This document shows positions 1 to 33,666 of a stretch of 33,666 nucleotides of DNA, piece by piece. Below the pieces are notes generated by a model. That model had not been told where the DNA came from. It did no database searches and saw only the letters and a program-made list of their open reading frames with translations. The stretch comes from a bacterium (GTDB lineage Bacteria > Vulcanimicrobiota > Vulcanimicrobiia > Vulcanimicrobiales > Vulcanimicrobiaceae), in the NCBI GenBank assembly GCA_021794175.1, contig JAJYRI010000017.1:1-33666 (forward strand), in the 5' to 3' direction. The number at the start of each line of letters is the position of its first letter. The stretch's first letter is position 1. Both the position numbers and the translations under genes were made by a program.

Positions 1-1
1 A

Positions 2-25
2 GGACATTATATACTTGACTACAGT
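2..25. repeat. left terminal inverted repeat of element A
   Basis: This is the exact reverse complement of 2284-2307 over 24 nt. It contains TTGACT (15-20) pointing into the element. A TATGAT lies 18 nt further on (39-44), so the left end may also carry an inward promoter, but no convincing gene starts directly behind it. Confidence 0.9.
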
Positions 26-162
26 AGAAAGAAACCGCTATGATTGACGATGCCGTGACAGGGGAGTGCCTTCTTCCTTTCCCTCAGGTCGGACCATCAT
101 GAGACCTGATGAGCGCGCCGAGCTAGAGGCGTTATATCGGGACTACGACCTTGATCCAGGGC

Positions 163-345
163 CTAACGCAAGTCTCGCACTTTCGCAGAAGCTCGGGAAT
201 ATAGGCTTACGGATGCTCTTTCGTCACCTTCGGCGTGCTTCAGCTGAGCGGCCAAAAGCAGCTGGATTGCCAGCAAATGATCCTCGATCCGCTCAAGACG
301 TTTATCTAGCGCGGAAAGACCAGCCGCGATCTCTGAATCAGGCAT
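163..345 (-). CDS. small predicted coiled-coil protein, uncharacterised (60 aa)
   Basis: I do not recognise this 60-aa product. It begins MPDSEIAAGLSALDKRLERI and is rich in Leu, Ile, Glu and Lys through its first 40 residues, with heptad-like spacing suggesting one amphipathic or coiled-coil helix. The tail is Ser/Arg rich. The strongest support is a very good ribosome site: AGGAGG lies 8 nt before the ATG at 345. It is a passenger of element A, divergent from the small gene at 382-525, and the two share only about 36 nt. It is not related to the transposase. The open + strand frame across the same region has no such start signal and is rejected. Confidence 0.6.
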   Translation of the reverse strand: MPDSEIAAGLSALDKRLERIEDHLLAIQLLLAAQLKHAEGDERASVSLYSRASAKVRDLR

Positions 346-365
346 CGGAATATCCTCCTGAGGCG

Positions 366-374
366 TGCTATAAT
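366..374 (+). promoter_or_regulatory. extended -10 promoter (TGcTATAAT) for a leaderless small gene
   Basis: The sequence has TG at 366-367 and a consensus TATAAT at 369-374. The ATG at 382 comes 7 nt after the hexamer, where transcription should start. No -35 match is seen at the usual distance, as expected for extended -10 promoters. The same arrangement precedes the related small gene in element B (3117-3125). Confidence 0.6.
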
Positions 375-381
375 GTCAATC

Positions 382-525
382 ATGTTTTCGAAGAAGCCGC
401 TGGAGCCCTTGATCCCGCTCGACGACCTGAAGCAGGTTGTGGCGAAGCTGATTACGGTCCCGAAGGGCGAGATCGAGAAGGCCGAGACCAAGCGCCTGAA
501 GCGGAAACGGGCCAAGAAAGATTAA
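382..525 (+). CDS. tiny basic protein of the 'VPK' type, passenger of element A (47 aa)
   Basis: The 47-aa product starts MFSKKPLEPLIPLDDLKQ and ends in a very basic tail (about half Lys/Arg over the last 15 residues). Its middle, VVAKLITVPKGEIEKAE, matches the middle of the element B protein at 3132-3362 (FVAAIFSVPKSAVHEAE), so the two are likely homologues. The shared pattern is a short hydrophobic helix, (S/T)VPK, then an acidic/basic helix. No function is known to me. I chose ATG 382 over ATG 373 because the consensus -10 hexamer (369-374) overlaps the latter, predicting a leaderless mRNA that begins at 382. The stop codon overlaps the convergent 268-aa gene by 4 nt. Confidence 0.68.
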   Translation: MFSKKPLEPLIPLDDLKQVVAKLITVPKGEIEKAETKRLKRKRAKKD

Positions 526-1328
526 AACAATCTCAATACTTGCTCGGTCCCATCGGCAAAGGCATCGAGTGCTTTAATAACGTCCCATCGTTCGCCCATC
601 GCTACATATCCGGCGAGGCAGGTCTCGAAGTCTACATCCGGATCAGGCCCACTCGGGACGACGGAAACGCGCGCCACTTCATCGCCAGGATTTGTAGGAA
701 AGCCGCTCATTCCGATCTCAACGCTTCCGTCCACTGGGTAGCACTCATGGAACGTATAGACGCTCTCCGAGGCGAAGCTTTTAAGTCTCGGGGCAATGTA
801 TGTCAGATGAATGCTCCGGTGCTTATCGATGTTGTCGATGCCGTCGAACCCGCAGAAGATTTCAAAGGGATGACGAACGCCTTTAGCTCGGGATTGCGGC
901 CCAAGATTGAAAGGCTGGAAGCGTTTGAGCTTATTAGCATCGGCGCCGTCCATCCACTGATTATGGACACTGTCTCGCCATTTGCTTTCTTCGATGACGA
1001 CAGGGAAATGGATGCTTTTAATAACTGCTCTATTGGTGGGTTCGATGCCGTCGAAATGACGCAGAGCCAATTGCCAGGCCAGGTGGTCGAGGGCGCAGCG
1101 GATATTATGAACAGCGTCTCCAACAACGAGACTCCAGTGATCCGGGATATCTACCACGCTCTCAATGCGGATAACGATAGCCCTATTTTTCGGCTCGTAC
1201 TCGCGCCGGAGCGTGATAGGGCTACCATTAGCATAAACTTTCTCGATCTCGATCTTCAACGAGTCTATGTGCGTTTTTCCACGTTTGAGCTTAGCCCAGG
1301 CGCTGGAAAGATTTAGCGTGTAGCTCAA
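522..1328 (-). CDS. uncharacterised 268-aa passenger protein of element A
   Basis: The product is a soluble, mixed alpha/beta-looking protein of 268 aa with no signal peptide or membrane segment. Its most recognisable stretch, about residues 68-87 (VVGDAVHNIRCALDHLAWQL), resembles a motif I remember from uncharacterised proteins in many environmental bacteria. His and Asp in that helix are candidate functional residues, but no activity is established. It starts with TTG at 1328, only 4 nt after the transposase stop codon, so it is probably translated from the transposase mRNA. It converges on the small gene 382-525 with a 4-nt overlap. An open frame on the opposite strand (66-1316) is a shadow. 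Confidence 0.8.
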   Translation of the reverse strand: MSYTLNLSSAWAKLKRGKTHIDSLKIEIEKVYANGSPITLRREYEPKNRAIVIRIESVVDIPDHWSLVVGDAVHNIRCALDHLAWQLALRHFDGIEPTNRAVIKSIHFPVVIEESKWRDSVHNQWMDGADANKLKRFQPFNLGPQSRAKGVRHPFEIFCGFDGIDNIDKHRSIHLTYIAPRLKSFASESVYTFHECYPVDGSVEIGMSGFPTNPGDEVARVSVVPSGPDPDVDFETCLAGYVAMGERWDVIKALDAFADGTEQVLRLF

Positions 1329-1332
1329 TAGG

Positions 1333-2259
1333 CTATTTTGCCGTAAGCGCCTTGTAGGTCAATCGCTTCCCCTCAACGCCTTCGAGCGCCGAAGCAAAGC
1401 GTGGGCCATCCTCGTTCTCGCGCTCGTTGAAGCGAAAGACTTGCTCTTCGACGTACCGCTGCAAGTGCTGCGGGCGCGGGGCAATATACGTTCCCTTAAT
1501 CGTGCGCTTGAAGACCGACCAGAACGATTCGATGGAGTTCGTATGAACATGCCCGCGAACGTACTCAACCGCGTGGTTAATGACGAAGTGAACGTATTCT
1601 TCACGCAGCCCGGTGTAGGATGCAAGGGCATCGGTGTAGAGCGTGGCGCCGGGCTCAACGTGCTCGCGAACCTTCTCTTGGAGGGTCGTACGGCGAGTGC
1701 TTGGCACGACGAAGGCGCGAACCTTCCCTTTGCGTTCCAGGATGCCCATAACCACCGTTTTGCCGGCTTGGGGCCCTTTGGCCTTTATCCCCGTGCGCCC
1801 AGGGCGTCCGTGGCGAACTTTGCCGCCGACGTAGGTTTCATCGGCCTCGACGGGTCCGGCAAGCGGGGCGTCAAAAGACTCGTTCTTCATAGCCTCACGG
1901 ATACGATGCAGCATGAACCAGGCGGTCTTTTGCGTGACGTTCAATGCGCGAGCGATCTCACACGACGAGACGCCGTTCCGATTGCTCGCAACCAGCCATA
2001 TCGCCGGGAGCCACTTATCGAAGCCGATGGGGGAGTCCTCAAAGATCGTCCCGACCTTCACCGTAAACTGCCCCTTGCAGTCGCGGCAATACCAACGGCG
2101 GCGCTTGGGCATGTAGGTGACGGCGACCGAACCGCAGTTGAGGGGGCAGGCGACCTTATTCGGCCAACGGATGCCAACGAAAAAGTCGTGGGCGACCTCG
2201 GGGTCGGCAAACGTCCGCACGGCCTCGACCATCGTCTCGGGAATCGACTGCGTATCCAC
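1333..2259 (-). CDS. IS1595-family (ISXO2-like) transposase A
   Basis: This is the cut-and-paste-type DDE transposase that moves element A by acting on the 24-bp ends. It has 308 aa. The N-terminal zinc ribbon is visible as CPLNC (about residues 38-42) and CRDC (about residues 58-61). A helix-turn-helix-like segment follows (NRNGVSSCEIARALNVTQKTA). The catalytic core shows D in VEADETYVGGK, D in LYTDALASY and the ISXO2 signature HTNSIESFWSVFKRTIKGTY. It is full length and has no frameshift. The start is GTG 2259, six nt after a -10 hexamer, so it is probably leaderless. It is a clear homologue of the transposase at 4626-5552 but diverged throughout, so the elements are separate arrivals and not a recent duplication. 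Confidence 0.95.
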   Translation of the reverse strand: MDTQSIPETMVEAVRTFADPEVAHDFFVGIRWPNKVACPLNCGSVAVTYMPKRRRWYCRDCKGQFTVKVGTIFEDSPIGFDKWLPAIWLVASNRNGVSSCEIARALNVTQKTAWFMLHRIREAMKNESFDAPLAGPVEADETYVGGKVRHGRPGRTGIKAKGPQAGKTVVMGILERKGKVRAFVVPSTRRTTLQEKVREHVEPGATLYTDALASYTGLREEYVHFVINHAVEYVRGHVHTNSIESFWSVFKRTIKGTYIAPRPQHLQRYVEEQVFRFNERENEDGPRFASALEGVEGKRLTYKALTAK

Positions 2260-2265
2260 ACCCCT

Positions 2266-2294
2266 ACGGTACCAGAAAAGGCCACTGTAGTCAA
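2266..2294 (-). promoter_or_regulatory. transposase A promoter, -35 inside the terminal repeat
   Basis: Read on the minus strand, TTGACT (2294-2289) is followed after exactly 17 nt by TACCGT (2271-2266), and the GTG start codon lies 6 nt beyond. The -35 box is part of the IS end. Element B has the same layout. Confidence 0.62.
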
Positions 2295-2307
2295 GTATAT
2301 AATGTCC
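2284..2307. repeat. right terminal inverted repeat of element A
   Basis: This is the exact reverse complement of positions 2-25. It also supplies the -35 box of the transposase promoter. Confidence 0.9.
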
Positions 2308-2315
2308 ATTATATA
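2308..2315. repeat. 8-bp target duplication attatata, left of element B
   Basis: The octamer attatata lies exactly between the end of element A and the start of element B, and recurs at 5601-5608 directly after element B. Eight bp is the usual IS1595 duplication size. The same octamer also occurs inside the IS ends (for example 2320-2327). Confidence 0.78.
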
Positions 2316-2340
2316 CGACATTATATACTTGACTCCTTAG
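2316..2340. repeat. left terminal inverted repeat of element B
   Basis: This matches the reverse complement of 5576-5600 at 23 of 25 positions. Together with the right end of element A it forms a large palindrome (arms about 2289-2306 and 2317-2334). Confidence 0.88.
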
Positions 2341-2550
2341 GCGAAGATTAAGGTTTAGAGCGCCACAACGGGCCCAGGTAGTGCTTTTCGTTAAGGGGCC
2401 TACTATATATGGCGCTTCCCTAGAGGATTCCTTGCAATATTTGCCGCATGGGGAATTCCGAGGCCGGGTTCCCGTCCGGTCCGGGGCGCTACGCCTCGAA
2501 AGGGCGTATGCCCACTACGGTGGGTAGTGGCCTGAATAGGGAGGTCTGTT
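2341..2550 (+). other. structured leader region, no gene seen
   Basis: This 210-nt stretch between the left end of element B and the first small gene contains no convincing reading frame. It can fold: the clearest stem is ccactac/gtagtgg (2512-2518 with 2524-2530), ending 7 nt before the ribosome site of the 43-aa gene. It may be an untranslated leader that controls that gene, but it matches no riboswitch class that I recognise. Confidence 0.3.
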
Positions 2551-2682
2551 GTGTCGAAAGACAAGGCGGAAGCGCCGATAACAGATCGCCGCCCAGCGTG
2601 GGGGTTTTTCTTCGACCATAAGATCGGGAAAATCCGTCCGCTGTGCGGCAAACCTGGTCCTAAGCCGGACCGCAAGAGCTAG
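2551..2682 (+). CDS. uncharacterised 43-aa protein, passenger of element B
   Basis: The product is 43 aa, MSKDKAEAPITDRR... followed by an aromatic patch (WGFFFDH) and a tail with one Cys in LCGKPGPKPDRKS. It is basic, soluble and unlike anything I recognise. AGGGAGG (2538-2544) stands 6 nt before the GTG start, an excellent ribosome site. Two stacked hairpins begin at the stop codon, the second with a short T run, as expected for the end of a transcription unit. It is the first gene from the left end of element B. Confidence 0.6.
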   Translation: MSKDKAEAPITDRRPAWGFFFDHKIGKIRPLCGKPGPKPDRKS

Positions 2683-2732
2683 CTTCGGCTAGCGGTAAGG
2701 GGTCAGCGTTGACGCGCTGGCCTCTTGCTTTT
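2678..2732 (+). terminator. tandem hairpin terminator after the 43-aa gene
   Basis: The first hairpin is GCTAGC-TTCG-GCTAGC (2678-2693), a perfect 6-bp stem on a stable UUCG tetraloop overlapping the stop codon. The second is about 2696-2726 (aaggggtcagcg pairing with cgctggcctctt, allowing G-U pairs), followed by gctttt. The pair reads as an intrinsic terminator for + strand transcription. Confidence 0.6.
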
Positions 2733-2837
2733 GCGGGGGACGAGCCTTCTCGCTCGTCATCTTGCGGTCCCTCTTTATGGATTTTCAGGGACTTTCCTGC
2801 TTTTTCAGGTAATTTCATGGACTTTTTGGAGAAACGA

Positions 2838-2846
2838 TGCTATTTT
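2838..2846 (+). promoter_or_regulatory. extended -10 (TGcTATTTT) before a small gene
   Basis: TG lies at 2838-2839, TATTTT at 2841-2846, and the GTG start is 8 nt beyond. No good ribosome site lies at a usable distance, which supports a leaderless start. Confidence 0.4.
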
Positions 2847-2854
2847 GAGCCCCC

Positions 2855-3040
2855 GTGCCGAAACGAGATAACGAGATTAGCCTCACGGTGCCGCTAGGCA
2901 TCGAGGATAACGCTCGCTTCGAGCGCCTTCGATTAGCGCTAGAGATCGGCAAAGGGCGCTTTGCGAGCATCCTCTTGCGCCACGGCCTGCGGCATGCCCA
3001 GGAAGCCCTAGCCGAAGCGATTCAAGAGGCGGACGAGTGA
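2855..3040 (+). CDS. uncharacterised 61-aa protein, possibly ribbon-helix-helix-like
   Basis: The product begins MPKRDNEISLTVPLGIEDNARFERLRLAL. It has a short beta-like segment (ISLTVPL) followed by two predicted helices and an acidic end (EAIQEADE). That order, and the length, resemble small ribbon-helix-helix DNA-binding proteins. The match is by shape only and I would not assign a function. An in-frame TGA at 2846-2848 fixes the start at GTG 2855. It is in element B upstream of the 'VPK' gene. Confidence 0.55.
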   Translation: MPKRDNEISLTVPLGIEDNARFERLRLALEIGKGRFASILLRHGLRHAQEALAEAIQEADE

Positions 3041-3116
3041 CGAGTAAGGATGCCGGGGAGGCTCGCCGCTCTTGCAGGACAACTGCAACATTTTAATGTT
3101 ACCCCTTAGCATGAAG

Positions 3117-3125
3117 TGGTATGAT
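3117..3125 (+). promoter_or_regulatory. extended -10 promoter (TGgTATGAT) for the 'VPK' gene of element B
   Basis: TG lies at 3117-3118 and TATGAT at 3120-3125, with the ATG at 3132 six nt after the hexamer. This mirrors 366-374 in element A. Confidence 0.55.
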
Positions 3126-3131
3126 CCAGAC

Positions 3132-3362
3132 ATGGACTCCCAAGCAGAAAGGGCGAACGCAGAGCGCACGCCGTTCGAGCGGTTCGTGGCGGCCATCTTT
3201 TCGGTTCCTAAGTCTGCGGTTCATGAGGCCGAATCCCAGCGCACGAAGCGGATTCTTGGCTCTCTTTCCCGTACTCGAAAGGCTAAAATCGAGCCAAACG
3301 AGGGACGTTGTGCGAAAGAAAAGCAACGGGGCAGTAATACTGCCGATAAACCGGCGCAATAA
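3132..3362 (+). CDS. small 'VPK'-type protein of element B (76 aa)
   Basis: The 76-aa product begins MDSQAERANAERTPFERF. Residues 13-31 (PFERFVAAIFSVPKSAVHE) match the core of the 47-aa protein of element A: a hydrophobic helix, (S/T)VPK, then a charged helix ending in A-E-x-x-R. The remaining 45 residues are basic, hydrophilic and probably disordered. The frame is open upstream to 3072, but I chose ATG 3132 because an extended -10 ends 6 nt before it and because the homology starts soon after. Its presence in two otherwise different elements suggests a role tied to the element. The function is unknown. Confidence 0.62.
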   Translation: MDSQAERANAERTPFERFVAAIFSVPKSAVHEAESQRTKRILGSLSRTRKAKIEPNEGRCAKEKQRGSNTADKPAQ

Positions 3363-3433
3363 AATTCATGTAAACGTAGGAACGGATCGATCATTTTAGC
3401 GGTATTATCGCACTTTATGGAAGGGAGGAAAGA

Positions 3434-3655
3434 TTGCCGATGACTTGGACCGCAGCGACAGCCACACCGGAGCGACCGATGGATTTTCAGGAAGCGAAAA
3501 AGCTCGCCGATGAGTCGGACGCTATCTCCATTGTCTCGAAGTGGATTCGAGACGAGCGCACGCGCGGCAGCCGAACCCCCGACATTCCGATCACATGGCA
3601 CGTTCCGAGCGATGAAGTTCGGACAATCGATGGTGAGTTCTACAGCCCCTATTAG
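3434..3655 (+). CDS. uncharacterised 73-aa protein, passenger of element B
   Basis: I do not recognise this protein. It is acidic in its first half (MDFQEAKKLADESDAISIVSKW) and ends in IDGEFYSPY. It has no membrane segment. GGGAGG (3423-3428) lies 5 nt before TTG 3434 and 11 nt before ATG 3440, so TTG may be the real start. A -10-like TATTAT (3403-3408) is placed to start transcription near 3415, giving a short 5' leader. The stop overlaps the convergent protease gene by 4 nt, the same convergent overlap seen between the small gene and the 268-aa gene in element A. Confidence 0.6.
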   Translation: MPMTWTAATATPERPMDFQEAKKLADESDAISIVSKWIRDERTRGSRTPDIPITWHVPSDEVRTIDGEFYSPY

Positions 3656-4587
3656 CTGTAAAAACTCACCTCGCATGTTTCTATTGTCTTAGAGTAACGG
3701 GCCACATTACGTCGGCTGCGCATGGCGAGCGCGTGCAGCAGCCTCCATTCGTCTGTATCCGCTGATAGCACGGCGACTGGCAAGCCCGCTACTTTTGCAC
3801 GCCCCGCATCGATTGGGCGACCATGTGAGAACGTTTGTTCAGGGTCCAAGAATATTTTGATCGCGGTTTTGATCGCTGCTTTCTTCTTGCCCCTATGCTT
3901 CGGCATTTCGGCACACCATTGAATCGCCAACTCTTCCGCAAGTTGTTGCGCTCTTCGCATTTCGACGACTGCCGCTTGATCGAACGGCGGGAGCATTGAA
4001 AGCAGCCCCTCAATACGAGCGTCAGCCGGTGCCGACTGTATCTTTCCAAGAAGCTCCTTGATGCCTTCAAGTATCGCAAACACAGATGCAAACTGCGTGT
4101 CGCCGTATCGGTCCTTGTAAGGGTATTGCGGATCGATTGGTCCCAATTCAGCAGCAGGTCCCATGAGGATGCCGTGTGCCCCCATCGAGATCATCGTGGC
4201 TGCTGACTTTGCTCGCTGCGGAACGACAACTCGAAAATTGGAGCTATACGTCTTGCAAACTTTCACGATTCGTTCGGCGGATAATGGATAACCACCGGGG
4301 CTCTCCAGTATCAGGTCCAATGGTGAGTTCTTAGGCGCGGCCATTAGCAAGTCTTGAATCACGTCCGCGTCGGTATCATGTACCAACCCGCCTCTCGTGA
4401 AATTTGCGAAATACGATACCGGGAACCGTCCCGTTAATTCGCGCCATTGGCGTAGCAACGGCGTGCGCATCTCTGGCCCCTGGTCCGTTTCTGCGGCGAT
4501 TATCGAACTAATGGGAGACGGAATGATCGGATTGCCCGATTGTCGTCCAAGGCGCCCTGCGATGCTCTTCTTGCCCACCCGCGGCAT
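3652..4587 (-). CDS. ClpP-fold serine protease of the SDH_sah (serine dehydrogenase proteinase) type, passenger
   Basis: This looks like a ClpP/crotonase-fold serine protease. The core runs LDLILESPGGYPLSAERI, then VVVPQRAKSAATMISMGA, where the Ser after AK is the likely nucleophile, then MGPAAELGPIDPQYP, a conserved substrate-pocket/Asp segment of this family. At about 311 aa it is close to full family length, without a signal peptide. The C-terminal part carries a basic helix (KHRGKKKAAIKTAIK). I prefer ATG 4587 to ATG 4593: GGAGG is 7 nt from the former and almost touches the latter. It lies just downstream of transposase B in the same orientation. Its target is unknown. As cargo it could process an element protein or serve in defence, but nothing here decides that. 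Confidence 0.82.
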   Translation of the reverse strand: MPRVGKKSIAGRLGRQSGNPIIPSPISSIIAAETDQGPEMRTPLLRQWRELTGRFPVSYFANFTRGGLVHDTDADVIQDLLMAAPKNSPLDLILESPGGYPLSAERIVKVCKTYSSNFRVVVPQRAKSAATMISMGAHGILMGPAAELGPIDPQYPYKDRYGDTQFASVFAILEGIKELLGKIQSAPADARIEGLLSMLPPFDQAAVVEMRRAQQLAEELAIQWCAEMPKHRGKKKAAIKTAIKIFLDPEQTFSHGRPIDAGRAKVAGLPVAVLSADTDEWRLLHALAMRSRRNVARYSKTIETCEVSFYS

Positions 4588-4625
4588 ATCCATCCCTCCG
4601 TCGTCCGTGCGTAGGGTATGGTGAT

Positions 4626-5552
4626 TTAGCTCCGCCGTACAAGCGTCCTGTAGGTCAGCCGCTTGCAGTCCGCGCCCTTAACGGCTTTCGCGAAGCGTGG
4701 GCCATCCTCGTTCTCGCGCTCGTTGAAGCGGAAGATTTGCTCGTCGAGGTAGCGGTCAAGGTGTTGCGGGCGCAGAGCGATATAGGTTCCGCCGATCGTG
4801 CGCTTCAGCACGCTCCAGAAGTTCTCGATGGAGTTCGTATGCACGCGACCTTCGACGTACTTCTCGGCGTGGTTAATGACTTCGTGACGATAGGAGCACT
4901 GAAGCCCGGTGTACGAACCGAGAGAATCGGTATAGACCGTCGAGCCGGGAGCCACAGAGTCGACCACCTTCGGTAAGAGCGTTCCCTTTGTGGTGTCCTT
5001 GACGACGAAGGCCCGGGTCTTGCCGCCGCGCTCACGCAAACCCATGACGATGGTCTTACGGTATGCCGGGCCTCTGGCTTTTTTTGAGGTATCGCCGTAA
5101 CGGTTAATCGAGCGCGCCTTCGGGCCGACGTAGGTTTCGTCAACTTCGACTTCGCCTGCGAGCTTCTCGAAGTTCCTGTCTTGCATGGCGAGCCGAATAC
5201 GGTGAAGCATGAACCACGCGGTCTTTTGGGTGACATGTAAGGCGCGGGCGGCCTCGCACGATGAGATGCCGTTCCGGGCAGCCGAAAGCAGCCACATGGC
5301 CGGAAGCCATTTATCAAACCCGAGTGGGCTATCCTCGAAGATCGAGTTGACCTTCGCCGTGAACTCGCGCTTGCAGTCGCGGCAAAACCAACGAGGGCGC
5401 TTGCCGCATATCTCGCGCACATTGGCCGATCCGCAACCCATCCGGGGGCACGCAACGCCATTAGGCCAACGGAGGCGCTTCACGAAGTCATGAGCGCGCT
5501 GTGCGTCCGAGAAGTAGAGGATCGCCTCGACAAGCGTTTCTGGAGTATCCAT
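4626..5552 (-). CDS. IS1595-family (ISXO2-like) transposase B
   Basis: This 308-aa transposase should move element B. It has the zinc ribbon (CPRMGC and CRDC), a helix-turn-helix-like segment (ARNGISSCEAARALHVTQKTA) and catalytic motifs VEVDETYVGPK, VYTDSLGSY and HTNSIENFWSVLKRTIGGTY. The length equals transposase A exactly, and the sequences align end to end but differ throughout. The start is ATG 5552 (MDTPETLVEA). The frame is open much further upstream, to 6374, but that extension crosses the IS end and runs antisense to the peroxiredoxin gene, so it is not real. Confidence 0.95.
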   Translation of the reverse strand: MDTPETLVEAILYFSDAQRAHDFVKRLRWPNGVACPRMGCGSANVREICGKRPRWFCRDCKREFTAKVNSIFEDSPLGFDKWLPAMWLLSAARNGISSCEAARALHVTQKTAWFMLHRIRLAMQDRNFEKLAGEVEVDETYVGPKARSINRYGDTSKKARGPAYRKTIVMGLRERGGKTRAFVVKDTTKGTLLPKVVDSVAPGSTVYTDSLGSYTGLQCSYRHEVINHAEKYVEGRVHTNSIENFWSVLKRTIGGTYIALRPQHLDRYLDEQIFRFNERENEDGPRFAKAVKGADCKRLTYRTLVRRS

Positions 5553-5558
5553 AGGTAG

Positions 5559-5587
5559 ATGATACCGCACATTATCTAAGGCGTCAA
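5559..5587 (-). promoter_or_regulatory. transposase B promoter, -35 inside the terminal repeat
   Basis: On the minus strand TTGACG (5587-5582) is followed after exactly 17 nt by TATCAT (5564-5559), and the ATG lies 6 nt further. Spacing and placement match transposase A. A leaderless transcript is predicted. Confidence 0.68.
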
Positions 5588-5600
5588 GTATATAACGTCG
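5576..5600. repeat. right terminal inverted repeat of element B
   Basis: This matches the reverse complement of 2316-2340 with 2 mismatches. It contains the -35 box of the transposase B promoter. Confidence 0.88.
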
Positions 5601-5608
5601 ATTATATA
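5601..5608. repeat. 8-bp target duplication attatata, right of element B
   Basis: This is identical to 2308-2315. The two copies bracket element B exactly. Confidence 0.78.
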
Positions 5609-5629
5609 CGACATTATATTCTTGACGCC
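5609..5629. repeat. solitary IS1595-type end (remnant of a third element)
   Basis: The sequence starts cgacattatattcttgacg, which matches the left end of element B and the reverse complement of its right end with few differences. No transposase or partner end is visible to its right, where host sequence begins. It is probably the leftover end of an earlier insertion at the same site. Confidence 0.65.
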
Positions 5630-5753
5630 ACCGCAGGGGAGGCTGGGGCCTCGCTGCAACCCGAGGGCACGAGCACGCGTCATACCGAGTGGCCGCACGA
5701 GCGGCCGCAGAAACTCTCACCACCCCGCTCGTCTGTAAGGAATTTTCAAGAGT

Positions 5754-6305
5754 ATGGTTCAGGTTGGTAAAGCAGCCCCAGAGTTTACATTGGCCAGCAC
5801 CAAGGGTGCGACCAGTGCAAAAGATCTCGGAAAAGAGATCTCGCTGAGCGACTATAAGGGCAAATGGCTCGTCTTCTTCTTCTATCCGCTCGATTTCACG
5901 TTCGTCTGCCCGACGGAGATTACCGCGCTCTCCGATCGCGCCTCGGAGTTTCAAGAGTTTGATTGCGAGATTCTCGGCTGTTCGACCGACTCGGTGTTCA
6001 GCCACTGGGCGTGGTTGAATACGCCGCGTGAGAAAAACGGCATCGTCGGCACGCAATTCCCGCTCGTCTCCGATTTCACGAAGTCGGTCGCGCGCGCGTA
6101 CGGCGTTCTCGATGAAAAGAGCGGCGTCTCGCAGCGCGGGCTCTTCATCATCGATCCCGAAGGCGTTCTCAAATACGCCGTCGTTACCGACGATAACGTC
6201 GGCCGCAGCGTCGAAGAGACCTTGCGCGTTTTGCAGGCGCTGCAGACCGGCGGGCTCTGCCCGGCGGAATGGAAGCCCGGCAAAGCCCTGTTGCAGAAGG
6301 CATAA
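5754..6305 (+). CDS. 2-Cys peroxiredoxin (AhpC/TSA family)
   Basis: This thiol peroxidase reduces H2O2 and organic peroxides in the cytoplasm. The 183-aa protein has the peroxidatic Cys52 in FTFVCPTE and a resolving Cys169 in GGLCPAEWKPG, so it is a typical two-cysteine, AhpC-like enzyme of normal length. Its stop TAA overlaps the ATG of the next gene (taATG), so the two are translated together. That partner has a CxxC motif and may be its reductant. Candidate ribosome site aagga is 12 nt upstream. The IS block ends 124 nt before the start codon, so its original promoter region may have been displaced. Confidence 0.95.
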   Translation: MVQVGKAAPEFTLASTKGATSAKDLGKEISLSDYKGKWLVFFFYPLDFTFVCPTEITALSDRASEFQEFDCEILGCSTDSVFSHWAWLNTPREKNGIVGTQFPLVSDFTKSVARAYGVLDEKSGVSQRGLFIIDPEGVLKYAVVTDDNVGRSVEETLRVLQALQTGGLCPAEWKPGKALLQKA

Positions 6306-6766
6306 TGGCGCTCCGGATGCGCAGCCCCCTCCCGTCGTTGGAGGGGGTTGCAACCTGGTGCAACGGCGGCGCACCGAGCGCCGACGAACTCGCCGGGAGA
6401 GCTGTCGTCATCAGCTTTTGGTCGCTGAGCTGTCACCTCTGCCACGAGAGCGCGGAAGCATTCGCGCGCGTGCGCGATCGCTTTGCGCCGCTGGGCGTCG
6501 CATTCGTTGCGATCCATCAACCGCGCTCGGAGAGCGAACTCGATATCCCCGTGGTCGAGGCCGATGCACGCGGTGAGATGCAAATAACGCAGCCCTGCGC
6601 GATCGACAACGAACATACGCTCGTCGATCGATTTGAAAATCAGTTCGTGCCGGCGTTCTACGTCTTCAATCGCCATCACGAATTGCGGCATTTCCAAGCC
6701 GGCGGCAAAGGCTTCGACCGCGTCGTAACGGCGATCGAGCGCGTCGTGGAGGAGGCCCCGGTCTAG
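6305..6766 (+). CDS. thioredoxin-fold protein with CxxC (TlpA/ResA-like, cytoplasmic)
   Basis: The 153-aa thioredoxin-fold protein has a redox CHLC motif (in SFWSLSCHLCHESAEAF). Near the C terminus it has the usual Pro-bearing strand (FVPAFYVFNRHHEL) and a Gly-rich turn (FQAGGKGFDRVV). No signal peptide or lipobox is seen, unlike secreted TlpA/ResA proteins. ATG 6305 overlaps the peroxiredoxin stop codon, so coupled translation is likely. It probably reduces the peroxiredoxin or another thiol partner. The next gene, the TfuA-YcaO enzyme, begins 41 nt downstream on the same strand, so all may share one mRNA. Confidence 0.88.
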   Translation: MALRMRSPLPSLEGVATWCNGGAPSADELAGRAVVISFWSLSCHLCHESAEAFARVRDRFAPLGVAFVAIHQPRSESELDIPVVEADARGEMQITQPCAIDNEHTLVDRFENQFVPAFYVFNRHHELRHFQAGGKGFDRVVTAIERVVEEAPV

Positions 6767-6807
6767 GAACAGGGTTTGCGCGCTCCTTGCGCCAACGGGG
6801 CGGCACG

Positions 6808-8754
6808 ATGGGTGAAACGCTCGCGATTTTTTGCGGGCCCTCGCTTCCAAGCGAGGACCGCTTTGCTATTCCCGGCGCAACCTACTTGCCGCCCGCGGCA
6901 CGCGGCGACGTCGAACGCGCGGCACGCGACTTCGATGCCGTGCTGCTGATCGACGGCCTCTTCCATCACGATCTCGCCCCCGCGCCCAAAGAATGTTTCG
7001 CTGCGCTCGCCCACGCGCGGATGTTCGGTGCGTCGAGCATGGGCGCGTTGCGCGGCGTCGAGTGCGCGCCCTACGGCTTCGTGACGTTCGGTGCGATCGC
7101 TCGCTGGTACGCCGCCGAGATCATCGACGGCGACGATGAAGTCGCGCTGCTCACCCACCCGCAGACGCACGCAGCGATGACGGTTCCGCTCGTCAACGTG
7201 CGCTACGTCGCCTGGCTCGCCGTGCGCCGCAAGCTCTTGCGTCCCGACGAGGCACAGCGTTTCGTCGCCGGATCCCGCGCGATCTACTACATGGAGCGCA
7301 GCTGGGAGGAGTGCGTCGCACACGCACCGTCGAGCACGCGCGATACCTTGCTGGCGATCGCGCGCAGCGAAGGCGACCTGAAGCGACACGACGCGCGCTT
7401 CGCGCTGCGCAGCGTGCAGCGCGCGTTGGCGCGGCCGTGGCGCCGCGAAGAGCGCAGCGCACCGACAGCGCGCGTCGTCGCGAGCCTCGCGCCGCGCGAC
7501 AGCTCGCCGATCGTTCTGCCAGCAACGATGCCCAAGGCGCCGGGCACCTACGACCGCGCGGTGCCGTTCGCGCAGACGCTCGCGCTGCTTCCCGAGTTGC
7601 GACGCCGGTACGGCATCACGCGCGTCGCCGATACCACGCTGCTCGACCGCACGAGCATCCCCACCTACAGCGCCTTCGTACCGCATTCGCCCGATCTGCT
7701 CGGCGTCTATAACGGCAAGGGCATCACCCGCGAAGGCGCGATCGCGAGTGCCGTGATGGAGGCAAGCGAGCGACAGATCGGCGCACGCGCCGCACTCGTA
7801 CGGCGCAGCGAATCGCTGCGCCGCGTCGCGGAACGGATCGATCTCGCAGAGTGCGGCTTGCGCCCGGAGGCGCGCGATCTCGTCGTCGATTGCGTGCTCG
7901 GCACCGAACTGCTCTCCGGCGATGCGATTCCGGTGCCGCTGGCGATGGTGGAGTGCCCGTGGTTCGGAGAGAGACTCTTCACGACGACGAGCACGAACGG
8001 GCTCGCATCGGGAAACAACCCGACCGAAGCGATCTACCACGCGCTCTGCGAACTGATCGAACGACATGCATGGGCGCTCGCCCACGTCCGCTGCTCGCTT
8101 GCGCCGAAGTTCTTTCTCGGCCCCGATGCGCCCGAGCGCGCACTGATGCCCGAGATCGCTCTTCCCGTCGGTGAGAGCAACGTCGATTGGTTGGTCGGCG
8201 AACTGCGCGGCGCGGGGCTCACCGTTCACGCCTTCGCACTCGACGAACCGCCGCTGCCGATCACCGTACTCGCGTCGATCTCCGAACCCGATGCGGCGAT
8301 TCCGATGGCGCATATGGGGCTAGGCTGCGCGCTCTCGCCCGCGCATGCGCTCACGCGCGCGCTTACCGAGGCGCTGCAAAGCCGCGTCGTCGATATTCAA
8401 GCGGCCCGCGAGGATATGCTGCGCGCCGACGAACCCAAAGGCATCATGGGCGATCACGCACGACGCCTGAACGAGGTGCCGAAAGGGCGTTGGTACCTCG
8501 ATCTTCCCGCCGAGCGCATCGCACTCGCCGATCTTCCCGACCGCAGCAGCGAGGATCTTGCGACGGATCTCCGTGCAACGCTCGCGGCGCTGCGCGCATA
8601 CGGTATCCCCAGTGTCGTCGCAGTCGATCTCTCGCCGCCCGATCTTCCGATCTCGGTCGTGCGTGCGATCGTGCCCGGATTGGAGCAATCGATGATCACG
8701 AACGTACTCGGCAAACGTGCGCGCGCACTCCTCAATCCCTTCGCGGTGGCCTAG
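6808..8754 (+). CDS. TfuA-YcaO fusion protein, predicted peptide-backbone thioamide synthase
   Basis: This 648-aa protein joins two domains. Residues about 1-200 are TfuA: GPSL at 10-13, PPAARGDV, DGLFHHDLAPAPKE, GASSMGALRG at 74-83 and DGDDEVALL. Residues about 240-648 are YcaO: the ATP-binding motifs appear as MEASER (317-322) and E406 plus ELIER (414-418) in NGLASGNNPTEAIYHALCELIER. YcaO enzymes use ATP to activate a peptide amide; with TfuA as partner they insert sulfur to make thioamides (archaeal McrA thioglycine, thioviridamide-type RiPPs). The C terminus ends NPFAVA and lacks the PxPxP tail of azoline-forming YcaO proteins. The start is ATG 6808. The neighbours (methyltransferase, small leader-core peptide) support a RiPP role. 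The usual arrangement is two separate genes. Confidence 0.92.
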   Translation: MGETLAIFCGPSLPSEDRFAIPGATYLPPAARGDVERAARDFDAVLLIDGLFHHDLAPAPKECFAALAHARMFGASSMGALRGVECAPYGFVTFGAIARWYAAEIIDGDDEVALLTHPQTHAAMTVPLVNVRYVAWLAVRRKLLRPDEAQRFVAGSRAIYYMERSWEECVAHAPSSTRDTLLAIARSEGDLKRHDARFALRSVQRALARPWRREERSAPTARVVASLAPRDSSPIVLPATMPKAPGTYDRAVPFAQTLALLPELRRRYGITRVADTTLLDRTSIPTYSAFVPHSPDLLGVYNGKGITREGAIASAVMEASERQIGARAALVRRSESLRRVAERIDLAECGLRPEARDLVVDCVLGTELLSGDAIPVPLAMVECPWFGERLFTTTSTNGLASGNNPTEAIYHALCELIERHAWALAHVRCSLAPKFFLGPDAPERALMPEIALPVGESNVDWLVGELRGAGLTVHAFALDEPPLPITVLASISEPDAAIPMAHMGLGCALSPAHALTRALTEALQSRVVDIQAAREDMLRADEPKGIMGDHARRLNEVPKGRWYLDLPAERIALADLPDRSSEDLATDLRATLAALRAYGIPSVVAVDLSPPDLPISVVRAIVPGLEQSMITNVLGKRARALLNPFAVA

Positions 8755-8774
8755 TGTACCGCGAACGAACCTTC

Positions 8775-9611
8775 ATGGATGCGATCTTGCATGGCATAGC
8801 TCCGACCAACGAACAGATCGCTGCCTACTTGAATGCTTTCCATCGTCGCATGCCGGGTATCACCAGCGAGATCATGCTCGGTTTGCGAACGAACGACGGC
8901 CGCACCTCGTACGATGTCGTCGCCGATCGAATCGCCGGCGCGCAACCGTCGAACGTCCTCGATATCGGCTGCGGCGACGGCGAACTGCTCGCCGCGATGC
9001 ACGCTCGCCTTCCCGCTGCGGCGCTCGCCGGGATCGATCTCTCCGCCGACGAGCTCGCACTTGCCGCGATGCGCGCCGGCTGCGAAGCCGATCTCCGCCT
9101 CGCATCGGCTGCTGCGCTGCCCTTTCCCGATGCGGCCTTCGCCGCCGTCGCCGCACACCTCGTCTTCATGCTTATCCCGCAGGTCGATGCAGCGCTGCGC
9201 GAGGTCTATCGCGTGCTCGCACCGGGCGGCACGTTTGCATTTTTGCTTCCGCGTCCACCCAAGCAGCAGAGCAACCTCACCACGTTGCTGGGCACGCTCA
9301 CGCACAAGGTTACAATCCGCTATCCGGATTTTACGCCGTTTGCAATCGGGGACCGCGCCCTTTTCGAACGCTTCGGCATCGCCGATTTGCTCGTCGGCGC
9401 GGGCTTTACCGCGTTGCCCAGTTTCGATGATTTCGAGGTGCATGCAACGTTCGATGGGGAAACGCTCTGGAAGGCGATCTCCGGGCGTTACGTACTCGGC
9501 TCGCTCGATGATGAATTGACCGGTGAGCTTCGAAGCATCGTTCATTCCGCCGCAGCGAACGGGCCGTTCGAGTACCGCGAGTCGCTTCGCCTCGTCGCGA
9601 TCGTTCGATAG
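8775..9611 (+). CDS. SAM-dependent class I methyltransferase, probable RiPP tailoring enzyme
   Basis: The 278-aa protein has a Rossmann-fold methyltransferase core. Motif I is VLDIGCGDG (61-69), followed by GIDLSADELALAAMRA, a motif with LPFPDAAFAAVAAHLVF, and VYRVLAPGGTFAFLLPRP. The C-terminal 100 residues probably form the substrate lid. A GTG at 8754 overlaps the YcaO stop codon in the same frame and would add seven residues; ATG 8775 is the conservative start. Tight linkage to the TfuA-YcaO gene suggests it methylates the same substrate. In thioviridamide-type clusters a methyltransferase acts on the core His, and the candidate core here ends in His, but this is inference. Other small-molecule substrates are possible. 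Confidence 0.85.
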   Translation: MDAILHGIAPTNEQIAAYLNAFHRRMPGITSEIMLGLRTNDGRTSYDVVADRIAGAQPSNVLDIGCGDGELLAAMHARLPAAALAGIDLSADELALAAMRAGCEADLRLASAAALPFPDAAFAAVAAHLVFMLIPQVDAALREVYRVLAPGGTFAFLLPRPPKQQSNLTTLLGTLTHKVTIRYPDFTPFAIGDRALFERFGIADLLVGAGFTALPSFDDFEVHATFDGETLWKAISGRYVLGSLDDELTGELRSIVHSAAANGPFEYRESLRLVAIVR

Positions 9612-9720
9612 CAGCGGGAACGCGGTTCGAGGCGCAGAACGGACGGGGCGGTCGCCGTTCGTGAATCGAGCGGTCGACGACTTGCATTGTTTCCTCGTTC
9701 CCTGAAAGGATCGACACGAG

Positions 9721-10005
9721 ATGAATGACGTAGCTCGCCGCGCCGTCGCTGCCGGCTTTCTGCACGCGCTCCAAACCACACCCGCACTCTTCGACGAATG
9801 GATGAAGATCGCGAAAGACGATACCGCGGCGATCGGTGCGCTCGTTGCGCGGACGCTCGGCCTCGCACAGGTGCCGACCGCCGACGATCTCCATGCGATG
9901 GCGCATCACGTCGATGCGCACTTATCGGGGATGGTCGCGGAGATTCAGGCGGCGAACGCCGGCACTCCCAAGACCGTCGGGTTTATAGTACTTATGCAGC
10001 ACTAA
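9721..10005 (+). CDS. candidate RiPP precursor peptide (94 aa; leader 1-81, core 82-94)
   Basis: The peptide is 94 aa. Residues 1-81 look like a helical, acidic leader: [44 protein letters not shown]. This layout recalls Nif11/NHLP-type leaders (short helix, then a (T)A-D-D-L-x-A-M helix). The leader ends ..QAANAG, and a Gly-ending cleavage site would release [13 protein letters not shown] (82-94), hydrophobic, Cys-free and 13 residues like the cores of thioviridamide-type peptides. AAAGGA lies about 10 nt before the ATG. It follows the methyltransferase on the same strand after 109 nt. The last 14 nt overlap the convergent regulator gene. It could instead be an ordinary small helical protein; the TfuA-YcaO context is the main argument. 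Confidence 0.62.
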
Positions 10006-12556
10006 ACGAACGGACGTACCAGGCGGCGAGCTGCGCGCGCGAGCTCGCCGCCGTCTTCCCGAAGGCGTTCGCGATATGCCCTTCCACGGTGCGCTCGCTC
10101 AGCACTAAGCGCTCGGCGATCGCGCGGTTACTCAATCCCTCCGCGACGAGCGCCGCGATCTCGCGCTCGCGGCGCGAAAGCGATTTGAGTCCGCCGGCGG
10201 ATGCATTTCCCCGCTCCGTACCACCGAGCAGGTGCGCGGCAAAGAACGGAGCGCCGATCGCACTCAATTCCTCAATCAATGCTACGCGCTCGCCGTCAAC
10301 AACCCGGCGCCGAAGTACCTGCGCTGCGTGGAGCCGCGCCAATTGCGCCATCGCCTGCGACCAGCGCTGCCGATCCACCCGCAGAGAACCGGAAGCGAGG
10401 CGTTCGAGGAGTTCCGCATCGCCGAGCCGTTGCGCGGCGATGCTCGCGACTACCGGAATCGGAAAGAGATCGAGCGGGAGCGGGCGTCGCTCCATCGCCG
10501 CGATCGCCCGTTCGAGCAGCGCCCGGGCACGCTCGTGCTGCTTCGAGGCGTTGAGCGCGGCAAAGGCGCAGGCAATCGGGACGAAGGTAAAATTCCGCTC
10601 CTCGCTGAGAAAACGAACGCCTTCGCTCTCGACGATCGCCTCCAATCGGCGCGGCAACGTGCATTCGCCGATCGCCGCCGCGCTGGCAGCGAGCCCGACA
10701 AGCGCGCGTCCGGCGTAGGTACTTGCTATGGCAAGCAGTGAATCGTGGATCTGCGCGATCGCGTCGTCGCACTGCCCCACCGCAATTTCGGCGAGCGATC
10801 GCGCGCAGAGAGCGGGGAATGTTCCGATTAACGCCTGGGGCACATCGAGCATGCCCTTGACGCCGTCGGCATAGATTCCCCGCAAGAAGCCTACGTTCAT
10901 CGACATAGCTGCGGCGGCGGGCGGAGCGCCGCTACCGTCGACGTTCAGCGCGGGGAGCGATATCGGGGTACCGCCGCCACGATCAACCATCGCCGTGTCG
11001 AGGGCCGTTAAGCGCGCTACCATAATCGGGGATGCGAGCACCTCCTCAGGGAGCAGCGCTCGCGCGCGGAGGTACGCTTCTTCGTCGAATTCCCCAACGG
11101 CAGCCGCCATACGCGCGATTGCCAGCCCAGCCCGCACGTCGTGATGGGCGTGCGGCTCGCCGTAGCGCGCGCAGAGCTCGTCGAAGTGCTCGCGCGCTCC
11201 CGTATGCAAAGTAGAGAATAGCAAAGAGGCGATAAGTTGCGCGGCCCGCGGATCGCGAGACGGGTGTTCGATTCGCGCGAGCGCGTCGCTTGAGGTCTGC
11301 AGGCTCTTCCGTTCGTCGCCGGCGCCATTGTACAGCATCGATAGCGTCGTGCTCGTCGCGAAGAAGGCATCCTCGTCGGATTCGATCAGCGGCAGTAAGC
11401 GTTCGAGTGCACTCGCTTGGAGTGCGAAGTCGCGCGCCGCTTCTGCAATAGCAGCGAGACGCTGAAGGTACTCGCGTTCCAGCGCGGTGTCGCCGCAGGC
11501 ACGCGCCTGTGCGATCGCCTGCTCGAGATCGCCGCTCGTCGGTGCGGCGAGCTTCGCAATCGCCGCAATGATGCGGCGCCGATAGGGAACGTCGATCGGA
11601 ATCGTCTCGCGAATCGCCTGGGCGAACGCGGCGTGCCGAAAGGCGAGGCCGGCGGAAGTCGCGACGAGGTAGCGCCCCGAACTCGCTTGTAACAGCGGCA
11701 AAAAACGCTCCTCGCTCCACAACTGCCGAAGCAGCGCGAGCGGTATCGGTTCCTCCATCAACGCGAGTATCCGCAAGAACTCGCGGCGTTCCGGCGGCGC
11801 GAGCGCGAGATCGCGCGCGACGACTGCACGCAACCCGACGGTAACGCTCGCGGCATCCTCGCTCCCCGCCGCCGCAATCGATTCGGCGATGGCAACGATA
11901 TCGATCGCGCGCCCCGCAGCGACCTCGACAACGCGCGCGATCGCTTCGTCGCTTGCGCCCGGCAACAGCGCGCGCGCGAGCGCACGCGCTTCGGGCTCGG
12001 CGAGCACGTCGAGCAGCACCGATGCGTCACTCTGCGCGAGCCCCTCCCAGCCCGGCTCGTCGAGCCGCTCGATGGAGAGCAACGCAAAGCGTTGGTCCGC
12101 AAAACGCTCGATCAGACGCAGCAGGAGGGAGAGCGATTCGGGATCGCACCACTGCATGTCGTCGACGGCAAGGAGCAGCGGATAATCGAGTAGCACCGCT
12201 TCGACGAGCCGATAGAGCGCCTCTTCGGTCTTCGCGCCGTCCCGCTCGGTCGTAAAATCGCTGGGAAGTCCGGCGGCAAAAAGCGCGCCACGCTCGCCGA
12301 GCGCACCCAGAATTCCCTCGCCGATCCGTCGCGCGGCGGCCATCGGCAAACGCGCCTGAATGCGATGCGCCGGTTCGAGCAGCGCGAGCCAGCCCGCGTC
12401 GCGCGCGCGCTCGACGATCGCCGCGCCGAGGGTACTCTTGCCGATCCCGGAGCTTCCGACGAGGCGCAACACCCGCGCCACCCGTAGGTGCTCGGCCTCC
12501 TCGAGGAGGCTCGCGATGCGGTCGAGTTCCTTCGTGCGTCCGATCAGCGTTCCCAC
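9992..12556 (-). CDS. LuxR-family large ATP-binding regulator (LAL/MalT-like)
   Basis: This 854-aa transcription regulator has an N-terminal AAA/STAND-type ATPase with Walker [10 protein letters not shown] (34-42) and Walker [11 protein letters not shown] (127-136). A long helical, TPR-like middle (about 300-780) probably senses a ligand or partner. The C-terminal LuxR DNA-binding domain reads [36 protein letters not shown], followed by a typical last helix. The start is GTG 12556, without a clear ribosome site; a TATCGC about 5 nt upstream would allow a leaderless mRNA. It converges on the peptide gene and diverges from a small PAS-like gene. It may control either neighbour; no operator can be defined by eye. 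Confidence 0.92.
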
Positions 12557-12644
12557 GGGGGAGCGATACGCGAAAAACCAGGGGTTTTCCCGGAGGCGCG
12601 GGCACGGCGTTGGGGGCTATCGTAGGGGCATGGAGGATTTCAGC

Positions 12645-12995
12645 ATGTACGCACTCGCCACCGAGGCTGTTCAACCGAGCAACCCTACACTTACCGCAGC
12701 CGGCGGGCAACCCGAGATTCCCTACTGCTTCGTCCTCGACGACGACTATCGAGTGGTGATGGCCGGGCCTGCGAATGCCGTCGATCCCTTCGGCTCGCTC
12801 TACGGCGATGATGCCGCCGCCGATGCGCTCCCCGGCCCCATCGACCGGGCGGTCCGCGCGATGACCTCGAACTGGCGCGCCACCCGCACCGCGGGCTCCA
12901 ACGCCGCCGTCGTCAGCGGATTCCGCGTCATCGTCGCCCCGCTCAACGGTGAGAGCGGCCGCCGCATGGCGGTCTTCGTCGAACGGCACGTCTAA
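12645..12995 (+). CDS. small PAS-like protein (116 aa)
   Basis: The 116-aa protein has the pattern IPYCFVLDDDYRVVMAGPANAVDPFGSLYGDD, as in the first strands of PAS domains, then a helix (LPGPIDRAVRAMTSNW) and closing strands (FRVIVAPLNGESGRRMAVFVERHV). There is no output domain, so it is a stand-alone sensor or a partner for another protein. ATG 12645 has GGAGGA 7 nt upstream. A second in-frame ATG at 12630 lies 6 nt after a -10-like TATCGT (12619-12624), which also suits transcription starting just before 12645. It is divergent from the LuxR-type regulator with 88 nt between, suggesting a shared control region and perhaps a working pair. Confidence 0.7.
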   Translation: MYALATEAVQPSNPTLTAAGGQPEIPYCFVLDDDYRVVMAGPANAVDPFGSLYGDDAAADALPGPIDRAVRAMTSNWRATRTAGSNAAVVSGFRVIVAPLNGESGRRMAVFVERHV

Positions 12996-13041
12996 GGAGC
13001 GCGTTCGAGGGCGAACGCTCTTAACGTCCCAGGAACGATGC

Positions 13042-15669
13042 ATGCTCGCGCGAACGGGCGCACGCATGCGTCTACCCTTCGCTCTTTTCTCGCTGCTCGG
13101 CGCCGTGCTTTTCCTTGCTGCCGCGCCCTCGCCGAAACCCTCGCCGAAACCTGAACGCACGCCGCACCTGAGCGGCAACGTCGTACCGATCTCTTACGAT
13201 ATTCTCATCGGTCCTCCAAAAATCAGCAGTCGAGGCGGAACCGCGGTAGGCAGCGAGCGCATCGATGTCGTCGTGCATCGACCGACGCGCGCAATCGTAC
13301 TCAACGCGTTCTCACGGATCGTCATTCTCCATGCAACCATCGACGGCAAAGCAGCGACGACGACAAAGTACCCGATCGCACAGCAGATGGCTTTTGCTAC
13401 CGGAGCCGTCATCGCTCCCGGCAAACACATCCTCACGCTGCATTTCATCGGGCGGATATTACGGGATGCCAACGGCCTTTGGCCCGATGGTTTCACGCGG
13501 AAAAACACACCGAATTTTGTCACGCTTTTCGAACCGTCCACCGCGCGCACGCTCTTCCCGTGCTTCGACGAGCCGCGATTCCACGCGCGCTTCCGGCTGC
13601 GCGTCATCGCCCCCAGCGACTGGCGGGTCGTATCGAACGCTCCGCTGCAGAGCCACGCGCCGGTGCGAGGAAATCCGACGAACAGCATGTTTACCTTCGC
13701 GTGGACGCCGCCGATACCGACCTACCTTTTTACGCTTGACATGGGACGTTTTATTACCGTGCGCGGACACGCAGCGGGGGTTCCGGTAGCGGTTTATGTT
13801 GCGCCGGGGGCAGAAAAGATTGCCGCAACCGTGCTGCATACCGCGGAGCAATCACTCACGTTTTACTCTCACCTCTTCGGCGTTCGATACCCAATGCCGA
13901 AGCTCGACATCGTCGTTGCGGCCGGCGTTCTCAACGATGTCGAGGAAGGGCTCGGCGCGATTACGATTTATACCGAGTCCGACGTCTCCGGAAAACAATC
14001 CAACGGGGGCCTTGCCGACAAGCAGACCGCTTTCGATTATGTCGCGCAGCCGATCTCTCAACAGTGGTTTGGCGGCCTCGTCGGCATCCGTTCCTGGAAC
14101 GACGCCTGGTTGACGCAGGGGCTCTCGTCGTGGGCGACGCAAAAAGCAGAACAACGCTTTCACCCGGAGTTCGCGGCGATCCCTCAAGACGACGACTGGT
14201 CGTGGAACGCGATGAGTCTCTGGGGCTCGCTCGACGCGCTGCACGATCGTTCCGTCGACGATCGAGATCCATCGGCTTTCAAACGTATGATGGCCGGCGC
14301 GACGGACACCGGTGTCGCCGTCCTCACGCAATGGGAAGCATACATCGGTGCGGCGCGAATGAAGGCGGCGGTCCATCGTTTTCTCATCGCACACGCCTGG
14401 CACACCGCTACCGATGCCGACTTCTGGCACGCATTTCGTACCCCACAGGCTCGCCGTTACGGCGCTTCGTGGATGAATCAACCCGGCGCACCCGCGCTCG
14501 AGCTTCACGTGTCCTGCGTTGCGGGGACGCGGCGGATAACGTTCGCGCAAACGCCGCTCGTAAACGGCTATTTTCGCAGTTCGCCGGGCGCGCGTTGGTC
14601 GCTGCCGATCTCGGTCACCTATGCTGGTGTCGCGCACTGGCTGTTGCTCGATACCCGTTCGACGACCGCCTCGATGGGAACGTGCGACGAGCCGTTCACG
14701 ATCGATGCCGGATTGCGGCCGCCCTATCCGACTTTGCTCCCACTCTCCGTGCTCGACGCCGTCGCGCATGCGCCGTCGGCGGCACCGATCGATCGTACGC
14801 GCATCTTGCGCGATACCGCTGCGCTTTACGCAAGCGGGTTAGCAACGATGCCGCAATTGCTCGCCGCCGTGCGCATCGATCCCGGGTACGCTGTCGGTCA
14901 GGCGTTTCTTCGCGATGTTACGTGGGATTTGCAGGGCGCGGCGACGGCACTGGTTGGAACGCCGTACGAACGTGTTTTCACCGCCGAGATGAATGCAGCG
15001 CTGCTCCCATTTGTAAAGAGCGAGAGGACTCCGAAGGGGCCGCTCGCGATCCAAGAACTCTCCGAGCTATACGATCCCCTTGCATACGCGCCCAAGAAAA
15101 GCATCGCGCTACCGCTACTACGGATTTGGAGACACGAGCACGCGCCGAAGCAGCCGATTATTTTCAACACGCAAGCGGACTGGTGGACGGTCACATATGC
15201 TGCTTCTGCGGGAACGCCCGCTGATTTTCAATGGGCACTGGCACATGTCCCCGACAACAACGGCATCAACGATCCGGCGCCGTTTCTCTTCGGTGCGCGT
15301 GACCCTCACGAAATACTGGCGATTATCCATGCCCTCCGACTGAAACACGTGGACTATCCATCGGTGCTTTGGCGCTTCGGCCGGAAGCATCCACACTTGA
15401 TTTCGGCCTACCTCGTCCGCAAGACCAACGAAGTATTGCAAGCGATACCAGCGGCTAAACGCGGCAAGAGCTTTGCCGATGGGATTGCTCGCGGCCCCTG
15501 GGTCGCCCGCACCCCCGCCCAATGGCAGCGCTATCTTGATGCCGTCCTACCAAAAAGCGATGCGCCCGCAATCGACCATGCGATGAAGATCATTCGCGAC
15601 CACTGGAAGTTGCGGCGGCGCTTGGAGGGAGAGTTCTCCGCACCCAAATCCGCGTGCCGTCGGTGCTAA
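13042..15669 (+). CDS. secreted M1-aminopeptidase homologue, predicted catalytically dead
   Basis: The 875-aa protein has an N-terminal signal peptide (RMRLPFALFSLLGAVLFLAAAP) and then the M1 architecture: an N-terminal beta domain with FPCFDEPRFHARF, a thermolysin-like domain and a helical C-terminal region. The zinc site HExxH(x18)E is replaced: Q336-P337-I-S-Q340 stands where HExxH belongs, followed by WFGGLV, and Q359 stands in WLTQG where the third ligand Glu belongs, at exactly the right spacing. The GAMEN loop is GAITI (305-309). All ligand and catalytic residues are therefore lost while the fold is kept. I infer a binding or structural role outside the membrane. AGGA lies about 7 nt before ATG 13042; ATG 13066 is the alternative. 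Its 3' end overlaps comEC by 80 nt. Confidence 0.88.
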   Translation: MLARTGARMRLPFALFSLLGAVLFLAAAPSPKPSPKPERTPHLSGNVVPISYDILIGPPKISSRGGTAVGSERIDVVVHRPTRAIVLNAFSRIVILHATIDGKAATTTKYPIAQQMAFATGAVIAPGKHILTLHFIGRILRDANGLWPDGFTRKNTPNFVTLFEPSTARTLFPCFDEPRFHARFRLRVIAPSDWRVVSNAPLQSHAPVRGNPTNSMFTFAWTPPIPTYLFTLDMGRFITVRGHAAGVPVAVYVAPGAEKIAATVLHTAEQSLTFYSHLFGVRYPMPKLDIVVAAGVLNDVEEGLGAITIYTESDVSGKQSNGGLADKQTAFDYVAQPISQQWFGGLVGIRSWNDAWLTQGLSSWATQKAEQRFHPEFAAIPQDDDWSWNAMSLWGSLDALHDRSVDDRDPSAFKRMMAGATDTGVAVLTQWEAYIGAARMKAAVHRFLIAHAWHTATDADFWHAFRTPQARRYGASWMNQPGAPALELHVSCVAGTRRITFAQTPLVNGYFRSSPGARWSLPISVTYAGVAHWLLLDTRSTTASMGTCDEPFTIDAGLRPPYPTLLPLSVLDAVAHAPSAAPIDRTRILRDTAALYASGLATMPQLLAAVRIDPGYAVGQAFLRDVTWDLQGAATALVGTPYERVFTAEMNAALLPFVKSERTPKGPLAIQELSELYDPLAYAPKKSIALPLLRIWRHEHAPKQPIIFNTQADWWTVTYAASAGTPADFQWALAHVPDNNGINDPAPFLFGARDPHEILAIIHALRLKHVDYPSVLWRFGRKHPHLISAYLVRKTNEVLQAIPAAKRGKSFADGIARGPWVARTPAQWQRYLDAVLPKSDAPAIDHAMKIIRDHWKLRRRLEGEFSAPKSACRRC

Positions 15670-17920
15670 GGGCGATCTCGCCGTCGCGATCGGTACGAAA
15701 GACCCGCGCACCGATTGCATGCAGGCGAGCGAGCGTCGCCGGGGCGGGCTGCCCGTAGCGGTTGTCGCGCCCGACCGAGATGAGCGCGATGCGCGGGCGC
15801 ACCATCGCGAGAAACGCCGAGGACGAAGCGAAGCGGCTGCCGTGATGCCCGACTTTCAGCACCGTGACGTGGAGATCGACGCCTTCGCGCATCCACCAAC
15901 GCTCCATCGTCGCCGTTGCATCGCCGGTAAAAAGCATGCTGAACCTGCGGTAGCGCAGCACGAACGCCAACGAGTTATCGTTGACGCGATTCTTTCCGTC
16001 GGCGAGGTGCGGCAGCATCGGCCCGATGAACCGCAGGCTCGTTCCGTCGTCGAATCGCCATCGCGTATCGGCATGCGGTCGTACGATCGGAATACTGCGT
16101 CGGCGCGCAACACGAAGAGCATCGAGATAGGCCGGGCCGCTATAGCGCTCGCCCGGATCGACGAGCGCACCGACGCGTAGCGCGCGCAGCAACGGAGCGA
16201 TGCCGCCGGCATGATCGCCGTGCGCGTGCGAGAGCATCGCGAAATCGAGCGCGTGGATGCCACGTCGTAAGAGAAACGGCAGCACCGTGCGTTCGCCGAC
16301 GCGCTCCGCGGCGGCGAGGGCGTTGGGATCGTTTCCGCGCTCCATCTTTCCACCGGCATCGACGACGAATGCATGCCCGCCCGGCGTGCGGATCAAGAGC
16401 GCTTCACCCTGTCCGACATCGATCGCCCACACGCGCAAACGCGTATCGATGCCCTGCGGCGGAGCGAGCACGAACCAGCACGCCGCGGCGAACGCCACGC
16501 ATGCAGCGCGCAGGTTACGACTACGCAACGCGTGGAGTGCGAGCAGCAGCCCGACGTCGTAGGCGGCGATGCAGGGAATCGGTGCGGGCGTCATCGCGAT
16601 GCTTGCCGCCGGAAGCGAGGCAAAGAAATGCACCGCTGCAAGTTGCCACGCGAGCAACCACGCGGTGAGGTTTGCGAGCCCCGCCGCGATCGCCGGCATC
16701 GGCGTTGCAAGCAACGTCAGCGCCCCGCAGAGCATCGTCGCGCCGACGCTGGGCACGACGGCGAGATTGGCGAGCAATGCGTAGGGTGCAAACTGCAGAA
16801 AGACCGCGGCGCTAACCGGCCAGGTTCCGAGTTGTGTCGCGATGGTCAGCAACAGCGCCTCGCGGGCGATCCGCGGGAAAGCCATGCGTTCCAGCAACGG
16901 TTCGATCGCCGGAGCGCAGGCGATAATCGCACCGACGCACGAAAACGAAAGCGCGAACGAAGCACTCGCGATGCTCGCGGGCTGCAACGCGACGATCGTC
17001 AGCATCGCCGCCGCATATGCGTCCAGCGAAAGCGCGCTGCGCCCGAAGGCGTACGCGAGCAGCGCAAAGGTCGCCATCATCGCCGCGCGCTCGGTCGGCA
17101 GATGGGCGCCGGCAAAGAGCGCAAAGCTCCAGAGCACCACGAGCGCGAGCGCCGCAACGACGATGCGCGGCAACGGGAACGCACGCAACAGTGCAAGCGC
17201 AATCGCGAGAACGACGCCGAGATGGAGGCCCGCGGTCACCAGCACGTGTACCGTTCCGGTGCGGGTAAATTCCGCGCGCACCTCGGCGGGAATCCCGTCG
17301 CGCGTTCCCCAGAGCTCCCCCGAAAGCAACGCGACATCGAGCGGCGAGAAAGAGGTTCGCAGACGCGCCGATGCCCAGCGGTGCACGCGCGCAAACAACG
17401 AGAGCTGCGGCGGCGTGCGACGGACGGCGAGAATTTCGGCGTGCGCGAGTTGGCCGACGAAACCACGCTCGGCTTCGATCGCGCGTAGATCGGGATCGCC
17501 GCGGTTGCGTGGGGCATCGAAGGCTTCCAAACGGCCGCGCAGCAGCAGGGTGCTGCCCTCGGGCACGCAGTGCCGCAGCACCGCTTCGACGCGCGGGGCA
17601 TTCGTCAGCGCAAGCGCGGTGCGACAGCCGCCGCCGGGCAATGCGACCGCGCTTCCGGCGACCGCTTCGTAGCGCGCCGTGCGCGCGACCGCCAGCGGCC
17701 GATCGAACGCGCCCTGCAGGCGCGCGTCGAGACCGGCGACCAGGGCGATCGCCGTGAGGCTGAGAAAGAGGCCCGGCCGCGTTCCACGCCGCCATAGAAA
17801 AAAGAAGGCGACGCTCGCGGCTGCGATGACGGTCGCTCGCGCATCGGCGGGGATCGGTTCGAAGAGAGCCGCTCCGCACGCAAAGGCGCCGGCGATCGCG
17901 GGAAGGCTGAGGCGTTGCAT
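15590..17920 (-). CDS. comEC: ComEC/Rec2 competence membrane channel
   Basis: This inner-membrane protein carries single-stranded DNA into the cell in natural transformation. In 776 aa it has an N-terminal region with several hydrophobic segments, the Competence core (LSGELWGTRDGIPAEVRAEFTRTGTVHVLVTAGLHLGVV, then many membrane helices) and a C-terminal metallo-beta-lactamase domain with H565-x-H567-x-D569-H570 (LSHAHGDHAGG), preceded by IDVGQGEALLIRTPGG. It is full length with all three parts. ATG 17920 is chosen because AGAGGA lies about 8 nt upstream; the frame is open to 18172, but that part overlaps the divergent epimerase gene and is not protein-like. comEA lies 5 kb away on the other strand, so a competence pilus/DNA-uptake system probably exists in this genome. 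Confidence 0.94.
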   Translation of the reverse strand: MQRLSLPAIAGAFACGAALFEPIPADARATVIAAASVAFFFLWRRGTRPGLFLSLTAIALVAGLDARLQGAFDRPLAVARTARYEAVAGSAVALPGGGCRTALALTNAPRVEAVLRHCVPEGSTLLLRGRLEAFDAPRNRGDPDLRAIEAERGFVGQLAHAEILAVRRTPPQLSLFARVHRWASARLRTSFSPLDVALLSGELWGTRDGIPAEVRAEFTRTGTVHVLVTAGLHLGVVLAIALALLRAFPLPRIVVAALALVVLWSFALFAGAHLPTERAAMMATFALLAYAFGRSALSLDAYAAAMLTIVALQPASIASASFALSFSCVGAIIACAPAIEPLLERMAFPRIAREALLLTIATQLGTWPVSAAVFLQFAPYALLANLAVVPSVGATMLCGALTLLATPMPAIAAGLANLTAWLLAWQLAAVHFFASLPAASIAMTPAPIPCIAAYDVGLLLALHALRSRNLRAACVAFAAACWFVLAPPQGIDTRLRVWAIDVGQGEALLIRTPGGHAFVVDAGGKMERGNDPNALAAAERVGERTVLPFLLRRGIHALDFAMLSHAHGDHAGGIAPLLRALRVGALVDPGERYSGPAYLDALRVARRRSIPIVRPHADTRWRFDDGTSLRFIGPMLPHLADGKNRVNDNSLAFVLRYRRFSMLFTGDATATMERWWMREGVDLHVTVLKVGHHGSRFASSSAFLAMVRPRIALISVGRDNRYGQPAPATLARLHAIGARVFRTDRDGEIALSTDGTRIWVRRTLPPSAAATSSGRE

Positions 17921-17984
17921 CCTCAGGTTCCTCTGCGTCGAACGCGACGCCTGGCAAGAGCGTAGAATACGGAAAGAGGATAGC

Positions 17985-18908
17985 ATGCGCGTACTTATCA
18001 CCGGCGGCGCCGGATTCATCGGCTCGCATATCGCCGATGCATATATCGCGGCGGGGCACGAAGTGCTCGCGCTCGATTCGCTTTGGGAGCATGGCGGCGG
18101 GCGGCGCGCGAACCTCCCCGAGAAAGCCGCGTTCGTGCATATGGATATCCGCGACGAGAACGTCGCGCGCATCTTCGCCGAATTTCAGCCCGATGTCGTG
18201 AGCCATCACGCGGCGCAGCATTCCGTCGCGATCTCGGCGCGCGAGCCTCGCTACGATGCCGATGTGAACGTCATCGGCATGCTCAACGTGCTCGAGGCGG
18301 CGGTAAAGACCGGCGTCAAGAAAGTCATCTTCGCATCGAGCGCCGCAACCTACGGCAACCCGGAGCGCGTGCCCGTCGTCGAAAGCTCGCCGCAACGCCC
18401 CGTCTCTCCGTACGGCATCACGAAGATGGTTACCGAACACTACCTACGCTTCTACCGCGCCGAGAAGGGACTCGATTTCACCGCGCTACGATACGGCAAC
18501 GTCTACGGGCCGCGCCAGGATCCCAACGGCGAAGCGGGCGTCATCGCGATCTTCATCGGCCGCTTTCTCAAGCACGAAGGCGTGCGCATCGATTGGGACG
18601 GCGAACAGACACGCGATTACGTCTACGTAAAAGATGTCGCTCGCGCCAATCTCGCCGCGCTCGAGCGCGGCTCCGGCGAATGTTTCGTTATCGGCACGGG
18701 CGCGCGCACCAGCGTCAACGATATCTACCACGCGCTCGTCGATATCAGCGGCTTCGAAGCGCCGATTATGCGTGCCGAACGGCGCGCCGGCGATGCGCGC
18801 GATATCGGCTACGATCCCGCGCTCGCGCGCGAAGTGCTGCAGTGGGCCGCGCAGACGCAACTTCGCGACGGCATGCGCGAGACGTACGAGTACTTCTCAG
18901 CGCTGTAG
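17985..18908 (+). CDS. NAD-dependent sugar-nucleotide epimerase/dehydratase (UDP-glucose 4-epimerase-like)
   Basis: This 307-aa short-chain dehydrogenase of the extended type most resembles UDP-glucose 4-epimerases. The NAD-binding TGGAGFIGSH is at residues 6-15; the catalytic triad is Ser118/119 (ASSAATYG), Tyr143 and Lys147 (SPYGITK). The nucleotide-sugar site shows LRYGNVYGPRQDP and the late DYVYVKDVARA. The exact sugar cannot be told from sequence. AAGAGGA lies about 5 nt before ATG 17985. It is divergent from comEC with 64 nt between, and alone on its strand. Its product probably feeds surface polysaccharide synthesis. Confidence 0.92.
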   Translation: MRVLITGGAGFIGSHIADAYIAAGHEVLALDSLWEHGGGRRANLPEKAAFVHMDIRDENVARIFAEFQPDVVSHHAAQHSVAISAREPRYDADVNVIGMLNVLEAAVKTGVKKVIFASSAATYGNPERVPVVESSPQRPVSPYGITKMVTEHYLRFYRAEKGLDFTALRYGNVYGPRQDPNGEAGVIAIFIGRFLKHEGVRIDWDGEQTRDYVYVKDVARANLAALERGSGECFVIGTGARTSVNDIYHALVDISGFEAPIMRAERRAGDARDIGYDPALAREVLQWAAQTQLRDGMRETYEYFSAL

Positions 18909-18956
18909 CGCTCGAGTGCCTGGCGGCACGGTCACCTCAGAGTAGCGAGAAAGCCC

Positions 18957-19024
18957 TGTCATCCCGAGTAGGGGTGCTTTGTTATCCCGAGTAGCCGCTG
19001 CAAGCGGCGTACTCAGCGTGACAA
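18957..19024. repeat. REP-like palindromic spacer repeat
   Basis: tgtcatcccgagta (18957-18970) is followed by tgttatcccgagta (18980-18993) and an inverted arm tactcagcgtgacaa (19010-19024). The inner arms gagtagccgct and agcggcgtactc pair with one bulge. The tgtcatcccgag...ctcagcgtgaca pattern is typical of dispersed intergenic palindromes. The rest of this spacer (18909-19090) shows no gene. Confidence 0.5.
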
Positions 19025-19090
19025 GAATCCACGTTTGGCGTGACCGTGAGCGTCATCCGGATGAGCGTATTGAAACGGAAACAAAAAATT

Positions 19091-19366
19091 CTAGAACTCC
19101 CGTTGGATGCTACGATACACAAGAACAGCGAACGCGCAAAACACGACGAATGACCAGAATACTAGCCCGTAAGCATGTGTCGTTATCGTTATCGCTCCAA
19201 ACAAAATAATCGCGATGTACACAACCAGGAAGAATAAATCGCGATGTTTTTCTGCGGTACTACCGTATGTTCCAAAAAAATATCGATTGCTTTTTCCTAC
19301 GATAGCAAGCACAACGCCCAAAAACAACAGCAGACAGAGTGCGGCAAATGCGATTCTTGAAATCAT
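19091..19366 (-). CDS. small membrane protein, uncharacterised (91 aa)
   Basis: Three hydrophobic segments are visible: about 3-25 (RIAFAALCLLLFLGVVLAIV), 44-62 (LFFLVVYIAIILFGAITI) and 67-86 (GLVFWSFVVFCAFAVLVY). A charged loop, GKSNRYFFGTYGSTAEKHRD, lies between the first two. It resembles no family I can name. The ATG overlaps the stop codon of the upstream 102-aa gene (TAATG), so translation is coupled. The base composition is clearly richer in A+T than the flanking leuS and epimerase genes, as for the whole three-gene operon. Confidence 0.7.
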   Translation of the reverse strand: MISRIAFAALCLLLFLGVVLAIVGKSNRYFFGTYGSTAEKHRDLFFLVVYIAIILFGAITITTHAYGLVFWSFVVFCAFAVLVYRSIQREF

Positions 19367-19674
19367 TATCTCGGCTTATGCAGACGGCTGCCCCTAAGGT
19401 AGTTGCCGAGAAAAAACAAGTAAAAGATCGCAAAAATAGTTTCTAATGCGACGAACGTAACGCCACTAGGGCTAAGTGAGTGGCTGTTGGTTTGTAAGTG
19501 TGGAAGGACATAAAAAACTGTCACGGTCATTTGTGCGCACCATATCGATGTAATGACATGAATTGATTTTCGTGGGTCCTTTGGTTGAAAGCGCGCGGCA
19601 AGTATAAGCTGAAGAAAACAAGCAATCAAAAGAACCGAGGAAAAAATTGACTCCAGGGCGTGCGGATGGCTCAT
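19366..19674 (-). CDS. small membrane protein, uncharacterised (102 aa)
   Basis: The 102-aa protein has three likely membrane helices: about 9-27 (SIFSSVLLIACFLQLILAA), 39-57 (HVITSIWCAQMTVTVFYVL) and 72-91 (TFVALETIFAIFYLFFLGNYL). Its tail is basic (RGSRLHKPR), which suggests a cytoplasmic C terminus. No family is recognised. It starts 13 nt after the lipoprotein stop codon and overlaps the next gene by one base, so it is the middle gene of a three-gene operon. A+T-rich composition suggests transfer from another genome. Confidence 0.7.
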   Translation of the reverse strand: MSHPHALESIFSSVLLIACFLQLILAARFQPKDPRKSIHVITSIWCAQMTVTVFYVLPHLQTNSHSLSPSGVTFVALETIFAIFYLFFLGNYLRGSRLHKPR

Positions 19675-19687
19675 AATGCGTCTCTAA

Positions 19688-20479
19688 TTATGAGTGGCCA
19701 GAAGTGCATTTTATGAGTTCGTAAATGGTGAGGAGACTCAGTCCGGCAGCTGCCAAGAGCGCGAGAAGAGCAGCCCACTCGGGCGATAACAACGTTCCGA
19801 AAACAAGAGCAAAAAACTCACCAATCGACGCGAACGTTATTGGGTTATTCAGCAAGTTTTTTGCAGCTGCTTTTGATATCATCGAAAATACCGGGCTAGC
19901 GAGAATTCCTTGAGCCACGGACGCGACTCCTGAGAAGACCGTCGCGAACGCCTCCACCGTGCAGTTCGGAGCGGGACTCGGCTTCACGCCTGTTCCAGTG
20001 ATGGTGGGACCTGTATTGGTGACGCCTGGTCCATAAAGCGTAGATACGAGCGTAAAGAATCCCGCTGAACCGCCACTGCTAATGATCCCCTCGTTAAATG
20101 GCCCCACTGATGGGACGATCGCGATGACTGAAAGGGGCGACGGGGTAGGCGCGGGCGAACTGCACACCGCGGCAACGCGCCTATCGGTTGGCGTTCCCAC
20201 CGACTCCGGCGTCTGTCCGCACGTGGTTTCATTACCGCTGCTGCGTGAGGGAACGATGATCGAACGAAATTCGGGGAGAACCACAAAGGTCGTCCCTTGG
20301 TCGATCGCGGCGACACCCGTCCTCCGCATCAACCTGAAGAGATTCTGTTCACCAGGTAGCACCGTACCGTTCGGAACATAGTCCATCGGCGGCGAGGATT
20401 TTCCGCCCCCGCAAGCCGCCAGAACTCCCAATCCTCCAGCAGCGGCGCATCCAAAAATAAAATTACGTCGAGAATTCAT
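19688..20479 (-). CDS. Tat-type lipoprotein with hydrophobic C terminus, uncharacterised (263 aa)
   Basis: The N terminus MNSRRNFIFGCAAAGGLG then VLAAC combines a twin-arginine-like motif (SRRNFI) and a lipobox ending at Cys23, so the protein is probably exported folded and lipid-anchored. After a Gly/Ser-rich linker comes a Ser/Thr/Pro-rich middle with several Cys, then a hydrophobic C-terminal third (about 205-255) with two segments that could enter a membrane (FASIGEFFALVFGTLL and WAALLALLAAAGLSLLTIYEL). No family is recognised. I chose ATG 20479; the earlier TTG at 20509 would put ten extra residues before a perfect signal sequence. It heads an operon with the two small membrane proteins, which may act with it. 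Confidence 0.75.
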   Translation of the reverse strand: MNSRRNFIFGCAAAGGLGVLAACGGGKSSPPMDYVPNGTVLPGEQNLFRLMRRTGVAAIDQGTTFVVLPEFRSIIVPSRSSGNETTCGQTPESVGTPTDRRVAAVCSSPAPTPSPLSVIAIVPSVGPFNEGIISSGGSAGFFTLVSTLYGPGVTNTGPTITGTGVKPSPAPNCTVEAFATVFSGVASVAQGILASPVFSMISKAAAKNLLNNPITFASIGEFFALVFGTLLSPEWAALLALLAAAGLSLLTIYELIKCTSGHS

Positions 20480-20549
20480 TTGGTGGTTGCGTTGCAAGGT
20501 GCCCTCCAAAAAAACGATGCTATTTCGAGCGCTTTTTCACATTCTCACT

Positions 20550-20567
20550 CCCCCCCCCCTTTTTTTT
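20550..20567. repeat. homopolymer tract C10T8
   Basis: Ten C followed directly by eight T stand in the spacer between leuS and the lipoprotein operon. Such tracts slip readily during replication and are also common assembly or read-error sites. Confidence 0.85.
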
Positions 20568-20591
20568 GATCGCGCCTTAATGTTTCGCAAG

Positions 20592-20604
20592 GGGCGCTTC
20601 GCCC
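20592..20604 (-). terminator. possible weak terminator hairpin after leuS
   Basis: On the + strand, gggcg (20592-20596), ctt loop, cgccc (20600-20604) form a short GC-rich hairpin about 19 nt past the leuS stop codon. There is no T run directly after it in the leuS direction, so it would be a poor intrinsic terminator. Confidence 0.25.
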
Positions 20605-20622
20605 GTGTTATCGGCGCACGCG

Positions 20623-23106
20623 CTAGCCGACGACGAAGTTGACGAGTTTCCCCGGAACGTAGAAGCGCTTGCGGATCTCCTTGCCGTCGAGATACGCCCG
20701 GACGGCGGGCTCCGCTTGCGCGAGCGCGAAGGCTTCGCTCTCCGCAATTGACGGCGCGCAAGCGATGCGCGCGCGCACCTTGCCGTTGACCTGCACCACC
20801 AGCGTGATCTCGTCGAGCGCGAGCGCTGCTTCCTGCGGCGCGAGCGCAGCTTCGAGATGGACGGAGCGCTCGTAGCCGTAACGCGACCAGAGCTCGTCGG
20901 CGATATGCGGCGCGAACGGTGCGAGTAAGAGCGGCACTGCATGCACCGCATAGAGCGTCGCCGCCGAATCAGGCGCAGAATTCACTGCCGCCGTCAGCGC
21001 ATTAATCGTCTCGTCGAGTCGTGCGATCGTCGTGTTGTAGTGAAAGCGTCGCGAGAGCGTCTCTTCGACGAGCGAGCGTGCCGCGAGGTGAACCGCCCGC
21101 ACCAACGCCTTCTCCTCCGGCGTCGCGCAGGGCGGCAACGCGCGTACGTCGACGCTGCGCGCGCGCGCGGCGAGCGGTTCGCATGCGCGCCAAACGCGGT
21201 TGACGAAGCGGACGCGACCGTTGATGCCGTCGTCGGTCCATTCGCTGGTGTCTTCGGGCGGCGTCACATAGAGCAAGAACAACCGCATCGCGTCGACGCC
21301 GTTCGTCTTTGCGGTCTCGTCGATACCGACGACATTCCCGCGTGATTTCGACATCTTCTCGCCGTTGGCGAGCAGCATTCCCTGGTGGAAGAGCCGCGCA
21401 AACGGTTCGTCGGCGCCGCTTACCCAGCCGCAGTCGTGAAAGAACTTATAGAAAAAGCGCGAGTACAGAAGGTGCAACACCGCATGCTCGGAGCCGCCGA
21501 TATATTGGTCGACGTTCATCCACGCGTCTGCGGCCTCGCGCGCCCACGGTGCGGTTTCGTTCCGCGGATCGAGATAGCGCAGATAGTACCACGACGATTC
21601 GAAGAACGTATCCATCGTGTCGCTCTCGCGTCGCGCCGGCCCGCCGCATTTCGGACAGGTCGTTTCGATAAAGGACGGCATCCGCGCCAACGGCGATCCT
21701 TCGCCGGTAATCGGCGCGTCGGGAGGCAACAGAATCGGCAACTGCTCATCGGGGACGGGAACCTCGCCGCAATCTCCGCAATAGAGAATCGGAATCGGCG
21801 TACCCCAATAACGTTGCCGCGAGACCAACCAATCGCGAAGCCGATAGGTGGTGGTCGCTTTGCCGATGCCGAGCCGCTGCAACTCCGCCGCTATCGCGCG
21901 GCGCGCCTCGGCGCTCGCCATACCGGTAAATGCACCGCTTGCAACGAGCGCACCGTCATCGACGAATGCTGCCTCGATCGGCGCATCGGCAGGAAGCGCG
22001 CTATCGTTCGGAACGACGACCCGCACGATCGCGAGTCCGTGTTTGCGCGCGAAATCGAAATCGCGTTCGTCGTGCGCGGGAACGCCCATCACCGCACCGG
22101 TGCCGTATTCGGCGAGCACGTAGTTGGTCACCCAGATCGGCACGCGCGCTCCGGAGAGGGGATGCACCGCATACGCGCCGGTGAAGAGCCCTTGCTTCTC
22201 CATTAAACTCGTCCGTTCGAGCTCGGATTTCGAACGCAGGCTCTCCGTAAAGCGATCGATCTCCGCGGCGCGCTCCGGAGCGATGAGCTCTTTGATCCGC
22301 GCCACCGTGGGGTGTTCGGGTGCAAGCGCGAGGAACGTCACGCCGAATACGGTATCGACGCGCGTCGTGAAAACCTCGATCGATTCGGTCGCGCCCTCGA
22401 TCGCAAAAGAAAATTGCGCGCCTTCACTCTTGCCGATCCAATTGCGCTGCATCGTGCGCGTTCGTTCGGGCCATCCGTCGAGCCCGTCGAGCCCTTCGAG
22501 CAGCCGTTCGGCGTACTCGGTAATCCGCAAGAACCATTGCGAGAGATTGCGCCGTTGCACCGGCGTATTACAGCGCCAACAGCAACCGTCGATTACCTGT
22601 TCGTTGGCGAGCACCGTTGCGTCTTTCGGGCACCAATTCACCGGGGCTTCGCGCTTATAAGCGAGCCCGCGTTCGTACAACCGTAAGAAGAGCCATTGAT
22701 TCCATCGATAATATTCCGGCGTACACGTAGCGATCTCGCGCGACCAATCGTAGCTCGTGCCCATCAACCGTATTTGGCGTTGCATGTTGGCGATGTTGGA
22801 GAGCGTCCACGTCGCCGGAGCGATGCCGCGCTGAATCGCGGCATTTTCCGCAGGAAGACCGAAGGCATCCCAACCCATCGGGTGCAGGACGTTATATCCC
22901 AACATGCGCATCGAGCGCGCGATCGCGTCGCCGATCGTGTAATTTTTTGCATGCCCGACGTGCAGATCGCCGGAAGGATACGGCAGCATCTCGAGCACGT
23001 AATACTTCTCGCGCGTTGCATCGGGGCGTGCCGCGGCGAGCCCGTCGCGCTCCCAACGCTCGCGCCAGCGCTGCTCGATATCCTGGAAATCGTATGCTGC
23101 GGCCAT
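20623..23106 (-). CDS. leuS: leucyl-tRNA synthetase
   Basis: The enzyme charges tRNA-Leu in the cytoplasm. Its 827 aa is the usual bacterial length. The class I HIGH motif is H49-V-G-H52 (PSGDLHVGHAKNY) and KMSKS is at 584-588 (GEKMSKSRGNVV). The editing (CP1) domain, about residues 220-420, is present with the conserved VFTTRVDTVFGVTFLALAPEHP and MGVPAHDERDFDFA segments. A zinc-type cysteine pair is seen in CPKCGG. The start is ATG 23106 (MAAAYDFQ); ATG 23112 two codons upstream is also possible. The open frame to 23196 overlaps the divergent comEA start and is not used. No clear ribosome site is seen. Confidence 0.97.
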   Translation of the reverse strand: MAAAYDFQDIEQRWRERWERDGLAAARPDATREKYYVLEMLPYPSGDLHVGHAKNYTIGDAIARSMRMLGYNVLHPMGWDAFGLPAENAAIQRGIAPATWTLSNIANMQRQIRLMGTSYDWSREIATCTPEYYRWNQWLFLRLYERGLAYKREAPVNWCPKDATVLANEQVIDGCCWRCNTPVQRRNLSQWFLRITEYAERLLEGLDGLDGWPERTRTMQRNWIGKSEGAQFSFAIEGATESIEVFTTRVDTVFGVTFLALAPEHPTVARIKELIAPERAAEIDRFTESLRSKSELERTSLMEKQGLFTGAYAVHPLSGARVPIWVTNYVLAEYGTGAVMGVPAHDERDFDFARKHGLAIVRVVVPNDSALPADAPIEAAFVDDGALVASGAFTGMASAEARRAIAAELQRLGIGKATTTYRLRDWLVSRQRYWGTPIPILYCGDCGEVPVPDEQLPILLPPDAPITGEGSPLARMPSFIETTCPKCGGPARRESDTMDTFFESSWYYLRYLDPRNETAPWAREAADAWMNVDQYIGGSEHAVLHLLYSRFFYKFFHDCGWVSGADEPFARLFHQGMLLANGEKMSKSRGNVVGIDETAKTNGVDAMRLFLLYVTPPEDTSEWTDDGINGRVRFVNRVWRACEPLAARARSVDVRALPPCATPEEKALVRAVHLAARSLVEETLSRRFHYNTTIARLDETINALTAAVNSAPDSAATLYAVHAVPLLLAPFAPHIADELWSRYGYERSVHLEAALAPQEAALALDEITLVVQVNGKVRARIACAPSIAESEAFALAQAEPAVRAYLDGKEIRKRFYVPGKLVNFVVG

Positions 23107-23194
23107 CTGCATAGCATACGCAACCGAAGCAAGCCCGCCCACCGCAGGGGTCGCAGCCTGCTTTCCGGCGCGCGCATCCGCGTGAAGGATCGGC

Positions 23195-23818
23195 ATGAAA
23201 CGTTGGCTCGCCCTGCCCGCCGCCGCGCTGCTGATCGCGCTGCTCGCCTTCCACCCCGCTCCGGCTCCGCTCGTCGTCGCGCCGGCCTCGTCGCTTCACG
23301 CCGGGGCACGGCACGGAGCGCCGGGGAAGGCGAAACACCGAAGCGCGCCGCCGCCCGCAACGCTGCTCGTCGACGTCGCCGGTGCGGTCGCGCACCCGGG
23401 GCTCTACCGCTTTCCCCCGGGGCAGCGCGCGGAGGCGGCGCTCGCCGCAGCCGGGGGCGCGCGACCCGGTGCCGACCTCGACCGCGTCGACCTCGCCGCC
23501 CCGCTCGTCGACGGCGAGGAGGTACTCGTCCCGAAGATCGGGGCTCCGGCCCGGCGCCGCAGCACGCTGCGCGTCCCGCACACGGCGAAAAGCAAGCGCG
23601 CGAAGAAAGGGGCCTCCCTCCTCGGCCGCCGTGTCGACCTCAACGGCGCCGGTGCGGCAACGCTCGCCGAGGTGCCGGGGATCGGGCCGATCCTCGCCGA
23701 GCGCATCATCGCCGTGCGGCGCCGCGACGGCCCCTTCGATGCGCTCGACCAACTCCTCGATGTCGCCGGGATGAGCCCCTCCCGCCTCGAGCAGGCGCGG
23801 CCGTACCTGCACGTTTAG
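23195..23818 (+). CDS. comEA: ComEA-like competence DNA receptor (SLBB + helix-hairpin-helix)
   Basis: This membrane-anchored protein should bind double-stranded DNA outside the membrane during transformation. In 207 aa the order is: N-terminal membrane anchor (RWLALPAAALLIALLAF), a Pro/Ala-rich linker, an SLBB-type domain (about 57-113: VDVAGAVAHPGLYRFPPGQRAEAALAAAGG and DGEEVLVP), a basic linker, and a C-terminal helix-hairpin-helix pair (VDLNGAGAATLAEVPGIGPILAERIIAVRR). This is the complete ComEA order. AAGGA lies about 5 nt before ATG 23195. It is divergent from leuS with 88 nt between, which must hold both promoters. With comEC it supports natural competence. Confidence 0.93.
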   Translation: MKRWLALPAAALLIALLAFHPAPAPLVVAPASSLHAGARHGAPGKAKHRSAPPPATLLVDVAGAVAHPGLYRFPPGQRAEAALAAAGGARPGADLDRVDLAAPLVDGEEVLVPKIGAPARRRSTLRVPHTAKSKRAKKGASLLGRRVDLNGAGAATLAEVPGIGPILAERIIAVRRRDGPFDALDQLLDVAGMSPSRLEQARPYLHV

Positions 23819-23878
23819 CCTGAGCTTCGGCGCTGCGGAAAGGTCAGAGACGCCGGAGCGGGCAAAAACTTCTCTACG

Positions 23879-25678
23879 ATGATCGATTGGATGTCGGAGC
23901 GCGAGACGCTTCCAGAGCTCATTACGCGCGTGCTTTCGGAGCCCCGCGACCGCGCACTCGCCGAACGACGCGGCGACGCGTGGGTCGATATATCGAGTAC
24001 CGAGTTGCTCGAACGAGCGAAAAATATCGCGTGCGCGATTCGCGCCGCGGGGCTGCAAGGCGGTGACCGCGTCGCGCTGATCGGTCATAATTCGGTCGAT
24101 TGGATCGCAACGAGTTTCGGCATCCTCATGAGTGGATGCATCGTCGTCCCGATCTACCCGACGCAGGCAGGCGATATTACCGCCTACATCCTGAAGCACT
24201 CCGAAGCGAAGTTGCTGATCGTCGATACCGAAACGACGCTGCGAACCTTGAGCGCTGCAATTCCCGTCCTGCCGCGTTCCATCGTCTTTGAGTCGAAGGG
24301 CCCGTTTGCACTCGCCGCCTTCGAGAGCGATGGCGCGCGCGCACGCGCCGCCGATCCCTCGCTGCCGACGCCGTATTACGCCTCGCTTGCCCCGGACGAT
24401 CTGGCGATCCTCATCTACACCAGCGGCACCACCGGCAACCCCAAGGGCGTGATGCTCTCGCACGACAACATCGCCTTCGATGCGAAATCTTCGCTCTACG
24501 GGGCTTTTGCCGTCCTGACGCCGCAAGATCGCGTACTTTCGGTTTTGCCGTTTTCGCATATCTACGAACAGACGATGATGTTCATTTATTTTCTTGCGAA
24601 ACCGACCTACTTTATCTGCCACGACGCGAATGAACTCATCCCCGATCTCCTCTATGCACGGCCGAATTACATGACCTGCGTGCCGCGAATCTTCGACCGC
24701 GTCCTCGCCGGCATCAACGGAAATGCCCTGCGCGCCGGCGGCCTTCAGGCACGCCTGGTTCCCTGGGCGCTGCGCACCGCGCGGCACTGGGCGCGCGCGA
24801 AGACGTTCGGCGGCGCCAATCCGCTGCTCTCCGCGCAATATGCGATCGCAAAGCGATTGGTGCTCGACAAAGTGCGCGCTCGCCTCGGATTAGATGCGAT
24901 GAAATTCTTTAGTAGCGGCAGCGCGGCGCTCCACGTCGATGTCGCGATGACCTATCTCGGGCTCGGCATGCCGATCATGCAGGGCTACGGCCTCACCGAA
25001 ACCTCTCCGGTCGTCGCCGTGAATTATCCGGAGAAGAACAAATACGGAAGCGTCGGCGCGGTGATCCCCGGCGTCGAGGTGAGCATCGCTTCCGACGGGG
25101 AGATTCTCACGCGCGGACGGCACGTGATGTTGGGTTACTATCGCGAGCCCGAAGCGACGCAAGCCGTGCTCTCCGGCGGATGGTTTCACACCGGCGATAT
25201 CGGCGAAGTCGACGAGAACGGCTATCTCACCATTACCGATCGAAAAAAAGAAGTCTTCAAAACCGCGACCGGAAAATTCGTCGCGCCGGCACGCGTCGAG
25301 AGCGCGATCAAACGCTCGATGTTCGTGGCGCAAGCGATGGTCTTCGGTGACGGCCGCCCCTACCCGGGTGCGCTCGTTTGCCCCAACTGGGAGAATTTGC
25401 GCGCCGAAATAGCGCTCCCCGCCGACGCGACCGTCGACGAGCTCGCAAAACGCGAGGACGTCCAGGCATTCTATGCCGCCGAGGTGCGGAAGCGCACCGC
25501 CGATTTGGGAAGCTTCGAACAGATACGACGGGCGGTCATTATCCCGCGTGAATTCAGCATCGAATCGGGCGAGCTCTCTCCTTCGATGAAGGTGAAACGG
25601 CGCGTTGTCGAATCTCGGTATGCCGGGGCAATCGACGAGTTCTACCGCAGCGATCCAAAAATCCAATCGGTTGCATAG
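23879..25678 (+). CDS. AMP-forming long-chain fatty acid-CoA ligase (FadD-like)
   Basis: This 599-aa adenylate-forming enzyme activates fatty acids to acyl-CoA through an acyl-AMP. The phosphate-binding loop is YTSGTTGNPKG (180-190). Later motifs are MQGYGLTETSPVVAVN, GWFHTGDIGEVDENGYLTITDRKKE (the hinge Asp/Arg) and KFVAPARVE. The order and length match long-chain acyl-CoA synthetases of bacteria. ATG 23879 is the first start; ATG 23891 (MSERETL) is a close alternative, and neither has a strong ribosome site. It follows comEA by 60 nt but is unrelated in function, and it is followed after 30 nt by the S10 peptidase gene. Confidence 0.94.
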   Translation: MIDWMSERETLPELITRVLSEPRDRALAERRGDAWVDISSTELLERAKNIACAIRAAGLQGGDRVALIGHNSVDWIATSFGILMSGCIVVPIYPTQAGDITAYILKHSEAKLLIVDTETTLRTLSAAIPVLPRSIVFESKGPFALAAFESDGARARAADPSLPTPYYASLAPDDLAILIYTSGTTGNPKGVMLSHDNIAFDAKSSLYGAFAVLTPQDRVLSVLPFSHIYEQTMMFIYFLAKPTYFICHDANELIPDLLYARPNYMTCVPRIFDRVLAGINGNALRAGGLQARLVPWALRTARHWARAKTFGGANPLLSAQYAIAKRLVLDKVRARLGLDAMKFFSSGSAALHVDVAMTYLGLGMPIMQGYGLTETSPVVAVNYPEKNKYGSVGAVIPGVEVSIASDGEILTRGRHVMLGYYREPEATQAVLSGGWFHTGDIGEVDENGYLTITDRKKEVFKTATGKFVAPARVESAIKRSMFVAQAMVFGDGRPYPGALVCPNWENLRAEIALPADATVDELAKREDVQAFYAAEVRKRTADLGSFEQIRRAVIIPREFSIESGELSPSMKVKRRVVESRYAGAIDEFYRSDPKIQSVA

Positions 25679-25708
25679 CCCGACGCACGAGGTTGTAGGA
25701 GGATAATT

Positions 25709-27253
25709 TTGAGAAGTACTCGCTTGCTTGCGGGCGCCGTCGCGCTTGCGATCTCGCTCCCGATCGCGGGCCAAGCTGCGCCTGCAAAAGCCCCGATGAA
25801 AAAGCCGCCGATGCACGTACCGGCGCGCTTCCCCGATTCGATTACCCACGGAAGCGTCGTGGTTCACGGACAGACGATTCACTACACGGCGCGCGCCGGC
25901 ACGATTACGCTGCACAACCAAGCGAATCAGCCGACGGCACGCGTTTTCTACGTCGCCTATACCAAAGACGGCGCGCAACCGAGCAACCGTCCGGTCACGT
26001 TCTTCTATAACGGCGGTCCGGGCAGCTCGACGATGTGGCTGCACATGGGCTCTTTCGGACCGGTTCGCGTGATCTCGGGCAGCGGGACGCTCACCGGCCC
26101 GCCGCCGTATCGCATCGTTCCCAACGGCTACACCTTGCTCGATAAGACCGACGAGGTCTTCATCGATATGCCCGACAGCGGTTTCGGCCGCATCATCGGT
26201 GCGGGAAAGCCGAAGATGTTCTTCGGAGTCGATCAGGATGCACGTGCATTCGCGCAATTCGTACAAAATTATATCGGGAAATTCGGACGCTGGAACTCGC
26301 CGAAATATCTGTTCGGCGAAAGCTACGGCACCACGCGCGACGCAGCCCTCGCCGCCGACCTTCAGCAGGACGGCGTCGGCCTCAACGGCGTCGTCTTTCA
26401 GTCCTCGATTCTCAACTTCAATCTCGATTGGAGCGTGAATTTCGGCTACGTTCCGGCGGCGGTCGGCGGCGGCGATTGGGGCTTCATCCTCTACTTCCCG
26501 ACCGAGGCCGCGACGGCGTGGTATCACCACGCGGTGCCCAACCGGCCGGCGCACCTGCGCCCGTTCCTCGCGCGCGTCGAGCGCTTCACGATGGGCCCCT
26601 ACCTCACTGCGCTCGCACAAGGCGATGCATTACCGCAATCGCAACGCATGGCGATCGCCGATAAGATCCACGAATACACGGGGCTCTCGCTGCAATATAT
26701 TCTCAACGCCAATCTACGTATACCCTACGGTCGCTTCGAGAACCAACTGCTGCGCAACAGCGGAAAAATCGTCGGGCGGCTCGATTCACGCTATGAAACC
26801 ACTACGATCGACGGCAACCAAGCATCGGCGCCGTGGGACCCGACCGATGCCGCAATCGACGATCCGTTCACGGCGGCGGTCAACCAATACTTGCGCGAGA
26901 CGCTGAAGTACAATCCGCCGATTCCCTACCGGAGCAGCGTCTATAACATCATCGCGAAGAGCGGCGGCTGGGATTGGAAGCACCACGGCATGCAGCCGAC
27001 CAACGTAGCCCCCGACATTGCGTTTGCGATGACCAACGAACCGAGCATGAAGGTCTTCGTCGCGATGGGATATTACGACTTCGCAACTCCCTACGAAGCG
27101 GCGCTCTACACCTTCGAACACCTCGGTATTCCGCCGTCGTTACAGCGTAATATCACCTACCGCTACTATCGCGTCGGCCACATGATCTACCTGAATCCGC
27201 AGTCGCTCGCGCACTACCAGCGCGATCTCGACGCCTGGTATAGCGCACCGTAA
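25709..27253 (+). CDS. secreted S10-family serine carboxypeptidase homologue
   Basis: The 514-aa alpha/beta-hydrolase belongs to peptidase family S10. The signal peptide is MRSTRLLAGAVALAISLPIAGQAAP. The oxyanion segment is NGGPGSS (101-107). The catalytic triad is Ser205 (FGESYGTT), Asp457 (GYYDFATPYEA) and His491 (VGHMIY), all in the standard order. It should trim C-terminal residues from peptides outside the cytoplasm. The start is TTG 25709, set by a very good AGGAGG about 7 nt upstream. It runs toward the next gene, a secreted BNR-repeat protein on the other strand, with a strong hairpin between them. Confidence 0.93.
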   Translation: MRSTRLLAGAVALAISLPIAGQAAPAKAPMKKPPMHVPARFPDSITHGSVVVHGQTIHYTARAGTITLHNQANQPTARVFYVAYTKDGAQPSNRPVTFFYNGGPGSSTMWLHMGSFGPVRVISGSGTLTGPPPYRIVPNGYTLLDKTDEVFIDMPDSGFGRIIGAGKPKMFFGVDQDARAFAQFVQNYIGKFGRWNSPKYLFGESYGTTRDAALAADLQQDGVGLNGVVFQSSILNFNLDWSVNFGYVPAAVGGGDWGFILYFPTEAATAWYHHAVPNRPAHLRPFLARVERFTMGPYLTALAQGDALPQSQRMAIADKIHEYTGLSLQYILNANLRIPYGRFENQLLRNSGKIVGRLDSRYETTTIDGNQASAPWDPTDAAIDDPFTAAVNQYLRETLKYNPPIPYRSSVYNIIAKSGGWDWKHHGMQPTNVAPDIAFAMTNEPSMKVFVAMGYYDFATPYEAALYTFEHLGIPPSLQRNITYRYYRVGHMIYLNPQSLAHYQRDLDAWYSAP

Positions 27254-27260
27254 GCGCAAT

Positions 27261-27305
27261 CGGAGCTGTCGGCCCCGCCGCATACATGCGGTGCCGACAG
27301 CTCCG
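27261..27305. terminator. bidirectional hairpin between converging genes
   Basis: The perfect 12-bp arms cggagctgtcgg (27261-27272) and ccgacagctccg (27294-27305) enclose a second perfect stem, ccgcat/atgcgg. It lies between two convergent genes and so probably serves both as a terminator. It lacks a T run on either side, so it may work by RNA structure or be a dispersed palindromic repeat. Confidence 0.55.
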
Positions 27306-27321
27306 GAATGACGGCGCGGCC

Positions 27322-30300
27322 CTAGTGCCCCCGTTCGAGCGATGCGAGTCGCGCCAATGTCTTGGCAAGAATCGCATCGAGTTTGCGTTTTGCCGTCTGC
27401 ATGGTCGCGGTTACGCCGGGGTCGGTCGCGTTCCGCGGCGCCTCCGCGAACGTCCCTTGCCCCGATCCGACCGCCGATGCAAGCGCGCCGTATGCGTTGG
27501 CTAAGTACCCAAGGCTCGAGAAATCGAGCGAGGCTTTCCCAATCGAGTCGTCGGGGCTCGATGTCGGCGGAACGCCGATGACCTTCGTCAACAACTCGTG
27601 CTTGGAAGCAGCGCTTAGTTTGCCGCCGTCGAGGAGGCGCTGCGCCGCATATTGCGCGACGCGGATGCGATGGATCGTTGCGTCGAGCCGCTGCGCGAAC
27701 GCAAACTGCGCGCGCAGTTCCGCATTGCTGGTATGCGTGCGCGGATCGCGCAGCAAGGTCGCATTGCGGGCGTAGGTCTTGCCGTCGACCTTCAGCACCA
27801 CGCGGTAGGTACCCGGCGGCACCAACGGCCCACCCGGGCTACCGGCGCGGAGATCCCATGCAAACCGATGCGTTCCGAGCGAGACTCCCGGGAGCGGCAT
27901 CGCGCGCAGCCAGTAGGCGGGGATATCGACCTTCTGCGGATTCGGCGCCGTCACGTGCTGGCTCGAACTCCAACGCCGTAACACGGTTCCTTTCGCATCG
28001 CGGATCTCGAGCACGACCGGGGTCGTCGGCTGCTTCCCGATCGCGTAATCGATCTGCATGCCGTAGGTCGGATTATCGAGATGCGCCTCATCGTAGGGGA
28101 TCGGCGTCTCTTCGTCGTTGTAGGGCTTCAGGCGATAGGTAACCGCCGGAGCGTAGAGATACGCCGGCGCGCTGAGACTCGCTTGCGAGATTTGCCGCAA
28201 GCGCGCAACGTCGTCCATCACGTAGACGCCGCGTCCCTGCGTGGCGATGATGATGTCGCCGTGTTTGACGATGATATCGCGAACCGAGGTCACCGGAAGG
28301 TTCCGCTGAAACGACTCCCAGTGGTTGCCGTTATCGAACGATAGGAACATACCGCGCTCGGTTCCGGCGTAGAGCAATCCCGGACGATGTGGATCTTCGC
28401 GCACGACGTTCACGAAATCGTGCGGCGGGATACCGTTGGTGATGCGCGTCCAGTTTTTCCCGCCGTCGGAGGTCCGATAGATATACGGCGTAAGATCGTC
28501 GAGCCGATGGCGATCGATCGCCGCGTAGGCGACCTGCGGGTTGAAGTGCGAAGCGGCGATGATGCCGACTTTGCTCCACGGCGTGAGCGCTTTGGGCGTG
28601 ACGTTGCGCCAGTGCTTGCAACCGTCGGTCGTCACCCATATCTGCCCGTCGTCGGTGCCCGCCCACACGATATTCGCGCGGATCGGCGAGGGAGCGATGG
28701 CGTAGACGACGCCGCGCCGTTTGAGCCCGATATTATCGGCGAGCGTCGCCGGATCGAGATTGGCGGGGTGGTCGTCGCCGTGCGCGCGCGTGAGATCGGG
28801 GCTGACGATCTTCCAGCTGTAACCGAAATTCCGCGTGCGGAAGATCCGTTGCGTGCCGAAGTAGAGCGTGCGGTGATCGACGCTCGAGAGCGCGAGCGGC
28901 AGCGTCCACGTATAGCGCCAGAAATGATGCGGGTGCGCCGCTTCGGGATCGATGTTTTGCTCCCAACCCGTCGTCGTATCTTCGATCGTCGGCGGGGCGA
29001 GGACGCTGGGCGCGGCCGCAATAACGCGCCCGATCTTGCGCGGATCGGCTATGAGCCATCCGCTCTCGCTTCCCGCATCGACGGGCTGCCAGTCGCGCAT
29101 GGTGAGATGCGTGTATTTACTCCGGCTCAATAACGAGAAGGCGCCGGAATCTTGCTGCGAACCATAAATATGATACGGAAATGCATCGTCGACGCTGATG
29201 TGATAGACCTGCGCCGTCGGCTGGTTGTACCACGAACTCCACGTCTTTGCGTTATCGACGGTAACGACGACGCCTTGGTCGCCGCCGAGCACCATGTGCG
29301 TGGGATCCTGCGGATAGATCCAGAGTTGGTGGTAATCGTCGCCGCCGGGCTGCCCTTTGATCGCAACGAAGGTTTTGCCGCCGTCGGTCGAGCGATAGGT
29401 CGAGGTATCCATCGTGTAGAGCGTCTCGGGATTCTGCGGATCGACCGCGAGCTCGCCGAAGTACCATCCGCGTTTCCAGATGCGAATGTCGCCGTCGGTT
29501 TTGAACCAGTGCGCTCCGCCGTCGTTCGAACGGTACATGCCGCCGTGCGCGCGATCGCTATCGACACGCGCGTAGACGATCTGCGGATCGCTCGGGGCGA
29601 CCGCAACGCCGATGCGCCCGACGATGCTCGGAAGACCGTCGTGCAGTTGCGTCCAGTGCGCGCCGCCGTCGGTGCTTTTATAGAGTCCGGAACCCGGACC
29701 GTTGCTCGGCGGATAGACGTTCCACGGCGGTCGCCGCGTCTGCCAGAGCGCCGCGTAGAGAACTTGCGGATTCTGCGGATCCATCGAGAGCGAGATCGCT
29801 CCCGTGTTCTCGTTTTTATAGAGAATCTTTTGCCACGTTTTTCCGCCGTCGACGCTTTTGAAGACGCCGCGTTCGGCATTTGGGCCGTAGGCGTGCCCGA
29901 GTGCAGCGACATACACGACGTTTGCGTTCTGCGGGTCGACGACGATCGCGGCGATCTGCCGCGTATCGCGCAAGCCGATGTGCGCCCACGTCTTGCCGCC
30001 GTCATGCGAGACGTACATGCCGTTCCCGTACCCGATATCGCTGCGCATATCGGGCTCGCCGGTGCCGACGTAGATCGTGCGCACGTCGCTGGGTGCCACC
30101 GCGATCGCGCCGATCGAACCGATATCTTCTTTATCGAAGATCGGCGTCCAGGTACGGCCGGCGTTCTCGGTCTCCCAGACGCCGCCGTCTACCGCGCCGA
30201 AGTAATAGTGATTCGGCTGCCCCGGCACGCCGGTGACGGCGACCGCGCGGCCGCCGCGAAGCGGCCCGACCTCACGCCAAGAGAGCCCGCCGAGAGCGGA

Positions 30301-30402
30301 CTGAGGAACCGAGGCGAGCATCTGCCCGGCGGCCGAGGCCGGGAGCGGTATCGAGGGCGCGAAGAGCGCCAGCGCAAGTGCGCAAAGTATGAAACGTCGC
30401 AT
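27322..30402 (-). CDS. large secreted BNR/sortilin-type beta-propeller protein
   Basis: The 1026-aa protein has a signal peptide (MRRFILCALALALFAPSIPLPASAAG) and many copies of the BNR/Asp-box repeat S-x-D-G-G-x-x-W across residues about 50-720, for example VSHDGGKTWAHI, KSVDGGKTWQKI, KSTDGGAHWTQL, RSNDGGAHWFKT and RTSDGGKNWTRI. These build one or two beta-propellers as in sortilin (VPS10) and glycoside-hydrolase-like proteins. The last 250 residues contain a further beta-rich domain (VVLEIRDAKGTVLRRW) and a helical end. Proteins like this are common in Acidobacteria-like genomes and often annotated as glycosyl hydrolases without proof. No catalytic residues can be assigned. It probably binds a polymer outside the cell. 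Confidence 0.87.
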   Translation of the reverse strand: MRRFILCALALALFAPSIPLPASAAGQMLASVPQSALGGLSWREVGPLRGGRAVAVTGVPGQPNHYYFGAVDGGVWETENAGRTWTPIFDKEDIGSIGAIAVAPSDVRTIYVGTGEPDMRSDIGYGNGMYVSHDGGKTWAHIGLRDTRQIAAIVVDPQNANVVYVAALGHAYGPNAERGVFKSVDGGKTWQKILYKNENTGAISLSMDPQNPQVLYAALWQTRRPPWNVYPPSNGPGSGLYKSTDGGAHWTQLHDGLPSIVGRIGVAVAPSDPQIVYARVDSDRAHGGMYRSNDGGAHWFKTDGDIRIWKRGWYFGELAVDPQNPETLYTMDTSTYRSTDGGKTFVAIKGQPGGDDYHQLWIYPQDPTHMVLGGDQGVVVTVDNAKTWSSWYNQPTAQVYHISVDDAFPYHIYGSQQDSGAFSLLSRSKYTHLTMRDWQPVDAGSESGWLIADPRKIGRVIAAAPSVLAPPTIEDTTTGWEQNIDPEAAHPHHFWRYTWTLPLALSSVDHRTLYFGTQRIFRTRNFGYSWKIVSPDLTRAHGDDHPANLDPATLADNIGLKRRGVVYAIAPSPIRANIVWAGTDDGQIWVTTDGCKHWRNVTPKALTPWSKVGIIAASHFNPQVAYAAIDRHRLDDLTPYIYRTSDGGKNWTRITNGIPPHDFVNVVREDPHRPGLLYAGTERGMFLSFDNGNHWESFQRNLPVTSVRDIIVKHGDIIIATQGRGVYVMDDVARLRQISQASLSAPAYLYAPAVTYRLKPYNDEETPIPYDEAHLDNPTYGMQIDYAIGKQPTTPVVLEIRDAKGTVLRRWSSSQHVTAPNPQKVDIPAYWLRAMPLPGVSLGTHRFAWDLRAGSPGGPLVPPGTYRVVLKVDGKTYARNATLLRDPRTHTSNAELRAQFAFAQRLDATIHRIRVAQYAAQRLLDGGKLSAASKHELLTKVIGVPPTSSPDDSIGKASLDFSSLGYLANAYGALASAVGSGQGTFAEAPRNATDPGVTATMQTAKRKLDAILAKTLARLASLERGH

Positions 30403-30444
30403 GGGGGGCGCATTCTGCGTAGGCGCGTGCGCCCCCCCGCGCGG

Positions 30445-31491
30445 TTACCAGCCGCCCGAGTCGCCGCCCCCGCCCATGTCGCCGCCGCCGAAGCCGCCGC
30501 CGCCCATATCGCCGAAGCCGCCGCTGCCGAAATCACCGCCGCTGGCGCCGCCCATATCGGCCTGCCCGGCATCCCCGCCCCACCCGCCGGCGTCGGGCGC
30601 GCCCATCTGCGAGGCGTCGGCGATATTCGGGCCGCCGCCCATCATGCCGCCACCACCCATCATGCCGCCGCCGCCGAAGAGCTGGTTGCCCAGCCAAGCG
30701 CCGCCGAGCCCGCCGAGGAGACCGCTGAAGAAGCCGCCGCCCATCATGCCACCGCCGCCGTAACCCATCGGCGAGCCCATCGGCGCGCCGCCGGTCGGCC
30801 CGACCGGGCCCGCGGGCGGGCCGGCCATCGGGCCGTAGGGCGGGCGCTGCGCCGAGGCACGCATAATCGAACGTACGACGAGAAAACCGATGATAAAGAC
30901 GATCAACCAAAACACGACGTTCGGTCCTTTCCGGGCTTGTACCGGTGATGCGATACCCGCAGCGGGTATCGTCGCGGGCGCGCCGTAGGAGCGCACCGGC
31001 GCGTTGGCATTCTGCAGCGAGCCGAGATGCGAGCGATAGATGCCGACAAGCGTTCCCGCTGCATCGGTGATGCCGCCGTTAAAATCGGCGGCCTTAAATT
31101 GTGCTTCCATCGCTTGCCGAATCGGCGCGATAATCGACGGCGTAAACCAACCCGCTCGCACGCCTGCGGCGTCGGGCACGATAATATCTTTATGCTCGGC
31201 CATCGCGACGAAGATCATCACGCCGTTGACGGCGTACTGCGAAAACGCCTGTTGCGCTGCGACATGCAGCCCGGTGCCGCCGAGCGATGGAACGGTGACG
31301 ACGACGACCTGTTTCCCGGTCTGGGCGTTGAACGCGCTCAGACTGCTATCGAGTCGCGCGACCGTCGAGGGCGAGAGCATATTCGCGCCGTCATGCACGA
31401 AACTCGCCGCTTGCGCGGCAAGGGGGAACGCCAGCGCCGCACCTGCGGCGAGCGTTGCGGAGAGTCGAGCCCATCGGCTGCGAAGGTTCAT
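30445..31491 (-). CDS. TPM-domain membrane protein with Gly/Met-rich tail (YgcG-like)
   Basis: The 348-aa protein starts with a signal peptide ending AAQA (about residue 28). The TPM domain follows (about 29-155: FVHDGANMLSPSTVARLDSSLSAF, GKQVVVVTVPSL, VMIFVAMAEHKDIIV). One membrane helix is seen at about 193-213 (VVFWLIVFIIGFLVV). Residues 230-348 are an unusual low-complexity tail of Gly, Met, Pro and Asp (GGGMMGGG repeats). TPM domains occur in proteins linked to photosystem repair and to bacterial envelope quality control; the bacterial role is not well defined. It is separated by 68 nt from the small membrane gene that ends the rsfS operon. Confidence 0.9.
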   Translation of the reverse strand: MNLRSRWARLSATLAAGAALAFPLAAQAASFVHDGANMLSPSTVARLDSSLSAFNAQTGKQVVVVTVPSLGGTGLHVAAQQAFSQYAVNGVMIFVAMAEHKDIIVPDAAGVRAGWFTPSIIAPIRQAMEAQFKAADFNGGITDAAGTLVGIYRSHLGSLQNANAPVRSYGAPATIPAAGIASPVQARKGPNVVFWLIVFIIGFLVVRSIMRASAQRPPYGPMAGPPAGPVGPTGGAPMGSPMGYGGGGMMGGGFFSGLLGGLGGAWLGNQLFGGGGMMGGGGMMGGGPNIADASQMGAPDAGGWGGDAGQADMGGASGGDFGSGGFGDMGGGGFGGGDMGGGGDSGGW

Positions 31492-31559
31492 CGGGTAACT
31501 GCTTCCTCCGCGCCGTACTACCGCGCGGTGTGGGGGAGTGTTTCGGAGGCGAGCTCCGC

Positions 31560-31724
31560 TTACGGCGCTCCGGATCCGCCGAGGTGCACGCTCATCGCGA
31601 GCACGCCGCCGGCGACCGTGAAGATGAAGATGCCGAGGAAAATCCAGACGCCGAAGCGCAGCATGCGCGAAAAGCGTTGACGTTCGGCCTTGGTTTTGTG
31701 GACGACGCGGGCGCGCGTGCTCAT
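31560..31724 (-). CDS. small single-pass membrane protein in the rsfS operon (54 aa)
   Basis: The 54-aa product starts MSTRARVVHKTKAERQRFSR, a strongly basic stretch. One hydrophobic helix follows (FGVWIFLGIFIFTVAGGVLA), then a short tail (MSVHLGGSGAP). The basic N terminus predicts an inside-facing end. The ATG overlaps the rsfS stop codon (ATGA), a typical coupled arrangement, which makes this very short frame convincing. It is too short for many gene finders. No family is recognised. Confidence 0.72.
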   Translation of the reverse strand: MSTRARVVHKTKAERQRFSRMLRFGVWIFLGIFIFTVAGGVLAMSVHLGGSGAP

Positions 31725-32065
31725 GCTTGCTCCTCTCGGCTGATCGGTAAAGGCTCTCCCCAGAGCCGCTCCAGATTGTAGAACGTCCGCTGCTCCGGCG
31801 TAAAGATGTGCACGATCACCGAGCCGAGATCGAGCAGTATCCAGCTTCCTTCGGCGTAGCCTTCGACGCGCGCGACCCGCCCTCCCGAAGCCTCGACCGC
31901 CTCGACGATCGCATCGGCGATCGCGCGGGTCTGAATCTTCGAGCGCCCGGTAACCAATGCGAAATAGTCGGCGAGGATCGTCCTGGAGCTGACCTCCATC
32001 GCCTCGAACTCCTCGCCCTTCTTCTCTTCCGCGGCGGCGCGGACGATATCAATGAGTGCTGACAG
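31721..32065 (-). CDS. rsfS: ribosome silencing factor RsfS
   Basis: RsfS binds ribosomal protein uL14 and blocks subunit joining when nutrients are scarce. The conserved core is IADYFALVTGRSKIQTRAIADAIVE-like, followed by VEGYAEGSWILLDLGSVIVHIF and TPEQRTFYNLERLW, all hallmarks of the family. The first ATG in frame (31999) gives only 92 aa and removes the usual N-terminal helix. The frame continues upstream with IDIVRAAAEEKKGEEFEA, exactly the kind of helix RsfS proteins have, and a CTG at 32065 lies about 6 nt after GGAAGG. A CTG start would give 114 aa, the normal length, and overlap yqeK by 17 nt. If a strict start is needed, use 31999. Confidence 0.9.
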   Translation of the reverse strand: MSALIDIVRAAAEEKKGEEFEAMEVSSRTILADYFALVTGRSKIQTRAIADAIVEAVEASGGRVARVEGYAEGSWILLDLGSVIVHIFTPEQRTFYNLERLWGEPLPISREEQA

Positions 32066-32645
32066 TGGAAACCTTCCCTTTCATACGTGAGAACGTATCC
32101 AATGCGGCTTTCGTCCTCGGAGCGATCTCGTACCCGCGGCTGCGCGAATAGGCGACCGTGCGTTCGAGCGTAGCATACATCGCCGCATCGAGATCCTGCA
32201 GGGCCAGCTCCCAGAGCGCGCCTCGCTCGGCATAATCGCGCTCCGGTTCGAGCGCGTCGGCGAGGAAGAGCAACCGGGCGAGCGGCGACATCTCCGCTGC
32301 GCCGAGCGTATGGGCGGAGATCGCCGCGGCGATCTCCGGGTCGCGTACCGAAAAGCGTTCCTCGGCGAGCATCGCGCCGAGCGGTGCGTGCAGCACGATG
32401 GGATTGCGCCGTTCGAATTCATCGACCCGATAGGCACGGCGGGTCGCCTCTTCGAGCAACCGCGAAGCGGGCCAGAGGCGCGCCAGATCGTGCAGCAATC
32501 CCGCAGTGCGCGCGCGCGACGCATCGAGGCCGTGTCGCATCGCCAAGAGCTCCGCGCAGCGTGCGACGCGAATGCTGTGCTCGGCGCGATGGTTTTGCCC
32601 GATCTGCGCGCGCATCGCACGCGCGATCTCGGTGTAGCGATTCAC
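32049..32645 (-). CDS. yqeK: YqeK-type HD-domain hydrolase (Ap4A hydrolase)
   Basis: The 198-aa HD-superfamily protein carries the metal ligands in RAEHSIRVARCAELLA and LLHDLARLWP, then HAPLGAMLAEERF and SAHTLGAAEMSPLARLLFLADALEP, the signature order of YqeK, whose members split diadenosine tetraphosphate symmetrically. The GTG at 32645 overlaps the rimI stop codon (GTGA), so translation is coupled. The longer frame to 32711 overlaps rimI and is not used. yqeK before rsfS is a common bacterial order. Confidence 0.92.
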   Translation of the reverse strand: MNRYTEIARAMRAQIGQNHRAEHSIRVARCAELLAMRHGLDASRARTAGLLHDLARLWPASRLLEEATRRAYRVDEFERRNPIVLHAPLGAMLAEERFSVRDPEIAAAISAHTLGAAEMSPLARLLFLADALEPERDYAERGALWELALQDLDAAMYATLERTVAYSRSRGYEIAPRTKAALDTFSRMKGKVSTVSTH

Positions 32646-33178
32646 GCGAGTTTTGCGCGGAGCGCGTCCAAGCGCGCGCGATAGAGCTCGCCCTGAAGGT
32701 TCCCCGCCCACATCACCAACGCGCTCTCGTTGTTGTCGCTATAGTACGATTTCCGCGTCGTTACGGTGGTAAAGCCGTATTTCTGGTAGAGCTGCTGCGC
32801 GGAGACGTTGCTCTCGCGAACCTCCAGCGTCATCCATGCCGCCCCGAGTTCGATCGCCGTATCGAGCAGATGCAATAACATGCGCTCGCCGTAGCGACGC
32901 CCGCGCAAATCGGGATCGACCGCGATCGTCGTTACGTGCGAATCTTCGAGAATCACCCAGATGCCGCCGTAAGCGACGATGCGCGAACCGACGCGGCCGA
33001 CGAAGTAATGCGCGAGTTTATTCGAGCGCAGTTCGTTGGCGAATGCGTCGTGCGGCCATTGCGTCGAGAACGAGAGCAGTTCGATGCGCGTGACCGCCGA
33101 GATATCCTCCAGCTGCATCGCTTCGATCCGCAGCGGTTCGGGGGCGCTCGCATGCGTGGGGTCGAGATCGAGCTTCAC
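32642..33178 (-). CDS. rimI: RimI-like N-acetyltransferase (GNAT)
   Basis: RimI acetylates the N-terminal alanine of ribosomal protein bS18, and in many genomes it stands next to tsaB. The 178-aa product shows the GNAT fold: LSFSTQWPHDAFANEL, then DSHVTTIAVDPDLRGRRYGERML (the acetyl-CoA loop RGRRYG) and TLEVRESNVSAQQLYQKYGFTTVTTRKSYY, which is the RimI signature. About 15 extra residues precede the usual N terminus. The GTG at 33178 overlaps the tsaB stop codon (GTGA). Confidence 0.93.
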   Translation of the reverse strand: MKLDLDPTHASAPEPLRIEAMQLEDISAVTRIELLSFSTQWPHDAFANELRSNKLAHYFVGRVGSRIVAYGGIWVILEDSHVTTIAVDPDLRGRRYGERMLLHLLDTAIELGAAWMTLEVRESNVSAQQLYQKYGFTTVTTRKSYYSDNNESALVMWAGNLQGELYRARLDALRAKLA

Positions 33179-33666
33179 GTGCGCGTCGGGATCTTCGCGG
33201 CGGGCGCCTCGCCGTAATTGGCGACGAGCGCATGCGGCGAGGCGGCGGCAGGAATGGTGCGCGCGAGGCGCGCGAGCGCGAGGACGGGCGATGGGACCGG
33301 CGGTAACGAGAACACGGGCTGCCCGCGTTCGGCGAGCAGAGCCGCGACGCCCGCCATCGCCCCCGCGAGCGCAAGCGGCTCCGGCAGCGGATGCGGCAGC
33401 AGCTCCGCGAGCGTCGCCGCGATCTCCCCCGAGGCACGCCGCTCGCCGGCAGAGCTGCAGAGCCGCGCCGAAATGATTCCGGGGCGCCCTTCGACGACCG
33501 CGAGCCGTGGAAGCGCGGTCGCCCCCGCTTCGAGCACGTCGAACGAGGAAAGCCCGACCAGCGGCAGCTTCCATGCCAGCGCGAGCGCCTTCGCGTAACT
33601 CAACGCGACGCGTAGCCCGGTGAAGCTCCCCGGGCCGAGGCCGACGGCGATGCGATCGATCGCGCC
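33175..33666 (-). CDS. tsaB: TsaB, tRNA threonylcarbamoyladenosine factor (5' end outside the window)
   Basis: The product is the TsaB partner of TsaD in making t6A at position 37 of ANN-reading tRNAs. The visible 163 residues run from the window end. They begin AIDRIAVGLGPGSFTGLRVAL-like, the conserved TsaB segment, then SYAKALALAWKLPLVGLSSFDVL. The start codon and roughly the first 60-70 residues lie beyond 33666. The tail is Ala/Pro rich, as often in high-GC relatives. The stop overlaps the rimI GTG start. Confidence 0.92.
   Translation of the reverse strand, partial: GAIDRIAVGLGPGSFTGLRVALSYAKALALAWKLPLVGLSSFDVLEAGATALPRLAVVEGRPGIISARLCSSAGERRASGEIAATLAELLPHPLPEPLALAGAMAGVAALLAERGQPVFSLPPVPSPVLALARLARTIPAAASPHALVANYGEAPAAKIPTRT

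Follow-up and report, generated by a model that had tools for sequence, protein, structure and literature searches.

Background

Active members of peptidase family M1, such as the puromycin-sensitive aminopeptidase (PSA), ERAP1 and aminopeptidase N, are characterized by the HExxH-x18-E zinc site, a transition-state Tyr and the GAMEN exopeptidase motif. TAF2, a subunit of TFIID that serves as a nuclear scaffold in Eukaryota, has no peptidase activity. Its fold is aminopeptidase-like and is put to non-peptidase use (PMC4309443), as we propose below for a bacterial protein. Tma108, an M1 protein that acts as a translation-associated factor in yeast and retains HExxH-x18-E, is thought to be non-enzymatic; its pocket for the substrate N-terminus has been proposed to serve in binding and not in cutting, and mutation of an N-terminus-binding residue abolishes the binding of nascent chains (PMC11266112). 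In the same review of metallopseudopeptidases this eukaryotic protein, with its zinc site kept, is the one M1 case (PMC11266112). At the level of titles and abstracts we found no bacterial M1 pseudopeptidase in the open-access literature searched. Here we describe a bacterial M1 subfamily in which all five catalytic residues are gone, with a clear single origin and with active sister sequences. Within one genus some members carry the gene at a given locus and others lack it there. The subfamily offers a clean comparison for the reuse of a peptidase fold.

Gene and family assignment

The window (the whole stretch of DNA analysed, 33,666 nucleotides, on an Eremiobacterota MAG contig) contains an uninterrupted forward-strand ORF that encodes a full-length homolog of M1 aminopeptidases, in agreement with the intact frame reported in a preliminary description of this DNA. 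The gene and the sites discussed below are:

13042..15669, forward strand: M1-like pseudopeptidase gene (ORF and homology), 875 aa, or 867 aa from the alternative start at 13066
13066..13125, forward strand: probable signal peptide (MRLPFALFSLLGAVLFLAAA), assigned by eye; hydrophobic N-termini are alike in all lineages
13531..13533, forward strand: Glu164, equivalent of PSA Glu180, a likely anchor of the substrate N-terminus; present in every member
13936..13950, forward strand: GAMEN position, D299-V300-E301-E302-G303; Glu302 corresponds to PSA Glu319 and is kept in four of five lineages
14047..14061, forward strand: HExxH position, Q336-P337-I338-S339-Q340
14116..14118, forward strand: third zinc-ligand position, Gln359 (T, N, Y and Y in the other lineages)
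14302..14304, forward strand: catalytic Tyr position (PSA Tyr438), Thr421

Both domain profiles match above the curated Pfam cut-offs (Peptidase_M1_N: 80.8 bits, cut-off 25.8; Peptidase_M1: 67.4 bits, cut-off 27.7), which places the protein in family M1 as a homologous fold. Human PSA aligns with it over most of its length (phmmer E 9e-41) and matches a profile of the dead-site clade with E 1e-74. The ATG at 13066 is where the homologs begin. Antisense ORFs at this locus were considered as the real gene and ruled out by codon-position GC (GC3 0.69 > GC1 0.63 > GC2 0.51 for the forward-strand gene), by homology and by the conserved frame. AlphaFold2, run on three near-identical sequences, returned an unusable model (pLDDT 33, pTM 0.28). 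Judging by eye from the N-terminus, the protein appears to be exported, and two cysteines that are invariant in five lineages (C492 and C548) are consistent with this reading.

The dead site and its single origin

Genome searches covered 60 relatives, the class (117 genomes) and the phylum (149 genomes); a contig scan with a single M1-like sequence as the query detects close relatives only. Two public MAG contigs hold copies that are 98% and 96% identical. The protein with the dead site is present in seven genomes (G000, which holds the window, G003, G090, G019, G010, G093 and G095), and its first 50 residues are found at a contig edge in G001. With near-copies counted once these sequences make up five lineages from separate genera, 34-46% identical in pairwise comparisons. 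The G090 copy lies on a 3.8-kb contig (L041, G090:C33), colinear with the window and 97% identical to it, in the genome of another genus; this contig is probably misbinned.

The alignments bear out the preliminary description in that the HExxH position reads QPISQ (336-340) and in that the third ligand is Gln359 at the family spacing, with exactly 18 residues between. The zinc site is replaced in all lineages: the first His of HExxH is Q/Q/F/Q/Q, the Glu is Pro throughout, the second His is Q/Q/Q/L/L and the third-ligand Glu is Q/T/N/Y/Y, so that the motifs are QPISQ..Q, QPIAQ..T, FPIAQ..N, QPIAL..Y and QPIAL..Y, i.e. PI[SA][QL]. The transition-state Tyr, on which the preliminary description is silent, is likewise replaced (T/T/T/A/F); in PSA, the Tyr438Phe substitution lowers kcat about 1000-fold (PMC10343166). 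These substitutions are found again in the related lineages and are thus not due to chance. The GAMEN motif had been read as GAITI, which we trace to a misalignment: GAITI lies downstream, and in three alignments (phmmer, profile and a 34-sequence MAFFT alignment) GAMENW pairs with D299-V-E-E302-G303-L304, so that the position reads DVEEG and the Glu alone is kept. The earlier statement that every zinc-site residue is replaced thus holds for the zinc ligands and the general base, but not for the glutamates that bind the substrate N-terminus (Glu302 and Glu164), which are retained. The protein has in common with PSA, ERAP1 and aminopeptidase N both M1 domain families (N-terminal and catalytic), similarity along most of the chain and the N-terminus-anchoring glutamates, and differs from them in that all zinc ligands, the base, the Tyr and the GAMEN Asn are replaced. 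Since the ligands, the base and the Tyr are all lost, M1 catalysis seems implausible, and the catalytic zinc and the activity have presumably been lost.

When 34 M1 proteins are placed in a maximum-likelihood tree, the dead-site sequences form one clade (support 100/100), and the dead site maps as one change of state on the tree, as it does in 100% of 200 bootstrap trees. The sister branch comprises the active-type M1 proteins of G098 and G018 (L047, L039), which unlike the dead-site clade retain the Tyr and the zinc site, with HEMGH or HEIAH followed by the third Glu, and like it lack the Gly and the Asn of GAMEN. Since SALEQ or SALEG stands at that position in these sisters, the weakening of GAMEN preceded the loss of the zinc site. 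A loss confined to this strain, which had been named as the outcome that would speak against a retained pseudoenzyme, is refuted: close homologs lack an intact HExxH, and the nearest relatives that have one are about 26-34% identical. The dead site stems from a single ancestral loss and not from a strain-level event.

Retention under selection

Using 11 active and sister sequences we defined 69 invariant positions, of which 38 are kept in all five dead-site lineages, 12 are lost in all five and 19 are mixed; the five catalytic positions all fall within the 12 lost everywhere (Fisher p = 7e-5). Pro337, Leu297 and Gly345 at the pseudo-site are derived and invariant in the five lineages, and Pro337, Ile338 and Trp342 are invariant across sequences that are 34-46% identical. 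The window and the L003 copy are separated by 33 changes that are synonymous and 13 that are not (pN/pS 0.14, p = 5e-11). For pairs that include the L004 copy pN/pS is 0.33, a figure that errors may inflate given the coverage of 0.93 of the L004 contig, and ComEC compared between the window and L004 gives 0.18. Purifying selection, proposed earlier as the check to be made on homologs with the same pattern, is thus seen in close pairs (pN/pS 0.14-0.33). Patchy presence of the gene within the genus might suggest a recently inactivated and decaying copy, but this is contradicted by the purifying selection, by the age and unity of the clade and by reading frames that are intact in all five lineages, and we regard decay as very close to negligible. 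The characterization as a retained pseudoenzyme and not a product of decay stands on the intact frames, the monophyly of the clade, the fixed derived residues and the selection. Catalytic residues are lost in all members, and the frame and the fold residues are under purifying selection, as expected of a retained metallopseudopeptidase; from sequence comparison, a dead and retained protein is strongly supported.

Predicted function and its alternatives

In PSA the N-terminus of the substrate is probably held by Glu180 and Glu319 (PMC10343166). Their equivalents are preserved in the dead-site lineages, Glu164 in five of five and Glu302 in four of five (Gln in the fifth), as would be anticipated for a binder of the Tma108 type. 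Because this pair is kept, the cleft may still hold a free N-terminus, and the earlier suggestion that the protein binds peptides without cutting them is plausible and favoured by the pair. We infer, also by analogy with Tma108, that the cleft binds N-termini; the two proteins differ in that Tma108 has its zinc site, whereas the protein described here comes from a bacterium, appears to be exported and no longer has the site. In this reading the pseudo-active site was remodelled after a single ancestral loss and its new residues became fixed, giving a retained subfamily within one family of Eremiobacterota, in which the old cleft with Glu164 and Glu302 would capture N-termini of peptides or proteins outside the cytoplasm without cleavage. 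That the protein is an exported M1-fold pseudopeptidase of this kind, free of zinc catalysis and binding N-termini, is a prediction that we consider evenly poised between right and wrong. The third N-terminus contact, which is the zinc-ligand Glu, is lost from the cleft, and the GAMEN Asn, the equivalent of PSA Gln178 and the S1 Tyr are gone as well. With so much of the cleft altered and several contacts missing, peptides need not bind there, and Glu164, which lies within a generally conserved motif, may be retained for a structural reason.

A purely structural role is an alternative: as in TAF2, the M1 fold would be kept only to offer a rigid platform for surface or protein-protein contacts, and the old cleft would be functionless. 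The structural residues (the N-terminal domain motif, WFG and the Cys pair of domain III) are indeed kept while cleft residues vary, and the aminopeptidase-like fold of TAF2 is a precedent (PMC4309443). TAF2 differs from the M1-like protein in being a eukaryotic nuclear scaffold. Against a scaffold role, the pseudo-site does not drift freely, Pro337, Ile338 and Trp342 being invariant and Glu164 and Glu302 nearly so. We rank N-terminus binding first, at balanced confidence, and the scaffold second, as a possible but distinctly less probable role. The fixed derived residues (P337, G345 and L297) also fit a site remodelled for different chemistry, with another metal or by metal-free hydrolysis or transfer, in which case the protein would not be a strict pseudoenzyme, and "dead" enzymes have sometimes turned out to have new activities (PMC11266112). 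The remaining site positions, however, vary by lineage (Q/F, Q/L, Q/T/N/Y), unlike a catalytic center, and no conserved new cluster of His, Asp, Cys or Lys appears among the derived invariants, which makes this improbable. Regulation of an active M1 partner, e.g. in a mixed dimer or by competition for substrate, is a common role of pseudoenzymes (PMC11266112), but the class search (E<=1e-40) found no active secreted relative in the genomes that bear the pseudopeptidase, and the other M1 protein of the window's genome is of a distant type; we hold such regulation to be unlikely to a similar degree. Building on N-terminus binding, we tentatively suggest a further-reaching picture, which is itself rather doubtful: that the cleft of an exported bacterial M1 subfamily was turned once into a dedicated receptor or sequestering protein for N-termini, with a fixed PI[SA][QL]-x-W site, and that it passes from genome to genome as an accessory gene.

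Insertion site and neighboring genes

The genes that surround the M1-like gene in the window are:

6787-8751, forward strand: fused TfuA-YcaO gene, 88-91% identical over aligned stretches within the genus
9992..12556, reverse strand: LuxR-family large ATP-binding regulator (LAL; AAA_16 + GerE), a neighbor with no tie to the M1-like gene
12630..12995, forward strand: small protein (121 aa) of unknown family, upstream of the M1-like gene and separated from it by 46 bp; a neighbor outside the system
15590..18172, reverse strand: ComEC-type gene, whose 3' end overlaps the last M1-like codons; right edge of the insertion site

The gene order in the genus is regulator (-), small protein (+), ComEC (-), epimerase (+) and LeuRS (-). 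The M1-like gene lies between the small protein and ComEC in G000, G003 and, at the contig edge, G001; in G008, G005 and G004 the matches on either side are separated by 25-28 bp and enclose nothing. The gene is also absent from G002 and G006. It is thus an optional insert in a gap of roughly 25 bp, and since the right edge of the insertion is at the 3' end of ComEC, its last codons derive from ComEC antisense sequence. Instead of the M1-like gene, this gap in G007 contains a 2-kb AbiEi/AbiEii-type toxin-antitoxin island (L103 13559-15637); 17-bp perfect direct repeats of the 3' end of the small gene border the island, and the gap is thus an insertion hotspot. We looked for a direct repeat at the edges of the M1-like insertion and found none. 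Between the window and L004, synonymous divergence amounts to 35/651 sites for the M1-like gene. ComEC (77/615, p = 7e-6) and the epimerase (26/140, p = 2e-6) have both diverged more; the lower value suggests that the M1-like gene was shared more recently by recombination, the alternative being slower synonymous change.

A function had also been argued from the adjacent sensor/regulator pair and candidate peptide cluster. This argument fails: the regulator, the small protein and YcaO-TfuA also occur in members of the genus that lack the M1-like gene, and other genera have different neighbors, so we rejected a functional link to these genes. The small protein is 88-100% identical in 10 of 10 genus genomes, with or without the M1-like gene, and the ortholog tested has no Pfam match; by eye it looks PAS-like, and it is oriented divergently from the LuxR-type regulator. 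The neighborhoods in other genera (G019, G010, G095 and G093) include PNPase, a short-chain dehydrogenase and UbiD; an S9 peptidase; or an amino-acid permease and an amidohydrolase. They share no conserved partner gene, and hence no partner hints at a ligand across the genera compared. Near the TfuA-YcaO gene, a 94-codon ORF (9721-10002, forward strand) might be considered as a candidate peptide precursor. The left part of the window contains two IS1595-type transposase genes (1336-2259 and 4629-6374, reverse strand) and two ORFs with GC of 0.53-0.54, compared with 0.60-0.68 elsewhere.

The other M1 protein of the genome

The distant-type M1 protein of G000 (G000:C127, L001/L119) starts with MTFTQRIDDAHR and has no evident signal peptide by eye. 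Its sequence reads HELAHQW*GD, with an in-frame TGA just after an intact HExxH. The TGA may reflect an error in the MAG consensus or else a nonsense mutation of recent date; four relatives in the genus have TTC at this codon (HQWFGD).
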